A stretch of 64,000 bases of DNA, taken from NCBI RefSeq assembly GCF_040218225.1, contig NZ_JAVJQO010000006.1, positions 186,001-250,000 on the forward strand, in the 5' to 3' direction. Source of the stretch: Gracilimonas sp. GTDB lineage: Bacteria > Bacteroidota > Rhodothermia > Balneolales > Balneolaceae. This document shows, piece after piece, positions 1-64,000 of this stretch (position 1 is the stretch's first letter; the number at the start of each line of letters is the position of its first letter). The notes below the pieces were generated by a model that did no database searches, was not told where the DNA came from, and was given only the letters and a program-made list of their open reading frames with translations. The position numbers were made by a program, and so were the translations under genes.

Positions 1-634
1 GCAGGAAGGCATCGATGCCTAATACATCTACAACCATACCACCTTTAATGCGGCGCTTGATATATCCTTCAATAATAACGCCATCGTCATGGGAAGCTTC
101 AATTTTCTCCCATGCTTTCAGGATGTCTGCTTTACGACGGGATAGAATTAATTGTCCTTCTTTGTCTTCAACACGATCAAGGAATACTTCCACTTCGTCG
201 CCGGGCTCCATAGCTTCAAGAGCTTCATTGGAAAACTCGTTGACCTGGATAATACCCTCAGATTTGAAACCGATATCTACAACAACGTATTTCTCATCTA
301 CTGAGACCACACGGCCGTGTACAATTTCTTTTTCTTCAATTTCATTAAGGGTATCTTCATACATACCCACCATTTCATTGTACTCGTCATCAGAATATTC
401 ATCGGATGGACGTTGCAGGTCTTCAAGTTTGTATACCTCTCCTTCCACGTCTCCGGAGTACACATGAGTCAATGTCTCTTTTCTCTCTTCTGCGGCTTGT
501 TCTTCAGCTTCAGTAGCTTTTGCCTCTTCGGCTGTAGTTTCGTCTTGCTCTTCCGCTTCAGCTACTGCTGTTTCTTCAGCCGAATTTTCAGCTGTTTCTT
601 GTTCTGCTTGTTCTTGTTTTAATTCGTCAGTCAT
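1..634 (-). CDS. rpsA: 30S ribosomal protein S1, N-terminal part (cut by window edge)
   Basis: Reading the minus strand from ATG at 634 gives an open frame of 211 codons that runs off the window. Residues 1 to about 60 form a very acidic Glu/Ala-rich extension (MTDELKQEQAEQETAENSAE...). An S1 OB-fold repeat follows, with VHGRVVSVDEKYVVVDIGFK, then GIIQVNEF and GQLILSRRKAD...W, which are typical of bS1. A second repeat begins near IIEGYIKRRIKGGMVVDVLG. S1 binds mRNA on the small subunit and helps unfold it for initiation, which matters in a lineage that makes little use of Shine-Dalgarno pairing. It lies 57 bases downstream of cmk on the same strand, the common cmk-rpsA pairing. The acidic extension is longer than in Proteobacterial S1. 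Confidence 0.95.
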   Translation of the reverse strand, partial: MTDELKQEQAEQETAENSAEETAVAEAEEQDETTAEEAKATEAEEQAAEERKETLTHVYSGDVEGEVYKLEDLQRPSDEYSDDEYNEMVGMYEDTLNEIEEKEIVHGRVVSVDEKYVVVDIGFKSEGIIQVNEFSNEALEAMEPGDEVEVFLDRVEDKEGQLILSRRKADILKAWEKIEASHDDGVIIEGYIKRRIKGGMVVDVLGIDAFL

Positions 635-657
635 TATGTTTGGTTATTGGTTTACCT

Positions 658-678
658 CACAATTGACTTTCAATTGTG
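658..678 (-). promoter_or_regulatory. hairpin in the cmk-rpsA gap (rpsA leader)
   Basis: Positions 658-665 (CACAATTG) and 671-678 (CAATTGTG) form a perfect 8 bp stem with a 5-base loop. It sits 24 bases before the rpsA start, on the minus-strand transcript. No U-run follows, so it does not look like an intrinsic terminator. A leader structure or a partial attenuator for S1 control is possible. Function is inferred only. Confidence 0.45.
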
Positions 679-691
679 GGATAAGTTATGG

Positions 692-1360
692 TTAATTGTT
701 TTTCTGTGTTGATATCAGTTGTTCTATCTTATTACTGATGAAAGCGACTTGTTCCTTAAACGTCATTTCGGATGTATCCACCAAAATGGCATCTTCGGCT
801 TTTTTAAGAGGATCAGAATCTCGGTTAGAGTCTATCTCATCCCTGCCAGCAATGTTTTGTTTCACTTCTTCAAGCGTAACGTCCTTGCCTTGCGCTTTCA
901 CTTCCTTGAATCTTCGCTGAGCTCGTGTTTCCAAATCAGCAACCATAAAAAACTTTAAAGCTGCATTGGGGAAGACGGCTGTCCCTAAATCCCTTCCGTC
1001 GGCTATATACACATCGTGTTTAACAATCTCGTGCATCAAATCATTGACAAATGCACGAACATCCGGGTTAGAAGCCACTTCACTCACATGCTCAGAAACT
1101 TCCATGCTTCTGATTTCGTCGCTTACATCACGACCATTCAAGAAGGCATGAAACTTTTCTTGTTTGAAGTGAAAGGAAATCTCACTTTCTTTCAGTGAAT
1201 CAAAGAACTGTGGTAAATCTTTGTTTGCGTCCAGATAAACTAAGGTAGCCACACGATACAACGCTCCTGAGTCAAGAAATTGAATCTGAAGGTTGGCCGC
1301 TACGGCCTTAGCTGTTGAACTTTTACCCGATCCTGCGGGTCCATCGATTACCACTATCAT
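692..1360 (-). CDS. cmk: cytidylate kinase (CMP/dCMP kinase)
   Basis: Transfers phosphate from ATP to CMP or dCMP in cytosolic pyrimidine nucleotide salvage. The 222 residues match the usual family length. The P-loop GPAGSGKSST is at residues 7-16, the DSGALYR substrate region at 30-36 and DGRDLGT at 121-127. RAQRR at 146-150 is in the lid. The late GRDEIDSNRDSDPLKKAEDA stretch is the conserved CMP-binding/active-site segment of Cmk. ATG at 1360 places the P-loop at the expected distance. It is divergent from rpsT (128 bases) and is followed by rpsA, a frequent bacterial pair. Identification is firm. Confidence 0.96.
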   Translation of the reverse strand: MIVVIDGPAGSGKSSTAKAVAANLQIQFLDSGALYRVATLVYLDANKDLPQFFDSLKESEISFHFKQEKFHAFLNGRDVSDEIRSMEVSEHVSEVASNPDVRAFVNDLMHEIVKHDVYIADGRDLGTAVFPNAALKFFMVADLETRAQRRFKEVKAQGKDVTLEEVKQNIAGRDEIDSNRDSDPLKKAEDAILVDTSEMTFKEQVAFISNKIEQLISTQKNN

Positions 1361-1408
1361 AACAGATCAGCTAAATTAAACTTATCTTGTTAATTATTCA
1401 ATCATTTC

Positions 1409-1439
1409 TTGTTTAATATTTTCATAACTCTTAATTTTG
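1409..1439 (+). promoter_or_regulatory. Bacteroidota-type promoter of rpsT
   Basis: TTG at 1409-1411, a 20-base spacer and TAATTTTG at 1432-1439 match the Bacteroidota sigma-A consensus (TTTG/TTG at -33 and TAnnTTTG at -7). Transcription would start near 1446, about 40 bases before the rpsT start codon. Confidence 0.7.
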
Positions 1440-1488
1440 GTTTCTCGGAAAGATTCGAGGAAAAAATAATTTTAAAAGCATATTAGCA

Positions 1489-1740
1489 ATGCCAATAACC
1501 GAACAAGCCAAAAAAAGAGTACGACAGGCTGCAAAACACAGAGATCATAACCGAAGCCGTAAGTCAAAGATGAGATCTTTGGTTAAGAAAGTTTATGAAA
1601 TTGATGACAAAGCAAAAGCTGAAGAAGCTCTGAAGGAAGCTGTGTCTTACCTTGACAGAATGAGCGTGAAGGGAATTCTTCATAAAAATAATGCTGCCCG
1701 TAAAAAAGCTCAGTTAACTAAATACGTTAACAACCTATAA
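1489..1740 (+). CDS. rpsT: 30S ribosomal protein S20
   Basis: A small basic protein of the 30S subunit that binds 16S rRNA early in assembly. The 83 residues begin MPITEQAKKRVRQAAKHRDH. The RNRSRKSKMRSLVKKV segment and the C-terminal KGILHKNNAARKKAQLTKYV are the classic bS20 signature (GxIHKNxAARKKSRL). Length is normal. The start codon has no Shine-Dalgarno site (the upstream sequence is A/T-rich). It is followed after 12 bases by gpmI and is probably co-transcribed with it from the promoter at 1409-1439. Confidence 0.97.
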   Translation: MPITEQAKKRVRQAAKHRDHNRSRKSKMRSLVKKVYEIDDKAKAEEALKEAVSYLDRMSVKGILHKNNAARKKAQLTKYVNNL

Positions 1741-1752
1741 ATTATTAGCTGA

Positions 1753-3273
1753 ATGGCCAACGCCGAATCGAAAGCACTGCTCGTCATTTTAGATGGATTC
1801 GGGTTGGCTGAAAACCCAGATGTCAGCGCGGTAGATAAAGCTGACAAGCCTTTCATTGATTCTCTTTTCCAAAAATATCCGCACTCCAAACTCTCTGCCA
1901 GTGGAGAAAATGTAGGTCTTCCAGATGGCCAATTCGGAAATTCTGAAGTAGGCCACCTTAATATCGGAGCTGGAAGAATTGTTTGGCAGGAACTTTCCAG
2001 AATTAATAAAGCCATTAAAGATCGTTCTTTCTTTGAGAATGAAGAACTTCTGGATGCGGTAGAAAAAGCCAAACAAAAGAATAAGATTCATATCATGGGT
2101 CTTTTCTCAGATGGCGGTGTTCACAGCCATAATGAACATTTATTTGCTTTACTTGAGCTGTGTAAAAATCACGGTATCGATAATGTTAATGTTCATGCAT
2201 TTACTGATGGCCGGGATACCTCCCCTAATGGTGGAATTGAATATGCAAAAGAGTTTGAGGCTAAAGCACAAGAAATTGGGGTTGGCCAACTTTCTTCCAT
2301 CATTGGAAGATATTACGCCATGGACCGCGATAATCGCTGGGAGCGCATTAAGCTGGCCTATGATCTGCTGGTACATGGAGAGGGTAAAAAGTTTGATTCC
2401 GCTGAAGAAGGATTCAAAGCCTCCTATGCCGCCAAGGTAACCGATGAATTTATTAAACCTATTTTGCTGGATGATTCTCCGGAATCACGTATCCAGAAAG
2501 GTGATGCTGTCATTTTCTATAATATTCGCGGAGACCGTGCCCGACAGATTTCGAGAGCTTTAAATGAAGATGGGTTTAATGAGTTTGATGTGGAAGATTT
2601 AGATCTTCATTATACGACCTTCACTTCTTACGATGAGACTTTTGAGTTTGCCCGGGTAGCTTACACCCCACAGGAACTCACAAATACGATGGGCGAATGG
2701 ATCAGCAAACAAGGATTGAAACAGTTCAGAATTGCTGAAACCGAAAAGTATCCACATGTTACCTATTTCTTTAATGGTGGCGTTGAAACGCCCAATGAAG
2801 GCGAAGATCGAATTGTGATTCCAAGCCCAAAAGTGGCTACCTATGATCTTCAACCTGAAATGAGTGCCGACAAAGTAGCTGATACACTTTGTGAAAAACT
2901 ATCATCAGAAGAATATCAGTTTGTAGTACTCAATTTTGCCAATCCTGATATGGTTGGCCACACCGGTGTGATGAAAGCCGCTATAGAAGCTGTCGAAACG
3001 GTCGATAAACAACTCAAGCGGGTTATCGAAACCGCGAATAATCACGGTTATCGCTCGCTCATAATTGCAGATCATGGCAATGCCGACTGCATGATTAAAG
3101 AAGATGGAAGTCCGCATACAGCTCATACTACCGCTTTGGTTCCGGCTATTGTTGTAAATTTTCCGGAAGAAATAACCTTAAGGGATGGTATACTGGCAGA
3201 CGTATCCCCTACGCTCCTAAAGCTTATGGGGATTGAGCAACCGAAAGAAATGACCGGCAAATCGTTATTTTAA
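1753..3273 (+). CDS. gpmI: 2,3-bisphosphoglycerate-independent phosphoglycerate mutase
   Basis: Interconverts 3- and 2-phosphoglycerate in glycolysis and gluconeogenesis using two metal ions and a phosphoserine intermediate. The 506 residues are the usual length. The metal-binding LDGFG is at residues 13-17 and the catalytic serine is Ser64 in FGNSEVGHLNIGAGR. Further expected motifs are HAFTDGRDTSP, GRYYAMDRDNRWER, NIRGDRARQ, NPDMVGHTG and ADHGNADCM followed by PHTAHTTALVP. Start ATG is 12 bases after rpsT. The class I aldolase at 47033-48109 is another lower-glycolysis gene in the window, but the two are not linked. Confidence 0.97.
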   Translation: MANAESKALLVILDGFGLAENPDVSAVDKADKPFIDSLFQKYPHSKLSASGENVGLPDGQFGNSEVGHLNIGAGRIVWQELSRINKAIKDRSFFENEELLDAVEKAKQKNKIHIMGLFSDGGVHSHNEHLFALLELCKNHGIDNVNVHAFTDGRDTSPNGGIEYAKEFEAKAQEIGVGQLSSIIGRYYAMDRDNRWERIKLAYDLLVHGEGKKFDSAEEGFKASYAAKVTDEFIKPILLDDSPESRIQKGDAVIFYNIRGDRARQISRALNEDGFNEFDVEDLDLHYTTFTSYDETFEFARVAYTPQELTNTMGEWISKQGLKQFRIAETEKYPHVTYFFNGGVETPNEGEDRIVIPSPKVATYDLQPEMSADKVADTLCEKLSSEEYQFVVLNFANPDMVGHTGVMKAAIEAVETVDKQLKRVIETANNHGYRSLIIADHGNADCMIKEDGSPHTAHTTALVPAIVVNFPEEITLRDGILADVSPTLLKLMGIEQPKEMTGKSLF

Positions 3274-3413
3274 TTCTATCGATTCGCATTTAGTTTGCAT
3301 TTACTTTTCCGCGCTACTACCTTCGAGTAGTAATGAACTAAAGCAGTGTTTCACACGTTTTTTTATCTGAATATTCACAGATTTATTTAGCAATTATTTA
3401 AGGAACTCGTCAG

Positions 3414-5996
3414 ATGGAGGGAAATTTTTCAAGCAAAGTTCGAGATGTAATACAGTTCAGCCGGGAGGAAGCTCTGAGGTTAGGACATGATTATATCGGG
3501 ACGGAGCATTTAATTTTAGGTATCGTTCGTTTAGGTGATGGAGTTGCAGTCCGAATTCTCAAGAATCTGGATTGTGATCTTTTCAAGCTTAAAAAAACTA
3601 TTGAAGACACCGTCAGAGGAACTGGTGGATCTGTACAGGTTGGTAATATTCCACTTACCAAGCAAGCCGAGAAAGTACTTCGGATTACTTACCTGGAAGC
3701 CAAGCTTTACAAAAGTGATACCATCGGCACCGAGCACCTTCTGTTATCTCTCTTGAGAGATGATGAAAATATCGCTGCACAAATACTGCAACAGTTCAGT
3801 ATTTCTTACGATGCAGTTCGCGAAGAACTGGATCTTATCATATCCGGAAAATCTCGTGACGATCATGGCGATTCCTCGTCTATGACTGCGAGTGCATCTA
3901 CATCCAAAGGATCCGGTTCCGGATCGGGAAGCTCAAGGGAAAAGAAAATGGAAAAATCAAAAACACCAGTACTCGACAACTTTGGCCGTGATCTCACTGA
4001 GATGGCTGAAGAAGGTCGCCTCGACCCTATTATTGGTCGTGAAAAAGAAATTGAGCGCGTGGCCCAGGTGCTGAGTCGCCGTAAAAAGAATAATCCGGTA
4101 CTTATTGGTGAACCGGGTGTTGGTAAAACTGCTATTGCAGAAGGACTGGCAACCAGAATTGTGGAGCGTAAAGTATCACGTGTTCTTTATGACAAACGTG
4201 TAATTGCACTTGACCTTGCTGCATTAGTAGCGGGCACTAAATACCGTGGCCAGTTTGAAGAGCGAATGAAAGCGGTTATGACCGAGCTCGAAAAAACGGA
4301 TGATGTCATTCTGTTCATTGATGAACTTCATACCATTGTTGGAGCCGGTGGAGCAAGTGGCTCGCTGGATGCTTCCAACATGTTGAAACCTGCACTCGCA
4401 CGTGGCGATGTACAGGCAATTGGAGCTACAACCCTGAATGAATACCGTCAGTTTATTGAGAAAGACGGTGCACTGGAACGACGTTTCCAGAAAATCATGG
4501 TTGATCCGACCACTCCGGAAGAAACAACAGAGATTTTAAACCAGATCAAACCGAAATACGAGAAACATCACAGCGTGCGCTTCACCGATGAAGCAATTGA
4601 TGCTTGTGTAAAACTCACGGATCGATATGTGACTGATCACTTCCTTCCCGATAAAGCAATTGATGCTTTGGATGAAGCCGGAGCTCGGGTTCACTTATCC
4701 AATATCACGGTACCACAGAATATCATTGATCTGGAAGAAGAGATTGAAACCACCAGCGAAGAGAAAAATTCGATGGTCAAGAAGCAGCGCTTCGAAGAAG
4801 CTGCCCGTTTGCGGGATAAAGAGAAACGTCTGATTGAAGAATTAGAAGTTGCGCAGCGCCAGTGGGAAAAAGAATCTGAAAACATCGTCTATGATGTGAA
4901 TGAAGAAGATGTTGCTTCTGTAATCGCCATGATGAGTGGCGTGCCTGTGAATAAAATCACCCAGAAGGAAGGCCAAAAACTGCTCAAGATGAAAGAAGAG
5001 CTAAGCGGCCAGGTGATTGGACAGGACGAAGCTATTGTGAAATTGACCAAAGCTATCCAGCGTACACGCGCCGGATTGAAAGACCCAACTCGTCCTATCG
5101 GTTCATTTATATTCCTTGGACCCACCGGTGTTGGTAAAACAGAAATGGCTAAGGTGCTTTCCAAGTATTTATTTGATAAAGAAGACACACTCATTCGTAT
5201 TGATATGAGTGAATATATGGAGAAATTCTCCGTATCTCGTCTGGTAGGTGCGCCTCCGGGCTATGTGGGTTATGAAGAAGGTGGTGTGCTGACTGAAAAA
5301 GTCCGTCGAAAGCCATACAGTGTCATACTTCTGGATGAAATTGAAAAAGCTCACCCGGATGTATTTAATATTCTACTTCAGGTGCTGGATGATGGAATTT
5401 TGACTGACAGCCTTGGCCGTCGTGTTGACTTCCGTAACACCATTATCATCATGACTTCCAACATTGGAGCACGTGATATCCGAAATATGGGTAAAGGTAT
5501 CGGTTTTGATACCGACGAATCTGCTTTCGATTACGCGAAGATGAAATCAACCATCCAGGATGCGCTTAAGAAAGTATTCAATCCTGAATTCCTGAATCGT
5601 ATTGATGACGTGATTACATTCCGTCCACTCGAGAAAGCCGACATTTATAAGATCATCGATCTAATGAACGAAGATCTCTTCAAACGAATCAAGGAGCTGG
5701 GTTATGAGATTGAAGTAACCAAAGCTGCCAAGGAATTCATTACAGATAAAGGCTTTGATCAAAAATATGGTGCGCGACCTCTGAAACGTGCTATCCAGAA
5801 ATACATCGAAGACCCTTTAGCTGAAGAATTGCTTGAAAACAGCCACAACGAAGGCTCTGTCATCAAGATTAAGATGAACAACTCTCGTGACGGACTTGAA
5901 TTCGACTGGAAAGAAGCTGAACCTTCGGCTTCCAAGAAAGAAGACAGCGATGAAGCAAAAGAAGAAGATACTTCAGAAAAGCCAAAAGAAGCTTAA
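3414..5996 (+). CDS. clpC: ATP-dependent Clp protease ATP-binding subunit ClpC
   Basis: An AAA+ unfoldase (860 residues) that feeds substrates to ClpP. Two Clp_N repeats cover residues 1-145, followed by a Ser/Gly-rich linker at about 153-175. The first Walker A GEPGVGKT is at 232-239 with Walker [15 protein letters not shown]-type coiled segment [17 protein letters not shown] lies in the middle domain, which marks ClpC rather than ClpA or ClpB. The second Walker A GPTGVGKT is near 569-576 and is followed by the D2-small C-terminal domain. The last 30 residues are acidic and low in complexity. The gene has its own 140-base upstream gap containing AAGGA 9 bases before ATG. It ends in a strong terminator. 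Confidence 0.96.
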
Positions 5997-6023
5997 GCTG
6001 ATATTTTTCTGAAAAGAAACTAA

Positions 6024-6056
6024 AGCCAGTACATATTTTATGTGCTGGCTTTTTTA
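6024..6056 (+). terminator. rho-independent terminator of clpC
   Basis: AGCCAGTACAT (6024-6034) pairs with ATGTGCTGGCT (6040-6050) across a 5-base loop with one G-U pair, followed by a U-run. It lies 27 bases after the clpC stop. Confidence 0.88.
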
Positions 6057-6076
6057 TTTAGATCAAGATTCTATAT

Positions 6077-6108
6077 CTGGGAGATTGCGGATCTGGGTCC
6101 GCAATGAC
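6077..6108. repeat. REP-like hairpin repeat
   Basis: ATTGCGGA (6084-6091) and TCCGCAAT (6098-6105) form an 8 bp perfect stem around TCTGGG, inside the frame GAT...AATGAC. On the minus strand this reads GTCATT, stem, loop, AATC. The same frame surrounds a different stem at 28874-28899. It sits between the convergent clpC and the secreted protein gene. Confidence 0.6.
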
Positions 6109-6130
6109 TGAATACAGCTATTACGTTCAA

Positions 6131-7216
6131 TCAAAAACTAACACTCAAATTCAGCGCCTTACTTAACCCGGTTAAAGAATAGCTGTTGGAACCTGTTCGC
6201 TTCAAACTCAGAGAAAGTAATTCAGAAATCCCAAGGCTGGAATTATAATCCTGACGCTCAATCGCTCTTGCTTCAATATTAATGGCATGAAACTCTATCC
6301 CCGATAAAACGGAACCGGATTCATCGCCTGTAAGTGCGATAATCGTATTATCCTGCGGCACATACTCTGCAAAATGAAGCATAGACCTGAAACTGGTGCT
6401 TCCCTCTCTCTCTCCATCCAGAACCGAATACACTCCCACCCTGCTATTTGAACGGACCGTCAAAAATTCCCCATCTTCAGAAAAACGCACATCAGCAATG
6501 GTCTGATTAAATGAAATTGTCTCCAGCTCATTACCAAACCGATCCATGACATCAATCATATCATCTTCACCATCTTTATAGGAAACCACTGCAATAAACT
6601 GCCCGTTTTCAGAAACCTTCACAAACCGGATGGGGCGATCTCCGCTATAAAAAATGTCGCTTGTCGTCCAGTTAGGTTTTACGATTCGTGCCCTGGAACC
6701 TTCAATTTGATCCCGAACAATCTTGGGATTATATAAAACCACTGTTTTGAAAGCTGGATCAGCAGCTAATTCAGAAACCGATTCTCCCTCTGTACTTTGA
6801 GAACTATTTGAAACAGACTGCTCAATTTTTCCCGATTCATCAAAAAACAGGAAGTTCGCAATGTTTTCACGCACTATAAAACCACCATTAGGCTTTACAT
6901 ATACCTTAACGGAATTATCATCTGACTGAAGCTTGTATGATGAAGAGCTATATAATTCCTCTCCTGCTCCTTCGAATACCGTAACACCTGAATTATTTAA
7001 CGCACTAGATAAAGCAGTAATATCATTCAAATCGGAAGAAACCGCACCAGAGCTAAAGCTTAGGGAGCTGTTATTTAAATCAATTTGGTGCCCGGCTACT
7101 GTAAATTGATTCGTATTATTACCCTGGGTTGAGGAAGATTCAGAAATACGTAGTGATTGTGAAAAGGCTGTTCCGGTAACCAGCGCAAAAACAATAAAGG
7201 AAAATATATATCTCAT
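6131..7216 (-). CDS. exported beta-propeller-like protein of unknown function
   Basis: I do not recognise a named family. The best start is ATG at 7216, which gives MRYIFSFIVFALVTGTAFSQ, a clear signal peptide ending in A-x-S-Q. A longer frame reaches 7264 but would bury this signal. The mature part (about 340 residues) is Ser/Asn-rich. Between roughly residues 190 and 300 it carries blade-like repeats such as ENGQFIAVVSYKDGED and EDGEFLTVRSNSRVGVYSV, reminiscent of WD40/TolB-type propellers. It ends in NLSVSF, with an aromatic last residue. It is probably periplasmic or outer-membrane associated. It is divergent from the epimerase at 7338 and has no clear operon partner. Confidence 0.7.
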   Translation of the reverse strand: MRYIFSFIVFALVTGTAFSQSLRISESSSTQGNNTNQFTVAGHQIDLNNSSLSFSSGAVSSDLNDITALSSALNNSGVTVFEGAGEELYSSSSYKLQSDDNSVKVYVKPNGGFIVRENIANFLFFDESGKIEQSVSNSSQSTEGESVSELAADPAFKTVVLYNPKIVRDQIEGSRARIVKPNWTTSDIFYSGDRPIRFVKVSENGQFIAVVSYKDGEDDMIDVMDRFGNELETISFNQTIADVRFSEDGEFLTVRSNSRVGVYSVLDGEREGSTSFRSMLHFAEYVPQDNTIIALTGDESGSVLSGIEFHAINIEARAIERQDYNSSLGISELLSLSLKRTGSNSYSLTGLSKALNLSVSF

Positions 7217-7337
7217 GAGTGAATTTTGATTAAATGCACTGCAAAGAACGGGATTTTTCAACAATATTTCTTCTTTTTCAAAGGCTTTTTCTCAAAATTC
7301 ATATCTTCAGTGAAAATCAGAAAAATAAACTCTTTAT

Positions 7338-8381
7338 ATGGGCTATCATCTAATTACAGGCGGATGCGGATTCGTCGGAAGAAACTTCGTAAAACGACTT
7401 CACAAAACTACTGACGACATCATCTTTTTTATTGATGATTTGTCCGTTGGAACTCACCCTTCAGATTGGCTTCCGGATGGAACTCCGGCCCGTAAAAAAA
7501 ATGGCTTGGAGTTTTTTGGAGAAGATGAGCGTATGGTATTCTTGAAACAGGATGCCCGCTATTTCATCCGGGCCATGCTCGACAATGAAAATCACATTAA
7601 AGACACCTACGGATTGGATGTAACCCGGTTCAAAGATGTATTTCACTTCGCGGCTATTGTTGGCGGACGCGCAAAAATTGACGGCGACCCGATGCTGGTT
7701 GCGCTCGATTTATCTATCGACGCTGAGTTTTTCTTATGGGTATGTCGGCAGAAACCAAATCGTGTTCTTTACCCAAGCTCCAGTGCTGCCTACCCTGTTG
7801 ATCTTCAAACAGAAGAGGATGCTATTGCACTCAGCGAAAGTGATATCAACTTTAAAAATATGGGGCAACCTGATATGACCTACGGTTGGTCTAAACTCAC
7901 CGGAGAGTATTTGGCTCATATTGCTGCTAAATATTACGGTGTATCTGTTACTTGTATCCGGCCGTTCTCTGGCTATGGAGAAGATCAGGATCTCTCCTAT
8001 CCAATCCCCGCCATTGCACGCCGAGCCGCACTCAAAGAAGATCCATTTGAAGTTTGGGGAACCGGGCAACAAGGTCGCGATTTCGTTCATATCGAAGACG
8101 TAATGGACTGCACCCTTCACGCCATGGAAAGAATTACAGATGGACGAGCCATTAATATTGGAAGTGGCCGGTTAACTTCCTTTCTTGAAATCATTGAGAT
8201 TTTCACGGAATTCGCTGGCTATGATCCCGAAATCAAAAAACTGTTGGATAAACCAGTTGGTGTTCATTCCCGCTATGCAGACATGAATTACGTAAATGAA
8301 GAACTCGACTGGAAGCCCAAACTTTCTCTGCGAGAAGGCATGCGACGCGTTTATGATGTTGCAGTAGAAAAATACGCATAA
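7338..8381 (+). CDS. NAD-dependent epimerase/dehydratase (extended SDR)
   Basis: A nucleotide-sugar-modifying short-chain dehydrogenase of 347 residues. The N-terminal Rossmann motif GGCGFVGRN is at residues 8-16. The acidic FIDDLS ends strand 2 and HFAAIVGG follows. The catalytic pair is in MTYGWSKLTGEYLA (YxxxK). FVHIEDV and DWKPKLSLREGMRRV near the end are typical of UDP-glucose 4-epimerase/GDP-mannose 4,6-dehydratase relatives. The exact substrate cannot be told. The next gene, a GT4 glycosyltransferase, starts 3 bases after the stop, so the pair probably makes and transfers a sugar for a surface glycan or glycolipid. Confidence 0.9.
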   Translation: MGYHLITGGCGFVGRNFVKRLHKTTDDIIFFIDDLSVGTHPSDWLPDGTPARKKNGLEFFGEDERMVFLKQDARYFIRAMLDNENHIKDTYGLDVTRFKDVFHFAAIVGGRAKIDGDPMLVALDLSIDAEFFLWVCRQKPNRVLYPSSSAAYPVDLQTEEDAIALSESDINFKNMGQPDMTYGWSKLTGEYLAHIAAKYYGVSVTCIRPFSGYGEDQDLSYPIPAIARRAALKEDPFEVWGTGQQGRDFVHIEDVMDCTLHAMERITDGRAINIGSGRLTSFLEIIEIFTEFAGYDPEIKKLLDKPVGVHSRYADMNYVNEELDWKPKLSLREGMRRVYDVAVEKYA

Positions 8382-8384
8382 GCT

Positions 8385-9662
8385 GTGGCAAAAATCGTAT
8401 GCTTCGGGCCCGGACCAAAATTTAAGGGGGGAATTTCCAACTATAACACCTCGCTGGCAAAAACACTGGACAAAGATCCGGATAATGAAGTCCACATTGT
8501 GTCATGGACCAACCAGTATCCGTCTATTATTCCGCGAGAGTTCGTAGACAAAACCAGCCAGTCCGATTTTTTGGAAGGTACCCGGATTAAGGTGAAATAT
8601 ATCACTAACTATAACAATCCATTTAGCTGGAAGGAAACGGCGAGATACATCAAGTCACTTAATCCCGATAAAGTGATTTTTCAGTGGGCAATTTCCATAC
8701 AGGGAATTCCGATGGGATCGATTGCAAAATGGCTGAAAAAACATTCTGAAGCTGAAGTCATTTTTGATCTCCATTTTGTAGTACAGAAAGAAGGCAGCAC
8801 CATAGATGAGCGGCTCACCAGAATAGGCATCAAACATGCCGATACCTATATCACCCATGCCTACAAAACGGTAGATGAACTAAAGGAGCTTTATCCAAAC
8901 CGGGATTTCGCCGTAAATGAAACCGGAGAGCGATCGAAAACTGAAGCTACAACCGTAATAAAGCTTTTTCACCCAGTCTACGATTTATATGAACCGGATC
9001 CCGATTTTGATACGGAAGCTTTTAAAAAAGAACTAGGCTTAAAAGAGCATGTATTTCTTTTCTTTGGATTCATACGAAAGTACAAAGGACTGCATAACGC
9101 AATTAAGGCTTTCAAAAAAGTAGCTGATCAGCGGAATGATGTTTCGTTGCTGATTTGCGGAGAAGAATTCTGGGCTACGCTCGATACTTCTAAAATCACC
9201 ACCAAAATTAAGCGTGGATTATTTGCAGTTGCTCAAAAGCTGTTTCTCAAAAACAAGGAAAGTGAACAAGATTACAGGCCTCTTAAGTTGATTGAAGAGC
9301 TGAATTTGGAAGATAGAACCGTCGTAAAAAACGAATTCATCCCCAACGAAGACGTGAATAAATATTTTCAAGTAAGTGACTGTAGTGTGCTTTACTATCT
9401 CACTGCTACCCCTTCTGGTGTAGAGTCTTTAACCTATAATTTTGAACTGCCAATTCTGGCTACCAACGTAGGCCACTTTCCTGAAACCATAAAAGATGGT
9501 TTTAACGGATACCTCGCTGAAGACCGGGATATCGACTCCATGGCAGAGCAAATGCTGAAGTTTATTGAGCACCCTCTTCCATCAGAAAATGTTCGGAAAT
9601 CAGCCGAGAATATGAGCTGGGAAAACTACGTTACTGCTATCCTGAAAGATCACACCAAATAA
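8385..9662 (+). CDS. GT4-type glycosyltransferase
   Basis: Predicted retaining glycosyltransferase with a GT-B fold (425 residues) that probably transfers a sugar from a nucleotide donor in the cytosol. The start is GTG at 8385, giving MAKIVCFGPGPKFKGGISNY. The glycine-rich GGISNY is the N-terminal acceptor-side loop. The second domain has VFLFFGFIRKYKGL, then VSLLICGEEF, and the donor-site stretch YLTATPSGVESLTYNFELPILATNVG, where the E of GVES replaces the usual E-x7-E region. It is translationally coupled to the epimerase. The acceptor is unknown. Confidence 0.86.
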   Translation: MAKIVCFGPGPKFKGGISNYNTSLAKTLDKDPDNEVHIVSWTNQYPSIIPREFVDKTSQSDFLEGTRIKVKYITNYNNPFSWKETARYIKSLNPDKVIFQWAISIQGIPMGSIAKWLKKHSEAEVIFDLHFVVQKEGSTIDERLTRIGIKHADTYITHAYKTVDELKELYPNRDFAVNETGERSKTEATTVIKLFHPVYDLYEPDPDFDTEAFKKELGLKEHVFLFFGFIRKYKGLHNAIKAFKKVADQRNDVSLLICGEEFWATLDTSKITTKIKRGLFAVAQKLFLKNKESEQDYRPLKLIEELNLEDRTVVKNEFIPNEDVNKYFQVSDCSVLYYLTATPSGVESLTYNFELPILATNVGHFPETIKDGFNGYLAEDRDIDSMAEQMLKFIEHPLPSENVRKSAENMSWENYVTAILKDHTK

Positions 9663-9694
9663 TTACTAATTTTTAGAAAAAAGTGATTTATTCG

Positions 9695-9727
9695 TTTGGC
9701 AACCGTCTGAAATAAGTCCTATATTTG
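9695..9727 (+). promoter_or_regulatory. promoter of the tRNA cluster
   Basis: TTTG at 9695-9698 and TATATTTG at 9720-9727 with a 21-base spacer fit the Bacteroidota -33/-7 consensus exactly. The -7 box ends 15 bases before the tRNA-Pro gene. Confidence 0.8.
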
Positions 9728-9742
9728 GAGTCTTTCGAAGAA

Positions 9743-9816
9743 CGGGGAGTGGCGCAGTCCGGTAGCGCATTCGCTTTGGGAGCGAAGGGTCGCAAGTTCA
9801 AATCTTGTCTCCCCGA
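9743..9816 (+). tRNA. tRNA-Pro (anticodon TGG)
   Basis: A 74-base cloverleaf. The acceptor arm CGGGGAG pairs with CTCCCCG and the discriminator is A. The anticodon arm TTCGC-TTTGGGA-GCGAA places TGG in the loop. The T arm carries GTTCAAATC. The 3' CCA is not encoded. It is the first gene of the cluster. Confidence 0.97.
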
Positions 9817-9823
9817 CTAAAGA

Positions 9824-9863
9824 AAGATTTTTCGGTTTTATGATCGGAAAATCTTGTTTTTTT
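9824..9863 (+). terminator. weak terminator-like hairpin after tRNA-Pro
   Basis: AAGATTTT (9824-9831) pairs with AAAATCTT (9848-9855), followed by G and seven T. The stem is A/T-rich, so it may terminate only part of the transcripts or serve as a processing signal before tRNA-Arg. Confidence 0.45.
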
Positions 9864-9880
9864 GACATATTGTAAGTTGA

Positions 9881-9954
9881 GCGCCCGTAGCTCAACTGGA
9901 TAGAGCAACGCCCTTCTAAGGCGTAGGTTACAGGTTCGACTCCTGTCGGGCGTA
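9881..9954 (+). tRNA. tRNA-Arg (anticodon TCT)
   Basis: A 74-base cloverleaf. The acceptor GCGCCCG pairs with CGGGCGT (one terminal G-U), with discriminator A. The anticodon arm ACGCC-CTTCTAA-GGCGT gives TCT, which reads AGA/AGG. The D arm is GCTC...GAGC and the T arm ACAGG-TTCGACT-CCTGT. CCA is not encoded. Confidence 0.97.
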
Positions 9955-9976
9955 CTAGCTTTTAGCTTTTGCTTAA

Positions 9977-10047
9977 GGCGACATGGCCGAGTGGTTAGGC
10001 AGAGGTCTGCAAAACCTCGTACGGCGGTTCGAGTCCGCCTGTCGCCT
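9977..10047 (+). tRNA. tRNA-Cys (anticodon GCA)
   Basis: A 71-base cloverleaf. The acceptor GGCGACA pairs perfectly with TGTCGCC, and the discriminator is T as expected for tRNA-Cys. The anticodon arm GAGGT-CTGCAAA-ACCTC gives GCA. The T arm is GGCGG-TTCGAGT-CCGCC. CCA is not encoded. Confidence 0.97.
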
Positions 10048-10100
10048 CTAAAGAGGGTTGCACATATTGCTCTTTTATTGACTTATTGATTTTTCATAAT

Positions 10101-10173
10101 GCCGCGTTCGTCTAGGGGTCCAGGACGCCGCCCTTTCACGGCGGTAGCACGGGTTCAAATCCCGTACGCGGTA
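10101..10173 (+). tRNA. tRNA-Glu (anticodon TTC), copy 1
   Basis: A 73-base cloverleaf. The acceptor GCCGCGT pairs with ACGCGGT (terminal G-U). The anticodon arm CCGCC-CTTTCAC-GGCGG gives TTC. The T arm is ACGGG-TTCAAAT-CCCGT. It is identical in every base to the copy at 10317-10389. Confidence 0.97.
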
Positions 10174-10180
10174 CTATAAT

Positions 10181-10255
10181 GGAGCTCGTAGCTCAGTAGG
10201 TTAGAGCGCTAGGTTGTGGCCCTAGAGGCCGTGGGTTCAAATCCCATCGGGCTCC
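10181..10255 (+). tRNA. tRNA-His (anticodon GTG)
   Basis: The anticodon arm CTAGG-TTGTGGC-CCTAG gives GTG. Positions 1-7 are GAGCTCG and pair with CGGGCTC. The extra 5' G at 10181 pairs with C73 at 10255, the G-1:C73 identity pair unique to tRNA-His. It lies only 7 bases after tRNA-Glu copy 1. Confidence 0.97.
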
Positions 10256-10268
10256 CTTTTTACTTAAG

Positions 10269-10300
10269 CTGTGGATTGATACATCATCCACGGTTTTTTT
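10269..10300 (+). terminator. terminator between tRNA-His and tRNA-Glu copy 2
   Basis: CTGTGGAT (10269-10276) pairs with ATCCACGG (10286-10293) with one G-U, followed by seven T. It would end the Pro-to-His transcript 16 bases before the second tRNA-Glu. Confidence 0.75.
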
Positions 10301-10316
10301 ATTGAAAAAATTTTAT

Positions 10317-10389
10317 GCCGCGTTCGTCTAGGGGTCCAGGACGCCGCCCTTTCACGGCGGTAGCACGGGTTCAAATCCCGTACGCGGTA
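10317..10389 (+). tRNA. tRNA-Glu (anticodon TTC), copy 2
   Basis: An exact duplicate of the 73-base tRNA-Glu at 10101-10173. The identity covers the gene plus two bases on the 5' side (AT) and one on the 3' side (C). There is no room for a separate consensus promoter between the preceding terminator and this gene, so expression probably depends on read-through. Confidence 0.97.
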
Positions 10390-10396
10390 CAAAACT

Positions 10397-10430
10397 AAAA
10401 GGCCTGTGAGCTTCACCTCACAGGCCTTTT
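10397..10430. terminator. bidirectional terminator between tRNA cluster and nhaA
   Basis: A 14 bp perfect stem, 10397-10410 with 10417-10430, has a 6-base loop. It starts with AAAA and ends with TTTT, so it works on both strands. It ends the tRNA transcript (+) and the APC permease-nhaA transcript (-). Confidence 0.88.
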
Positions 10431-10474
10431 CTATTAGTGGTCACTTATTGTTCTTAAAATTATTTTCTGATGAT

Positions 10475-11788
10475 TTAATCATAGTTTTTTATCGCACTTC
10501 GGAGTAATACGAATCCTAGAATCCCACTTATCAGAGAACCTATAATGATGCCAACTTTGGCATATTCGAGGTATTGGGCCGTATCAAAAGAGAGACCTGC
10601 AATAAATAAACTCATTGTAAAGCCAACACCACTGAGGCAGGCAAGTCCGTAAACAATCTTCATAGTTCCTGGTTTATCAGGCAGAGTACTTAGTGCCATT
10701 TTTTTCATCAGAAAAACTGCACTGAAAATCCCTATTTGTTTCCCAAAAAACAGACCCGCTACAATCCCCCATGTTAATGGTGAAGCAAAAGCTTCGGTCA
10801 AAACATCTGTGTTGATAGTAACACCTGCATTAGCGAATGCAAAAATCGGTATGATCCCAAATGCTACCCATGGATGCAGCTGATGCTCGAGCCTGTATAA
10901 TGGGGATTCTGCTTCTTCCACCACTTCTCCTACATAGCTTAGGGCAGTCTCTCTTGACTCCGTTTCTTTGTGGATTATCGCATGTTTGAAAAGTTTCGAG
11001 GCTGCTTCAATTTTCTCAGATACAAGATCAAGACTTGATGTTCGTCGTGCGGGAATTGTTAAACCTAATAATACACCAGCGATGGTAGCGTGCACACCCG
11101 ACTTCAAAAAAGCTACCCAGAGCACGATGCCCACCAACATATACAAACCTATCTTGTTCACATTCATCATGTTCATGACTACCAATATGACCAATGCAAC
11201 CCCGGCTATGATTAAGGCAGTCATTTCTATACTGGCTGTATAAAATAATGCTATCACCATTACGGCAATAAGGTCATCTACAACGGCAACCGCAGTTAAG
11301 AATACCTTTGCCCAAACCGGAACTCTCGATCCCAGAAGGGTTAATATTCCGATGGCAAAAGCTATGTCGGTAGCGATGGCTATAGCCCAGCCATCTACAA
11401 ATTCGGTTCCCTGATTGAATCCAAAAAAGATTAATCCCGGAACCAACGCTCCTCCGAAAGCAGCTACTATCGGCATCATTGCAGATTTCAAATCGGAAAG
11501 CTCGCCGTACTTAACTTCTCGTTTTATCTCAAGACCGATCAGCAAAAAGAAGATTGCCATCAACCCGTCGTTAATCCACAGGATGAGTGGCTTATCAATT
11601 TTAAAAGATGAGATTCCTACTGCCAAATGCGTTTGAAATAAATCAAAATAGGTTCCTGCAAACGGCGTATTTGCAATGACCAGAGCAAGTACCGTAGTAA
11701 CTAAAAGGATGATACCCGATGAAGACTCCGTTTTCAGAAACTCCTGTATTGGCGTTATCGGGTTAATTGAACGTAATTTATCTTTCAT
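10475..11788 (-). CDS. nhaA: Na+/H+ antiporter NhaA
   Basis: Inner-membrane antiporter that expels Na+ in exchange for H+, used for pH and salt homeostasis. The 437 residues are normal or slightly long. About 12 membrane helices are visible. The conserved ATDIAFAIG and AVVDDLIAVMVIALFY carry the transport aspartates (Asp133 and Asp163/164 of the E. coli protein). GLEIKREVKYGELSD and the late GVGFTMSLFIAGLSF are also family hallmarks. A charged loop of roughly 60 residues after TIPARR (SSLDLVSEKIEAASKLFKHA) is longer than in E. coli. The gene starts 27 bases after the APC permease on the same strand, so the two are probably co-transcribed. Salt-related function suits a marine or halophilic host (inference). 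Confidence 0.96.
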   Translation of the reverse strand: MKDKLRSINPITPIQEFLKTESSSGIILLVTTVLALVIANTPFAGTYFDLFQTHLAVGISSFKIDKPLILWINDGLMAIFFLLIGLEIKREVKYGELSDLKSAMMPIVAAFGGALVPGLIFFGFNQGTEFVDGWAIAIATDIAFAIGILTLLGSRVPVWAKVFLTAVAVVDDLIAVMVIALFYTASIEMTALIIAGVALVILVVMNMMNVNKIGLYMLVGIVLWVAFLKSGVHATIAGVLLGLTIPARRTSSLDLVSEKIEAASKLFKHAIIHKETESRETALSYVGEVVEEAESPLYRLEHQLHPWVAFGIIPIFAFANAGVTINTDVLTEAFASPLTWGIVAGLFFGKQIGIFSAVFLMKKMALSTLPDKPGTMKIVYGLACLSGVGFTMSLFIAGLSFDTAQYLEYAKVGIIIGSLISGILGFVLLRSAIKNYD

Positions 11789-11815
11789 AATGAATAGGTT
11801 GTTTTAATCTTTATT

Positions 11816-13888
11816 TTAATTTCTCATTAGTTCTTTAATGTCTTCCGGATCACCCACCATCAGGAATTCATCTTCTCCGCTAATGATGGTATTACCATGT
11901 GGAATGATGAGCTCTTTTCCTCTGTAGATTATGGTTATGAGGCTCGTCCCGGGTAGACTTATATCCCTGATAGCCTTGCCAGTAAATGCCCTGAGCAGCT
12001 GACTATCCTTTACTTTCAAATGAATGAAATGTCCTTCGGTCAACAGACATTCTCTCAACTCTTTTTTATTACCTGATTGGAGCCACCGGTTTTGAAAACC
12101 TGAAGACTGTACAATTTCAGCTAAATGCCCGACCAACCGGATATCCAATCCCTCCTCTTCTTTGGGAACCAGGAGAATGGCATACATATAAACATCGCTT
12201 TCAATTCCTTCTATGTTCAAATTAAAGGCTTGCTTTATTCGAAACACTACCAGCTCCGGAGTTTTTATCTGCTCCATTGAATGATAGCTGCAGATAGCCT
12301 TACTGCCTAGTTTGTTAAAACGTACATTGTAACTTTGGCTTAACTCGTTGAACAGTTTCTTTTTTTCAATCTTTAGGCGTCCTGCAAAGATTTCTGAAGC
12401 TTCATCTAAAAGATCATCCACATTATTTAATGAGTGATCAACATCTATAATTACACTTCGGGCAATAGTTTCTTTATAGGAAAGATGTTCACCTGAGCTT
12501 TTCTCGTTGAGAACATTTAATAGTTCATGTTCCAGATCTTCATACCTTCTTTTTCCAAGCCTTTCATGCACATGAAAAATGGCTCCTCTTCTGCTAATCT
12601 GACCTTTTGTGTAGTACATAAACCAAGCCACACACATCACAACAATAAAGCCGGTTAAAGACACGGCAAGAATTCCCATTTCAGCAACCAGCCATACTGA
12701 AATTAGCATCCCGACAATTTGAACCCAGGGATAGAATGGTGATTTAAAACCTGGTTGGTAACCTTTGATGTTACTTTCTCTCATAACAATCACAGCAAAA
12801 CACATCAACCCAAAAAGCAATAGTTGAAAAGCGCTGGCGAGCTTCGCTACTGCTTCTACATCAAAAATCAGCAGAATTAAGATCATGCAGACTACCGTTA
12901 CGATAATGGCATAATAAGGAGTGCCCTGCTTCCCAATATCGCTGAACCGTGGACTCATGAGTTTGTCTCTCGACATAGCGAATGGATACCTCGAGGCAGA
13001 CATAATGCCCGCATTTCCGGTTGAAGCAAATGCCGCTACGGCTGCAACTACAATCAGAAGCACACCACCGGAACCGGGAAGCCAACTCATAAATTTAGCG
13101 CCGGCATCAGCCACGGGCGTAAGGCTTGAATAAAACTCCTGAGGAGTCAAAATCTGTTGCATTACATAAACTCCTGCCACATAAATCAACGAAGCTGTGG
13201 CTAATGAAAGAATCATACCAAGCGGTATATTTCTATCTGGATTTTCTACTTCTTCAGCCACACTGGTAACCTTGGTAAGCCCGGCGTAGGACACAAAAAC
13301 CAAACCTATAGTGGAGATAAAACCATGAAGGCTATTGCTGAAAAATCCATCTTCCGAATTGGTAATACTGAAATTTAAGCCAACCGCTGATACACCCTGT
13401 ATAATAAAAACCCCCATAATCAGCACCAATACGGTTACTAATATCCGCTGCAAGAGCGTTGTTTCTTTGGCCCCAAATATATTGAGGAAGCCAAAGATAA
13501 GTGTGAGAATAAGGGCAAGCATTGTAAATGAGACATCAACAAAAAGTGCCAGATATGCACCCATACCAATTAATGCGAAAGAACTCTTGAACATCAAAGC
13601 TACCCAGGATCCCAACCCGCCAATGGTTCCAACCATTGGCCCAAGACTTCGGTCAAGGAAGTAATAGGTTCCCCCCGATTTAGGCATAGCCGTAGACAAC
13701 TCCGCGACACTAAGCATGGCAGGTATTATCAGAATACCAGAAGCCAGGTAAGCCAAATACACCGACTCCCCTGTTTGTGCTGCTGCAATTCCCGGTAGCA
13801 AAAAGAACCCTGAACTAAACATTGCACCAGTACAAATTGCAAAGACATCGTACAGACCGAGCTGTTTTTTTAGTTTTTTATCAGACAT
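11816..13888 (-). CDS. APC-family amino acid permease with C-terminal RCK_C (TrkA-C) domain
   Basis: A large permease of 690 residues. About 12 membrane helices fill residues 1-430, starting LGLYDVFAICTGAMFSSGFF, the APC helix-1 glycine-rich site. PKSGGTYYFLDRSLG is the second signature and SYAGLTKVTSVAEEVENPDRN the helix 6 region. The cytosolic part (about 430-690) includes a USP-like region. It ends in a TrkA-C/RCK_C-like module: TGKAIRDISLPGTSLITIIY followed by IIPHGNTIISGEDEFLMVGDPEDI. RCK_C domains usually sense ligands in K+ transporters, so uptake may be gated by a small molecule. Substrate is unknown. It is the first gene of an operon with nhaA. Confidence 0.88.
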   Translation of the reverse strand: MSDKKLKKQLGLYDVFAICTGAMFSSGFFLLPGIAAAQTGESVYLAYLASGILIIPAMLSVAELSTAMPKSGGTYYFLDRSLGPMVGTIGGLGSWVALMFKSSFALIGMGAYLALFVDVSFTMLALILTLIFGFLNIFGAKETTLLQRILVTVLVLIMGVFIIQGVSAVGLNFSITNSEDGFFSNSLHGFISTIGLVFVSYAGLTKVTSVAEEVENPDRNIPLGMILSLATASLIYVAGVYVMQQILTPQEFYSSLTPVADAGAKFMSWLPGSGGVLLIVVAAVAAFASTGNAGIMSASRYPFAMSRDKLMSPRFSDIGKQGTPYYAIIVTVVCMILILLIFDVEAVAKLASAFQLLLFGLMCFAVIVMRESNIKGYQPGFKSPFYPWVQIVGMLISVWLVAEMGILAVSLTGFIVVMCVAWFMYYTKGQISRRGAIFHVHERLGKRRYEDLEHELLNVLNEKSSGEHLSYKETIARSVIIDVDHSLNNVDDLLDEASEIFAGRLKIEKKKLFNELSQSYNVRFNKLGSKAICSYHSMEQIKTPELVVFRIKQAFNLNIEGIESDVYMYAILLVPKEEEGLDIRLVGHLAEIVQSSGFQNRWLQSGNKKELRECLLTEGHFIHLKVKDSQLLRAFTGKAIRDISLPGTSLITIIYRGKELIIPHGNTIISGEDEFLMVGDPEDIKELMRN

Positions 13889-14435
13889 CAGAATACACCT
13901 ATATTTCTATTGGATATAGTTAACCACTAATAATTTTTGTTTTTTTGTCAGATACACCCTATCCAGCACTGTTATTTATAAGCAGGAAGGGCTCTTAATG
14001 GTTTTTTGAGATTTAAAAAACCTGAATACTAAAACGGAGTACTACTTCAAGCGGCGTTCAGGAAAGTCCGTAAAGTTGAAGAAAAGCTCACTTCCGAGAC
14101 AGTTAAAAAGAATGGCACATAAATATTTTTGGCACATGCCCCGAAGCTGAAGCAAGTTACTTTTTGGACAAAACGAATTTAAGTGAATAGATACTGACAT
14201 AGCCATTGGCTGTTAATTTATAAAATTGCAGTTTAGCTAAATCAGGAGCAAACCTTGTTCTGAATCCAACAGATGAGTTGACGCCCATAAAAGACGCTCC
14301 TTATTTATGACAAAACAAAATAACGGAAAAATATTTTATCTGACAAGTACAAGTTTCTATAGATTAATGCTTTTAACAAAAAGTTAATCTGTAAAATGCA
14401 CTCAAGTTGTTGATAATAATAACTTGCAGAAATTA
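13889..14435. other. gene-poor gap of 547 bases
   Basis: The longest stretch without a conventional gene. It holds one possible small ORF (14157-14288, minus). A direct repeat GGCACAT occurs at 14114-14120 and 14131-14137. An imperfect hairpin lies at 14361-14390 (AGATTAA and CTTTT pairing with AAAAG and TTAATCT around AACA), 46 bases downstream of the lipoprotein gene. A short RNase P-like word is present at 14060-14070. I see no tRNA, transposon end or convincing promoter. Confidence 0.6.
14157..14288 (-). CDS. possible small protein (43 aa)
   Basis: ATG at 14288 opens a 43-codon frame, MGVNSSVGFRTRFAPDLAKL..., ending ...LKFVLSKK with TAA. It is preceded by AAGGAG with 8 bases to ATG, a good Shine-Dalgarno site where most genes in this window have none. 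The peptide is basic and aromatic with no recognised domain, membrane segment or Cys motif. There is no clear -7 box upstream. It could be a real small protein, a decayed gene end or chance. Confidence 0.3.
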   Translation of the reverse strand: MGVNSSVGFRTRFAPDLAKLQFYKLTANGYVSIYSLKFVLSKK

Positions 14436-14849
14436 TTAATTTTTCTTCAGCTCAAAACCAAGATAGTAGCGAATTGGTTCATTTTGTCCGGACTCTCCAT
14501 ATACAAATAGCTGATAAGTGTAAGTGCCCGCCTCCAGATAATCTTCTCCAACATAATCGATTGGCTGTAGTACGGCTTTCTGCCCGTCGATCTCGGATTC
14601 AATGTAAGCATACCGGTACGCTTTCTTAACCTTTCGGTAGTCGCTGCTGTCGGCAGGATCTAATGTACCATAACTTACTTCTTCTTCAGGGAAAGAAACC
14701 CTGATATTCTCCAGAGTGTACTCTGAAGAATTCTCAATTCTGATCTGCACATCTTTATCTTTATCTGTATCAAAAATGTTTCCGTCACATCCGGTTATCA
14801 AGATGAAAAGTGAAGTGAAAATGAAAAGCAGCTTAAAGTTTGTGTTCAT
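14436..14849 (-). CDS. small lipoprotein of unknown function
   Basis: The 137 residues begin MNTNFKLLFIFTSLFILITGC, a lipoprotein signal with lipobox ITGC and a first mature residue of Cys. DGN follows; +2 Asp is the Lol-avoidance residue in enteric bacteria, but sorting rules differ in Bacteroidota. The mature part has an immunoglobulin-like pattern of beta strands (VQIRIENSSEYTLENIRVSF, TYTYQLFVYGES) and ends YYLGFELKKN. No named family is recognised. It stands alone between the 547-base gap and the GT2 gene, 65 bases downstream of the latter on the same strand. Confidence 0.78.
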   Translation of the reverse strand: MNTNFKLLFIFTSLFILITGCDGNIFDTDKDKDVQIRIENSSEYTLENIRVSFPEEEVSYGTLDPADSSDYRKVKKAYRYAYIESEIDGQKAVLQPIDYVGEDYLEAGTYTYQLFVYGESGQNEPIRYYLGFELKKN

Positions 14850-14914
14850 GAGTGTTGGGATTAGAAGTTGACCGACAAAATATAAACGCTTTTAAAAATA
14901 GATAAGTATTGCTG

Positions 14915-15865
14915 CTAAATAATTTCTCTTATCCGGGGCTTTTGATCCTTTACATTGTTTTTATTGATCATCTCACCGAGTAAACCGGTTGAGAAAAACT
15001 GTACACCTACAACCATCAATAAAATTCCGAGAAATAAGAGCGGACGGTCTCCTATACCCTGCCCATAAACAAACTTAAGAAATGCCATATACAGATTAAT
15101 GCCACCACCTATCATGAGCAATAGCACACCTACTGTACCAAAAAAATGCATGGGCTTTTGCAGGTAACGTTGTACAAAAGTGATTGTGACCAGATCCAGA
15201 AAACCATTCATAAACCTGGACAGGCCAAATTTAGTTTTCCCATATTTTCGTGGATGATGGGTGACTACCTTTTCAGTGATCCGGCTGTAGCCCTCCCTCT
15301 TGGCCAGCATAGGTATATATCGGTGAAGTTCTCCATACAGATAAATATTCTTAACAACTTCCGCCCTGTAAGCCTTCAATCCACAATTAAAATCATGCAA
15401 TTCAATTCCGGCCACCTTACGGGTAACAAAGTTGAAAAACTTAGAGGGAATGGTCTTGGAAATTGGATCATGGCGTTCTTTTTTCCAGCCACTTACCAGG
15501 TCATAACCATCTTTCAGCATTTGAACCATTTCGGGGACCTCATTAGGGTCGTCTTGCAAATCGGCATCCATCGTGACAACGTACTTGCCTTTTGCTTCCT
15601 CAAAACCTGCCTGCAGTGCGACACTCTTTCCATAGTTATGACTGAGTGCGATACCATGGACAAAGTCTTTCTTCTTCCCTAACGAGATAATCTGTTGCCA
15701 TGATTTATCAGCTGAACCGTCATCTACAAAAATAATTTCGTAGGAATAATCAGCCGATAATGCATTATCGATTGCTTTTTCTAGTTCAGGCAGTGATTCC
15801 TCTTCATTATAAACCGGAACAACAATGCTGATGTTAATATTTGCTTGCGAAGGTGTATCTTCCAA
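14915..15865 (-). CDS. GT2 glycosyltransferase, DPM1/GtrB-like, membrane anchored
   Basis: Predicted to move a sugar from a nucleotide donor to a polyprenyl-phosphate carrier at the inner membrane. The 316 residues contain SIVVPVYNEEESLPEL at the N-terminus, FVDDGSADKSW, the metal-binding DADLQDDP and the acceptor-side NCGLKAYR. Two C-terminal membrane helices follow, FGTVGVLLLMIGGGINLYMA and LFLGILLMVVGVQFFSTGLL. This layout is shared by undecaprenyl-phosphate glucosyl- and mannosyltransferases. The start appears to be TTG at 15865, since a stop lies in frame upstream with no ATG between. It is divergent from the MerR gene. Confidence 0.9.
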   Translation of the reverse strand: MEDTPSQANINISIVVPVYNEEESLPELEKAIDNALSADYSYEIIFVDDGSADKSWQQIISLGKKKDFVHGIALSHNYGKSVALQAGFEEAKGKYVVTMDADLQDDPNEVPEMVQMLKDGYDLVSGWKKERHDPISKTIPSKFFNFVTRKVAGIELHDFNCGLKAYRAEVVKNIYLYGELHRYIPMLAKREGYSRITEKVVTHHPRKYGKTKFGLSRFMNGFLDLVTITFVQRYLQKPMHFFGTVGVLLLMIGGGINLYMAFLKFVYGQGIGDRPLLFLGILLMVVGVQFFSTGLLGEMINKNNVKDQKPRIREII

Positions 15866-15945
15866 AATGTATTCTTTTATATATGTTCAGAAATGGTTTA
15901 CTTTCATGCCATTAAAAACGTTCTAAAATACACTTTCTGTTTGCT

Positions 15946-16266
15946 ATGAAAAAATTGTATTACTCAATGGGAGAAGTTAGTAAGCTTACCGGACTTGAGC
16001 CCCATGTTTTAAGAAACTGGGAAAAAACTTATTCGGACCTTAGCCCCAAGAAAAACAGCGCTGGAAACAGAGTGTATAAAGAGCAGGAACTTGCCTTGAT
16101 TTTCAAGATCAAAGAATTGCTTCACGACAAAAAATATAGTGCCGAAGGTGTACAAGAAATTTTACGAGATGGTGAAAAAAAAGACACTACACCGCTTAGC
16201 GCTAAAGCCCGTAAAGATCTGAATGAAATAAAAGTATTTTTGAACGACCTATTAGAGCGATTATAA
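15946..16266 (+). CDS. small MerR-family transcriptional regulator
   Basis: A 106-residue DNA-binding protein. Residues 1-70 form the MerR winged helix: LYYSMGEVSKLTGLEPHVLR, NWEKTYSDLSPKKNSAGNR and VYKEQELALIFKIKELL. The rest is a short helix (ARKDLNEIKVFLNDLLERL), probably a dimerisation coil. No ligand- or metal-binding domain and no Cys are present, so it is not a metal sensor. Single-domain MerR proteins of this kind occur widely in Bacteroidota. Its target may be the divergent GT2 gene or itself; this is inference. Confidence 0.9.
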   Translation: MKKLYYSMGEVSKLTGLEPHVLRNWEKTYSDLSPKKNSAGNRVYKEQELALIFKIKELLHDKKYSAEGVQEILRDGEKKDTTPLSAKARKDLNEIKVFLNDLLERL

Positions 16267-16284
16267 CTGTAACCTCGTGCCTGA

Positions 16285-17220
16285 TCAAATAGTCGCTGAG
16301 TAATTTCCTTTCTTTAGTACAAGAATCATCAAAAACTGCGTACAGACCATAACTGCCATCCCCAAAAGATGCAGCACCTGAAGCACACGGGGCATAGCTA
16401 AATAGTATAAACCCACTCCTATCAGTACCTGAAGAAAAACCAATGTTACATTTAGGTTACCCAGCTTTCTTATCCAACCTTCCGCTTTATTCTTCATCAA
16501 AATATAGAATAGCCAGACTGAAGCAAGTACCAACAGCCATGAAAAACTGCGGTGAATTGGAAATACTGAACCGATATTTTCGAGCCAGCTGCCACGCGGT
16601 GGAACTACAGCAGCATTTTTAACAACATCAATAGCTTCACGCACCTGAGTTCCCAGAACCAGCTGTATCATCGTCAGAGCTAATAAAATCCAAACCGTCC
16701 ATAGTAACTTTGTTCTAAAACTTTCTTCGATCCTGATTTTGAACAAGTCACTGGTAGCTTCAAATGTAGCATATAGGAGCACCGTCACAATCACCATAGC
16801 TACAAGCATATGTGCTGTAATTAAGCCTTCATGAAGGCCGGTTCTCACAACTACACCGCCGAGCCATCCCTGAAAAAGTACGAGCACAAAAGCAGCAATG
16901 GAACTGTAAAAAACTGTAGGTTTCTCTTTTCTATACCTGGCCGAGAGCAGAAAAGTAGCCGTGATGAGTAATCCTATAACTACCCCGACCAATCGATTTA
17001 CATACTCTATCCAGGTCTTCCACACATTGAACTGAGATTCATCAAAACCAGCCGGAAGGTCTGCTAAAGTAGTGGGAGGTATCCACATACCAAAGCATTT
17101 GGGCCAATCAGGACACCCTAGCCCTGCACCTGCAGCACGGACAAGTCCACCTACTAAAATTAAAAATAAGGTGGCTAAAACGGTGGTTATTGCTGTTTTC
17201 TGAAAAGCATTCAATTTCAT
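16285..17220 (-). CDS. ctaA: heme A synthase (COX15/CtaA family)
   Basis: Oxidises the C-8 methyl of heme O to the formyl group of heme A for aa3-type cytochrome oxidase. The 311 residues carry eight predicted membrane helices. Visible hallmarks are LVRAAGAGLGCPDWPKCFG near residue 26, WIEYVNRLVG, the first heme-ligand area HEGLITAHMLVA, LGTQVREAID and a late HRSFSWLL and LQVLHLLGMAVM with further ligand His residues. It is divergent from ctaB, with which it acts in sequence. The cytochrome oxidase genes are not in this window. Confidence 0.94.
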   Translation of the reverse strand: MKLNAFQKTAITTVLATLFLILVGGLVRAAGAGLGCPDWPKCFGMWIPPTTLADLPAGFDESQFNVWKTWIEYVNRLVGVVIGLLITATFLLSARYRKEKPTVFYSSIAAFVLVLFQGWLGGVVVRTGLHEGLITAHMLVAMVIVTVLLYATFEATSDLFKIRIEESFRTKLLWTVWILLALTMIQLVLGTQVREAIDVVKNAAVVPPRGSWLENIGSVFPIHRSFSWLLVLASVWLFYILMKNKAEGWIRKLGNLNVTLVFLQVLIGVGLYYLAMPRVLQVLHLLGMAVMVCTQFLMILVLKKGNYSATI

Positions 17221-17301
17221 AGCTGAAAGACTGTGAAGTATGAGGAATAATATTTAAATTTGGTGTTTGTAAACGTATTTATTTCGACCTATCAAATTTA
17301 C

Positions 17302-18207
17302 ATGAATTCAGCCGAAGATAACATTCTCATCAAGAGATCTTTTACGGATGTTATTACCGATTACTATCAACTGACCAAGCCCGGCATTACTATGTCGGTA
17401 CTGGTTAGTATGCTGGTTGGTTTTATCCTTGGCAGTGGGGCTAACATCAATTTTGTGACGCTCATTCACGCTTTGATAGGAACTTATCTGATAGCTGCAG
17501 GTACCGGTGCTCATAATCAGTTTATCGAGCGAGTTTCGGACGGTTTGATGAAGCGAACTTCCAAACGCCCTCTCCCCGACCACCGAATCGATTCCAAAAG
17601 TGGAATGATATTTTCCTTGAGCCTGATTTTCTCCGGCTTATTATATCTAATCCTTCTGGTTAACCCTGTTGCGGGAACCGTATCCTTTTTCACAGCCTTG
17701 ATTTATCTGGGTGTTTACACTCCAATGAAAAAAGTTTCACCCATAAATATCGCTATTGGAGCCATACCAGGAGCATTACCTCCTGTAGGCGGATGGGCTG
17801 CAGCAACTGGTAACATTGCTGAACCTGGGATGTGGCTGCTATTTGGAATTATGTTTTTCTGGCAGGTTCCTCACGTACTGTCAATTGCCTGGTTGTGTAA
17901 AGATGATTACTCTAGTGCAGGATTAAAGATGCTTCCACGTAAAGATGAGAAAGGTTACAAAATCATATTCTGGTCACTTATTTGCACACTATCTATATTT
18001 CCAGTGACCTTTGCCCTTTACCAGCTGGATATCGCCGGTATGCTCTTTTTGATTTTAGGATTACTCTTTGCAGCTGGCTTCCTCTTCTACACTATTAAAT
18101 TTGGTATGAACCGAACCAAGGAAAATGCCAAAAAAATGATGTTTGCTTCCATCGCCTACCTCCCACTTGTTTGGATAGCCGTATTTGTGGATCGCTTTTT
18201 TGTATAA
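17302..18207 (+). CDS. ctaB: protoheme IX farnesyltransferase (heme O synthase)
   Basis: Adds a farnesyl group to protoheme to form heme O, the substrate of CtaA. With ATG at 17302 the protein has 301 residues. An in-frame TTG at 17260 would add 14 residues of doubtful value. UbiA-family motifs are present: the first prenyl-diphosphate site is in GTGAHNQFIERVSDGLMKRT, followed by SKRPLP, and the second in FFWQVPHVLSIAWLCKDDY. About nine membrane helices. CtaB and CtaA diverge from an 81-base gap, so both promoters probably lie there. Confidence 0.94.
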   Translation: MNSAEDNILIKRSFTDVITDYYQLTKPGITMSVLVSMLVGFILGSGANINFVTLIHALIGTYLIAAGTGAHNQFIERVSDGLMKRTSKRPLPDHRIDSKSGMIFSLSLIFSGLLYLILLVNPVAGTVSFFTALIYLGVYTPMKKVSPINIAIGAIPGALPPVGGWAAATGNIAEPGMWLLFGIMFFWQVPHVLSIAWLCKDDYSSAGLKMLPRKDEKGYKIIFWSLICTLSIFPVTFALYQLDIAGMLFLILGLLFAAGFLFYTIKFGMNRTKENAKKMMFASIAYLPLVWIAVFVDRFFV

Positions 18208-18224
18208 AGCCGAAATAAGATTCT

Positions 18225-19187
18225 TTAGGAAATCTTTATAACCACATTTCCTGTTTTCTCGCCGGTCTCTACATAGTGATATGCTTCTTTGATTTCATCA
18301 ATAGCATAAGTCCGGTCAAGCACCGCTTGGTATTTTCCTTCTTCCATCAATTTTTTAATAAACCTGATGGTTGCACTAATATCTGAGGGAACGGGAAATT
18401 TTACTTTTTTCCCATCTGATCCTGAGGTAATAAGTGCCAAAAATGGATTCTGAATGTATGGCCCCAATTCAGATGAGATATAGATTCCTGAGGGCTTTAG
18501 CAGTGATTTACACTTCGAAAAGGTACTTTTACCCACGGCATCAAACACATAGTCAAACTCATCCGAAAGCCGTGTAAAGTCCTCTTTGGTATAGTCAACT
18601 ACCGCATCCGCGCCAATAGATTTGAGTAAATCTAAATTCTTTGTATTGCCAACGGCTGTCACGGATGTCCCGAAATATTTCAAAAGCTGTACCATTGCAG
18701 AGCCAATAGCTCCGGTAGCACCATTTACCAAAATGTTATCTCCTCGCCTAAGCTCTACCTTATTGATAAAGTTATAAGCATAATGAGCACCCTCGAGTGA
18801 GGCGGCTGCATGCTCAAAGGAAACGCTCTCAGGTATCCTGGAAAACAATCCATCTTCATTGATGATCAAGAATTCCGCCTTTGATGCTAATCCGGAATCA
18901 TTAAAACCAAATACTTTGTCGCCAACCTTATAGCTGTTTACTTCGGCGCCAATGGCTTCAACTTCTCCTGAAAAATCCGTGCCCGGAATCTTAATTTTGG
19001 GAGAGTTCAATCCATGAAAAAAACGCATAATAAAAGGCTTGGCCCTAAGAATCGCGCAATCCGTTCGGTTTACTGTAGATGCATGAACTTTCACTAATAC
19101 CTGGTTTGGCGACGGAACAGGCTTTTCAATTTCCTGCAACTTCAGGACTTCCGGTCCGCCATATTTTTCATGCAGAATTGCTTTCAT
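18225..19187 (-). CDS. NAD(P)-dependent zinc-free alcohol dehydrogenase/quinone oxidoreductase
   Basis: An MDR-superfamily oxidoreductase of 320 residues. The GroES-like half has VLVKVHASTVNRTDCAILR and IPGTDFSGEVEAIG. The Rossmann half has NGATGAIGSAMVQLLKYFG (nucleotide binding) and GADAVVDYTKEDF. The catalytic- and structural-zinc cysteines of true alcohol dehydrogenases are absent, so NADPH-dependent reduction of quinones or enones is more likely. It converges with ctaB (17 bases between stops). It is the last of three genes on the minus strand after two hydrolases, with no evident pathway link. Confidence 0.88.
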   Translation of the reverse strand: MKAILHEKYGGPEVLKLQEIEKPVPSPNQVLVKVHASTVNRTDCAILRAKPFIMRFFHGLNSPKIKIPGTDFSGEVEAIGAEVNSYKVGDKVFGFNDSGLASKAEFLIINEDGLFSRIPESVSFEHAAASLEGAHYAYNFINKVELRRGDNILVNGATGAIGSAMVQLLKYFGTSVTAVGNTKNLDLLKSIGADAVVDYTKEDFTRLSDEFDYVFDAVGKSTFSKCKSLLKPSGIYISSELGPYIQNPFLALITSGSDGKKVKFPVPSDISATIRFIKKLMEEGKYQAVLDRTYAIDEIKEAYHYVETGEKTGNVVIKIS

Positions 19188-19216
19188 ATCACCTTTTCTG
19201 GATTTATCAGGATTGT

Positions 19217-20653
19217 TTAGTTCTTAGAATATAAAAATCGAAGCATATCTGGCACCCGCTTTGCCCAGGCTCGTTCGTTATGAGCTGCTCCTTCCTCAAT
19301 CACAAAATTAAGGTTTTCTTTAGACCAGCCTTTATTTAACAATGCTTTGTTCAGAGCCTTTGCACTTTCTACAGCTCCTTCTCCTTCTGCTGTTCCCATA
19401 TCCAGCCAGATGTGCTGATTAGTTGCACCAGGCAGTTCGTTAACCTTACTGATAATCATCTGGCCATCCCACCAAACTGAAGGAGAAACCACCAGTAAAT
19501 TACTGAATGTGTCCTGATACTCAAGTCCGAGATATAGCGTAATCAATCCACCAAGAGATGAACCTCCAAGCGAGGTAAATTCTCTTTCCGGCCTGGTTCG
19601 AAAATTCTGATCGATGAACGGCTTCACTTTCTTTATAATAAATCCACCATACAAATCACCATCCCCACCCATTGTTGGCTTACTTGCAACAACCTGGTTT
19701 ACCTCCGTCTCTTTCACATCAAAAGTAAACGTGATCCCCGCTTGAGCAAGGAAAAATGCATGTTCAGATTCAGGAATTAGCGGCTGCCAAAATTGTCCAC
19801 CCGGAATCATAGTCAAAAGAGTATCGTGTTTTGTTTTAAACCGAATCGTATCACCCTCTGTACTGATATAATTACCAGCAAATGCCTCAGGAAATGTGGT
19901 TCTTTCCTGACTTGATATGCGGTTTAGCTCGTATCTCCACACCTGTTCGGTTGGGGTATATTCATCAAAACGGTTTTGAGTATTTCCAATTCCCACAATA
20001 ATAACCGGCTCAATCTCACCGGCTCGAATCAGCTCCTCCGCTGCCTCGTCCACTCTCCACTCCTGCCCGATCTCTGATGCATCAAATAATGCCTGCCCGT
20101 CATGCATATATAAAACCGGGTAACGCTGATTACTTTCTTTATAACCCGGTGGCAGATAGACATATAAATCTCTTGGCACGAGATTGTCACTTTGGAAATC
20201 CCTGAAAATTTCAACCTGACCGGTAATAGTAGTCGGGGCCTGTGGTGGTTCATCCGCCCACTTTAGCGTTACTTTATTTTTTACTCCTTGATAGATCATT
20301 GCTTCATGATTCCGCCCTTTCTGCCAACCATCATCAGGATTATTCACTCCATCTACTTTTATCTTGAAGGAAACCAGTAAGCTATCTGAGTGTAGATTAA
20401 AAGGTACGGCAACTTCATAAATCCCATCTTTGTCAGGATCTGATGCTTCAAAAGTATTTCCCCAGTTCAATGGAGACTGGTCACCCCGAATACCCACTAT
20501 TTCTGTTCCGTGTTTTAGCCAGCCTTCAGAAATCGGCTCCGTCATATCCAGTGAGAAATAAACGGTGTCAACTGACTGGGCTGAGATATTGTGAGGAAAA
20601 AACAGATGGAAAAAGATCACCCCAAAAAGACCGTAACTGAGTAACTGACGCAT
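19217..20653 (-). CDS. exported esterase, enterochelin-esterase (Fes)-like alpha/beta hydrolase
   Basis: A secreted hydrolase of 478 residues. Signal peptide MRQLLSYGLFGVIFFHLFFP ends at NISAQ. Residues about 25-125 form a CBM48/starch-binding-like beta domain (GTEIVGIRGDQSPLNWGNT, VSFKIKVDGVNNPDDGW). The catalytic domain starts with DLYVYLPPGYKESNQRYPVL. It has YMHDGQALFD and the nucleophile elbow GGSSLGGLITLYLG. The His is expected in GAAHNERAWAKRVP. Such proteins hydrolyse siderophore, polysaccharide-acyl or other esters; the true substrate is unknown. It is transcribed ahead of the oxidoreductase. Confidence 0.88.
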   Translation of the reverse strand: MRQLLSYGLFGVIFFHLFFPHNISAQSVDTVYFSLDMTEPISEGWLKHGTEIVGIRGDQSPLNWGNTFEASDPDKDGIYEVAVPFNLHSDSLLVSFKIKVDGVNNPDDGWQKGRNHEAMIYQGVKNKVTLKWADEPPQAPTTITGQVEIFRDFQSDNLVPRDLYVYLPPGYKESNQRYPVLYMHDGQALFDASEIGQEWRVDEAAEELIRAGEIEPVIIVGIGNTQNRFDEYTPTEQVWRYELNRISSQERTTFPEAFAGNYISTEGDTIRFKTKHDTLLTMIPGGQFWQPLIPESEHAFFLAQAGITFTFDVKETEVNQVVASKPTMGGDGDLYGGFIIKKVKPFIDQNFRTRPEREFTSLGGSSLGGLITLYLGLEYQDTFSNLLVVSPSVWWDGQMIISKVNELPGATNQHIWLDMGTAEGEGAVESAKALNKALLNKGWSKENLNFVIEEGAAHNERAWAKRVPDMLRFLYSKN

Positions 20654-20717
20654 AGATATTTTTATGAAATAAGGTTGGTTAATAAGCCGCAGAATATACG
20701 CCTTATACCTATTTGAG

Positions 20718-21671
20718 TTACTTATTTTTTAAGGTTACTTCCAAAAAACTGGTCACATGTTCCATCGTAGTCTCAAACCAGGGATGAAATAGCCAGAAAG
20801 AATGAGGAGCCTGTTCCAGCAGATGGGTCTCATTATAAATGCCATGCTTATTTAGGGCTACCGTCATTTCTTCTCTTCCAGCCAAAAACCGAGGGTAGGC
20901 ACTTCCAATAAATAATGTAGGTGGTGAATCTTTGTTAACATGAGAAAGAGCTGAAGCTTCGATCCAGGTTTCCTGGGCTTCCTGTTGATCCCCTCCCAGC
21001 CACAACGAAGCAACTCTTCCCTCCTCCGACACCGGATGAATAAACGCCAGCACGCCATCTATATCAATCAACGCCTGTATAGTTGTAGAAGCTTTAGAAG
21101 TATCGGCCGGATCTTCAAACTTTGATTTATTCTGAGTGTTTGCAACCAAAGCGGCAATCTGACCGCCAGCCGAAGTACCCATAATCGCAATTTTATCCCG
21201 ATTGATCTGATACTTTTCCGAATGATCCCGCATCCATTTCAGCGCTGACTTTACATCATAAATAGCCGCCGGATATTGGGCTTCCGGACTTAACCTGTAT
21301 TCTACAGCAACGGCCACATAGCCTTCTGAAGCTAATCGCATTGAGATCTGCTTCATCATAGATTTGTTACCGGAAATCCATCCTCCACCGTGAACAATTA
21401 GTACTCCGGGCTTGATTTCTGAATTCTGTCTTGGTGAGTAAAGGTCAAGCTGAAGGTTGCGCTGACCCGTATTCTTAAAAACTATATCCTTTTGAATAGT
21501 GACCTCATTCTCCAGTTTTTGATCTACCAGTTCAATATCAGGATAGTTTTTTACGTATTTCTGATAGGCACTTTGTAGGGTGTAAGAAGTGTCGCGGGGA
21601 AAGTCCTGGGCAATTAAATCAGAACAACTGATTAAACACAATACTAAAATGGAAAAAATATAACTCTTCAA
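20718..21671 (-). CDS. lipoprotein alpha/beta hydrolase (carboxylesterase/HSL-like)
   Basis: I favour a TTG start at 21671, giving a lipoprotein signal KSYIFSILVLCLISCSD with lipobox LISC and 317 residues. The open frame extends upstream to 21764, into the end of the RDD gene. That part encodes no signal-like sequence. Oxyanion motif VHGGGWISGN, nucleophile elbow GTSAGGQIAAL and a late His in APHSFWLFHPW show a hormone-sensitive-lipase/BD-FAE type esterase. It is anchored in the envelope and probably hydrolyses small esters. Adjacent to the Fes-like esterase on the same strand. Confidence 0.85.
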   Translation of the reverse strand: MKSYIFSILVLCLISCSDLIAQDFPRDTSYTLQSAYQKYVKNYPDIELVDQKLENEVTIQKDIVFKNTGQRNLQLDLYSPRQNSEIKPGVLIVHGGGWISGNKSMMKQISMRLASEGYVAVAVEYRLSPEAQYPAAIYDVKSALKWMRDHSEKYQINRDKIAIMGTSAGGQIAALVANTQNKSKFEDPADTSKASTTIQALIDIDGVLAFIHPVSEEGRVASLWLGGDQQEAQETWIEASALSHVNKDSPPTLFIGSAYPRFLAGREEMTVALNKHGIYNETHLLEQAPHSFWLFHPWFETTMEHVTSFLEVTLKNK

Positions 21672-21741
21672 AACAGTCTGACTAAAAATTAATAATTCAC
21701 AAACTCCAAAAATCCGCACCAACAGTGTCATCCGTGTTCCA

Positions 21742-22488
21742 TTACCCTTTCCCATGAATAGCATTATAGTCTTTAATCACCGTTCGCAGGAAGTCGTCTC
21801 CGCTCATGCCATGATCTTCCACTCCTAAACGGTCTTCAATTTTTTTGCGGGTTTTTTGGAGCATAAGAAACCAGTTGTCATAATCGTAATGTGAGCGGGA
21901 ATCCAGTACTTCACGAATAATCCGAATATCTTTGTCATTCAGTTCGGCTACCTGCTTGAATTGAGGTTCATAAGCATCGGCTATTTTAGAATACAGGGTG
22001 TTATCAAGGTTCACTTTTTTGCGTTCTTTAATCACACAGGTTTTTCCAAGGATGTCTCCCACCCTTTGCCCTTTTCCATTCAGCAGAATAGTTACAAAAG
22101 CCAGTACTCCGCTGGTCATCGATATTTCGATAAGCCTGAACATCCATCGGATAATATATCCGCCAAGATTGGCCCGGGTCCCATCTATTTTAACCACCCG
22201 AATGCCAACAATCTTTTTACCCAGGCTATATCCATTCGAAATGACCTCAGAGACAAGGTGATAGAGCATCAAAGGCAACACCAGTATGATATAAAGCACC
22301 CATATTGAATCCTCAAAATTTCCCGCTGTGGACGGACCAATATCATTGGCATAGCCCCAGATCCAAATTACCACCAGGTAGTAAATCCCTATAAAAAAGG
22401 CATCCAGAAAGAAAGCAAGGATGCGCTCCCCCACTCCGGCAGGTTCGTAGCTAAGTTTAACATGTTGCGATGTTTCAATACCTACCAT
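21742..22488 (-). CDS. RDD-family membrane protein
   Basis: With ATG at 22488 the protein has 248 residues and begins MVGIETSQHVKLSYEPAGVG. The RDD hallmark is ERILAFFLDAFFIGIYYLVV (R, then D-D) and SLGKKIVGIRVVKIDG. Four membrane segments are visible, followed by a soluble C-terminal part of about 85 residues (ELNDKDIRIIREVLDSRSHYDYD...). RDD proteins are membrane proteins of poorly known role, some acting in ion transport. It is divergent from the SpoIIM-like gene (118 bases), which heads a membrane/AAA operon; this RDD-SpoIIM-MoxR-DUF58 neighbourhood recurs in many bacteria. Confidence 0.9.
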   Translation of the reverse strand: MVGIETSQHVKLSYEPAGVGERILAFFLDAFFIGIYYLVVIWIWGYANDIGPSTAGNFEDSIWVLYIILVLPLMLYHLVSEVISNGYSLGKKIVGIRVVKIDGTRANLGGYIIRWMFRLIEISMTSGVLAFVTILLNGKGQRVGDILGKTCVIKERKKVNLDNTLYSKIADAYEPQFKQVAELNDKDIRIIREVLDSRSHYDYDNWFLMLQKTRKKIEDRLGVEDHGMSGDDFLRTVIKDYNAIHGKG

Positions 22489-22606
22489 AAGTGCTGATTT
22501 ATTAGGATTTCTGTGGTTTCGGATTGGTTTTGATTTGTTATCTTCCTGCACACAAACGAGCGCCAAGTTAGGCTCATGTATGTTAAAACGAAAGTGAATT
22601 CGCTGA

Positions 22607-23560
22607 ATGAGAGAAGTTGCCTTTTTACGAAAAAATGCGGACAAGTGGAAGGAGTTTGAGCAGCTGCTGAAGGATAAATCGCAGGATGATCCCGATAAAC
22701 TAGCTGACCTGTACATTGAGCTGAATGCTGACTTAGCCTACGCCCAGGCGAATTATCCCGGCAGCAAAACCGAGGAATATTTGAATCAGCTTTCGGTGGC
22801 GGTTCACGATGAAATATATCGCTCGAAAAAAGAAGAGACGAATCGTATTGTTACTTTCTGGACTCGTGAGCTTCCCGAGCTTTTTGCTACTAAGCAGAAA
22901 GAACTGCTCTACAGCTTTATCGTTTTTAGTATAGCCATAGCAATCGGGGTTTTATCTTCTATAAATGACCCTTCATTTGTACGCTATATCATGGGCGATG
23001 CGTATGTAAACATGACCATCACCAATATTGACCGGGGTGATCCGCTGGCTGTATATAAAGAGGCCGAAGAAATGAATATGTTCTTCGCCATTACCATCAA
23101 TAATGTCCGGGTTTCTTTCTATGCTTTTGCAAGTGGGCTGTTAACCTCATTGGGGGTTGGCATGGTTCTGTTGAATAATGGAGTGATGGTGGGTGCATTC
23201 ATACACTTTTTTGCTAAATATGGATTAGTTACTGAAGCCCTTCGTGTGATTTTCATCCATGGTATTCTGGAGCTTTCAGCCATTGTGATTGCCGGAGCAG
23301 CAGGGTTTGTAGTAGGCAACGGTTTTTTATTCCCGGGTACTTTTTCAAGAAAAGAATCCTTCATCAAAGCCGGGAAAGAAGGGTTAAAGATGATTATTGG
23401 TTTGGTCCCCGTTTTTGTGGCTGCCGGTTTATTGGAATCGTTTGTAACCCGCTATACCGAAATGCCACTTTGGTTGAGCTTATTCATAATTTTAGGTTCA
23501 TTAGCCTTTATTCTATGGTATTTTGTATATCTGCCTAACACTTTAAAATCAAAAAAATGA
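22607..23560 (+). CDS. SpoIIM-family (DUF95) membrane protein
   Basis: The 317 residues begin with a cytosolic helical region MREVAFLRKNADKWKEFEQL to about 95. Five membrane helices follow, including LLYSFIVFSIAIAIGVLSSI, FASGLLTSLGVGMVLLNNGV and IHGILELSAIVIAGAAGFVV. IHGxxEL is the family signature. SpoIIM was named for engulfment in Bacillus, where it organises peptidoglycan hydrolases, but homologues are common in non-spore-formers with MoxR/DUF58 genes. This is the first gene of a six-gene plus-strand cluster; its stop overlaps the next start by 4 bases (ATGA). Confidence 0.9.
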   Translation: MREVAFLRKNADKWKEFEQLLKDKSQDDPDKLADLYIELNADLAYAQANYPGSKTEEYLNQLSVAVHDEIYRSKKEETNRIVTFWTRELPELFATKQKELLYSFIVFSIAIAIGVLSSINDPSFVRYIMGDAYVNMTITNIDRGDPLAVYKEAEEMNMFFAITINNVRVSFYAFASGLLTSLGVGMVLLNNGVMVGAFIHFFAKYGLVTEALRVIFIHGILELSAIVIAGAAGFVVGNGFLFPGTFSRKESFIKAGKEGLKMIIGLVPVFVAAGLLESFVTRYTEMPLWLSLFIILGSLAFILWYFVYLPNTLKSKK

Positions 23561-24381
23561 GCGAATTCAAACTTCAAAAATATCGTGATCTCGGGGGTAT
23601 TTTAACCGATTCATTTGCTTACATCAGGGTACATTACAAAAGCCTTGGCAAAGCTCTGGGACTTCTGGTTTTGCCTTTCTATATCATTTCCGGGCTGCTA
23701 GTTGGCAGCGGATATTCCAGCTTTTTCACTGCCATAATGGATAACCCGGATGCTTCTGCTGATGCTCTCTTTAGTGGGGACTTCCTGATTGGAATGCTGC
23801 TCCTGGCCTTTTCATCCGGGGCCTTATTAACGGTTTCTTTGACCCATATTAAGCTTGCACAGGATACCAACGATGTTCGTTTTGAACAGATTTTCAATAA
23901 TTTCGGGCGCAATTTCTTTACGCTGCTGGGGCTATATATCCTGATTATCATCATTGTATTCTTCGGGTTTATGTTTTTCATCATCCCCGGTATTTATTTT
24001 GGAATCAAACTTTTTGTGGCTCCGGCCATTGCTGTAATCGAACAACGAAATCCCTTTGACTCCATCAGCCGGTCCTGGGATTTAGTACAAGGTCATTGGT
24101 GGTTTACTTTCGCCACTTACCTGGTAATGAACATTATCACTTCCTTCATGTCGTATGTGTTGATTATTCCCATGTCCATAATATTTGGCTTCCTTGCCGC
24201 TTCAGGCGCTGAAAACTCAGCAATGATTGGTACCGGAATGGGACTTTTTTACGGACTGCTTATCGTAGTGGCTTCTTTGTTTTCCGTCCTGATGCTGATT
24301 GCTATGGCCTTGCAGTACTTCAACCTAATCGAACGGAAAGAAGGCAGAGGCCTGCGCGAGCAAATTGAGGAGCTGGGTTGA
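23557..24381 (+). CDS. polytopic membrane protein (GPDPase membrane-domain type)
   Basis: The 274 residues contain about six membrane helices, beginning LGLLVLPFYIISGLLVG. The sequence resembles the glycerophosphodiester phosphodiesterase membrane-domain/DUF975-like fold: a helix hairpin IFNNFGRNFFTLLGLYILII, then GIYFGIKLFVAPAIAVIEQ and PFDSISRSWDLVQGHWW. The last motif (SxxL/WxLVxGxWW) is typical. No enzymatic domain is attached. It overlaps the gene before (ATGA) and the gene after (TTGA), so translation is coupled. A membrane-platform role in the cluster is inferred. Confidence 0.85.
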   Translation: MSEFKLQKYRDLGGILTDSFAYIRVHYKSLGKALGLLVLPFYIISGLLVGSGYSSFFTAIMDNPDASADALFSGDFLIGMLLLAFSSGALLTVSLTHIKLAQDTNDVRFEQIFNNFGRNFFTLLGLYILIIIIVFFGFMFFIIPGIYFGIKLFVAPAIAVIEQRNPFDSISRSWDLVQGHWWFTFATYLVMNIITSFMSYVLIIPMSIIFGFLAASGAENSAMIGTGMGLFYGLLIVVASLFSVLMLIAMALQYFNLIERKEGRGLREQIEELG

Positions 24382-25091
24382 TATACAGATTGCTGTTCAT
24401 ACTTTGTTTTTTACTTCCTGCAAATGTATTCGCTCAGGATTCATCCGCAATTCAGTTCCGGCCTGATAGCAGTGAGGTTAACATCAGAACCATCGATACT
24501 TCAACTCTCGATAGCCTGACCCGCGAAGATGTTTTTGCTTATAACGAACAAGCCAAAAACCCTGAAACTTTATGGAGCCGTATACAGCAGTGGATTTTTC
24601 AGATTTTGGCGTGGATTTTCAGCAGCCCATGGGCTTCAATTACCATTCGGATTATATTCTTTACAATTTTCGGAGCCCTTCTATTTGCCCTGATAAATCA
24701 GATGATGGGAGGAAATCTGACCTCTTCATTCTCAAAGAAAAAAGCCGGTCAGGCACTCTCTCTGAATATCGGTGAGTCCGAATTATCTAAAACCGATTAT
24801 GATGAAATGCTGCAGGCGGCACTCTCAGAAACCCGCTATCGTGATGCCGTCCGTATTCTGTACCTGAAGTCATTACAGCAGCTCAATGAACATGAACTCA
24901 TCACCTGGAAACCCGACAAAACCAATCACGATTACCTGCGGGAACTAGGAAGCCACCCCTCTCGCAGTTTCTTCAATAAACTCACGACCTATTATGAGTA
25001 TGTGGAATACGGAGATTTTAAGATCGATAAGACCGGCTTTGAAACGGTTCAGAATGTATATCATCAATTTAAAGATCAGGCCGGATCATAG
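24378..25091 (+). CDS. DUF4129-type membrane protein
   Basis: The start is TTG at 24378, overlapping the previous stop, and gives a signal peptide MIYRLLFILCFLLPANVFAQ. A periplasmic stretch follows, then a membrane helix ASITIRIIFFTIFGALLFAL near residue 75-95. The C-terminal cytosolic domain (about 125-237) has the DUF4129 pattern: YRDAVRILYLKSLQQLNEHE, WKPDKTNHDYLREL and LTTYYEYVEYGDFKID. In actinobacteria and Bacteroidota DUF4129 is encoded with MoxR and DUF58 genes and is related to transglutaminase-linked proteins. 237 residues. Function unknown. Confidence 0.85.
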   Translation: MIYRLLFILCFLLPANVFAQDSSAIQFRPDSSEVNIRTIDTSTLDSLTREDVFAYNEQAKNPETLWSRIQQWIFQILAWIFSSPWASITIRIIFFTIFGALLFALINQMMGGNLTSSFSKKKAGQALSLNIGESELSKTDYDEMLQAALSETRYRDAVRILYLKSLQQLNEHELITWKPDKTNHDYLRELGSHPSRSFFNKLTTYYEYVEYGDFKIDKTGFETVQNVYHQFKDQAGS

Positions 25092-26293
25092 TGTTTAAAA
25101 AAGAACGTACATACTATTTCATCCTTGGCGGACTGATCTTTATTTATGTCCTTGCCCAGATCTTAAGACCAAGACCTTTGGACTGGACCGAAAGCTTTTC
25201 TTCCGAAGATAAAATTCCCTATGGAGGGTACCTTATTCAGAATCTGCTTCCTGCCGCATTCCCTGATGATCAGATAACTATTAACAGATCTCCAATTTTT
25301 GAATACGCTGACACTACCAATCCCCGGAAAAACTGGATTTTCATCAACAAAAGTTTTGGTATCGATCGCTGGGAAACCGACATTTTACTTTCGCTGGTTG
25401 AACAGGGAGCGAGCGTTTTTATTGCTGCACGTACCTTTGAGCAAGCACTTCAGGACAGCCTTGAAATCGGTACGTACTTGAACAATCCCTTTTTAACCAG
25501 TGGCTCTATTCTGGATGAAGACACCGCTCACGTTAACTTTACCAACCCTCAACTGAAAACAGAATCCGGTTTCCCTTACTATCAAAGTACAACCGAAACC
25601 TATTTTTCCAGTTTCGATTCCACTTTTCAGGTTACTTCTCTTGGGGTAAATGACGAAGGGAATCCTAATTTCATCAGAATTCAGTTTGGTGAGGGTGAGC
25701 TGTTTCTTCACTCCAATCCCACCCTTTTTACCAACTACTTTGTGCGGGAAGAATCCGGAGCAGATTATGCACTAAAAGCACTTTCCTATTTGCCGGAACG
25801 GGAAACCATTTGGGATGAATATTATAAAGATGTGCGCCTCGCTGGAGGAAGTGTTGTTCGATATGTAGTATCTGAAGAACATCTCAGTTGGACCTGGTTC
25901 ATCAGTCTAAGCGGGGTTTTGTTATTTATGATATTCAGAGCCAAACGGAAGCAGCAAATTATTCCTAACATTGAAGCCCCAAAAAACTCCAGTATTGAAT
26001 TTGCCCGAACCATAGGAAGCCTGTATCTCGAGAAAGGTGATCACAAGCTAATTGCTGATAAGAAAATCCGGTTCTTCTTTGATTATATTCGATCCAATCT
26101 TGGACTGGATACTTCTGAAATTGATCGTGAAAGAAAACATGATATAGCCCTCCGGTCTGGGATTGAAGAGACTGAAATACAAGCACTTTTTGATTTGATT
26201 GATAAAATTTCAAGTCAGGATAACATCAACCAAAAAGAATTAAAATTGTTAACCGAACGAATTGACGAATTCTATAACCTGAGTCAACGATGA
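25091..26293 (+). CDS. DUF4350-type membrane-anchored protein
   Basis: GTG at 25091 shares one base with the preceding stop. The 400 residues begin FKKERTYYFILGGLIFIYVL, an N-terminal membrane anchor. A GATase-like/DUF4350 domain follows: PYGGYLIQNLLP, NWIFINKSFGIDRWETDILL and LVEQGASVFIAARTFEQAL. A second membrane helix is LSWTWFISLSGVLLFMIF near residue 270. A cytosolic helical tail (KNSSIEFARTIGSLYLEKGD) resembles regions that bind partner AAA ATPases, which is speculation. It overlaps moxR by 4 bases. Confidence 0.82.
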   Translation: MFKKERTYYFILGGLIFIYVLAQILRPRPLDWTESFSSEDKIPYGGYLIQNLLPAAFPDDQITINRSPIFEYADTTNPRKNWIFINKSFGIDRWETDILLSLVEQGASVFIAARTFEQALQDSLEIGTYLNNPFLTSGSILDEDTAHVNFTNPQLKTESGFPYYQSTTETYFSSFDSTFQVTSLGVNDEGNPNFIRIQFGEGELFLHSNPTLFTNYFVREESGADYALKALSYLPERETIWDEYYKDVRLAGGSVVRYVVSEEHLSWTWFISLSGVLLFMIFRAKRKQQIIPNIEAPKNSSIEFARTIGSLYLEKGDHKLIADKKIRFFFDYIRSNLGLDTSEIDRERKHDIALRSGIEETEIQALFDLIDKISSQDNINQKELKLLTERIDEFYNLSQR

Positions 26294-27318
26294 GTACAGA
26301 AGAAAAAGATCCCACAAACGAACAGCCATCAGCTGAAAACGAAGAAAAAGCGCCCTTTGAGAGCCGCACCGATTTATCCGGCGTTGAGAAACTGGTGGAA
26401 AGCATCCGCACCGAAATCGGTAAAATCATTGTCGGTCAGCATCGTATGGTCGATTTACTCATAGCTGCCCTACTGGCCGATGGTCATGTGCTGATTGAAG
26501 GCGTTCCGGGTGTAGCCAAAACCCTGACTACCAAATTGCTGGCCCAAACCATCAGTGCTGATTTTTCACGTATTCAGTTCACGCCCGACCTGATGCCGGC
26601 TGATGTTATCGGAACATCGGTATTCAATCCTAAAACCACCGACTTTGAGTTCAAAGAAGGACCAATATTTTCAAATCTTGTTCTAATTGATGAGATCAAC
26701 CGTTCTCCGGCAAAAACACAGGCTGCACTTTTTGAGGTGATGGAAGAGCGGCAAATTACTGTGGACGGAAAAACCTATTTTATGGAGCCTCCTTTTATGG
26801 TTATTGCCACCCAAAACCCGATTGAACACGAAGGAACCTATCGGCTTCCTGAAGCACAATTGGACCGTTTTTTATTCAGGATTGATGTACCCTACCCATC
26901 CCTTGATGAAGAAGTAAAGATTTTATCCGGAAGTTATTCCCGAAAAAACAAGCTGGATATCAGCGCTCTCGATAAAGTGATCTCCGCAGAAGAAATCGCC
27001 AAGCAACGTAATGTAGCCGCTTCGGTTCATGTAGAGCCCGAGCTGATGAAATACATTGCCCAGATTATTCAGAATACACGAAATAGCAGTTCGGTATCGA
27101 TAGGGGCTTCACCACGTGCATCCGTATTTGTGATGAAAGCTGCACAAGCATGGGCTGCAATGAACGGCCGGGATTTCATCACTCCGGAAGACGTGAAAGA
27201 AGTTATCAATCCCGTACTTCGCCACCGTATCACGCTCACTCCCGAAAAAGAAATGGAGGGAATGAAGCCCGATCAGGTAATACAGATTATCTTAGAAAAG
27301 GTGGAAGTCCCGCGGTAA
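26290..27318 (+). CDS. MoxR-family AAA+ ATPase
   Basis: A cytosolic chaperone-like ATPase of 342 residues. Walker A is GVPGVAKT (the MoxR variant of GxxGxxKT) and Walker B is LVLIDEINRSPAKTQAALFE. ATQNPIEHEGTYRLPEAQLD contains sensor 1 and the MoxR signature, and arginine fingers are in FLFRIDVPYPS. The C-terminal lid has GASPRASVFVMKAAQAWAAM. MoxR ATPases mature partner proteins that hold VWA or DUF58 domains. Translation is coupled to the DUF4350 gene; the DUF58 gene follows after 160 bases instead of the usual tight spacing. Confidence 0.93.
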   Translation: MSTEEKDPTNEQPSAENEEKAPFESRTDLSGVEKLVESIRTEIGKIIVGQHRMVDLLIAALLADGHVLIEGVPGVAKTLTTKLLAQTISADFSRIQFTPDLMPADVIGTSVFNPKTTDFEFKEGPIFSNLVLIDEINRSPAKTQAALFEVMEERQITVDGKTYFMEPPFMVIATQNPIEHEGTYRLPEAQLDRFLFRIDVPYPSLDEEVKILSGSYSRKNKLDISALDKVISAEEIAKQRNVAASVHVEPELMKYIAQIIQNTRNSSSVSIGASPRASVFVMKAAQAWAAMNGRDFITPEDVKEVINPVLRHRITLTPEKEMEGMKPDQVIQIILEKVEVPR

Positions 27319-27330
27319 TTGACATAATTT

Positions 27331-27430
27331 TCCTCTCCCCGGGGGGATTAAGGGGTGGGTCAATATTTGTAAAGACAACGAAGTTGAATCAAACATAACC
27401 CTCACCTTTGTTTCCTCTCCTCTGAGAGGA
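27331..27430. repeat. inverted pair of degenerate intergenic repeats
   Basis: CCTCTCCCC...AAGGGGTGGGT at 27332-27360 and, in reverse orientation, AACCCTCACC...CCTCTGAGAGG at 27397-27428 are imperfect copies of one G-rich element (CCTCTC, G-rich core, AAGGGGTGGGT type). They fill most of the 160-base gap between moxR and the DUF58 gene. They look like dispersed intergenic repeats and may form a large hairpin in the operon mRNA. Confidence 0.5.
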
Positions 27431-27478
27431 AGACTCTTTACCTAAAATTTTGCGCTTGAAGAAAAATAATAACTCACA

Positions 27479-28819
27479 ATGAACCCACTGACCATTTTAA
27501 AACAACTGCATCTCAGCAACCTGTTTTTCCAGGTACTGGCAGGAGTAGCTCTGGCCTTCCTGGTGGGATATTTTGTGCCAGCTATTGGGGCTTTTGCTGA
27601 AGTGCTGTTCTTCGGTTTTGCAGTGATATTTGGTGTCGACCTTGTTCTTTTATTTAGCAGGAAAGTGCCGGTTTCCGGAAGACGAATTGTAACCCAGCGG
27701 CTCTCCAATGGAGATGAGAACACAATCCGGTTACAATTAACCAATAAATTTAACTTTTCAGTACAGGCAGAGATAATTGATGAAATCCCGCATCAGTTTC
27801 AAATCCGGGACTTTAATATTGCAGCCTCTCTAGAGCCGGAACTAAAAAAAGAATTCACTTATGAACTGCGCCCGACCGAACGCGGCGAATATGATTTTGG
27901 TGACATGAATATATTCCTGAATACAGGAATTGGATTTGTGATGAGGAAATTCAGCATCGCTGCAAAACAAACGGTTCCGGTATACCCCTCTTTCATTCAG
28001 ATGCGTAAATTTGAGATGTACGCCATTTCAAACCGGCTGACGGACATTGGCATCAAGAAGATACGCAGAGTGGGCCATACCATGGAATTCGACCAAATCA
28101 AGGAATATGTGCGGGGCGATGATGTCCGTTCTATCAACTGGAAAGCTACCGCGCGTGCCAACGACCTGATGGTAAACCAGTACCAGGATGAGCGATCCCA
28201 AAATGTTATAAATGTAATTGACATGGGTCGGGTGATGAAAATGCCTTTTGACGGACTTCATCTCCTCGACTACGCCATCAACACAAGCCTGGTGATTTCA
28301 AACATTGCACTTATCAAGGATGATAAAGCAGGGTTGGTTACTTTCTCTAATAATGATTCTGTGGTGGTTAAACCGGAGAAAAAGCGTACGCACATCCAGC
28401 GCATTCAGGAAGCTTTGTACAACCTCAACACCAATTTTCTGGAATCAGACTACGAGCGACTGGTAGTGTCTCTTCGAAAGCATGTAAATCAACGAAGCCT
28501 GGTATTGCTTTATACCAATTTTGAGACTTTTTCATCCATGGAGCGGCAACTTCCTTATCTTCAGCGCATTGCCAAAGATCATTTGCTGGTCACCATCTTT
28601 TTTGAAAATACTGAAATGACCAAACTGCTCCATGAAGAGTCGAAAACAATTGGCCAGATTTACACCAAAACTATTGCAGAGAAATTCGCCTTCGAGAAAA
28701 AGCAGATTGTGAAGGCTTTAAATCAACGTGGCATTCAAACCATCCTCACTCCACCCAAAGAGCTTTCGGTAAATGCCATTAATAAGTATCTTGAGCTAAA
28801 AGCGCGGGGGCTTATATAA
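27479..28819 (+). CDS. DUF58 domain-containing protein
   Basis: 446 residues. Two N-terminal membrane helices (LHLSNLFFQVLAGVALAFLV, EVLFFGFAVIFGVDLVLLFS) are followed by a beta-rich extracytosolic or cytosolic region. The DUF58 motif DQIKEYVRGDDVRSINWKAT is at about residues 203-222 and ANDLMVNQYQDERSQNVINV comes next. The C-terminal half is VWA-like (VINVIDMGRVM, RSLVLLYTNFET), with a reduced MIDAS. DUF58 proteins are typical clients of MoxR. This is the last gene of the cluster. A role in envelope integrity or stress is inferred. Confidence 0.92.
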   Translation: MNPLTILKQLHLSNLFFQVLAGVALAFLVGYFVPAIGAFAEVLFFGFAVIFGVDLVLLFSRKVPVSGRRIVTQRLSNGDENTIRLQLTNKFNFSVQAEIIDEIPHQFQIRDFNIAASLEPELKKEFTYELRPTERGEYDFGDMNIFLNTGIGFVMRKFSIAAKQTVPVYPSFIQMRKFEMYAISNRLTDIGIKKIRRVGHTMEFDQIKEYVRGDDVRSINWKATARANDLMVNQYQDERSQNVINVIDMGRVMKMPFDGLHLLDYAINTSLVISNIALIKDDKAGLVTFSNNDSVVVKPEKKRTHIQRIQEALYNLNTNFLESDYERLVVSLRKHVNQRSLVLLYTNFETFSSMERQLPYLQRIAKDHLLVTIFFENTEMTKLLHEESKTIGQIYTKTIAEKFAFEKKQIVKALNQRGIQTILTPPKELSVNAINKYLELKARGLI

Positions 28820-28873
28820 CAACTATTAGCTAGCAGGCTTTAGCTGAAAAGTTGTGACAAATTAATAATTCAA

Positions 28874-28899
28874 TGTCATTCCTGCGAAGGCAGGAATCT
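28874..28899. repeat. REP-like hairpin repeat
   Basis: ATTCCTGC (28878-28885) pairs with GCAGGAAT (28890-28897) around GAAG, framed by GTC...CT. The reading GTCATT, stem, loop, AATC matches the minus-strand reading of the element at 6077-6108, though the stem bases differ. It lies between the convergent DUF58 and E1 genes. Confidence 0.6.
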
Positions 28900-28984
28900 G
28901 CTTGTCTTCAAGTGCATTTTCTTAGAATAAAAACCAGATCTCGAGCATTCGCCGCGAGAAGACTACAAATAATTGACAGCTACT

Positions 28985-31405
28985 TTAATAAATAGCCGGA
29001 AAGCGCTCCGTATCTGCCTTTCGCATCATTTCGTAAATTGCTTCGAAGATATCCTCGGCGTTGGGCTTGCTGAAGTAATCTCCATCAGAAGCGTAGGCCG
29101 GACGGTGGTCATGAGCTGTCAGGCATTTTGGTTCTGAATCCAGATCAAAATATCCACCCTGCTCTTCGAGTACCTTATGCAATATGTACGCCGAAGCTCC
29201 GCCCGGAACGTCTTCATCCACAATTAAGAGACGATTGGTCTTACTGAGTGATTTTCCAATTACATGATCCAGATCAAAAGGCATAAGCGTTCTCACATCA
29301 ATCAGCTCGATGGAAATTCCGGCATCCTCAAGTTGCGGTATAATGCTTTCCACAATATTGAAGGTCGATCCATATGAAACTACCGTAATATCGTTTCCTT
29401 CGTTGATTATCTCAGGTTTGCCAAGCGGCGTCGTGAATTCACCTAAATTGGAAGGCATATCTTCTTTGAGGCGGTATCCATTCAGAGGTTCAACAATAAT
29501 CGCAGGATCATCTCCCTGCAGTAATGTATTGTAGAATCCGGCTGCTTCCGTCAGATTTCTCGGAACACACAAATGCACACCCCGGGCTCCGCTGGTTATC
29601 ATTCCCATTGGGGAACCTGAGTGCCAGATTCCTTCGAGTCGGTGGCCACGAGTTCTTACAATTAATGGCGCAGCCTGCCCTCCTTTAGTTCGATATCGGA
29701 GTGTAGCAAGATCATCCGAAATTCCCTGAAAACAATACAAAAGATAATCCAGGTACTGAATCTCAGCAATGGGCCGAAGTCCGCGAATCGACATCCCAAT
29801 TCCCTGTCCTAAAATCGTAGCTTCACGGATTCCGGTGTCGCTCACGCGAATCTCGCCGTATTTATCCTGCATTCCTTCCAGTCCTTTATTCACGTCACCA
29901 AGTTTCCCAGAGTCTTCTCCAAAAACCAGTGTATTCGGATATTTCTCAAAAATAGCATCAAAGTTTTCGCGAATAACCAACCGGCCATCCACACGTTCCG
30001 GATCTTTAGGATATTCCGGCTTCACCTCTTCTATGTTCAATGGTGAATATGGAGTCTGGCTATATAAATGAGAATTATAGCGCTCTTTATTTTCTGCCCT
30101 ATAATCGCTGACCCAATCAGCCAGTTCCTGGCGTGCAGAGCCCTTTTTACCCGCTGTTACCGCCAACGACTTTCGAGCCGCTGACAAAATATCTTTGCGC
30201 ATTGCATTCGGGTAATTCTTAAGTTTTTTAGCAAAGTCACCCAGTTTCTCAACACCACTTTCGTCTTTCAGTTTATTGATCAGATCAATAACAGTGGATT
30301 TCTCTTTTTTTATGGGGTCCATGAACGCTTTCCAGGCTGCTTTCTTGGCTTCATTGATTTCATCCTGTGCCTCTTCTTCCAGCTTATCCAGTTTATCAGC
30401 CGTAGCAATATCATTCTCTAAAATCCATTGGCGAAGTCGTTCAAGGCAACAATACTCTTCTTCCCACTTCAGTCTTTCTTCTGATTTATAGCGCTCATGT
30501 GAACCGGAAGTGGAATGTCCCTGTGGTTGTGTTACTTCCTGTACATGAATTAAAACCGGCACGTGCTCTTCACGCGCAATCTTTTCCGCTTTTTGGTAAG
30601 TCTCGATGAGTGCCTCATAATCCCAGGCTTTTACCCTCAGAATTTCATACCCATCTTCATCCTTGGTTCTCTGGAATCCTTTGAGTACCTCAGAAATATT
30701 CTCTTTGGTAGTTTGGTATTTCTTAGCCACAGAAATACCAAAGCCATCATCCCAAACCGACATGATAATGGGCACTTGCAAAACACCGCCTGCGTTGATG
30801 GTTTCCCAGAATACTCCCTCAGAAGTACTTGCATCACCGATGGTACCGAAAGCTACTTCATTTCCTTTATTGGAAAACTTCTTCCATTCCTTGCCTTTCA
30901 GCGCTTTCTCGTTACGGTATACCTTAGAGGCTTGAGCCAGTCCTAAGAGACGTGCCATTTGTCCGGCTGTTGGCGAAATATCTGAAGCCGTGTTTTTGGA
31001 TTTGGTTTGATCAATCCAGTTGCCCTCATTATCCACCAAGCGAGTTGCAAAGTGGGAATTCATCTGTCTTCCGGCTGAATTTGGATCGGCTTCTACATCA
31101 GCGTGGGCATAAAGCTGTGCAAAAAGCTGTTGGGGAGTTACTTCCCCTATTGCCATCATAAAAGTTTGGTCTCGATAATAACCGGATCGGAAATCACCAT
31201 TCTTAAAAACTTTGGCCATTGCAATCTGCGGCACTTCCTTTCCATCTCCAAATATCCCGAACTTGGCTTTTCCGGTGAGTACTTCTTTTCTACCGATCAG
31301 CGACATATGCCGGCTTACCCAACCCAGTTTGAAATCTGCAAGGATTTCCTTTTTCTGAGCAGCGGTAAACTTACTTTTTGTCGTCTTTTCTTTTACTTGA
31401 GCCAT
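28985..31405 (-). CDS. 2-oxoacid dehydrogenase E1, alpha and beta subunits fused
   Basis: An 806-residue thiamine-diphosphate enzyme for oxidative decarboxylation of a 2-oxoacid, probably branched-chain or pyruvate. Residues 1 to about 450 are E1-alpha-like: FGIFGDGKEVPQIAMAKVFK, FRSGYYRDQTFMMAIGE and the ThDP region GDASTSEGVFWETINAGG...DDGFGISV. Residues about 470-806 are E1-beta-like: VIRENFDAIFEKYPNTLVFG, PIAEIQYLDYLLYCFQGISD, GHRLEGIWHSGSPMG and IELIDVRTLMPFDLDHV. Alpha and beta are usually separate genes of about 340 residues each; single-chain forms occur in Bacteroidota. No E2 or E3 gene lies nearby. Confidence 0.92.
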   Translation of the reverse strand: MAQVKEKTTKSKFTAAQKKEILADFKLGWVSRHMSLIGRKEVLTGKAKFGIFGDGKEVPQIAMAKVFKNGDFRSGYYRDQTFMMAIGEVTPQQLFAQLYAHADVEADPNSAGRQMNSHFATRLVDNEGNWIDQTKSKNTASDISPTAGQMARLLGLAQASKVYRNEKALKGKEWKKFSNKGNEVAFGTIGDASTSEGVFWETINAGGVLQVPIIMSVWDDGFGISVAKKYQTTKENISEVLKGFQRTKDEDGYEILRVKAWDYEALIETYQKAEKIAREEHVPVLIHVQEVTQPQGHSTSGSHERYKSEERLKWEEEYCCLERLRQWILENDIATADKLDKLEEEAQDEINEAKKAAWKAFMDPIKKEKSTVIDLINKLKDESGVEKLGDFAKKLKNYPNAMRKDILSAARKSLAVTAGKKGSARQELADWVSDYRAENKERYNSHLYSQTPYSPLNIEEVKPEYPKDPERVDGRLVIRENFDAIFEKYPNTLVFGEDSGKLGDVNKGLEGMQDKYGEIRVSDTGIREATILGQGIGMSIRGLRPIAEIQYLDYLLYCFQGISDDLATLRYRTKGGQAAPLIVRTRGHRLEGIWHSGSPMGMITSGARGVHLCVPRNLTEAAGFYNTLLQGDDPAIIVEPLNGYRLKEDMPSNLGEFTTPLGKPEIINEGNDITVVSYGSTFNIVESIIPQLEDAGISIELIDVRTLMPFDLDHVIGKSLSKTNRLLIVDEDVPGGASAYILHKVLEEQGGYFDLDSEPKCLTAHDHRPAYASDGDYFSKPNAEDIFEAIYEMMRKADTERFPAIY

Positions 31406-31563
31406 TATTTGATTTTAGTTCTGAATATTTAGGAAAGCGCCCTTCCAAAAGGGGCGATATAATACGGAAAAGCGCTTTTTTATGAAACAGTCTCTATCGT
31501 CTTTATCGTTCTTTTTCTGTTAAATTATGATGAATTTTGAGCTTAACCATATTCTTCAAAAGC

Positions 31564-31629
31564 TAACCCTTCAAGGGTTAATTTGTTTTAAAGCTATGGC
31601 TGGAATCCTTAAAAACCCTTGAAGGGTTT
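31564..31629. repeat. two short palindromes (AACCCTTCAAGGGTT type)
   Basis: TAACCCTTCAAGGGTTA at 31564-31580 and AAACCCTTGAAGGGTTT at 31613-31629 are near-identical inverted units 32 bases apart, in the E1-fumC gap. On the minus strand the second is followed by TTTTT (31611-31615 on the plus strand), so it may also terminate fumC transcription with a 6 bp stem. Confidence 0.55.
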
Positions 31630-31643
31630 ATATCAAAATTTAC

Positions 31644-33035
31644 CTACTCAGTGAAACCTCCTTTAGTCATTTTTATTGGATCTAATGCCTTATCAAGTTC
31701 TTCATCCGAAAGATCAGTCATTTCTTTGGCCACTTCTTTTAGAGCTCGTCCTTCTGCAAAAGCCTTTTTGGCAATCTTGGCTGCCTTATCATACCCAATA
31801 ATTGGATTTAAAGCTGTAACCAGGATCGGATTTTTCTCAACCATAGATGCAATATTCTCTTTTCTTACCGTAAGTTTGGAGACGGATCGGTCGGCCAGGT
31901 TACGTGCTGCATTCGCCAGAATGTCGATTGACTGAAGCAGGTTGTGTGCCACTACGGGCAGCATCACGTTAAGTTCAAAATTTCCAGCCTGCCCGCCAAT
32001 AGTCACTGTGGCATCATTACCAATTACCTGTGCGCAAACCATAGTAAGTGATTCTTCGATCACCGGATTCACTTTTCCAGGCATAATTGAAGAGCCTGGT
32101 TGTAGAGCGGCTAGCTCAACTTCACCAATTCCACTGTTTGGACCAGAATTCATCCAGCGAAGGTCATTCCCGATTTTCATCAAGCTAACTGCAATAGTTT
32201 TAAGCTGTCCACTTAGCTCAACGGGCGCATCCACGGTAGCCTGTGCTTCAAAATGATTTTCAGCTTCAGTGAATGTTTCGCCGGTGAGTTCAGAAATTTT
32301 AGCTGCGAATTTCTTCCCGAAATCTTTGTGTGTATTAATTCCGGTTCCAACTGCAGTTCCGCCCTGAGGTAGTTCGCTTACTCTCTCCAGGGCCGATTCA
32401 ACCCGCTTGATTCCCAATTCAACCTGGCGGGCATAGCCACTGAATTCCTGCTCAATGGTGACCGGCATGGCGTCCATGAGGTGAGTTCGTCCGGTTTTAA
32501 CTACGTCGGCATATTCTTTTCCCTTTTCAATGAAAGCCTTGTGCAGATGTTTCAGCGCCGGGATCAAATCATTGTTTACAGCCTTAACTGCAGCTACCCG
32601 AATAGTCGTTGGTATTACATCATTGGAGCTTTGTCCATAGTTGATATGATCGTTTGGGTGGATATTTACATCCAGGTTTTTCTTCAGCTCATTGGCCCGG
32701 TGAGCAAGTACTTCGTTTGCATTCATATTCGTGGAAGTACCCGAACCCGTTTGAAAAATATCGATAACGAATTCTTTGTCGTGCAGTCCGTCAATTACTT
32801 CTTGCGAAGCAGCTTGAATAGCTTCAGAAACTCCTTCATCCAGAAGTCCCAGTTCAGCATTCACCGCTGCGGCCGACTTCTTCACAAAACCCAGCGCCTC
32901 AATAAACTCACGGCTGAATTTGATTCCGCTTACCGGAAAATTGTCGTGTGCACGCTGGGTTTGAGCTCCATACAAGGCATCTTTCGGAACTTTAACTTCA
33001 CCCATGGAATCTTTCTCGATACGATATTCACTCAT
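31644..33035 (-). CDS. fumC: class II fumarate hydratase
   Basis: Reversible hydration of fumarate to malate in the citric acid cycle, an iron-independent cytosolic homotetramer. The 463 residues are normal. Motifs: GSGTSTNMNANEVLAHRA, NDHINYGQSSNDVIPTTIR, KTGRTHLMDAMPVT, QGGTAVGTGINT and the superfamily signature GSSIMPGKVNP. The C-terminal NPIIGYDKAAKIAKKA is typical of FumC rather than aspartase. It follows the GNAT gene by 180 bases on the same strand, probably with its own promoter. Confidence 0.96.
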   Translation of the reverse strand: MSEYRIEKDSMGEVKVPKDALYGAQTQRAHDNFPVSGIKFSREFIEALGFVKKSAAAVNAELGLLDEGVSEAIQAASQEVIDGLHDKEFVIDIFQTGSGTSTNMNANEVLAHRANELKKNLDVNIHPNDHINYGQSSNDVIPTTIRVAAVKAVNNDLIPALKHLHKAFIEKGKEYADVVKTGRTHLMDAMPVTIEQEFSGYARQVELGIKRVESALERVSELPQGGTAVGTGINTHKDFGKKFAAKISELTGETFTEAENHFEAQATVDAPVELSGQLKTIAVSLMKIGNDLRWMNSGPNSGIGEVELAALQPGSSIMPGKVNPVIEESLTMVCAQVIGNDATVTIGGQAGNFELNVMLPVVAHNLLQSIDILANAARNLADRSVSKLTVRKENIASMVEKNPILVTALNPIIGYDKAAKIAKKAFAEGRALKEVAKEMTDLSDEELDKALDPIKMTKGGFTE

Positions 33036-33215
33036 TCTTCTGCTTTCTTCTTTAAATGTTGAGAATTACACGCCCCAAAATGATTCAAAAACGCTGAGCG
33101 TTCGGGGCAAACAAAATTTTACTTGATAGCCTTAAGAAGATAAGGAAAAACTATGTAGATGTTGTGAATCGGATGTTAAAAAGAAGGGATGCCTTAAGAA
33201 ATAATGGCTGAGCGG

Positions 33216-34340
33216 TTAAAGCTCTTTCGAGTACATTCGGTAGGTCTTATCCAAAGAACCCCCGATGCGTTCAGCTACGCGAATCATTTCAGGGTTTGAT
33301 TCCAGAATCCAGCTGAGTTCGGAAACGGTTTTACCTTCGGTTTCCAGTCCATTTTGGATAGAACGCTGATGGAGAAGGGCATCGATTCCTTTGCCCTGCC
33401 ATTCCGGTAGTACGCCCATTAATGCTGTCCGGAGTCCTTTTACCCGGCTTTTACCCCAAAGGAGCTTGATAAATCCAAATGGAAAGAGTTTTCCATTCAT
33501 CCCCTTGAGAATTTCATTGATATTGGGAAGTCCAATGGAAAAAGCTACCGGTTCACCTTTTATCTCCGCGATATGAGCATAATCCGTATCTACAATCATT
33601 TTAAGGTCTTTACCCGCTGCCTGGAATTCTTCTTCGGTTAGCGGGATGAAGCCCCAATTATCTTTCCAGGCCTTATTAAAGATTTCCCGGACAATTTTAA
33701 TCTCGGAATCCATCTTTTTCAAATTTACCGGACGGATATTCAAATCAGGAAGTCGCTTCTTAACTATTTCCATCGCCCGGTTCATGCGATCTACAGCTAC
33801 CGTTTCAGTATCCACGATATAGGCATACATATCCATTTCTTTACTGAATCCGGCGTTCCTGATCAGCTCATCATAATAAGAAAAGTTGTATGGCATCATG
33901 ATATATGGATCTTTATCAAAACCGTCAATCAAAACACCAATAGTGTCCATCATACTGGGACTGGCCGGTCCCACTACTTTATTCATTCCCTTATCGCGAA
34001 GCCAGTCTTCAGCTACACGGAATAGTAAATTCGTGGTATGCTGATCATTTATACTTTCGAAAAAACCGAAATGGCCGGTTTTTGTACCATGAAATTTATT
34101 AAAGCGATGATCTATAATAGCAGCTATTCGCCCGACGTCTTTGCCGTCTTTCTCGGCTATGAATAAAGCTATTTCAGCATTATTGAAGAAAGGATTCTTG
34201 TTGGTATCAATCAGTTTTTTCTGATCCATTCTGAGTGGCGGCACCCAATGTTCTTCGCCTTCATAAAATGGATAAATGAAATTGGTAAATCGTTTCTTTT
34301 CCTCTTTGGTTGAAACGAAGGTTACCCCTGAACTATTCAT
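33216..34340 (-). CDS. GNAT-fold acyltransferase-like protein, candidate ceramide synthase
   Basis: A 374-residue protein resembling the GNAT superfamily but about twice the usual length, suggesting two GNAT-like halves. The N-terminal half has NFIYPFYEGEEHWVPPLRMD and EIALFIAEKDGKDVGRIAAI. The C-terminal half has MGVLPEWQGKGIDALLHQRS, an acyl-CoA-binding-like loop (QGKGID) and LSWILESNPEMIRVAERIGG. It starts 23 bases after the serine palmitoyltransferase stop on the same strand. In Caulobacter the bacterial ceramide synthase is a long GNAT-type protein encoded near Spt. By analogy this gene may N-acylate the sphingoid base. The linkage is seen; the activity is inferred. Confidence 0.75.
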   Translation of the reverse strand: MNSSGVTFVSTKEEKKRFTNFIYPFYEGEEHWVPPLRMDQKKLIDTNKNPFFNNAEIALFIAEKDGKDVGRIAAIIDHRFNKFHGTKTGHFGFFESINDQHTTNLLFRVAEDWLRDKGMNKVVGPASPSMMDTIGVLIDGFDKDPYIMMPYNFSYYDELIRNAGFSKEMDMYAYIVDTETVAVDRMNRAMEIVKKRLPDLNIRPVNLKKMDSEIKIVREIFNKAWKDNWGFIPLTEEEFQAAGKDLKMIVDTDYAHIAEIKGEPVAFSIGLPNINEILKGMNGKLFPFGFIKLLWGKSRVKGLRTALMGVLPEWQGKGIDALLHQRSIQNGLETEGKTVSELSWILESNPEMIRVAERIGGSLDKTYRMYSKEL

Positions 34341-34363
34341 ACAGCCTGGATCAGATTATTATA

Positions 34364-35602
34364 TTATTCAATTGCTGAATGACCATTTCTGTCGATCACG
34401 CCATGCTTTAAACCAACTTTACGGAAAGCTTCCAAAATTTGGTCAAGATGTTCATCTGTATGACTGGCCATATAACTGGTTCTCAATAGAGATTGCCCTT
34501 GTGGCACAGCCGGAGGAACAACAGCATTTGTATAAACGCCTTCCTCAAACAGATCTTTCCAGAATTTGAAACAGCTCATCATTTCCCCAATTACAACAGG
34601 GATAATTGGACTTTGACTACTCCATACATTAAATCCTAATGCGCGCAGTTCTTTGCGCATATAATTGGCTATTTCCTCAAGGCGTACTAACCTCCAGGGT
34701 TCCTCCTGAAGAATTTCCAGAACTTTAAGTACGGTAGCAACATTGGCCGGCGGCATGGATGCACTAAAGATATGCGCCGGTGATTTATGGCGAATGTATT
34801 CAATTACAGGACGATCACCTACCAAAAACCCTCCTAAAGAGGCGAATGATTTTGAGAACGTTCCGCTGATTAAATCGACTTCATCGGTCAGGCCAAATAC
34901 AGAGGCTGATCCCCTTCCACCTTCACCAACAACTCCAATAGCGTGAGCATCATCAAGATATAGGCGGGCATTAAATTCTTTGGCTAGTTTTACCAGTTCA
35001 GGTACTTTAGCCAGTGTTCCTGACATGGAGAAAACCCCATCTGTTACAATGATTTTTCCGGCATCAGGGTCGGCCCGTTCCAGAAGCTTTCGAAGCTGAT
35101 CCATATCGTTATGTTGATAACGCATAGTTTTTGCATTCGAAACAAGGGTACCAACAACAATACAAGCGTGATTATCCTTATCCGAAAAAATAATATCGTT
35201 ACGATCAGCTATAGTCTGTATAGAGCCTTCATTGGTTTGATAGCCGGTACTGAAAAGCACACACCCTTCCTTACCCATAAACTTGGCTAATTTATCCTCC
35301 AGCTCGAGGTGACTGTCGAGCGTACCATTTAAGTAGCGGGAACCTGTACAACCGGTTCCATATTTTTTAAGCGCATCTTGTGCAGCTTTAATAGTACGCT
35401 GATCGTTGGTGAGGCCTAAGTAATTATTAGACCCAGCCATAATTACTTTTTTGCCTTCAATTTCAACTATGGTACCATCGGTGGCTTCGAGAGGTTTAAA
35501 GTACGGATACAGCCCCATCTCTTTGACTTCATCCGCTTTTGTAAAATTAAAAGCCTTGGAAAAAATGTCTGATTTTGTGGCGCTGGATTTTTTATCGGCC
35601 AT
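34364..35602 (-). CDS. spt: serine palmitoyltransferase (alpha-oxoamine synthase family)
   Basis: Condenses L-serine with a fatty acyl-CoA or acyl-ACP to a 3-keto sphingoid base, a PLP-dependent first step of sphingolipid synthesis. ATG at 35602 gives 412 residues. The N-terminal LYPYFKPLEATDGTIVEIEG and VIMAGSNNYLGLTNDQRTIK, then YGTGCTGSRYLNGTLDSHLE closely match Bacteroidota Spt. The PLP lysine is in SGTFSKSFASLGGF and the cofactor Asp/His in LYLDDAHAIGVVGEGG. The SxxMPPANVAT stretch also fits Spt. BioF or Kbl are the alternatives, but no biotin or threonine genes are nearby. A promoter-like element lies 37 bases upstream. Confidence 0.88.
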   Translation of the reverse strand: MADKKSSATKSDIFSKAFNFTKADEVKEMGLYPYFKPLEATDGTIVEIEGKKVIMAGSNNYLGLTNDQRTIKAAQDALKKYGTGCTGSRYLNGTLDSHLELEDKLAKFMGKEGCVLFSTGYQTNEGSIQTIADRNDIIFSDKDNHACIVVGTLVSNAKTMRYQHNDMDQLRKLLERADPDAGKIIVTDGVFSMSGTLAKVPELVKLAKEFNARLYLDDAHAIGVVGEGGRGSASVFGLTDEVDLISGTFSKSFASLGGFLVGDRPVIEYIRHKSPAHIFSASMPPANVATVLKVLEILQEEPWRLVRLEEIANYMRKELRALGFNVWSSQSPIIPVVIGEMMSCFKFWKDLFEEGVYTNAVVPPAVPQGQSLLRTSYMASHTDEHLDQILEAFRKVGLKHGVIDRNGHSAIE

Positions 35603-35638
35603 TCGGTAATTCCTTAACAAAGATTCTAAATAAACAGC

Positions 35639-35669
35639 GAAATATAGCCAGTATTAAATTTCTATCAAA
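35639..35669 (-). promoter_or_regulatory. promoter-like element before spt
   Basis: On the minus strand TTTG (35669-35666), a 19-base spacer and TATATTTC (35646-35639) match the -33/-7 consensus with one change (C for the final G). The -7 box is 36 bases before the ATG at 35602. Confidence 0.55.
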
Positions 35670-35810
35670 TTTTCGCTAACTCGTTATTACGAACTGATCG
35701 CTGTAAAATAAGTTCAAATTTCGTGCTGAAGATAAGAAATATATCGGTCTGCTACTGAATTCTAAAAGTGTAATTAACATCAAAATTCACAGAATTCAAA
35801 AATTCTGCTT

Positions 35811-36992
35811 TCAGCGTTTATAAAGCTGTTTTTTTTGTTCTACTAACTGCTCGTATTTATTAAAAAGAAGTTTGAAATGATCATCCATTGTTCCTATTTC
35901 TTCTTGAGCAGCCGTTTTGCATGCTTCAACCATCTCCTCTCTGTCTCTTGAGGTAATATCAAGCAGGGCACCTTTTAAGGATTCCGAGTTTCCGGCTTTA
36001 AAGGTTTCGGCAATATCAGGATTGGCAATATCACCAGCCCCTCCCCTTTTGGGAACAACCACAGGCAAGCCACTGCAAACTGCCTCGGCCACTACAATGC
36101 CATACGTTTCTGCTGATGAGCCATGAACAAAATAATCGCATGAAGCGAGGATATTTGCCAGTTCATCGCGGTTTTCCGTAAAACCCATCAGCTTAACATG
36201 CGGAGTTTTGTTCGCTTTAAAATCCACATACTTTCGTATGGGTCCGTCGCCGAAAACAATCAGTGCCATTGGCTTTTCTTCCGCGGCTGCATGAAAGCCA
36301 TCGATTAGAGAGCCCAGTCTTTTTTCGGGGTGATGACGACTTATGGCAATCATCAATTTAGCTGATTCAGGCAACCCAAAATCTGCTAATAGTTTTTTCC
36401 GGAGCTCTGTATCTCTTCTGCCAGGAGAAAAGAAATCTTTATCTATTCCAAATGGGACTGGGATTGGGTTATGCACTCCATAATTATCAATGCGTTCGCC
36501 CAACCATTCGCCACTTACAATGGTCGCATCAAAATTATTGCTGAGCCGCTGGAGGTACTTCCAATAGAAACCAAACAGCTTGTCAACCCGATCAAAGCCG
36601 AGCATATTTCCAAATATAGTATGAGGGTAAGCAGCAACCGGATCCTGATGAAAAATGAAGGTCTTAACAGCCTCTCCTTTCCATCTGCCAGCAAACCATC
36701 CACCCGTCCAGGGGGAGGAACCCTCAACCACATCAGGATTTTCACGATCCAAAATTTCATGAACGGCTTTTTCGCGCCACAAAATATAATAGCGCCAGTC
36801 TACCGGTAGGCGCGGGCCTTTAACCCAAATCACCCTTCCTCCATAGCGTTCTTCTTCTCCCCAATCCTCACCAGGAGCAACGATTACAATTTCATGGCCA
36901 TGTTTTTTCCCAGCCTGCAATTTTTGGTTGATGTAGGTTTTTACCCCACCTCCCTGATCTGTATAAAATTCGGCGACGTCAATGATTTTCAT
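35811..36992 (-). CDS. GT4 glycosyltransferase
   Basis: A retaining GT-B enzyme of 393 residues. The N-terminal VAEFYTDQGGGVKTYINQKL holds the glycine-rich acceptor-domain loop. The second domain has MIAISRHHPEKRLGSLIDGF, ALIVFGDGPIRKYVDF and HGSSAETYGIVVAEAVCSGLPVV, the last holding the donor-binding E-x7-E. The long insert mentioning FIFHQDPVAAYPH is family-typical of lipid-type GT4 enzymes. It is encoded 13 bases after the next GT4 gene and 208 bases before spt, all on the minus strand. A glycolipid, possibly a glycosylated ceramide, is a reasonable product, but the acceptor is not shown. Confidence 0.85.
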   Translation of the reverse strand: MKIIDVAEFYTDQGGGVKTYINQKLQAGKKHGHEIVIVAPGEDWGEEERYGGRVIWVKGPRLPVDWRYYILWREKAVHEILDRENPDVVEGSSPWTGGWFAGRWKGEAVKTFIFHQDPVAAYPHTIFGNMLGFDRVDKLFGFYWKYLQRLSNNFDATIVSGEWLGERIDNYGVHNPIPVPFGIDKDFFSPGRRDTELRKKLLADFGLPESAKLMIAISRHHPEKRLGSLIDGFHAAAEEKPMALIVFGDGPIRKYVDFKANKTPHVKLMGFTENRDELANILASCDYFVHGSSAETYGIVVAEAVCSGLPVVVPKRGGAGDIANPDIAETFKAGNSESLKGALLDITSRDREEMVEACKTAAQEEIGTMDDHFKLLFNKYEQLVEQKKQLYKR

Positions 36993-37005
36993 GAACTAAA
37001 ATTTT

Positions 37006-38166
37006 TTATAGATAGGTTTGTGGCACCGGAAGTTCTAACGCTTCTTTGTAATTCTGCACCAGCTCACCATTAATCTCATCCCACTCATATTGTACTGCCT
37101 TGTCACGGGAGGCTTTCTTCATTTTGTTACGAAGATTTGAATCAGAGACGATAATGGCTAATTTTTTGGCAAAATCTACTTTGTTCTCGGGTTCAGCTAG
37201 TCCTCCATTCACTCCGTGTTCAACCAGGGATTTACTTCCTGTAGCATCAGCAACCAGACAAGGCAACCCACTACTCATGGCTTCCAGAGTAACATTTCCA
37301 AAAGTTTCGGTATGAGATGGAAAAAGGAATACATCACTGCTAGCATAAGCTCTTGCCAGGCTTTCCCCTTCCAGAAATCCGGTATAATGTGCTTCAGGCA
37401 TTAATCTCTGTAATTCTGCTTTAGCAGGTCCATCACCTACAACCAGCGCCTTAACTTTTGAATTTTTAGATGCTACTTGCTGCACACTATGCCGAAAGGT
37501 ATCCAACTCTTTTTCCCAAACAAGCCGGGATACAAAGGTCACAATAATATCATCGTCTTCAAATCCAGCACCTCTCCTCCATTCCAGGTCTCTTTTTTCA
37601 GGTGAAAACAATTTTGTATTTACTCCTCTTGCCCAAATTTTCATGCCTTCATTAAAGCCATGAGTTTCCAATTCGTCAATCATTGACTGTGACGGCACAT
37701 ACACATGAGAACAGGAATTGTAAAACCAGCTCAAATACCGCCAGGCAATAAACTCAATAGGCGTGAGACCATAATACTTGAAGTAGCTTGTAAAATGTGT
37801 GTGATAGGAACCAACTACCTGAACATTATTTTTTTGTGCCCACAACAATGCCTTATATCCGGCCAGGTCTGGCGTTGCAATATGAACAAGAGTTGGATTG
37901 AAGTCTTCCAGTTCCTTAATTGACCTGGCTGAAATCCCTATTGGTACTCTATACTCTCCACGCCCAGAAACAGGCATCCTAATGGAGGGAACTGAAACCA
38001 AGCGCCCATTATGTTCGAGCGCCGGCTCTTTTACTGTTGGACCAAATACCAAAACTGGTATTCCCTGATCTTCTAAATATTTCACCAACCGATTCAACGT
38101 AAGCGAAACACCGTCTTTGATGTGATTATAGTTGCCTGTAAAAAGGGCGACTCTTAATTCTTTCAT
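37006..38166 (-). CDS. GT4 glycosyltransferase, lipid mannosyl/glucosyltransferase-like
   Basis: 386 residues with a GT-B fold. VALFTGNYNHIKDGVSLTLN contains the N-terminal glycine loop. LVHIATPDLAGYKALLWAQK and VVGSYHTHFTSYFKYYGLTP are typical of the GDP-mannose-dependent MgtA/PimB group, which glycosylates diacylglycerol or phosphatidylinositol. FVSRLVWEKELDTF, ALVVGDGPAKAELQ and FPSHTETFGNVTLEAMSSGL (E-x7-E) complete the donor domain. It is the first gene of the GT4 pair and is divergent from the SDR at 38273 by 106 bases. Substrate is unproven. Confidence 0.86.
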   Translation of the reverse strand: MKELRVALFTGNYNHIKDGVSLTLNRLVKYLEDQGIPVLVFGPTVKEPALEHNGRLVSVPSIRMPVSGRGEYRVPIGISARSIKELEDFNPTLVHIATPDLAGYKALLWAQKNNVQVVGSYHTHFTSYFKYYGLTPIEFIAWRYLSWFYNSCSHVYVPSQSMIDELETHGFNEGMKIWARGVNTKLFSPEKRDLEWRRGAGFEDDDIIVTFVSRLVWEKELDTFRHSVQQVASKNSKVKALVVGDGPAKAELQRLMPEAHYTGFLEGESLARAYASSDVFLFPSHTETFGNVTLEAMSSGLPCLVADATGSKSLVEHGVNGGLAEPENKVDFAKKLAIIVSDSNLRNKMKKASRDKAVQYEWDEINGELVQNYKEALELPVPQTYL

Positions 38167-38272
38167 AAAAATTTAAAAGCAGAAGGTAGATTTGTATCTT
38201 AATTACTCGGCGATGATTTTCGCTGAAAACTCTTTTTTTATCCTAAACAATTCGCCAAATATAAGGAAATAA

Positions 38273-39247
38273 ATGAAAGCCTTTGTAACCGGAGGAACAG
38301 GTTTTATTGGAAGTCACCTGGTTGAAGCTTTAATCAAATCTGAAGACTATGACGAGGTTCGATGCCTGGTAAGAAGTGACGAGAAATGGCTGGCTGGGCT
38401 AAACTTCAAAAAGATCTCCGGAGATCTTCAAAACCTTAACGCTTTATCGAAAGGACTTGAAGGTGCGGATGTAGTATTTCACATTGCCGCTATCGTAAAA
38501 GCTCCCACAAAAAAAGAGTTTACTCATGCGAATGTAGATGCCACCGAAAACTTAGTGCGACTAGCCCAGAAAAAGGGCGTCAGGAATATGGTGATTTTAT
38601 CTTCATTGGCGGCAGCAGGTCCTAGTAAAGGATCCCCAAAAACTGAAGGTGAACCCATGAATCCGGTGAGTATGTACGGTGAGTCAAAAAAAGAGATGGA
38701 AGCCCGCATCAAGAAAGCCGTTGGTAAAGATGACAGTATTAAAATCATCCGCCCGCCTGCTGTTTACGGACCTCGTGAAGATCAGATTTACTCTTTCTTT
38801 CAGGCTTTTTCAAAAGGAATCTGCCCTATCGTAGGCGATGGGAACAATCCCCGTGTTTCAATGGTGTATGTAAGTGACTTAGTAATAGGAATTATGCAGG
38901 CGGCTCAAAAAAAGGATACTGGCATACATACCTATTTTATCTCCGGTGAAGGCACCCATTCCTGGAATGAGATTCGTGCCATTACTTCTAAAGTAATGGG
39001 TAAAAAAGCCATCCCGATTAAGATTAAACCTAAGTTGGTTAAGAAAGCGGCAACTGTAATTGAAAATGTAGCATCATTAATTGGGAAATATCCCGTTATT
39101 AATAAAGAAAAAGCTAATGAGTTAATTCTGGAGTGGACTTGCTCCTCAGAAAAAGCTCAAAAAGAATTAGATTACGATCCCAAAGTTTCACTGGCAGAAG
39201 GAATCTCCAGAACAGTCCACTGGTATAAAATGCATAATTGGTTATAG
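38273..39247 (+). CDS. NAD(P)-dependent epimerase/dehydratase-type SDR, candidate ceramide reductase
   Basis: An extended SDR of 324 residues. VTGGTGFIGSHLVEALI is the Rossmann motif at residues 5-21, DVVFHIAAIVKAPT the adenine-pocket strand and MYGESKKEMEA the YxxxK-like active site (Y-G-E-S-K). The C-terminal region FISGEGTHSWNEI and DYDPKVSLAEGISRTVHWYK resembles dihydroflavonol reductase/3-beta-HSD relatives that reduce or oxidise lipids and alcohols. In Caulobacter the ceramide reductase CerR is annotated as this type. Its place opposite the GT4-spt group makes that role possible; sugar epimerisation is the alternative. The next gene starts 4 bases after its stop. Confidence 0.85.
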   Translation: MKAFVTGGTGFIGSHLVEALIKSEDYDEVRCLVRSDEKWLAGLNFKKISGDLQNLNALSKGLEGADVVFHIAAIVKAPTKKEFTHANVDATENLVRLAQKKGVRNMVILSSLAAAGPSKGSPKTEGEPMNPVSMYGESKKEMEARIKKAVGKDDSIKIIRPPAVYGPREDQIYSFFQAFSKGICPIVGDGNNPRVSMVYVSDLVIGIMQAAQKKDTGIHTYFISGEGTHSWNEIRAITSKVMGKKAIPIKIKPKLVKKAATVIENVASLIGKYPVINKEKANELILEWTCSSEKAQKELDYDPKVSLAEGISRTVHWYKMHNWL

Positions 39248-39251
39248 TATT

Positions 39252-40787
39252 ATGAAATTTATTGTAAGGATTACCCTGATATTCACATTTACTTTCATCT
39301 CTTATGCTCAGGTACACGGACAAGAGAAATTAGTCCAGAATTATTCCCGAATGATGGAAATTCCGGACGTTTCAGCAATGGAATCCTCTCCTACACATCT
39401 TTATATATTGTCTGAAAGTGAAGGGATGGCTGTTTTCAGAGCCTACCCGGATTCATTGCAATGGCTTTATACTTCTTCGGGTATGCAACGCAGGGGAAAC
39501 AAGATCATGGCAGATATCCGCTTTGCTTACCTCTTCGGTGACTCCAGAAGACTTACGGTTCTGGAACCCACTTCGGTGTTGGGAGTCTATTCCTCCACTA
39601 TTTTACCGGCTCAACCCAGAGCTGCGGCTCGCTTGAAGAACAGTTTGTACATAGCGTTAGGAGAAGAAGGACTGGGACGCATTTCACTTGAGTCGCCGGA
39701 GTCGGTAGATTCTGATCCCGAGTCTGTAGCTAAGAATCAGATAAAAGGAGCTGAAGTTTTAGATTTACGATCGTCCAACGTGAGCAATCAGCTATTTGTG
39801 TTAACGGATGCTCCTTCCTTACTTGTTTTTAATCAACAGGACAGTACCCTTCGTATTTCAGAAAACATTTCTCTGCGAAAGCCCCTCGAACAAATTTTTA
39901 TAGATCAGGAACGGGTTTGGGGAAGCACTGTAAACGGGGAGATCTTTGAGATAAGATCATCGGGAACGGGGAAAAGAATTGGAGTTACCAATGAGTCTGT
40001 AAATCATATCTCAAGCTGGAATGGAAGGTTGTTTGTAAGAACAGCTTCAGGTCGGGTATGGACCACTGATGAATCTGGTCTTCTTGAAATATGGAAAGAT
40101 GATCAAAGCGCCGGGAATTATCTGGCCAACAGCGCTAGCCGAATTTGGATTTCAGAAAATGATAATATTTCTGAAATCATCCTGAAGGAAAAAAGAACCA
40201 ATGATTCACCTGTTACATCTGGTGACTTTAAAATAAAGAGTATCCCAAATCAGGTTATCACCTATCCAAATCCACTTATTTTAGCCTTTGAAATGGAAGG
40301 CAATTATCCCGCAGGACAGGTTGAGTTTTCTTATCGGTCGAATGCACAAAACGCTAAGATCCGAAAGCAGGGGTTTTTCTGGCAGCCAACAGTAAATCAG
40401 GTTGGAAATTTTTGGTTTAATATTGTCGCCACCAATGCCGAAGGTCAATCGGACAGCACCCGCTTTGTTGTAGATGTACGTTCTTTTAATGCCCCTCCCC
40501 GTTTTAGCCCTGTCCGTTCTACTTCTATTGCAGTAAATGAAAAGTATATCCTTCAGTTTAATGCAACCGACCCCGAAAATCCTCAAAATTCATTAGTCAG
40601 ATATATTGGGGTTGATATGCCTGATGGCGCAACTATTAATGAAAAGACCGGTGAATTTACCTGGACCCCAACTGAACGACAGGTAGGAGAATCTACGTTT
40701 AAAGTGATCGCAACAGACAGACTTGGAGCTGCATCTTCCATTGATGTAACTTTAAACGTTCTCAACATCTCCCGTAGTGGTGAATAG
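39252..40787 (+). CDS. exported protein with putative Ig-like (cadherin/He_PIG) repeats
   Basis: 511 residues. Signal peptide MKFIVRITLIFTFTFISYAQ is followed by a beta-propeller-like region (LYILSESEGMAVFRAYPDSL, RLTVLEPTSVLGVYSST, GEEGLGRISLES) to about residue 310. Two Ig-like modules follow. The second has FNATDPENPQNSLVRYIGVD, PDGATINEKTGEFTWTPTER and STFKVIATDRLGAASSIDVT, the He_PIG/cadherin-type consensus. There is no C-terminal sorting domain or membrane anchor. It is probably periplasmic or surface-exposed, mediating binding. It shares an apparent transcript with the SDR before and mutY after (24 bases). Confidence 0.8.
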   Translation: MKFIVRITLIFTFTFISYAQVHGQEKLVQNYSRMMEIPDVSAMESSPTHLYILSESEGMAVFRAYPDSLQWLYTSSGMQRRGNKIMADIRFAYLFGDSRRLTVLEPTSVLGVYSSTILPAQPRAAARLKNSLYIALGEEGLGRISLESPESVDSDPESVAKNQIKGAEVLDLRSSNVSNQLFVLTDAPSLLVFNQQDSTLRISENISLRKPLEQIFIDQERVWGSTVNGEIFEIRSSGTGKRIGVTNESVNHISSWNGRLFVRTASGRVWTTDESGLLEIWKDDQSAGNYLANSASRIWISENDNISEIILKEKRTNDSPVTSGDFKIKSIPNQVITYPNPLILAFEMEGNYPAGQVEFSYRSNAQNAKIRKQGFFWQPTVNQVGNFWFNIVATNAEGQSDSTRFVVDVRSFNAPPRFSPVRSTSIAVNEKYILQFNATDPENPQNSLVRYIGVDMPDGATINEKTGEFTWTPTERQVGESTFKVIATDRLGAASSIDVTLNVLNISRSGE

Positions 40788-40811
40788 TAATTTCAGAACT
40801 TATTTTCTCTT

Positions 40812-41900
40812 TTGAACAATAACGACTTTTCGCATTCCCTGTTAAAGTGGTACAAAGATCATAAACGCCAAATGCCCTGGCGGGGTGAAGCCGATCCCTA
40901 TAAAATTTGGGTATCTGAAATAATGCTTCAGCAAACCCGTGTTGAACAGGCAACTCCCTACTTCCAGAATTTCATTTCTTTATTTCCTACTGTTTTTGAT
41001 TTAGCTAATGCTGACCAGCAGGAAGTTCTGAAAGCTTGGGAAGGGTTAGGCTATTATAGCAGAGCCCGTAACCTTCATACCGCAGCTAAAACTGTTGTGA
41101 ATGAATATGATGGCGAGCTTCCTGACACCTACGACGAAATCATCAAATTGAAAGGAATTGGACCTTACACTGCTGCTGCAGTAACCAGTATCGCATTCAA
41201 CAAACCAAATGCTGTGGTTGATGGAAATGTGATTCGCGTGTTAACGAGATACTTTGGTATTGAAGATGACATCCGAAGTACCAAAACGAAAAACAAAGTT
41301 CAGGACTTTGCTAACGAGCTGATTGATGAAGAAAATCCGGCCGATTTCAATCAAGCGATGATGGAAGTGGGTTCTATTGTCTGTAAACCATCTAACCCAA
41401 ACTGTTCTGAATGCCCGGTTCATTCAGGTTGTGTTTCCTTCAAGATGGCCAAAACGGATTCGATTCCCTATAAATCACCCGCAAAGAAAAAGCCCCATTA
41501 CACGATTGGAGTTGGCATTATTGAGGCCGAAAATGGAAAATTATTGATAGCCTTACGTCCTGAAGATGCTATGTTGGGGGGACTTTGGGAATTCCCGGGC
41601 GGAAAACAAAAAGACGGGGAAGAAATCCAGCAAACTGTAGAGCGGGAAATGAATGAAGAGCTCGGGGTTCAGGTAAAAGCCTACAAAGAACTGATGAGCC
41701 TGAAGCACACCTATTCTCACTTTTCCATTACCATGCATGCGTGGATGTGTAAATTAGTTTCAGGGGAACCTCAGCCTAAGTCAAGCCAGGAAATACGCTG
41801 GGTTAAGCATGCTGAATTAGAACAATATCCTTTTCCAAAAGCCAATAAAGTACTCACAGAACGCCTTATGAATAAAGGACAGGGTGAGTTGGAAATTTAA
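40812..41900 (+). CDS. mutY: A/G-specific adenine DNA glycosylase
   Basis: Removes adenine mispaired with 8-oxoguanine. The start is TTG at 40812, giving 362 residues. Catalytic Glu is in VSEIMLQQTRVEQATPYF. The helix-hairpin-helix LKGIGPYTAAAVTSIAF and the catalytic Asp in VDGNVIRVLTR follow. The [4Fe-4S] cluster motif is C-x6-C-x2-C-x5-C in CKPSNPNCSECPVHSGC. The C-terminal MutT-like domain recognises 8-oxoG and carries a complete Nudix box pattern (GGKQKDGEE...REMNEELGV). Its stop codon directly abuts the stop of the opposite methyltransferase gene. Confidence 0.95.
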   Translation: MNNNDFSHSLLKWYKDHKRQMPWRGEADPYKIWVSEIMLQQTRVEQATPYFQNFISLFPTVFDLANADQQEVLKAWEGLGYYSRARNLHTAAKTVVNEYDGELPDTYDEIIKLKGIGPYTAAAVTSIAFNKPNAVVDGNVIRVLTRYFGIEDDIRSTKTKNKVQDFANELIDEENPADFNQAMMEVGSIVCKPSNPNCSECPVHSGCVSFKMAKTDSIPYKSPAKKKPHYTIGVGIIEAENGKLLIALRPEDAMLGGLWEFPGGKQKDGEEIQQTVEREMNEELGVQVKAYKELMSLKHTYSHFSITMHAWMCKLVSGEPQPKSSQEIRWVKHAELEQYPFPKANKVLTERLMNKGQGELEI

Positions 41901-42512
41901 TTACTTAATGGCGACCCCTGCGATATGAGGAATGATGGGTATAAACAGCGTTGAATGAGAAAATTCGTCCTGTTTGATTTCACTGAATCCTGCCATTAGT
42001 ATGATTCGCCCCGTATCCCTTGTCACATTACATCCATCAAAGAACCACTTCCAGGAGTTTTTCACCGTTCGCTGAACTTTACATACCCAACTATGTTTAT
42101 GTGCTCTGACATGCTCCAGATAAAGAAACTTTCCTTCAGGTTGAAGAATTCTTTTTACCTCAGACAGAACCTTTGGCGGATTCTTAACCGAGCACAGCAC
42201 TAAACTGCTGATCACCATTGCAGCAGAACCATCGGAAAGAGGAATTTCTTCTGCCACCGATTCATAGATTTCCAGATTGATTCCATACTTTTCAGCCCGG
42301 TGATTCAAAACGTTTTTAAATCCTGCATTTGGCTCAATCACTTTTACTTTAGTGCCCTCTCTCAGGTATCTGAAATTAGCCCCATATCCTGCCCCAATTT
42401 CCACAAGAACATTTGGGTGGTCTTTGAATAAAGCTTCTTTACGCCTACCATACTGCGAATGCATGTAGTTATCTACTATGCCGAAGAACCAATTTTTTAT
42501 AAACTGAATCAA
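41901..42512 (-). CDS. class I SAM-dependent methyltransferase
   Basis: 203 residues. Motif I is VLVEIGAGYGANFRYL near residue 35, the acidic residue binding the SAM ribose is in VKVIEPNAG, and motif III is in GSAAMVISSLVLCSVKNPP, followed by LQPEGKFLYLEHVRAH. The Methyltransf_11 family fits well, with similarity to small-molecule or phospholipid methyltransferases such as UbiE-like proteins (the EHVRA motif). The C-terminus is hydrophobic (HSTLFIPIIPHIAGVAIK). It converges with mutY with no space between stops. Substrate is unknown. Confidence 0.88.
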   Translation of the reverse strand: MIQFIKNWFFGIVDNYMHSQYGRRKEALFKDHPNVLVEIGAGYGANFRYLREGTKVKVIEPNAGFKNVLNHRAEKYGINLEIYESVAEEIPLSDGSAAMVISSLVLCSVKNPPKVLSEVKRILQPEGKFLYLEHVRAHKHSWVCKVQRTVKNSWKWFFDGCNVTRDTGRIILMAGFSEIKQDEFSHSTLFIPIIPHIAGVAIK

Positions 42513-42616
42513 TTCGCCTTGTTTTTGTTTGGTAGATGAAGGGTTCGAAATTGCGAACCCTGTATTTATCGGCTTTTGTAACCAATACTTTATTATAAAT
42601 AATTCAGAGTAGTACT

Positions 42617-43456
42617 TTGCCCAAAAAAAGAAAAAACTTCAAAACCCTATCCAGAAATAAATTACTTGAGCTTAAATCTTTTCTGGATGAGCTTGTGAAT
42701 AAGATTGAACAACCGGATTACATCAATGATGACCCGGTTCAATTCATGCACGCCTTCGAGGATAAACGGGATCAGGAACTTGCCGGTTTTTTTGCAGCAA
42801 CCATGGCCTGGGGGCGCCGGGATATTGTGAATGCAAAAGTTGAAGAACTGCTTCAACGCATACAGTACAAACCTGCTGAATTTATTGAACATTATTCGGA
42901 AGATGATTTTTCAGCATTTGATGGCTTTAAGCACCGAACCTTTAAACCTGTTGACATTCACTGGCTAACGAAAATCTTGCAAACCATTCTTTTAAAGTAC
43001 GGTTCCTTCGAACGTTTTTGGAAACACTGTTCTGATGAGGCTAAATGCCAGAAGAGAGAGTTGATTGCTGTTTTCCATGAGAAGTTTTTCACCTTTCATC
43101 CCGAAATGCCCGGACGAACTCGTAAACATGTATCCAATCCCGAGAAAAACAGTTCGGCCAAACGACTGTATATGTACCTGAGATGGTGTATTCGCAAGAA
43201 CAGTCCGGTCGATCCGGGCATCATGGATTTTATGGCACCATCAGAGCTAAAAATTCCATTAGATGTACACGTAGCCCGTCAAGCTCGAAAATTAGGTTTG
43301 TTATCCAGAAAACAAAACGACTGGAAATCAGTGCTCGAATTGAATGCAAGATTGAAATTTCTCGACCCTGAAGATCCCGCTAAATATGATTATGCACTGT
43401 TCGGAATTGGTGTTTTGGGATCTGATATTCCTGATAAATATGTAATCAACCCTTAA
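42617..43456 (+). CDS. TIGR02757/DUF2400 family protein
   Basis: 279 residues starting at TTG 42617, with a very basic first segment (PKKRKNFKTLSRNKLLELKS). The family core is DDPVQFMHAFEDKRDQELAG, FFAATMAWGRRDIVNAKVEE and, near the C-terminus, LGIGVLGSDIPD-like end LFGIGVLGSDIPDKY. RLYMYLRWCIRKNSPVDPGI and LDVHVARQARKLGLLSRKQN resemble helix-hairpin-helix glycosylase folds, with DxHV matching the Asp region. The family is widespread in Bacteroidota, and its function has not been established. It converges with the DUF3667-like gene with adjoining stop codons. Confidence 0.88.
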   Translation: MPKKRKNFKTLSRNKLLELKSFLDELVNKIEQPDYINDDPVQFMHAFEDKRDQELAGFFAATMAWGRRDIVNAKVEELLQRIQYKPAEFIEHYSEDDFSAFDGFKHRTFKPVDIHWLTKILQTILLKYGSFERFWKHCSDEAKCQKRELIAVFHEKFFTFHPEMPGRTRKHVSNPEKNSSAKRLYMYLRWCIRKNSPVDPGIMDFMAPSELKIPLDVHVARQARKLGLLSRKQNDWKSVLELNARLKFLDPEDPAKYDYALFGIGVLGSDIPDKYVINP

Positions 43457-44224
43457 TTAGTACTTCATATATATGAATGCCCCGCCGTAGAGTAAAAAGG
43501 CCGTCAATATGGAGTACCCAAAGTATCCAAGAAAGAAGGTGAAAATTACTTTAACGTGGTCCATAAACCTGTTAAACCTAAGGTAACTTCTCATCACATA
43601 GTATGTGAAGCCAAGCATTATACCGATGGTCAATACCATATACCAGGAAGATAAAGCAAAACCTTGTTCATCAATTAATGGAGAGACCAGGGATGAAAAA
43701 ATCGAGAAAGTGGTCAGGTTGTAAAGCATCATCACATAATGATAGACAAACTTTTCTTTTTTGGATTTAAAAAACATCCATGAGAAAAGAGCCATAATGG
43801 GGGCAAAAATAAGAATGGCTCCCACCTGTGAGAATTTTTCAGAAAACATGACTGACAATTCTAAGAAGCTGTCAAAGTACTTCTGCCAATCGAAGCCGGG
43901 CACTTGTGCCGAAAGAGTAGCAATAAAAGTATTGAGGTCTTCACCCGCTCCTTCTTCCAGTGCATGCCTGTATAGAGCTTCATAATCCACAAAAAAGCCG
44001 ACTATCACAGCCGTTATAGCCAAAACAATGATCGCATACCTGAATGGGTTTATATAACGGCCCCTGTCGGTAAAATACGAATCGATGACCACACCCGGCG
44101 ACTTTATCATATGCCATACCGTTACCGGAAGCCCCCTTTCAAGGCTTAATACATCCTGAGTAAGGTCTTTAAAAACACTGTTTTCAGTTACATTCGGTCT
44201 TTTTGATTCAGAAGTGTTACTCAT
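43457..44224 (-). CDS. DUF3667-like membrane protein without zinc ribbon
   Basis: 255 residues. The N-terminal part TENSVFKDLTQDVLSLERGL and VWHMIKSPGVVIDSYFTDRG-RYINPFRYAII matches the DUF3667 core pattern (RPG...I..Y...R.RY.NPF.Y). Most family members begin with a CxxCG zinc ribbon that is absent here. Four to five membrane helices follow (IIVLAITAVIVGFFVDYEAL and a set near residues 130-250). It is divergent from rpsU. Function unknown. Confidence 0.8.
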   Translation of the reverse strand: MSNTSESKRPNVTENSVFKDLTQDVLSLERGLPVTVWHMIKSPGVVIDSYFTDRGRYINPFRYAIIVLAITAVIVGFFVDYEALYRHALEEGAGEDLNTFIATLSAQVPGFDWQKYFDSFLELSVMFSEKFSQVGAILIFAPIMALFSWMFFKSKKEKFVYHYVMMLYNLTTFSIFSSLVSPLIDEQGFALSSWYMVLTIGIMLGFTYYVMRSYLRFNRFMDHVKVIFTFFLGYFGYSILTAFLLYGGAFIYMKY

Positions 44225-44258
44225 AGTATAGCCCCCGCTACATATTTAAAATAGAATG

Positions 44259-44288
44259 TTAGATTAACCGACTTTTTTCTTATATTTG
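44259..44288 (+). promoter_or_regulatory. promoter of rpsU (strong -7 box)
   Basis: TATATTTG at 44281-44288 is an exact -7 match. The -33 region holds only TTA at 44259-44261 with a 19-base spacer. The -7 box ends 46 bases before the rpsU start. Confidence 0.6.
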
Positions 44289-44316
44289 CAACCCCAATTC
44301 TGGGAAAAAATTAAAC

Positions 44317-44329
44317 GAAAGGATGTGAT
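44317..44329 (+). promoter_or_regulatory. extended Shine-Dalgarno site of rpsU
   Basis: GAAAGGATGTGAT lies 5 bases before the rpsU ATG. It matches 12 of 13 positions of GAAAGGAGGTGAT, the complement of the 16S rRNA 3' end. Other genes in the window generally lack such pairing. In Flavobacteriia, S21 helps hide the anti-SD, and rpsU keeps a strong SD for autoregulation. Regulation here is inferred. Confidence 0.7.
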
Positions 44330-44334
44330 ACTTC

Positions 44335-44529
44335 ATGTTAGGAGTCGAAGTTAAAGACAACGAAAGTGTTGACCGCGCAATAAATCGCTTCAAGAAACTG
44401 GTAACAAGATCACGTGTTCTTAATGAATACAAAGATCGTCAACAGTATACGAAGCCTTCTGTTGAGCGACGCGAAGCTTTGAAAAAAGCAAAACGTGAAC
44501 AACGACGTCGCCAGCGCGACAACTTCTAA
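44335..44529 (+). CDS. rpsU: 30S ribosomal protein S21
   Basis: A 64-residue basic protein of the 30S subunit. It begins MLGVEVKDNESVDRAINRFK and ends KKAKREQRRRQRDNF; the first part is the conserved bS21 fold (NESxDxAxRRFKR). In Bacteroidota S21 sits at the 3' end of 16S rRNA and contributes to occluding the anti-Shine-Dalgarno sequence. The very strong Shine-Dalgarno upstream fits feedback control. It stands alone between the divergent DUF3667-like gene and the convergent radA gene and has its own promoter and terminator. Confidence 0.97.
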   Translation: MLGVEVKDNESVDRAINRFKKLVTRSRVLNEYKDRQQYTKPSVERREALKKAKREQRRRQRDNF

Positions 44530-44549
44530 ACGAAGTTAAACTCATTTGA

Positions 44550-44580
44550 GCCCTCTGGTTTTTAACCGAGGGCTTTTTTT
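44550..44580 (+). terminator. terminator of rpsU overlapping the 3' end of radA
   Basis: GCCCTC (44550-44555) pairs with GAGGGC (44568-44573), with an inner TGGTT/AACC extension, followed by seven T (44574-44580). The 3' arm and U-run encode the last codons and stop of radA on the other strand. Confidence 0.85.
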
Positions 44581-45902
44581 ATGGCCTGATGTACGTACCG
44601 AACCCCTTCTTTCTCTTTTGATGCCGGAAGAATAACCTGTTTATATCCCAATTTCTTTGCTTCTTTTTCACGCTGTTCAAGGTGAGGCACCGTCCGGATT
44701 TCTCCTCCCAAACCCACCTCGCCTATAAACGCCATATTTTGAGAAACCGCTTCATCCATTAAACTGGAAACCAAAGCACAGCATACACCTAAATCTCCGG
44801 CAGGATCGTTGAGTCTGAATCCACCCGCTATATTCAAATACACATCGTGATTAGAGAAGTTCTTACCTACTCTCTTTTCCAAAACCGCGAGTAATAAGGC
44901 CAGCCGGTTTCGGTCAAAACCGTTTGCTGTACGTTGGGGTGAACCGTATGACGATGGAGTTACAAGTGCTTGTACTTCAATCAAAAGCGGACGAGTTCCT
45001 TCCATCGTACAAACCACAGCATTTCCACTTACTCCGGATGTTTTATCAGAAATAAAGAGTTCAGATGGATTGGAAACTTCAATCAGCCCGTCCGATTTCA
45101 TCTCAAAGACACCTACTTCCTGTGCTGCTCCGAAACGGTTCTTCAGGCTTCTAAGTAAACGATAGGTATACTGTTTATCGCCCTCAAACTGAAGAACCGT
45201 ATCGACCATATGTTCCAGAACCCGTGGACCGGCTATGTCGCCTTCTTTAGTCACGTGTCCAATCACCAATGTGGTAATATTTTTCTTCTTGGCCAGCTGC
45301 TGGAACAAAGCCGCACATTCTTTCACCTGTTGAATGCTCCCCGGCATACTCGACAACTCGGTTCGGTACACTGTTTGTATGGAATCCACGATCAACAAGT
45401 CGGGCTTCATCTTTTGCGCTTCAGCGATGATATTATCCACCTGGGTTTCGTTGTAAATCAGCAGTTTATCTGATTCTACTCCAAGCCTGGCTGCCCGCTG
45501 TTTAATTTGTCCAGCCGATTCCTCTCCGGCACAATATAGAATGGTTAAATCAGGATTGGCTTTTGCGATCTGAAGCGTGAGTGTGCTTTTTCCTACTCCG
45601 GGTTCTCCTCCAATTAGCACGTAAGATCCCGGTAAAAATCCCCCTCCCAAAACCCGGTCCAACTCTGTAATATTACTTTTGAATCGGCTTTTTTCGGAAG
45701 TTTCTACCTCTTCTAATTTCTGAGGAGCCGCAGAGGATTCCAGCCCTTCAACTTTGGCTTTGTGTTTTGATGAAGACTTATTTTTACTGACCGTTTTTTC
45801 TACAAAGGTATTCCACTCGCCACACGACGGGCAGCTTCCATTCCACTTAGGCGAAATGTATCCACAGCTGGAGCATTCATATTGTGTTTTCACCTTCGCC
45901 AT
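44562..45902 (-). CDS. radA: DNA repair protein RadA
   Basis: A RecA-like ATPase/helicase that promotes branch migration in recombinational repair (446 residues). The N-terminal zinc finger is CSSCGYISPKWNGSCPSCGE at about residues 10-29. Walker A GGEPGVGKSTL and Walker B LLIVDSIQTVY follow. The RadA-specific KNRFG motif is in LKNRFGAAQEVGVFEM. The C-terminal Lon-protease-like domain has NHDVYLNIAGGFRLNDPAGD and lacks catalytic Ser-Lys activity. The UPF0104-type gene lies 3 bases upstream on the same strand, so the two are probably co-transcribed. Confidence 0.96.
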   Translation of the reverse strand: MAKVKTQYECSSCGYISPKWNGSCPSCGEWNTFVEKTVSKNKSSSKHKAKVEGLESSAAPQKLEEVETSEKSRFKSNITELDRVLGGGFLPGSYVLIGGEPGVGKSTLTLQIAKANPDLTILYCAGEESAGQIKQRAARLGVESDKLLIYNETQVDNIIAEAQKMKPDLLIVDSIQTVYRTELSSMPGSIQQVKECAALFQQLAKKKNITTLVIGHVTKEGDIAGPRVLEHMVDTVLQFEGDKQYTYRLLRSLKNRFGAAQEVGVFEMKSDGLIEVSNPSELFISDKTSGVSGNAVVCTMEGTRPLLIEVQALVTPSSYGSPQRTANGFDRNRLALLLAVLEKRVGKNFSNHDVYLNIAGGFRLNDPAGDLGVCCALVSSLMDEAVSQNMAFIGEVGLGGEIRTVPHLEQREKEAKKLGYKQVILPASKEKEGVRYVHQAIKKALG

Positions 45903-45905
45903 GAG

Positions 45906-46949
45906 TTAATCTTGTGTCTTTATTTCAACAACTTTTTGGTTCACATACCAGGTTGTGGCCATCATACCCAGCCCAATACTTATGTAGTAGCTTATTATCC
46001 TCCACAAGAAAACGGCCAGCCCAATAAAACCTTCACGGGAAATTAAAGGGCCCTGAAACAGTACAAAAAGTCCTTCCACGCCACCACTACCGCCGGGAGT
46101 TGGGACTACGAGAAAAGCCAGATTCATAGCTAAACTTCTCAACACCGACAGAACCTCCGGCGCAGGCAGCAGACTTAAAACTACAATTGTGGGTAAAGCT
46201 ATTCTTGCCAGCCACGACATCGTTGACAGGAAAAAAGCTTTCAGCAAAAAACTAAGGGGCTTCTGACCCAGTTGCTGAGCATATTCTTCCAGGTTTTCAG
46301 CTTCCTCTTCAACCTTGTCACTCATTCTTCTGAGAAAAGGCAGCTTGAAAACAAACTTAACTACTTTTTTAATTGCAGCTGGATTCACTAAAACACCATA
46401 AGCTAGTAATCCGGCATAGCTCAATAGCCCCAAATAAAGCAAACCCATTGATACATCACCAACCAAACCTATTTCCGGAGGCACTACTTCATAAAAGATG
46501 CCGGATATCAACAGAATAGGTATGGCCAGGGCAAACCAGATTTGATCAAGTAATACACCATACAGAATAATGGCACCGGAATCGCCCAGCTTTATTCCTT
46601 CTTTGGTCATAGCATAGGTCGCCATAGGCGCACCACCAATGGTTGAAGGTGTTACAGCAGATGTAAAATCCCAGGCCAACACCACGCGAACTGAGGCATA
46701 CCAGTCTAACTTTTTTTCTGACAGGAATCGAATCTTAGCGGCAGAAAACCACACCCTCAGCAATGAGACAACGAGAGCGATTATCAATCCTGGTAGTCGG
46801 CTTTTGGATAGATATTCCAATACCCCGGGAGTATAAGTCCAATATATAACCCCCGCCATAGTAGCAAGGCTTAACATTATGGATATAATCAGGTATTTCC
46901 TTGAAAACAAGGATTGGGGCTGGCTGATATTTACGGATTCAGAACTCAA
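45906..46949 (-). CDS. lysylphosphatidylglycerol synthase TM-region/UPF0104 family protein
   Basis: 347 residues with about eight membrane helices. The conserved LRVWFSAAKIRFLSEKK, RVVLAWDFTSAVTPSTIGGA and LVVPTPGGSGGVEGLF are the hallmarks of the LPG synthase TM region (flippase-like) family. No C-terminal synthetase domain is present, so it resembles stand-alone flippases that move lipids or lipid-linked sugars. It lies upstream of radA by 3 bases. The lipid partner is not known; glycolipid genes occur about 8 kb away but are not linked. Confidence 0.88.
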   Translation of the reverse strand: MSSESVNISQPQSLFSRKYLIISIMLSLATMAGVIYWTYTPGVLEYLSKSRLPGLIIALVVSLLRVWFSAAKIRFLSEKKLDWYASVRVVLAWDFTSAVTPSTIGGAPMATYAMTKEGIKLGDSGAIILYGVLLDQIWFALAIPILLISGIFYEVVPPEIGLVGDVSMGLLYLGLLSYAGLLAYGVLVNPAAIKKVVKFVFKLPFLRRMSDKVEEEAENLEEYAQQLGQKPLSFLLKAFFLSTMSWLARIALPTIVVLSLLPAPEVLSVLRSLAMNLAFLVVPTPGGSGGVEGLFVLFQGPLISREGFIGLAVFLWRIISYYISIGLGMMATTWYVNQKVVEIKTQD

Positions 46950-46983
46950 TTATTAGCTACTTAGATATAGATGGGCCTTCAAT

Positions 46984-47015
46984 AAAAAAGCCTTACAGGT
47001 AAACCCTGTAAGGCT
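46984..47015 (-). terminator. terminator of the class I aldolase gene
   Basis: On the minus strand AGCCTTACAGG (47015-47005) pairs with CCTGTAAGGCT (46999-46989) around a 5-base loop, followed by a T-run (plus strand 46984-46989). It is an 11 bp perfect stem 18 bases after the aldolase stop. Confidence 0.88.
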
Positions 47016-47032
47016 GTAATTATTTTGCACTA

Positions 47033-48109
47033 TCAGGCTAGTGTGATTTCGTCGTTCAGGTAAACATCCTGAATCATATTCAATAGTTTCACACCTTCTT
47101 TCAGTGGTCGCTGAAATGCTTTACGTCCACTAATAAGCCCCATACCACCGGCACGTTTGTTAATGATGGCTGTTTTAACAGCATCGGCGAAGTCGTTGGA
47201 TCCGGAAGCACCACCTGAATTAATCAATCCGGCACGCCCCATGAAGCAATTTGCTACCTGGTAACGAGTCAAGTCAATAGGATGGTCAGATGATAATTCT
47301 GAGTAGATACGCTCATCCAGTTTTCCATAGCTGGAGTCGCCACTATTCAGTGCTTTATAACCACCATTATTTGTTGGCTGCTTCTGCTTAATAATATCTG
47401 CACCCAGTGTAGTACCAAGGTGGTTTGCCTGACCTGTTAAGTCAGCTGAGGAATGATAGTCAACACCATCTACTTTAAATGCTTCATTTCGGGTGTAGCA
47501 CCAAAGAATGGTTGCCATCCCCAGCTCATGAGCGTAGGCAAAAGCCTGGGCTACTTCCTGAATTTGTCGGCTTGATTCTTCGGAACCAAAGTAGATCGTT
47601 GCTCCAACCGCTGCAGCGCCCATATCATAAGCCTGATCAATAGTTCCAAACATAATTTGATCGTAGTTGTTTGGGTAGGTCAAAAGCTCATTGTGATTAA
47701 TTTTAACCACAAACGGGATTTTGTGTGCATACTTTCTTGAAACAGAAGCCAACGCCCCAAATGTGGAAGCTACTGCATTGCAACCCGCTTCAATAGCTAA
47801 GTTTACAATACGCTCAGGGTCAAAATAATCTGGATTTTTAGCAAATGAGGCACCTGCGGAGTGCTCAATTCCCTGATCTACAGGCAGAATTGACAAAAAA
47901 CCAGTACCGCCCAAACGGCCATTGTTTAAAAGTCTTTGAAGATTTTGCAGAACCCGGTTGTTTCGATCCGAATGGTACCAAACATCGTCAACATAGTTTG
48001 CGGTTGGTTTGATCAGGCGGTCTTGACTGATAGTCTGACATTTGTGACTAAGTAGATCAGAAGCTTCATCTCCCAGAAGTTCTTCGATACTGTTAATTCC
48101 TAGTGACAT
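47033..48109 (-). CDS. fbaB: class I fructose-bisphosphate aldolase (FbaB/DhnA type)
   Basis: Splits fructose 1,6-bisphosphate to two triose phosphates through a lysine Schiff base, without metal. The 358 residues have [38 protein letters not shown] and [16 protein letters not shown]. The probable Schiff-base lysine is in [12 protein letters not shown], and [10 protein letters not shown] is the phosphate-binding glycine loop. The sequence is DhnA-like as in E. coli FbaB and archaeal enzymes, not the animal type. A TATATTTT -7-like box lies about 54 bases upstream. It ends in a strong terminator. Confidence 0.93.
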
Positions 48110-48215
48110 ATTAAGTTTTCCCTTATTAGAATTAGTTTTCTTGTGAGTGAGTAAGTGGGCTGAAAATATAAGCCTAAAAGAGGGGAATGGCTAAAGGGAA
48201 CTTTTAAGAATTAAC

Positions 48216-49451
48216 CTATTTAATTAATGTCATACTTTGGGTGGTTGTACCTGCATTGGTTTTAATCTGATAGAAATAAGTACCACTTGGTAAATTGGTT
48301 GCTTCAAAACTGACCTTATGGCTGCCCGCTTGTTTAAATTCACTACTTATCAAACTGCGAACTTTTTGTCCTAAAAAATTATACACATTCAAAGATACAG
48401 ACATTGCTTCCGGAAGATTATACGAAATGACTGTTTGAGGATTGAATGGGTTTGGGTAATTATTGAAAAGCTCTACTTCTTGTGGAATCTCTGCATTGAA
48501 ACCTTCTTCAGCTGAAGTGACAATACTCCATCCCGTTACAAATAAAGCATCCCTTGTGAATGAAATTTCTTTCACCAACTCTTTTTCTGAACCATCAAGG
48601 TTTGAACGGTATATGGCACCTCCCTGCCCAGAGAACAGATAGTCCTCAACCCAATAAATTTTACCCGTTGTTTCTTCAATATCTATAGCGGCAGGACTAT
48701 CAGCATCTGCAATTGATTCCACATCACCCCCACTCAATGGAACTCTCCTGATTTCATCATTGCTGGAGTCTGTCCAGTAGGCAAACTCTGATTGCGTATC
48801 CAATGTAATACCAGTCGGCTGTATGTAGGACGCCATTTCAACCACAGTGGAAACACCGCCTCCGTCTATATTTGCACTCATTATGGCACCTGATTTAACC
48901 CAGTACATTTTTCCGTTAGCTTCATCAAGGTCAATGTCCAGTATTCCGTTTGTCACGCCGTTGGATTCCCCTGCAATCAGCTCTTCAGTTTCACTACCAT
49001 CCATATTAGCCCTGTAGATGGCACCATCATTTCTGAGATCAGCCCAATACATTTTCCCATTATCGGTATCCAACGCAATCCCTCGTGCATTCGGACTTTC
49101 GGTTAAAACCTCGCTTTTCAAGCTGTCTAAATCTGCCCGATATATTTCGGAATCAAAAGCACTATCCTGAGTCCAGTATACATATCCGCCTGAAGTATCA
49201 ACAGCAACGGAATTGATAGGAAGTGAACCTCCTTCAGCAATAAATATTGGCTCTGCACCACTGTTCTGCTGTACCCATAAGGTGTCATCTGATACATAAT
49301 AGATTTGAGCTTCTGCCAGGTTTGGCATCAGCATATAAGCAATACAGGTAACAACGAATGCAGTTATTGATTGGAAAAATGTAGTAGAATTGAGCATCGG
49401 ATTTTTAAATAGTTTTTTCATTAATGAGTTCTGAAAGCTTTCTTTCTTCAT
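48216..49451 (-). CDS. T9SS cargo protein with YWTD/LDL-receptor class B repeats
   Basis: An exported protein of 411 residues. A signal peptide is seen after TTFFQSITAFVVTCIAYMLM, ending LAEAQ. Residues about 50-300 form a six-bladed-like propeller with repeats of YWT/YW and D-G motifs (YVYWTQDSAFDSEIYRADLD, GKMYWADLRNDGAIYRANMD, FAYWTDSSNDEIRRVPLSGG). The C-terminus is a type IX secretion type A sorting domain: LFNNYPNPFNPQTVISYNLP, VYNFLGQKVRSLIS and FEATNLPSGTYFYQIKTNAG. It should be secreted to the surface and have its tail cleaved. Start ATG 49451 or 49421 is possible. Confidence 0.92.
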   Translation of the reverse strand: MKKESFQNSLMKKLFKNPMLNSTTFFQSITAFVVTCIAYMLMPNLAEAQIYYVSDDTLWVQQNSGAEPIFIAEGGSLPINSVAVDTSGGYVYWTQDSAFDSEIYRADLDSLKSEVLTESPNARGIALDTDNGKMYWADLRNDGAIYRANMDGSETEELIAGESNGVTNGILDIDLDEANGKMYWVKSGAIMSANIDGGGVSTVVEMASYIQPTGITLDTQSEFAYWTDSSNDEIRRVPLSGGDVESIADADSPAAIDIEETTGKIYWVEDYLFSGQGGAIYRSNLDGSEKELVKEISFTRDALFVTGWSIVTSAEEGFNAEIPQEVELFNNYPNPFNPQTVISYNLPEAMSVSLNVYNFLGQKVRSLISSEFKQAGSHKVSFEATNLPSGTYFYQIKTNAGTTTQSMTLIK

Positions 49452-49599
49452 TTATTTACGAAACAGGTAATTGAATTGGCTCATACTACTTGAACATTTC
49501 ATTATATAACACAGCTCCTCACTACGTATTGGAATTATAAATCCAGGATAAAAACTGTATCTTTAATTTTAAAATTAAGATCAAAACAATTCATCAGTA

Positions 49600-50589
49600 A
49601 TGAATATCGGTCCCATCGAATTACCAGAACAACCCCTGTTTCTTGCTCCTATGGAGGATGTTACAGACTCCCCCTTCCGGCAGCTTTGCCGTCGAAAAGG
49701 AGCTGACATTGTGTTCACAGAATTTATCAGTTCAGAAGCCATAATCCGGGATTCTGACATCGCTATGCAAAAGATGGATTTTGAGGAAATGGAACGTCCG
49801 TTTGGGGTTCAGATTTTTGGTGGCCGGGAAGAGGCTATGGAAGGGGCGGCAAAAGTAGCCGTGGATCAGAATCCTGATCTGGTTGATATTAATTTTGGAT
49901 GTCCTGTTTATAAGATCGTAAAAAAAGGTGCAGGTGCCGGTTGCCTCAAAGACCTCGCCATGATGGAGCGGATGGCTGGTACTGTAGTAGATGCTGTTAC
50001 AGATCGCCCGGTTACGGTTAAAACACGTCTGGGATGGGATGACAACACCATCAAAATTCAGGAAGTTGCCCTCATGCTTCAAAAACTTGGTGTTAAGGCG
50101 CTTACTGTTCACGCCAGAACCAGGTCTCAAAAATATAAAGGTGATGCAAGATGGGACTGGCTAAAAAAGTTAAAGAATACACCGGGGTTGGAAATCCCTA
50201 TTATTGGTAATGGTGATGTCACCTCCCCAGAGCTTGCCAAAAAAATGTTCGAAGAAACCGGAGTGGACGGGGTAATGATTGGCCGGGGCGCTATTGGCAA
50301 TCCATGGATTTTTGAACAAACCCGCCATTACCTTGAAACGGGTGAATTACTTCCTGAACCAACTGTTCGTCAGCGGGTTGAATTATGTGCGGAACAATTA
50401 CGGCTTTCTGTTCAGCAACACGGAGAGCGGTATGGTGTTATCATCATGAAGAAACATTATGGACAATACCTGAAAGGGGTTCGGAATGGCAAAAATCTTC
50501 GTATGCAACTTATGGAACATGACGAGATGGATCCGATTCTGGAGCTTCTGTACAATTTCGATGAGACTGAAATTCATGCCGTAGCTTGA
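49600..50589 (+). CDS. dusB: tRNA-dihydrouridine synthase
   Basis: An FMN enzyme reducing uridine in the tRNA D-loop. 329 residues. APMEDVTDSPFRQLCRRKGA is the N-terminal FMN-phosphate strand, FGVQIFGGRE the second. DINFGCPVYKIVKKGAGAGC holds the catalytic Cys in the N/D-x-N-x-G-C-P motif. KTRLGWDDN, VHARTRSQKYKGDARWDWL and IIGNGDVTSPE follow. GRGAIGNPWIFEQTRHY is the FMN-binding C-terminal barrel region. It is divergent from the T9SS gene. The 16-base palindrome TTAATTTTAAAATTAA (49563-49578) lies 22 bases before ATG. Confidence 0.94.
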   Translation: MNIGPIELPEQPLFLAPMEDVTDSPFRQLCRRKGADIVFTEFISSEAIIRDSDIAMQKMDFEEMERPFGVQIFGGREEAMEGAAKVAVDQNPDLVDINFGCPVYKIVKKGAGAGCLKDLAMMERMAGTVVDAVTDRPVTVKTRLGWDDNTIKIQEVALMLQKLGVKALTVHARTRSQKYKGDARWDWLKKLKNTPGLEIPIIGNGDVTSPELAKKMFEETGVDGVMIGRGAIGNPWIFEQTRHYLETGELLPEPTVRQRVELCAEQLRLSVQQHGERYGVIIMKKHYGQYLKGVRNGKNLRMQLMEHDEMDPILELLYNFDETEIHAVA

Positions 50590-50712
50590 CAGAAGCAGCT
50601 GGATTTGATAGCACAACCCTGTTTTCTATACACTGAGGAACTGATCACCAGAAATTGAATCTTTTCCTGACTTGGGTCGTATTCTGCTAAACCTTTGAAC
50701 TAAAACACTCCC

Positions 50713-50913
50713 ATGCTAGCACGATTAGCCCGACTTTTTAAATCCCTTCTTGGAGCATCAGCCATAGCAGCTTCTCCCCTCAAAGCCATTACAGGTATCG
50801 TTATTAGCATCATTCTACCCTACTTGTTATATGCCTTTCTAGGTGGATTTGGAATAGCTTTAGCTTTGGTGGGCATTATCTGGGGAATTGTATGGCTGGC
50901 AAAAAAAAAGTAG
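50713..50913 (+). CDS. small membrane protein of unknown function (66 aa)
   Basis: ATG at 50713 opens 66 codons. A basic amphipathic N-terminus (MLARLARLFKSLLGASAIAA) precedes a long hydrophobic core of two helices, AITGIVISIILPYLLYAFLG and GIALALVGIIWGIVWLA, and a KKK end. This is consistent with a small membrane protein, but no family is recognised. No Shine-Dalgarno site is seen. It lies 123 bases after dusB on the same strand and converges with the S9 peptidase. Confidence 0.6.
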   Translation: MLARLARLFKSLLGASAIAASPLKAITGIVISIILPYLLYAFLGGFGIALALVGIIWGIVWLAKKK

Positions 50914-50952
50914 TAAACTTTTGCCAGTCACACATTAACTAGCCCATTCCAT

Positions 50953-52977
50953 CTATTCTTCTGAATCTTTCTTCTCTGATGTAGTATCAGATTTACGCAC
51001 CCAAGGCTCCCAATCTTTTCCTAATGTATATTTTTGAATCCACTTAATTTCTTCTATATCACGGGTTCGCTGATTTCTTGGCTCTCTAAACCCATGCCCT
51101 TCCCTTTTAAATGAAATATACCGTGTGTCAACTTTTCCAATATCCCTAAGATAAGTAAAGAAAATTTGGCTCTGTTCAGGAGTATCAACCCTGTCTCCCT
51201 GACCATGCAAAAATAAAGTAGGTGTTTTTACGTCCTTTGCGTGCATAGCCGGAGACCGCTCTCTGTATGCTTCCGGATTCGACCATGGAGTGCCACCTAT
51301 GTACCAAAGACTTATATCAAAGTTAAAACCAAGAGCATATTCAGAAGTCCAATCTGAAACCATTGCCCCAAGTGATGCCGCTTTAAACCGATCCGTTTTT
51401 GTTATAACAGTTCCGCCTAAAATACCCCCATAACTCCATCCTCTGACGGCCATTTTATTCGGATCAATTTTCTTATCGTCAATCATTTTGTCTACTCCAG
51501 TCATTAAATCCTGGAAATCTCCATCTCCAATATCCTGCATATTTGCTCTAAGAAACTCATCGCCATAAGCTGTACTTCCGCGGACATTTGGTGCCAGCTG
51601 TACATATCCCAATCCTGCCCAAATATGATATCTTGGACTAAAACTATTCATAAAAACACCGGCGGGCCCTCCGTGAATATGTAGTAAAAACGGAGCTTTG
51701 CCATTATTTTTGATATCTGACGGGCGATATTCTATGCCTTCAATTTCCATACCATCGGAACTCGCCCAGTTTACAATCTCATATTCAGCAAGCTTAAGAC
51801 TGTCTTTTATAAATGGATTCAGGTTGGTCAAACGCACCGGGTTATCAATTTCATCTACTTTTGCCACATAAAGATCGGGAGCTGTTACTATGTCTTCTTT
51901 GGTAAAAAGCACCTTCTCCCGGCTTTTGTCAAAATCTATAATATTGATCGAACCTTTTACATTTGAATGCTGGGTGATTTCTCCATTTTCTGTTTTAAGT
52001 GAATAAAGGTTAGCATTTGTTCTTACGATCCCATTAAATAAGACAGTGTTGCCATCATTAGTCAAATAAAAGTCTCTGATCTCGCCATTAAATTCACCTG
52101 AAAGAACTTCGTATTCCCGAGAATCAGCGTTCATTCTCCAGAGTTTATCTTGTCGAAGTTCCCACTCTTTATCATCGGGAGCAGTGTATAAGAAATGTTC
52201 ATTATCAGGCAGCCAGGTTAAATTATTTTCTGGCGCTTTATTTTCGGTGAGACGGATTGCGGTAGTATCTCCCGCCGGCAACATATATATTTCGGAAAGG
52301 TTACCTTGATTTCTTCGATTCTCAAACCTTAAGGTTAAAAGAATTTTTTCCTGATTCGGTGAAACTTCAAAATCACCAATTATATTTTCCCCACGGGTAA
52401 GCTTCGTTTCTTTCTTTGACTCCAGATCAAATTTCCACAAGTGATTCCAGTCCCCTTCTGTTTGACCATTTGGAGCTTCATCCATAAAAAAGTGATCGTA
52501 ACCAGCTTTATATTTCTTCTTTTCTTTATCACTTTTAGGTACGTCAGCTACAAAATATATGGCTTTACTATCACTTGACCACTCATAACTGCCCACGCTA
52601 TTTTCATGCTTTGTAAGTTGAATGGCTTCTCCCCCCTGGGTAGGCAATAAGAAGAGTTGAGAATTGCCATCAACTGTTCTTTTAAGTGAAATATAGTTGC
52701 CATCCGGTGAATATTGCATGCTGCTTGCACCTTCTTCACCTATATATTGATAACTTTCACCACTATCAGCTGGTATATAATGGTATGTGGTTTCGTATTT
52801 ATTTTTCTCCCAGTTTAATTTCGTTTTGCCGAAAATAACCGAATTTCCATCTGGTGAAATCATAGAGGATCCCACTCTTATCATGTCGAGATAGTCATCC
52901 GTAGTCATAGCACGTTTTTGTGCCGAAATATCTAAAGCAACGAATAGTAAAAGTATTGAAAGAATAAATTGACGCAT
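50953..52977 (-). CDS. exported S9 prolyl oligopeptidase-family peptidase
   Basis: ATG at 52977 gives 674 residues with signal peptide MRQFILSILLLFVALDISAQ; an upstream ATG at 53028 would bury it. The N-terminal two thirds are a beta-propeller with TolB/PD40-like blades (SPDGNSVIFGKTKLNW, SPDGNYISLKR, SPNQEKILLTLRF). The C-terminal hydrolase has LHIHGGPAG, nucleophile Ser in VRGWSYGGILGG, Asp in GQGDRVDTPEQSQ and His in EGHGFREP. It probably degrades small peptides in the periplasm, as with DPP-type enzymes. It is separated from serS by 112 bases. Confidence 0.92.
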   Translation of the reverse strand: MRQFILSILLLFVALDISAQKRAMTTDDYLDMIRVGSSMISPDGNSVIFGKTKLNWEKNKYETTYHYIPADSGESYQYIGEEGASSMQYSPDGNYISLKRTVDGNSQLFLLPTQGGEAIQLTKHENSVGSYEWSSDSKAIYFVADVPKSDKEKKKYKAGYDHFFMDEAPNGQTEGDWNHLWKFDLESKKETKLTRGENIIGDFEVSPNQEKILLTLRFENRRNQGNLSEIYMLPAGDTTAIRLTENKAPENNLTWLPDNEHFLYTAPDDKEWELRQDKLWRMNADSREYEVLSGEFNGEIRDFYLTNDGNTVLFNGIVRTNANLYSLKTENGEITQHSNVKGSINIIDFDKSREKVLFTKEDIVTAPDLYVAKVDEIDNPVRLTNLNPFIKDSLKLAEYEIVNWASSDGMEIEGIEYRPSDIKNNGKAPFLLHIHGGPAGVFMNSFSPRYHIWAGLGYVQLAPNVRGSTAYGDEFLRANMQDIGDGDFQDLMTGVDKMIDDKKIDPNKMAVRGWSYGGILGGTVITKTDRFKAASLGAMVSDWTSEYALGFNFDISLWYIGGTPWSNPEAYRERSPAMHAKDVKTPTLFLHGQGDRVDTPEQSQIFFTYLRDIGKVDTRYISFKREGHGFREPRNQRTRDIEEIKWIQKYTLGKDWEPWVRKSDTTSEKKDSEE

Positions 52978-53089
52978 AAGAACTATATTGTTTTTTTCAA
53001 AAACTGAATATAATAGTATAAGCGCCAAAACAAAGAGTAATTACCTTTTTATAGAGAAGTTTCCAGACAATTACTCCATAAGCTACTAT

Positions 53090-54358
53090 CTACAAGTAAT
53101 CTTTACCCATAAATGGCTTCAATACTTCAGGCACTCTTACCTTTCCATCCTCTTCCTGGTAAGCTTCCAAAATTGCTGACACCACACGCGGAAGTGCCAA
53201 TCCCGATCCATTTAAAGTATGTAATGTCTCTATTTCTTTTTCATCTTTTCGGTATCTGAGTTGCATTCGTCGGGCCTGGAAACTTTCAAAATTAGAACAG
53301 GAACTTACTTCCAACCAGCGCTTTTGGCCCGGACTCCAAACTTCAAGATCATATTTCTTACTCTGGGTAAAACCCATATCTCCGGTACACATCAAAAGCG
53401 TTCGGTAAGGAAGTTCAAGGGCTTCGAGTAATTTTTCTGCATGCTCCCTGAGGCTTTCCAGCTCGTCATAAGAGTCTTCCGGTTTCACGATTTTCACCAG
53501 TTCTACTTTATCAAACTGATGAAGCCTGTTCAATCCGCGTACATCTTTGCCGTAAGAGCCGGCCTCACGCCTCCAGCATGGAGTATGGCAAACATATTTC
53601 AGGGGCAAATCCTTAAGCTCAATGATTTCATCACGGTGAAAATTGGTAACCGGAACTTCAGCCGTTGGAATGGTGAAGAATTCATCCCGTGGAATAACAT
53701 ACATCATATCTTCCTTATCCGGAATCTGACCTGTTCCCCTTGCTGAATCTTCATTTACAAAATAAGGAGCCTGAAGCTCGGTATACCCTGTCTTTCCAGC
53801 TTCATTGATGAAATAGTTGATCAGTGCTCTTTGCAATTGAGCAACTCCACCAACGTAAAATGGGAAACCGGCTCCTGTAACCTTAACACCTCGTTCAAAA
53901 TCAACCCAACCGTGTCGTTCGGTCAATTCCCAGTGAGGCTTGCGCCATTCATCCTTGCTTGGCTCACCCCAGGTTTTAAAAGTCTGATTGTCATCTTCAG
54001 TAGCCCCAACCGGAACACTGGGATGGGGAACATTTGGAATCCGGAGCAACATATCATCACGCCTTTCGCGGAGCTCTTTAACCTCCTCTTCAATCTCTTT
54101 TATCTTTTCCTTCATCTCAGAAGTTTTTTTGATAATCTCCTGAGCCTCTTCTTTTTTTCCCTGCCCCATCAGCTTTCCTATCTCCTTCGCTTTTGTGTTA
54201 CTTTCACTGCGAAGCAAATCTCCTTCATGCACTTTTGATCTCCATTCTTCATCTATGGCAAGTACTTTTTCAACTACCGAAATATCTTTCTCACCTTTAT
54301 TGATGATAGCCTTTTCTACCCGTTGCTGGTTTTCTTTGATGAAGTTGATGTCGAGCAT
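53090..54358 (-). CDS. serS: seryl-tRNA synthetase
   Basis: Charges tRNA-Ser with serine. 422 residues, normal. An N-terminal coiled coil at residues about 25-105 (KTSEMKEKIKEIEEEVKELR) contacts tRNA. Class II catalytic core: TGQIPDKEDMMYVIPRDEF, motif 2 in PCWRREAGSYGKDVRGLNRL and motif 3 in LNGSGLALPRVVSAILEAYQ. The SSCSNFESFQARRMQLRYR segment binds seryl adenylate. A perfect TAnnTTTG box (TATCTTTG) is at 54399-54392 on the minus strand, 33 bases upstream of ATG, but with no clear -33 element. Confidence 0.96.
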   Translation of the reverse strand: MLDINFIKENQQRVEKAIINKGEKDISVVEKVLAIDEEWRSKVHEGDLLRSESNTKAKEIGKLMGQGKKEEAQEIIKKTSEMKEKIKEIEEEVKELRERRDDMLLRIPNVPHPSVPVGATEDDNQTFKTWGEPSKDEWRKPHWELTERHGWVDFERGVKVTGAGFPFYVGGVAQLQRALINYFINEAGKTGYTELQAPYFVNEDSARGTGQIPDKEDMMYVIPRDEFFTIPTAEVPVTNFHRDEIIELKDLPLKYVCHTPCWRREAGSYGKDVRGLNRLHQFDKVELVKIVKPEDSYDELESLREHAEKLLEALELPYRTLLMCTGDMGFTQSKKYDLEVWSPGQKRWLEVSSCSNFESFQARRMQLRYRKDEKEIETLHTLNGSGLALPRVVSAILEAYQEEDGKVRVPEVLKPFMGKDYL

Positions 54359-54391
54359 ATTTGAATACTAAATGTTTGAAGATTTAAGCAT

Positions 54392-54399
54392 CAAAGATA
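54392..54399 (-). promoter_or_regulatory. candidate -7 box of serS
   Basis: TATCTTTG on the minus strand matches TAnnTTTG exactly, and the spacing to the start codon is plausible. The region around -33 has no TTG, so it may need an activator or be chance. Confidence 0.4.
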
Positions 54400-54547
54400 A
54401 GAGGTATTCGCCTTTTTGTTATACCTTTTTTAGACCTATTAATTTTAGAAATACATCTTGATTGGAAGCGCTTTTTGTATTGACTACCTAAATAATTAAG
54501 GTTATCATTCGACATTCAAAGAATTTTTAGGGAATCTAAGGCAAATT

Positions 54548-55030
54548 ATGAGTCATTTATTAGACGATACCGATCTGGCTATTTTAAATCATCTTCAGGA
54601 ACATGGACGAGCTCAGCGAAATACGATTGCTGAATTAGTAAACCTTTCCGTCCCTTCCGTTTCCGAAAGAATGAAAAAGCTGGAAGAACGTGGCCTCATA
54701 GAAGGCTATAAAGCGATTCTTAATAGCAAGAAATTCCATTTTGATATAACAGCCTTTATTTTTGTTCAGGTCGATGGTTCTGAGAACTATAAAGCTTTTG
54801 TTGAAAAAGCCGCAGAAGAGAGAGAAGTTTTAGAATGCCACTCAATTACCGGCGACGGTTCGCACTTCCTCAAAGTGCGAACAAAGAACACGGGTTCCTT
54901 TGAAAGTCTCCTTTCCAGAATTCAAGCCTGGGAAGGTGTCAGTAAAACCCGCTCAAACCTTGTCTTATCCAGCTTTAAGGAAACAAGATCGCTACCTGTC
55001 GAGCATGCTGTTGAGCTTATAAAGCAATAG
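54548..55030 (+). CDS. Lrp/AsnC-family transcriptional regulator
   Basis: 160 residues. The winged HTH spans about 1-60: LLDDTDLAILNHLQEHGRAQ, IAELVNLSVPSVSERMKKLE and ERGLIEGYKAILN. The RAM ligand domain (about 70-145) has DITAFIFVQVDGSENYKAFV and VLECHSITGDGSHFLKVRTK, where the GDxD/H loop binds an amino acid. The C-terminal tail LSSFKETRSLPVEHAVELI is typical. It probably senses an amino acid and controls transport or degradation. Divergent from serS (189 bases). Confidence 0.93.
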   Translation: MSHLLDDTDLAILNHLQEHGRAQRNTIAELVNLSVPSVSERMKKLEERGLIEGYKAILNSKKFHFDITAFIFVQVDGSENYKAFVEKAAEEREVLECHSITGDGSHFLKVRTKNTGSFESLLSRIQAWEGVSKTRSNLVLSSFKETRSLPVEHAVELIKQ

Positions 55031-55179
55031 AACAGCTCCAATTTACCCACATATTTCATTTACTTACTAGAGCAGGAATCGTTAACTTACGTCATTCTGA
55101 CAGTATGTAATTCTAAAGGTATCAGTGATATCAATGCAGCTTGCCTGACAATCAGCTGATACTTAATTCTATTTTTTAT

Positions 55180-56472
55180 ATGGATCGCGAAGTATTTCAA
55201 GAACAGTTTGGTTTGCTTGGCAGCTCTGAAGCCATGCGACAGGTTATCGATAAGATTATGCAAGTCGCTAAAACCGATATCACCGTAACTTTACAAGGTG
55301 AGAGTGGAGTAGGTAAAGATGTGACAGCAAGGGCTATTCATTCCATGAGTGACCGCAGCCGAAACAACCTTGTTATTGTAAACTGCGGGGCTATCCCTGA
55401 AGGTATTATTGAAAGTGAATTATTCGGACATGAGAAAGGTGCTTTTACCGGAGCTGAGACCTCCCGTGAAGGCTACTTTGAGAAAGCTAACGGCGGTACC
55501 ATTTTCCTTGATGAAATCGGAGACACTCCCAAAAATGTTCAGGTGAAATTGCTTCGGGTACTCGAAAACGGGGAGTTTTTCAGAGTAGGATCAAGCAAAG
55601 TGCAAACAACGGATGTACGAGTCATCGCTGCCACTAATCAGAATCTCTGGCAAATGGTACAGGACGGAGCATTCCGGGAAGACCTCTACTATCGCCTTGA
55701 TACCGTACAAATTAAACTACCGCCATTGCGGGACAGGCAAGAAGATGTTATCCCAATATTCAGAAAGTTTGTAGAAGAATATTCAGCCCGATATGATTCT
55801 GTTTTTAAAGGTTTTTCTGATGAAGCAAGAGAGTTGCTGATTTCCTATCGATGGCCAGGCAACATCAGAGAGCTTAGAAATGTAGCCGAACAGCTTGTTG
55901 TACTGGAGAAATCACAATTCATTGACAAAGATAAGCTCCAGAAATATCTGAAAGGCCGGCAAAGGCAAGGCAGAACAGACAACCTCCCCATGGTGGCTAA
56001 TGATACTTACCGCGAAGAAGCTACAGGACCGGGAAATGACTTCGACCGAAAAGACCGTGAACTGGTTTACAGGGCTCTGGTTGAACTCAGAAATGACATA
56101 GCTGACGTCAAAAAGATGTTTGCTAATTTCCTTTACTCCACGTTTTCAAGTAAAAACCTGAAGGCATTGCCTGCTTCTGTCAGGGATGAAATGGATAAAT
56201 CAGAAGCCCCCGGAGTTAATGTTGATCTGGGTGATCATGCCACGCTTGGAATGCAATCCATGCCCGAGACCCCTGATTTGGACGAAGGAGAAGAATCAGA
56301 ATTAGTAGATTTTCTTCAGAATGATGAGATTCCTTCTATTGAGGAAGCAGAAAAATTTCTTATCCAGCAGGCGCTTAAACGCTTTGATGGAAACCGCAGA
56401 AAAGCTTCAGAAACGTTGGGTGTAAGTGAACGAACCTTGTATCGAAAACTGGATCAGTATGGACTGGAATAG
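55180..56472 (+). CDS. sigma-54-dependent activator without a receiver domain
   Basis: ATG at 55180 gives 430 residues; TTG at 55141 is possible but adds an unlikely tail. The AAA+ core starts near residue 10: FGLLGSSEAMRQVIDKIMQV, Walker A GESGVGKD (family usual GESGTGKE), ESELFGHEKGAFTGAETSRE with the sigma-54 contact loop GAFTGA, Walker B GGTIFLDEIGD and an R-finger FREDLYYRLD. The C-terminal Fis-type HTH is KRFDGNRRKASETLGVSERT. There is no N-terminal receiver, GAF or PAS domain, so activity must be set otherwise. The lptE gene overlaps its last 14 bases. Confidence 0.92.
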   Translation: MDREVFQEQFGLLGSSEAMRQVIDKIMQVAKTDITVTLQGESGVGKDVTARAIHSMSDRSRNNLVIVNCGAIPEGIIESELFGHEKGAFTGAETSREGYFEKANGGTIFLDEIGDTPKNVQVKLLRVLENGEFFRVGSSKVQTTDVRVIAATNQNLWQMVQDGAFREDLYYRLDTVQIKLPPLRDRQEDVIPIFRKFVEEYSARYDSVFKGFSDEARELLISYRWPGNIRELRNVAEQLVVLEKSQFIDKDKLQKYLKGRQRQGRTDNLPMVANDTYREEATGPGNDFDRKDRELVYRALVELRNDIADVKKMFANFLYSTFSSKNLKALPASVRDEMDKSEAPGVNVDLGDHATLGMQSMPETPDLDEGEESELVDFLQNDEIPSIEEAEKFLIQQALKRFDGNRRKASETLGVSERTLYRKLDQYGLE

Positions 56473-56974
56473 AATTATCCTTTTATTAACGCTGTGCTTT
56501 TCCCTGATTTTCGGAGGCTGCCTGAGATATAGTTTCACAGGTGCGTCTATTCCGCCTGGCGTCAACACCATTTTTATTCCCTTTTTCCCGGATCAGTCTA
56601 ACAGTGGACTCGGGGATCTAAGTGACCGTCTGAATGAAGTATTAATCAACCGTTTCGTAAATCAAAGCAAGCTGCAGTTGGCTAATAATGAAAATGATGC
56701 CGATGCAGTTTTGGATGGTGTTATTACAGCGTACACGAACCGCCCCTTTAGTATAGGTGGCAACGAACAGTCTAACGAAAATGAAGTTTCAATCAGTGTT
56801 CGGGCAACGTTTAAATATGCTTCGAAAGAAGAACCAGAATGGACCAACACTTTTGCCGGTAAATTTACTTATGATCCTACTGAAGACCCTATAGATGGTG
56901 AAAACCAGGCTGCAAACAGTGCTCTCGAACAAGTTGCCAATAATATGTTCAACGATGCTGTAAGTAATTGGTAA
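56459..56974 (+). CDS. lptE: LPS-assembly lipoprotein LptE-like
   Basis: The ATG at 56459 overlaps the end of the activator gene. 171 residues. Signal peptide MDWNRIILLLTLCFSLIFGG ends at lipobox FGGC. The mature part has YSFTGASIPPGVNTIFIPFF, LSDRLNEVLINRFVNQSKLQ and AVLDGVITAYTNRPFSIGGN, the LptE/RlpB pattern in Bacteroidota. LptE plugs the LptD barrel and helps insert LPS into the outer membrane. Family members are poorly conserved, so the call rests on the pattern around GxxxPPGV. A 56-base gap follows. Confidence 0.8.
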   Translation: MDWNRIILLLTLCFSLIFGGCLRYSFTGASIPPGVNTIFIPFFPDQSNSGLGDLSDRLNEVLINRFVNQSKLQLANNENDADAVLDGVITAYTNRPFSIGGNEQSNENEVSISVRATFKYASKEEPEWTNTFAGKFTYDPTEDPIDGENQAANSALEQVANNMFNDAVSNW

Positions 56975-57030
56975 TTAGCTTTGATTGTAATCACACTTCA
57001 CTTTATTATAGTTCAGTTTTAATACAGCAC

Positions 57031-57657
57031 ATGCAAGAACTGCCATTCAACATACCAAAGTCTTTATCTTCCTACGTTGAAAAGTTTGAAGAGAATCCGG
57101 ATGAGATTACTCAAAAACTCAAGAAGCATTTGAAGAAACGAGGGCCTGATGCCGTAGGCCATTTTTTACTTTCCTGGTTTTATCACCTTCAGGACAAAAA
57201 ACCGGATGCCATTAAACAGGCTTTGAAAGCCAAAACGTACGCCCCCGGAAGTCCCTTAATGGAACATCTGCATTACTTTCTGGTTCACCCCGAAAAATTT
57301 GAAGCGGCCATCCCCACTACGTCGTATACATCCTCGAAACTTAAATTACAGCAAGGCTCGCGTACGTCTCCGATTCTGGATTTAGACCGGCTCATTGAAA
57401 TGCTGGAAGCGGTTGAATCGAAAAGAATTCAAATTCCTACAGATGATGAGGATTTTGATGATTCAGATCTGAGTAAAGAGTCGGAAGAAATTGATGATAT
57501 GGTTACGGAGACTTTGGCCAAAATTCACTCCAAGCAGGGTCGAAAGTCGGAGGCCATCAAAATGTACGAGCGACTCATCGATAAAGACCAGGAAAAGGCT
57601 GAGCATTATCAAAATCAGATTGATAAGCTCAAGAGCAAGCAGCAATCAACTGACTGA
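57031..57657 (+). CDS. conserved hypothetical protein, TPR-like C-terminus
   Basis: ATG at 57031 gives 208 residues; an upstream TTG at 56968 lies too close to lptE. It begins MQELPFNIPKSLSSYVEKFE. A helical segment HFLLSWFYHLQDKKPDAIKQ-ALKAKTYAPG looks like a single TPR motif. The C-terminus AKIHSKQGRKSEAIKMYERL-I is a second TPR-like repeat after an acidic stretch (DDEDFDDSDLSKESEEIDD). No enzyme motif is present. It is probably the third gene of the activator-lptE transcript; function unknown. Confidence 0.78.
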   Translation: MQELPFNIPKSLSSYVEKFEENPDEITQKLKKHLKKRGPDAVGHFLLSWFYHLQDKKPDAIKQALKAKTYAPGSPLMEHLHYFLVHPEKFEAAIPTTSYTSSKLKLQQGSRTSPILDLDRLIEMLEAVESKRIQIPTDDEDFDDSDLSKESEEIDDMVTETLAKIHSKQGRKSEAIKMYERLIDKDQEKAEHYQNQIDKLKSKQQSTD

Positions 57658-57665
57658 TCAAGAGC

Positions 57666-58289
57666 CTACTTAACAAAGGGATTATTCTGTTTCTCGTGAG
57701 CAATCGTAGTTTCAGGTCCATGGCCAGGGTAAACCGTCGTATTTTCTGGTAATGAATAGAGCTTTTCTTTGATACTTTCGGCGAGCAGCTCGAAATTTCC
57801 TTTGTATAAATCTGTTCGGCCTATACTTTCTTTGAACAAAGCATCTCCGGCTATTACCAACTCTTCCTTAGAAAAATAAAGAGAAACGTGATCCGGTGAA
57901 TGACCCGGCGTATACAAACATTCAAATTCAAAATTACCTATTTCAAATGAACCTTGACCAGGTAAAGCTTCCGGTTCAAAACTGAAACCTGTTTGGTTAA
58001 TTCCGAACATTTGTGCCTGGCTTCCAAAATTTTCCCACAAAAAACGATCTTCCGCACTTAAATAAACCGGTACTTTAAAATCATTTCTCAACCGGCTCAG
58101 CCCTAAAACATGATCAACATGAGCGTGTGTTAGCACTACAGCTTTCAACTCACCTGTAATGCTTTCTTTTACCCTTTGATATTCCGGTTCATTAGAAAAG
58201 CCCGGATCAATAATAAGATGTTGTCCATTTTTAGTGAGCAGATAAGTATTCTCTAAAAAGGGTCCGACTTCAAATTTTTTAATTTCCAT
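57666..58289 (-). CDS. metallo-beta-lactamase-fold hydrolase (glyoxalase II family)
   Basis: 207 residues, normal for small MBL-fold hydrolases. The metal motif is THAHVDHVLGLSRL (H-x-H-x-D-H). GHSPDHVSLYF, AGDALFKESIGRTDLY and the late PGHGPETTIAHEKQNN supply further ligands. The ILDPG-like LIIDPGFS is also typical. Hydroxyacylglutathione hydrolase-like proteins of this group act on small thioesters or related substrates. It converges with the TPR-like gene (8 bases between stops). Confidence 0.92.
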   Translation of the reverse strand: MEIKKFEVGPFLENTYLLTKNGQHLIIDPGFSNEPEYQRVKESITGELKAVVLTHAHVDHVLGLSRLRNDFKVPVYLSAEDRFLWENFGSQAQMFGINQTGFSFEPEALPGQGSFEIGNFEFECLYTPGHSPDHVSLYFSKEELVIAGDALFKESIGRTDLYKGNFELLAESIKEKLYSLPENTTVYPGHGPETTIAHEKQNNPFVK

Positions 58290-58297
58290 AGACTAAA

Positions 58298-58333
58298 TAA
58301 AAAAAGGATGCACCTTTACAGATACATCCTTTT
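58298..58333 (-). terminator. terminator of rpmE
   Basis: On the minus strand AAAAGGATG (58333-58325) pairs with CATCCTTTT (58310-58302), a 9 bp stem, followed by T-run (plus strand A-run 58298-58305). It lies 20 bases after the rpmE stop and just before the MBL gene start. Confidence 0.8.
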
Positions 58334-58353
58334 GAATAAAATGATTGCTAAAA

Positions 58354-58575
58354 TTACTTGTCGTCACCTTTTCCGTATCGGCGCTTGAAGCGATCAACAC
58401 GTCCGGCTGTTGACGTAAAAGTGTTACTCTTGGTGTAGAATGGATGATTTTTTGAGTCAACCTCGCTGCGATACACTCCGTCTTTGGTATCCATAGTGCT
58501 GCGGGTTTGAACCTCAGTACCATCGCTCATCACTACCGTAATTTCTTTGTAATCTGGATGAATTCCTTTTTTCAT
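58354..58575 (-). CDS. rpmE: 50S ribosomal protein L31, zinc-free type A
   Basis: ATG at 58575 gives 73 residues, MKKGIHPDYKEITVVMSDG..., ending AGRVDRFKRRYGKGDDK. The conserved NHPFYT and GRVDRF motifs identify L31. The four zinc-binding cysteines of the C+ form are replaced (for example no CxC near residue 16), so it is a C-minus protein. The length fits type A, not the longer type B. The longer frame up to 58626 lacks support. A promoter with TTG-20 bases-TATATTTA lies directly upstream. Confidence 0.94.
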   Translation of the reverse strand: MKKGIHPDYKEITVVMSDGTEVQTRSTMDTKDGVYRSEVDSKNHPFYTKSNTFTSTAGRVDRFKRRYGKGDDK

Positions 58576-58608
58576 GGTCTTATACTTGCTTGAAATTTGC
58601 AAAGGCTT

Positions 58609-58639
58609 TAAATATAAGGCTAACAAAAACTGAATTCAA
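58609..58639 (-). promoter_or_regulatory. promoter-like element of rpmE
   Basis: On the minus strand TTG (58639-58637), a 20-base spacer and TATATTTA (58616-58609) match the consensus except the final base. The ATG is 33 bases further on. Confidence 0.55.
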
Positions 58640-58647
58640 TCTAATTA

Positions 58648-60135
58648 TCACTCAAATTCATCGTAGCCTTCCTCGTCTATATCTCCCAGCGAAGAGAACA
58701 TAGAACCTAACATATCAGTGTATAAAGTTTGATCGTCAAGGTCTTGCTTGCTGAGCATTGAGTTCTGATGCAGAGCCTCTAATACAAAATCCATCCAAAT
58801 GTATTGCTCGGATGTGTTCGCATCATTGATCTGATTTTCAACCAACACCTTCAACCCTTTTACTCCGTCAAGCACTTTTTCGTACTCTTTGTTAGGTAAA
58901 GTATCTGATATGCTAATTTCATTTCCATCAGCAAACCAATCCATAATTTCTTTATAAGTCGACTTTTTGTCCTCTGATTTTGCTTGTGGATCAGGGAAAT
59001 GTACCTTGAAAATTTTACTGACAGCTTTCCCTAATATGTGTTTTGCTACGCTGATGGCTCCTTCCTGCTCTCCTTCATAAACCAATTCTATTTTTCCGGT
59101 GAGAGCGGGAACCATATGATATAAGTCGGCAATCCTTACGGTCGTTTCTTTCTCGTTGTTTAATATGGCGCGCCGTTCGGCCGATGATACGACTTGTTCC
59201 AGGGCGGTGATCGTCATTCGGGTGGAAACCCCACTTTTTTGATCTACGTACTCTGATTCCCGGGCCTCAAAAGCCGCTTTTTCTATTACTTCCCGGTATA
59301 AATCAGGAATATGAATTTTAATACCGGTCTCTCGCTCCTGCCATGCTTCCTGTTTTGTGATATTGACTCCCACACCCAATTCTTTTGGATAATGAGTTAT
59401 AATTTGAGAGTCTATTCGGTCTTTCAACGGAGTAATGATATTTCCACGATTGGTGTAATCCTCCGGATTTGCAGAAAAAGCCATAGACACATCCAAAGGA
59501 ATACGAACATTAAAGCCCCGAATCTGGATATCTCTTTCCTGCATAATATTCAAAAGTGCTACCTGAATTCTGGGTTGAAGATCAGGCAACTCATTAATCA
59601 CAAAAATACCACGATTGGTTCTTGGAATAAGCCCAAAGTTGATCACATTTTGGTCAGCAAGTGTTAACTTTTTTGTTGCTGCTTTGATAGGATCTATATC
59701 ACCAATTAAATCGGCTACCGTTGTATCTGGTGTAGCCAGCTTTTCGCCATATCGGAAAGACCGATGCAGCCATTCAATGGGTGTATCATCCCCTTTTTCT
59801 TCAACCAGTTCCTTAGCATATTTTGAAAGTGGATTCAAGGGATCATCATTAATCTCTGAACCTTTTACTATTGGAATGTATTCATCCAAAAAGTTTACCA
59901 GCAAACGGAGCATTCTGGTTTTAGCCTGTCCGCGCAGTCCCAATAAGATCATATCGTGCCGTGATAGTAAAGCGTGCTGCACTTGTGGGATTACGGTTTT
60001 ATCGTATCCAAGAATCCCGGGAAAAAGCTCTTCCCCGCTTCGCATTTTTTGAATTAAATTTTTACGAATCTCCTCTTTGACCGATATGGATTGCCAACCA
60101 CTTTCTTTAAGTTCTCCTAGTGTACTCGCCTTCAT
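58648..60135 (-). CDS. magnesium chelatase ChlI-like AAA+ ATPase
   Basis: ATG at 60135 gives 495 residues; the frame to 60186 adds a basic, unlikely head. The core has FPGILGYDKTVIPQVQHALL, Walker A GLRGQAKTRML, a sensor region GIFVINELPDLQPRIQVALL (Walker B with N-E) and FSANPEDYTNRGNIITPLKD. A helical lid domain (VSTRMTITALEQVVSSAERR) follows, then an acidic C-terminus. Relatives usually lie next to a VWA-domain gene that forms a MoxR/ChlD-like pair; none is present here. Chlorophyll synthesis is unlikely. Role unknown, perhaps a chaperone. Confidence 0.85.
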   Translation of the reverse strand: MKASTLGELKESGWQSISVKEEIRKNLIQKMRSGEELFPGILGYDKTVIPQVQHALLSRHDMILLGLRGQAKTRMLRLLVNFLDEYIPIVKGSEINDDPLNPLSKYAKELVEEKGDDTPIEWLHRSFRYGEKLATPDTTVADLIGDIDPIKAATKKLTLADQNVINFGLIPRTNRGIFVINELPDLQPRIQVALLNIMQERDIQIRGFNVRIPLDVSMAFSANPEDYTNRGNIITPLKDRIDSQIITHYPKELGVGVNITKQEAWQERETGIKIHIPDLYREVIEKAAFEARESEYVDQKSGVSTRMTITALEQVVSSAERRAILNNEKETTVRIADLYHMVPALTGKIELVYEGEQEGAISVAKHILGKAVSKIFKVHFPDPQAKSEDKKSTYKEIMDWFADGNEISISDTLPNKEYEKVLDGVKGLKVLVENQINDANTSEQYIWMDFVLEALHQNSMLSKQDLDDQTLYTDMLGSMFSSLGDIDEEGYDEFE

Positions 60136-60196
60136 TCTGATCCTTCGATGTGATGTGATTTCCTCATTTGTGTTTATAACCCACAATCAACGGTCT

Positions 60197-61477
60197 TCAT
60201 TCAGCTTGCTGTAAATTCTCAAAAATATTTGTAATTGCTTTGGCCTTCACCATTGTCTCTTCCCATTCTGCTACTGGATCTGAGTCGCTGGTTATAGCCC
60301 CGCCTACCGGATAAACCAATTTATTACCTTCTGAAATCGCAGTTCTTATGATCACATTAAAATCGAAATCACCATTGGGTTTTATATACCCAAGCGCACC
60401 TGAATAAATACCACGCTTGTAATTCTCATACTTTTCGATGGCTTTCATAGTGGAAATTTTAGGAGCTCCGGTCATAGAACCCATCGGGAAACAAGCTCTG
60501 ATTATTTCGATGCTATCAGTGCTTTCGGATACGGTACACTCCACCGTTGATACCATTTGATGAACCGTCTCAAAGCTCTGTATTTCAAACAAGTTGGATA
60601 CCTTTACGCTTCTTTTTACAGCTACACGGCTTAAGTCATTTCTCACCAAATCGACAATCATCAGGTTCTCGGCTCTCTCTTTTTCTGATTCCCTTAATTT
60701 TTCGATATCCAAAATTGTCTCACTTTTATTCTGGCGGGAAGCTGTTCCTTTTATGGGTTGAGACCATACCTGATTTTCAGATCTGGCTAAGAACCGCTCT
60801 GGTGATGAACAACAAATGGCTATGTTTCCAACACATGCATATCCGCCAAATGGAACCGGGCCAACCGATTTCATGGCTTCATATAAATCCCAGCTATCCC
60901 CTTCTAAAGTAAACTCTAAAGGGTGTGATAAGTTTATTTCGTAATACTCTCCCTCATAGATATCCTGCTTGGCCTGCTCAACCTTTTGGATATAATCGGC
61001 TTCTGAAATCTGATTCACAGGCTTTATGGAAAATTCTAAAGCCGGGCTATCTTTTTCAAACATACCAGGGGCTTTCCCTTTTACCAGTTTAACATCACCT
61101 TCAGAATCTATTTCCAGCAAAACCTCCGGAATCATAAAATAAAGGTCAGGAGCATTTACCAGTTCTCTGTTTTTTGAGTAGAGATCCTCCGAATGATTTT
61201 TGAGGTCATATCCCAGATAGCCAAACAACCATTCATGATGTTCATTTCTGAACCGGCTTAAAAAATCCCAGGCGTTACCTTCGTATTGCCGGATGGAATT
61301 ACCGTCCGATATCTCGATCTTTTGTTGCCATGCTTTTATCCATGCCTTTGGTTTGAGGGCAAGGTAACTTTTCGTACTAGCAGGATGCTCAGGCATTTGC
61401 GATTCAAGTAAAATGAGATCACCATCTGCACGTGATTGCCTAATTAGTTGCGATATGTATTGCTTTGATTTTTTCAT
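60197..61477 (-). CDS. pabB: aminodeoxychorismate synthase component I
   Basis: Aminates chorismate to 4-amino-4-deoxychorismate for folate synthesis. 426 residues. EYYEINLSHPLEFTL, SSPERFLARSENQVWSQPIK, GTASRQNKSETI and the chorismate site MVDLVRNDLSRVAVKRS are present. The lysine in PIKGT is diagnostic of PabB (TrpE has PIAGT). GAPKISTMKAIEKYE and the C-terminal VYPVGGAITSDSDPVAEWEE complete the family. No pabA or pabC lies nearby. It is divergent from pyrD by 68 bases. Confidence 0.93.
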   Translation of the reverse strand: MKKSKQYISQLIRQSRADGDLILLESQMPEHPASTKSYLALKPKAWIKAWQQKIEISDGNSIRQYEGNAWDFLSRFRNEHHEWLFGYLGYDLKNHSEDLYSKNRELVNAPDLYFMIPEVLLEIDSEGDVKLVKGKAPGMFEKDSPALEFSIKPVNQISEADYIQKVEQAKQDIYEGEYYEINLSHPLEFTLEGDSWDLYEAMKSVGPVPFGGYACVGNIAICCSSPERFLARSENQVWSQPIKGTASRQNKSETILDIEKLRESEKERAENLMIVDLVRNDLSRVAVKRSVKVSNLFEIQSFETVHQMVSTVECTVSESTDSIEIIRACFPMGSMTGAPKISTMKAIEKYENYKRGIYSGALGYIKPNGDFDFNVIIRTAISEGNKLVYPVGGAITSDSDPVAEWEETMVKAKAITNIFENLQQAE

Positions 61478-61545
61478 ATAAAACAGGCGATCGAGTATAA
61501 GGCTTCTTTCACTCTTTTTGAACGTTTTTTCGTATCATTGACCCG

Positions 61546-62571
61546 ATGATTTATAAAAAGCTTCTCAAACCTCTTTTATTTAAAACAGATGCAGAAAAAG
61601 CTCACGAATGGGCTCTTTCTATGGCGTCTAAAACCAATAATTCGCCTTTGCTGCAGACACTGGCATCAAGCATTTACAATGAACCCCGTATAGGGTTAGA
61701 ACAGGAGTTATTTGGCCTTACGTTTCCAAACCCTATTGGACTTGCTGCAGGATTTGACAAAAATGGCACCACACCTAAAGCCATGCAAGCCCTGGGTTTT
61801 GGTTTTGTAGAGGTGGGAAGCATCACTGCAAAACCCTCTGAAGGAAACCCAAGGCCGAGAGCTTTTCGCATTCCTCGGGACCATTCCCTGATTAACCGCA
61901 TGGGACTGAATAATGAGGGCACAGATGTCATTACCAACAGACTCTCATCCTTAGATTTAGAAATCCCATTGGGAGTAAATATTGCCAAAACTAATGATGC
62001 TTCTATACATGGTGACGCTGCACTTCGCGACTATTTATACAGCTATGAAAAGGCTCAATCCGTTGCTGATTATATAACTATCAATATCTCATGTCCCAAT
62101 ACCGGTGAGGGCAAAACCTTTGAAGATCCGTCAGCCTTAAGAGATTTATTGGCAATCCTTCAGCCAGGCAATGAAGAACGAAAACCCTCTTTAGTTAAAT
62201 TCACGGTAGATATCGACAGAAAAAACCTTGAAAACCTCGTCCGGATTTGTGAAGACTTCGGTGTTGCTGGATATGTAGCAACAAACACATCTTCGGTGCG
62301 TGATGACTTAAAGACCGAACAAGCTGTATTAAATAAGATTGGAAATGGGGGACTCAGTGGCCGGGCCATTCAGCAAAGAAGTACAGAGGTTGTAAAATGG
62401 CTGGCTGAAATCACAGAGAGAAAGAAACCTGTAATCGGTGTTGGGGGCATTGACAGTGCCCAAGCAGCAGTCGACAAAATAAAGGCAGGTGCTTCCTTGA
62501 TTCAGATATATACTGGATTGGTTTACGAAGGTCCCGGGTTGTTAAATAAGATCAAGAAAAGCCTGGCATAA
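61546..62571 (+). CDS. pyrD: quinone-dependent dihydroorotate dehydrogenase (class 2)
   Basis: Oxidises dihydroorotate to orotate in pyrimidine synthesis and passes electrons to the quinone pool from the membrane face. 341 residues. The N-terminal helices (KKLLKPLLFKTDAEKAHEWA) form the quinone tunnel, which marks class 2. NPIGLAAGFDKNGTTPKAMQ and GSITAKPSEGNPRPRAFRIP follow. The catalytic Ser is in NISCPNTGEGKTFEDP; the FMN and substrate loop has VATNTSS and GLSGRAIQQRSTEV; GVGGIDSAQAAVDKIKAGAS is the phosphate-binding end. Confidence 0.95.
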   Translation: MIYKKLLKPLLFKTDAEKAHEWALSMASKTNNSPLLQTLASSIYNEPRIGLEQELFGLTFPNPIGLAAGFDKNGTTPKAMQALGFGFVEVGSITAKPSEGNPRPRAFRIPRDHSLINRMGLNNEGTDVITNRLSSLDLEIPLGVNIAKTNDASIHGDAALRDYLYSYEKAQSVADYITINISCPNTGEGKTFEDPSALRDLLAILQPGNEERKPSLVKFTVDIDRKNLENLVRICEDFGVAGYVATNTSSVRDDLKTEQAVLNKIGNGGLSGRAIQQRSTEVVKWLAEITERKKPVIGVGGIDSAQAAVDKIKAGASLIQIYTGLVYEGPGLLNKIKKSLA

Positions 62572-62578
62572 AGATCGC

Positions 62579-64000
62579 TTAATTCTGAACCGGAAATGTA
62601 ATCTCACATTCTACCGAAACAGCCTGACCTTCATTCAGAACCGGCTCAAAATTTAATCCTGACTCCATAGTTTGTTCGAAGGCAGATTTAACCTCTGAGG
62701 GAACTTCGGTAGTCTTAAGAACGAACTCATCAATAATGCCGCGCTGGTTAACTCTGAATAAATAGGTTATTTCTTCTATTTCGGGATTTTCAGGGACATT
62801 TACCTTATCCAGGAACGCCTGCATTCCTCCCCTGATATTCAGTTTTGCATCAATACTTTGACAACTTATATACCCCTCCTTAGTCTGACCAGCTTCAGCA
62901 ACAGGTTTTGGTTGTTCTGCGGGCTGCACTTCTTTTACCTCTGCAGTCGGCAAAGCAAGCTCTTTCTTTAGCTTATTGACCTTCCCTGTAAGATCAGATT
63001 CTTTGAAAATCACTAAAAAGGTGTCGACGGCAGCTCGTGCACTATCCCACATTAAGCCTTCGTATGGAAAAGACTCTGAAAAATCTGGCTTGGTAAGAGT
63101 TGAATCTATAAGTACCTGCAGACTCCGGCTTTTTTCGTCAGTTATTGTTGAGTCTTCCAATGCATCTCTTGCCGAGTCTTTGACAGCCTCAAGATTCTGC
63201 ACTTTTTGAGACCAGATTTCATTCTTATTTACCCACTCCGAAATTTTAGTCTGGTATTCCGGATTACCCTTTCCTGCCGACATATAATATTGAATAGCCT
63301 CATAAAGTGCTTTTGGAGCAATACGGTGGGTCGTATTTTGAAATGACAACAACTCTAAATGACGTGCTTTCTCAGCTTGATCTAAAGAATCTTGAGCAAT
63401 GATTTCATTATATGTTTCAAATGGATTGCTGGTTTTTTCCTTTTCTCCAATTGTTAATGGGATGTCAAACTTAACTGATACTCTTCGCGCATATTCTGTT
63501 TGAGGATACTCTTCAATTAGACGTCGAGCATAATACCTTGCTTCTTCTTCATTCTCTTGAATCGTGTACAATTCCGAAAGTGAATACAAAGAAACCGTAT
63601 TAATATTTTCTTTTGATGGATTCTCTATAGCTTTCTGGAAATAATAGGTGGCACTATCAGGCATATTAAGTGATAGAAAAAACAAATTGCCTAACTGATA
63701 CTCATATGATGCAATAAGTTTTTGCACAGAATCTTGCTCCTGAGGGGTAAAGGGAACAGCACTTAAATCAATCTTTACAGTTACTTGTTCATTTCCTGAT
63801 GTTGCGTCCGAGCCCGCCACAGATTTTGACGCATCATTGGATATAGCTGAATAGTCAATCATGCTTTCCACCCTCCAGTTATCCGTCAGCGGTCGGTCTC
63901 CCCATATCGCATAAAATTGTTGCCGCACGTTCTCTTGCACCACTGGATTATTAGAATTCAGAAATCCATTACTCATGTTACTGGTAGCATTTGATTCTTC
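62579..64000 (-). CDS. TPR-type protein with TonB-like C-terminus (cut by window edge)
   Basis: The minus-strand frame ends at 62579 and stays open to base 64000 with no stop. The ATG at 63976 is internal to this frame, and codons upstream of it read EESNATSN. So the 5' part is missing. RQQFYAIWGDRPLTDNWRVE is followed by TPR-like helices (YEYQLGNLFFLSLNMPDSAT-YYFQKAI, ARYYARRLIEEYPQTEYARR). The last about 95 residues resemble a TonB C-terminal domain: LNIRGGMQAFLDKVNVPENP, ITYLFRVNQRGIIDEFVLKT and NEGQAVSVECEITFPVQ. A role in envelope protein transport (SprE/PorW-like T9SS parts) is possible, but is only a guess. Confidence 0.8.
   Translation of the reverse strand, partial: EESNATSNMSNGFLNSNNPVVQENVRQQFYAIWGDRPLTDNWRVESMIDYSAISNDASKSVAGSDATSGNEQVTVKIDLSAVPFTPQEQDSVQKLIASYEYQLGNLFFLSLNMPDSATYYFQKAIENPSKENINTVSLYSLSELYTIQENEEEARYYARRLIEEYPQTEYARRVSVKFDIPLTIGEKEKTSNPFETYNEIIAQDSLDQAEKARHLELLSFQNTTHRIAPKALYEAIQYYMSAGKGNPEYQTKISEWVNKNEIWSQKVQNLEAVKDSARDALEDSTITDEKSRSLQVLIDSTLTKPDFSESFPYEGLMWDSARAAVDTFLVIFKESDLTGKVNKLKKELALPTAEVKEVQPAEQPKPVAEAGQTKEGYISCQSIDAKLNIRGGMQAFLDKVNVPENPEIEEITYLFRVNQRGIIDEFVLKTTEVPSEVKSAFEQTMESGLNFEPVLNEGQAVSVECEITFPVQN

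Follow-up and report, generated by a model that had tools for sequence, protein, structure and literature searches.

The Bacteroidota are known sphingolipid makers, and the Balneolales among them are mostly salt-loving bacteria. Within a window of 64,000 nucleotides from Gracilimonas sp., the whole stretch of DNA that we analysed, five neighbouring genes raise the question of whether this bacterium carries a compact cluster for the synthesis of ceramide, a type of membrane lipid that animals also have, which of the genes belong to that pathway, and in what order their products would act. We consider it likely that the cluster serves ceramide (dihydroceramide) biosynthesis in this Gracilimonas-like bacterium, a judgement that applies to the ceramide part. 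An earlier note on this DNA had proposed such a locus, and the sequence tests that we ran support that reading.

Layout of the locus

All five genes claimed by the earlier note are present as open reading frames with the positions and strands it gave them (Table 1), and the gaps between them, taken in order from GNAT to SDR, are 23, 208, 13, and 106 bp. The Spt frame extends open to a TTG at 35620, with the ATG at 35602 the likelier start. With a 208-bp gap between Spt and the GT pair, there may be two transcription units in this species, one for the GT4 genes and one for Spt-GNAT. The gene for the Ig-like protein starts 4 bp past SDR, with which it is probably co-transcribed, and adjoins SDR in 39 of 40 Balneolales regions. 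Scans for promoters and terminators in this DNA returned sites no commoner than in shuffles (15 versus 18.5 and 7 versus 7.8, respectively).

Table 1. Genes of the putative ceramide locus and its downstream neighbour, in window coordinates
Gene	Coordinates	Strand	Product or predicted role	Remarks
GNAT	33216-34340	-	Tandem-GNAT N-acyltransferase, predicted ceramide synthase (bCerS/aca/YghO family)	374 aa
Spt	34364-35602	-	Serine palmitoyltransferase (from sequence)	412 aa; PLP Lys in TFSKS; Ala at SulA Lys281 position
GTa	35811-36992	-	GT4 glycosyltransferase	Glyco_transf_4/Glycos_transf_1
GTb	37006-38166	-	GT4 glycosyltransferase	Glyco_transf_4/Glycos_transf_1
SDR	38273-39247	+	Extended SDR, predicted ceramide reductase (CerR/epi)	TGGTGFIG and YGESK motifs; divergent from the GT, Spt, and GNAT genes
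Ig-like	39252-40787	+	Ig-like domain protein	He_PIG 2e-15; likely N-terminal signal (by eye); cluster membership uncertain

The condensing enzyme groups with serine palmitoyltransferases

The Spt product carries an Aminotran_1_2 domain in a Pfam-type family scan. Its best NCBIfam model is NF047600 (SerpalmtaseCFB), and since its 499.2 bits fall below the curated cut-off of 640, we did not file the gene under this narrow equivalog and named it from the tree and residues; the other two Spt models also stay under their cut-offs (390 of 500 and 310 of 670 bits). The best solved relatives are 8guh and 3a2b, two Spt chains at 416 bits that we take to be the enzyme of Sphingobacterium multivorum, followed by a Kbl/BioF enzyme at 297 bits. 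By NCBIfam and solved structures, this is an Spt of the Bacteroidota type, as in Bacteroides and Sphingobacterium. In a tree of 32 rows, with long-branch flags on Eco_BioF, Eco_Kbl, and Str_SPT, the gene falls inside the Spt clade (support 95/93), while Kbl/BioF (96/88) and the cysteate acyltransferases (100/100) split off as clades of their own. The residues Asn53, His140, Lys251, and Arg376 (SulA numbering) are all conserved. According to a passage of PMC9304779, Lys281 in that numbering marks the sulfonolipid enzyme, while Spt has Ala there; Ala occupies this position in the window Spt, as it does in all 72 Spt-like loci. Both tree and residues uphold the earlier Spt-like call, and we predict that the enzyme is an Spt that condenses serine.

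Two readings would give this gene another role. It could belong to general metabolism as a paralogue of BioF or Kbl, its neighbours being coincidental, and the Kbl and BioF models from NCBIfam indeed score it high (386 and 380 bits). However, the tree, which the earlier note had set beforehand as the test that could overturn its call, places the gene with Spt, synteny speaks the same way, and the BioF-like gene of the host sits elsewhere in the genome (L005). Tree and residues together rule out a BioF or Kbl identity, and we give the paralogue reading almost no weight. Alternatively, the cluster could make capnine-type sulfonolipids instead of ceramides. We take Salinibacter to belong to the same class as the host. 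Salinibacter is presented as a sulfonolipid maker by titles that PMC9304779 cites, and the genome under study itself encodes an enzyme like the cysteate acyltransferases (L006), whose best solved relative is 28eh. Yet L006 is encoded apart from the cluster, on contig C4, lies in a different clade of the tree, and has Lys at SulA position 281, where the Ala of the window Spt rules that protein out as the sulfonolipid enzyme. Moreover, 52 Spt-negative genomes with a cysteate-type enzyme carry only a weak GNAT relative (48) or none (4), and a strong one in no case. We therefore regard a sulfonolipid cluster as very improbable, and the ceramide reading is the one we follow below. Because the host also has the cysteate-acyltransferase-like enzyme, GNAT and SDR might also act in sulfonolipid synthesis. 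We considered a second tandem-GNAT protein of the host (G000:C3:46020-47165) as the missing sulfonolipid N-acyltransferase, a link that its distribution does not support: close relatives (E ≤1e-70) occur in only 16 of 247 genomes, all of its own family, whereas the cysteate-type enzyme is present in 30 of 30 genomes of that family in the same set.

GNAT and SDR resemble the ceramide synthase and ceramide reductase of other bacteria

GNAT aligns with Escherichia coli YghO at 38.6% identity over 373 columns (E 6e-85), and an excerpt of PMC9386255 gives YghO as an aca homologue of Caulobacter CC_1154 (bCerS). Family scans are less specific, with a weak match to Acetyltransf_1 and no match among NCBIfam models. 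The predicted structural model (pLDDT 90.3) shows a tandem GNAT fold whose closest relatives are acetyltransferases, namely 7q3a (the best, Z 25.2), glucosamine N-acetyltransferase, and mycothiol synthase (Z 25-22), with N-myristoyltransferases ranking behind them (Z 16-17). This fold is common to many acyl- and acetyltransferases, and the matches listed include no ceramide synthase, an absence that is uninformative. A profile search with the GNAT alignment against solved structures gave weak matches only (best E 0.0014).

For SDR, whose domains are Epimerase/3Beta_HSD, a CerR reference profile singles out one protein in the genome: it scores 268.6 bits against 63.6 for the runner-up, a lead of 205 bits, and is the only strong CerR-like protein found. 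The same profile recovers a CerR-like SDR at 263-319 bits in 15 of 15 chosen Spt-positive genomes, whereas the best score in each of 15 chosen Spt-negative genomes is at most 170 bits. Inspection of the sequence start by eye shows no evident signal peptide in SDR, whereas Caulobacter CerR is reported to be periplasmic in part of PMC11087976.

Gene neighbourhoods elsewhere, other phyla included, point in the same direction. Relatives of GNAT lie consecutively with Spt and an SDR on Rubrobacter and Streptomyces plasmids, Aureispira has GNAT-Spt with a divergent SDR, and an E. coli plasmid carries a GNAT relative in the same kind of cluster. The plasmid trios of Rubrobacter, Streptomyces, and Aureispira resemble the window in having Spt and GNAT adjacent with the SDR alongside, but there Spt and SDR are not separated by a GT4 pair as they are in the window. 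Across 247 genomes, strong GNAT and Spt occur together in 183 and neither occurs in 57, with exceptions of 2 and 5, in a count that ignores kinship and uses a threshold set after a gap had been seen in the values; the count draws on the per-genome rows of two surveys whose match lists are cut short, and in one of them the 39 unmatched genomes were taken to be those absent from the 188 listed. Sequence, neighbourhood, and co-occurrence thus agree with the earlier claims of a GNAT-type ceramide synthase and an epimerase-type ceramide reductase. On this basis, GNAT is a predicted bacterial ceramide synthase, a YghO-family homologue of CC_1154/bCerS, and SDR a predicted ceramide reductase of the CerR/epi family.

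These are the same three enzyme families as in Caulobacter crescentus (Spt, bCerS/CC_1154, and CerR/CC_1164), a likeness that we drew via E. coli YghO and relatives from Sphingomonas and Roseomonas. Caulobacter-type Spt, as described in part of PMC9386255, uses a dedicated carrier protein and an acyl-ACP synthetase. Unlike in Caulobacter, no acyl-ACP synthetase is among the seven proteins scanned at the window locus, and the gaps from fumC to mutY, at most 208 bp, are too short for a carrier-protein gene at this locus. Within the Bacteroidota, the three ceramide genes are said in an excerpt of PMC11334938 not to lie close together, and a passage of PMC10865984 names the Bacteroides fragilis homologues BF9343_4218 and BF9343_4240. 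Unlike this published picture, GNAT, Spt, and SDR here span 6.0 kb.

The arrangement is conserved across the Balneolales

The earlier note had proposed a survey of the gene neighbourhood. We examined regions from 40 of 56 other Balneolales genomes, mostly chosen for long contigs and spread. All 40 have GNAT, Spt, and GTb arranged as in the window, and the divergent SDR is retained in 39, the contig of the remaining one (L078) ending before the SDR position. Since the order is kept so consistently, the arrangement is more than chance. A survey of named loci compared 63 of Balneolales type (Spt identity at least 76%) with 17 others (at most 72%). In 79 of these 80, GNAT comes after Spt and shares its strand. 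Counts of GTb and SDR were restricted to Balneolales-type loci with at least 3.9 kb upstream (49 of 63), and GTb lies between Spt and SDR in every one of the 49; the 14 short-flank loci show both genes (6), GTb only (3), or neither (5). No window-like SDR appears within the flank covered at the 17 non-Balneolales Rhodothermia loci. Across the phylum, Spt and GNAT lie apart in 13 of the 32 Spt regions compared; the regions at this level came from a set of 40 that was hand-picked, mostly for long contigs and spread, and deliberately included fusion candidates. Both observations weigh against the ceramide reading.

Order of the steps after condensation

In the pathway that we propose, Spt would join serine and a long-chain acyl-CoA to give 3-ketosphinganine, and the tandem-GNAT enzyme would use another acyl-CoA to N-acylate the amine, probably acting on the keto product itself. 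SDR would then reduce the 3-keto group, yielding dihydroceramide, to which the GT4 enzymes are candidates for adding one or two sugars. We infer the substrates, the reaction order, and ceramide as the GT acceptor.

Authors openly disagree over which of the two steps comes first once condensation is done in bacterial ceramide synthesis, as set out in part of PMC11087976. A eukaryote-like route would have SDR act on 3-ketosphinganine and GNAT on sphinganine. Other authors hold this reduction-first order for Caulobacter, and a Bacteroides 3-ketosphinganine reductase, BT_0972, has been reported (excerpts of PMC9386255, PMC10865984, PMC10191378, and PMC11087976). Against it, 12 of 13 genomes from another order of the phylum encode Spt and GNAT as a single fused protein, and in the named loci GNAT follows Spt on its strand, with SDR divergent or elsewhere. 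Because GNAT and Spt co-occur phylum-wide and are fused in that order, we favour N-acylation straight after condensation, the disputed step, and consider reduction first rather unlikely. A literature search on Spt-acyltransferase fusions found no report, which is thin evidence of novelty.

The acceptor of the GT4 pair

The two glycosyltransferases differ in how they are conserved. Among the fetched Balneolales regions, orthologues of GTa are confined to the same genus (8 of 8), and its slot is filled by another GT4 in 27 of 32 regions outside the genus, a comparison that leaves out L068 (longest frame on the wrong strand). GTb, on the other hand, turned up in every one of the 145 genomes of the class (Rhodothermia) that were searched, lying beside Spt in Balneolales and away from it in the six non-Balneolales genomes opened. 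Since GTb is class-wide and unlinked to Spt in those genomes, its place in the cluster may be inherited synteny, and its distribution weakens the idea that it was specifically recruited to the ceramide cluster.

The pair may well act outside ceramide metabolism, as a class-wide glycolipid or glycan unit with another lipid acceptor that came to lie between Spt and CerR by chance, and we give this about an even chance. Besides the presence of GTb throughout the class, its surroundings favour a separate unit: in the six genomes, GT4 relatives are the only other window genes in its flanks, in L271 and L272 the gene after GTb is related to the Balneolales slot GT4 and precedes an MMPL transporter, and in L275 an MMPL transporter gene directly adjoins GTb. 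The top model for both window GT4s is a phosphatidylglycerol glycosyltransferase, at 151 bits far under its cut-off of 480. However, all Rhodothermia genomes in the survey also carry Spt, so distribution cannot separate the readings, and GTb is kept between Spt and SDR throughout the sampled order. Moreover, a different GT family lies directly upstream of Spt in 4 of the 17 named non-Balneolales loci and, by Pfam, in L123 and L125. Caulobacter has two sequential ceramide glycosyltransferases, Sgt1 and Sgt2, as described in an excerpt of PMC6445935, and the B. fragilis alpha-galactosylceramide synthase BF9343_3149 is a GT4 acting on ceramide (PMC9692976, in part), which we liken to the pair by description only. 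Since GTb is so widespread and elsewhere unlinked to Spt, ceramide as the acceptor is plausible but somewhat doubtful. The pair remain candidate ceramide glycosyltransferases, as had been suggested: their place in the cluster across the sampled order stands in favour, and the unlinked GTb elsewhere counts against.

Meaning for the Balneolales

The pathway itself was already known, and the novelty lies in a compact cluster found order-wide, set against the remark in part of PMC11334938 that the three genes are not near one another in Bacteroidota. The 'notable extension' of the pathway foreseen in the earlier note is a mild one, Bacteroidota already being sphingolipid makers. A literature search for Balneola and sphingolipids found no paper on the subject, judged by titles. 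More tentatively, and with considerable doubt about the whole, Spt-GNAT would be one functional unit throughout the Bacteroidota that acylates before keto reduction, GNAT being a 3-ketosphinganine N-acyltransferase; the Balneolales would add a reductase and a ceramide-glycosylating GT4 pair, and the host would separately make sulfonolipids. The natural Spt-GNAT fusion makes the disputed step order directly testable in vitro, and the cluster predicts ceramides, perhaps glycosylated, in the Balneolales.

Assignment of the predicted ceramide genes

The five genes that the earlier note placed at this locus were found in their expected positions when we read the open reading frames (ORFs) of the window, and the family names given to them agree with Pfam and NCBIfam profile matches. 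The evidence from serine palmitoyltransferase (Spt), the GNAT and the SDR bears out the proposed ceramide pathway, and the cluster, in a host genome of 3.54 Mb in 11 contigs, is a well-supported further case of this already known pathway.

For the condensing enzyme, the top NCBIfam model is SerpalmtaseCFB (499 bits, under the cut-off of 640), and the closest solved structures are two Spt chains, presumably from Sphingobacterium multivorum. In a 32-row maximum-likelihood tree, the window enzyme groups with all Spt rows (support 95/93), separate from a Kbl and BioF clade (96/88) and from a cysteate-acyltransferase-type clade (100/100); the E. coli BioF, E. coli Kbl and Streptomyces rows form long branches. 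PMC9304779 describes Lys281 in the sulfonolipid enzyme SulA where Spt has Ala. We found that the window enzyme and 72/72 Spt-like loci carry Ala at this column, BioF and Kbl rows carry Thr or Asn, and Lys occurs in a second enzyme of the host (L006), in 28eh, a chain named cysteate-C-fatty acyltransferase, and in its clade mate 7u7h, which bears another database name. The host encodes three superfamily enzymes at E <=1e-60: one Spt, one SulA type and one BioF-like.

The window GNAT matched 44 plasmid records, including E. coli YghO (38.6% identity over 373 columns) and a Sphingomonas parapaucimobilis N-acetyltransferase. In PMC9386255, yghO is listed as the aca homologue of Caulobacter CC_1154, the predicted acyl transferase required for dihydroceramide. 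A structure model of the window GNAT (pLDDT 90.3) has a tandem GNAT fold closest to 7q3a (Z 25.2, rmsd 3.3, 304 residues), followed by acetyltransferases, with N-myristoyltransferases at Z 16-17; the modeled fold would suit an acyl-CoA N-acyltransferase but by itself indicates neither chain length nor function. The best GNAT scores of 247 genomes from the Bacteroidota fall into two groups, with an empty gap from 9.5e-55 to 2.7e-80. With Spt presence set at E <=1e-95, a strong GNAT and Spt occur together in 183 genomes and are both missing from 57, while two have only the GNAT (G118, G129) and five only Spt (G079, G087, G254, G266, G274; Fisher p = 2e-47, uncorrected for relatedness).

A CerR-like profile of six SDRs from Spt clusters, the window SDR excluded, scored that SDR at 268.6 bits and the next own-genome protein at 63.6. 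The best match reached 262.9-319.1 bits in all 15 Spt-positive genomes picked for having no window-like SDR beside Spt, and 91.6-170.2 bits in 15/15 chosen Spt-negative genomes. Rubrobacter and Streptomyces plasmids carry Spt, GNAT and SDR as three genes in a row. Aureispira has an SDR gene that points away from the Spt-GNAT pair, and its proteins are 49.9% (Spt), 37.6% (GNAT) and 36.3% (SDR) identical to those of the window.

Conservation of the cluster

An Spt orthologue at E <=1e-153 (two partial) was present in the host and in 55 of the 56 further genomes that the search covered; the remaining one, G011 (86% complete), gave no orthologue at E 1e-153, with paralogue-level matches only. The order GNAT-Spt-GTb is intact in all 40 regions fetched from these relatives, and the divergent SDR in 39, the 40th meeting a contig end. 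In 79 of 80 named loci, GNAT lies 3' of Spt in the same orientation, across a gap of 2.7 kb in one case; the single exception is a contig end. GTb and the divergent SDR were found in 49/49 Balneolales-type named loci with enough flank. The fetched regions and the named loci have genomes in common, so their counts are not independent. Since mutY and other neighbors are conserved too, part of this conservation is ordinary synteny. Outside the order, GNAT follows Spt in 17/17 other Rhodothermia named loci. Among 40 phylum-level regions, which were picked and not drawn at random, 32 contain Spt. In 19 of these, GNAT shares the strand of Spt and is either its direct neighbor or fused to it; in the other 13 the two are not neighbors. 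The SDR lies divergently beside Spt in 12 (L118-L121, L132, L133, L140, L142, L144, L149, L150 and L153), and in L146 the three genes run consecutively as Spt-GNAT-SDR.

Several neighbors were also observed. Directly 3' of GNAT in five regions is a branched-chain aminotransferase-like gene (L132, by NCBIfam; L119, L120, L150 and L153, by similar start sequence), which could feed iso-branched acyl chains. A fused E1 alpha-beta 2-oxoacid dehydrogenase lies two genes below the window GNAT. Elsewhere in the order, in other families, an E1 fusion is the next gene after GNAT (identified in L060 with NCBIfam and Pfam, and in the remaining cases from weak tblastn matches); it too may serve branched-chain primer supply. 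An Ig-domain protein, probably secreted, begins 4 bp 3' of the SDR and is kept beside it in 39/40 regions.

Features of the locus and of compared regions
Feature	Location	Strand	Remark
E1 fusion	28985-31405	-	window
GNAT	33216-34340	-	window
Spt	34364-35602	-	window
GTa	35811-36992	-	window
GTb	37006-38166	-	window
SDR	38273-39247	+	window
Ig-domain protein	39252-40787	+	window
SulA/CapB-like enzyme	G000:C4:56958-58181 (L006:1375-2601)		host genome
Second tandem-GNAT protein	G000:C3:46020-47165 (L269:1486-2634)		host genome
MMPL-family transporter near GTb relative	L271:7561-10083; L272:7370-9907; L275:6082-8652		three other Rhodothermia regions
Fused Spt-GNAT	L114:6091-8583; L115:5703-8090; L116:5851-8313		single ORFs read

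Possible glycosylation and probable sulfonolipids

The earlier note had called this a probable sphingolipid/glycosphingolipid locus; its ceramide part stands, and its glycosylation part is only plausible, GTb being present in 145/145 genomes of the class. Orthologues of GTa are confined to the genus (8/8 regions), and its slot between Spt and GTb holds a different GT4 in 27 other regions and no GT4 in four, with one region not compared. In six non-Balneolales genomes opened, no other window genes lay within ~5 kb of GTb, save GT4 relatives. In L271 and L272 the gene after GTb encodes a slot GT4 relative, 36-41% identical to the slot proteins of Balneolales, and an MMPL transporter gene comes next. 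In L275 an MMPL gene directly adjoins the GTb relative, and in L276 a GT4 with 26% identity to GTa follows GTb; the transporter would fit an exported lipid product. GTb with a GT4 partner thus appears to be an ancient unit of the class, located within the ceramide cluster in Balneolales. Independently, a glycosyltransferase of a different family (PF13528) occupies the position immediately upstream of Spt at L123 and L125, as do relatives of it at 4/17 non-Balneolales named loci. A glycosylated ceramide is a plausible product, and we give the glycosphingolipid claim an even chance at best.

The host also encodes a SulA/CapB-like cysteate acyltransferase with the diagnostic Lys, so it likely makes sulfonolipids beside ceramides. 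The 247-genome set includes five genomes from the order's other families, and none of these has a cysteate-type enzyme at E 1e-115. Close relatives of a second tandem-GNAT protein of the host occur in 16/247 genomes, all from the host's own family. Of 52 Spt-negative genomes bearing a cysteate-type enzyme, 48 contain weak relatives of the window GNAT; these lie in one case (G109) ~100 bp from the cysteate-type gene, and are a possible lead to a sulfonolipid N-acyltransferase.

Fusion of Spt and GNAT

In three genomes of the phylum a single reading frame spans Spt and GNAT; these were read as single ORFs of 830, 795 and 820 aa, each of which matches in both halves. In the order to which G245 belongs, a fused, uninterrupted ORF is present in 12 of 13 genomes, spanning four genera, and the 13th (67% complete) gave no match; outside this order the fusion occurs in one further genome, G170. 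The fusion is not an assembly error. A separate GNAT is present besides the fusion in 10/12 fusion genomes. The fusion suggests that the GNAT acts on the Spt product, i.e., before reduction, an order put forward by one of two groups (PMC11087976); this is no more than suggestive, because fusion does not require that two enzymes catalyze successive steps. The fused protein is the most useful by-product of our analysis and could settle the dispute over reaction order.
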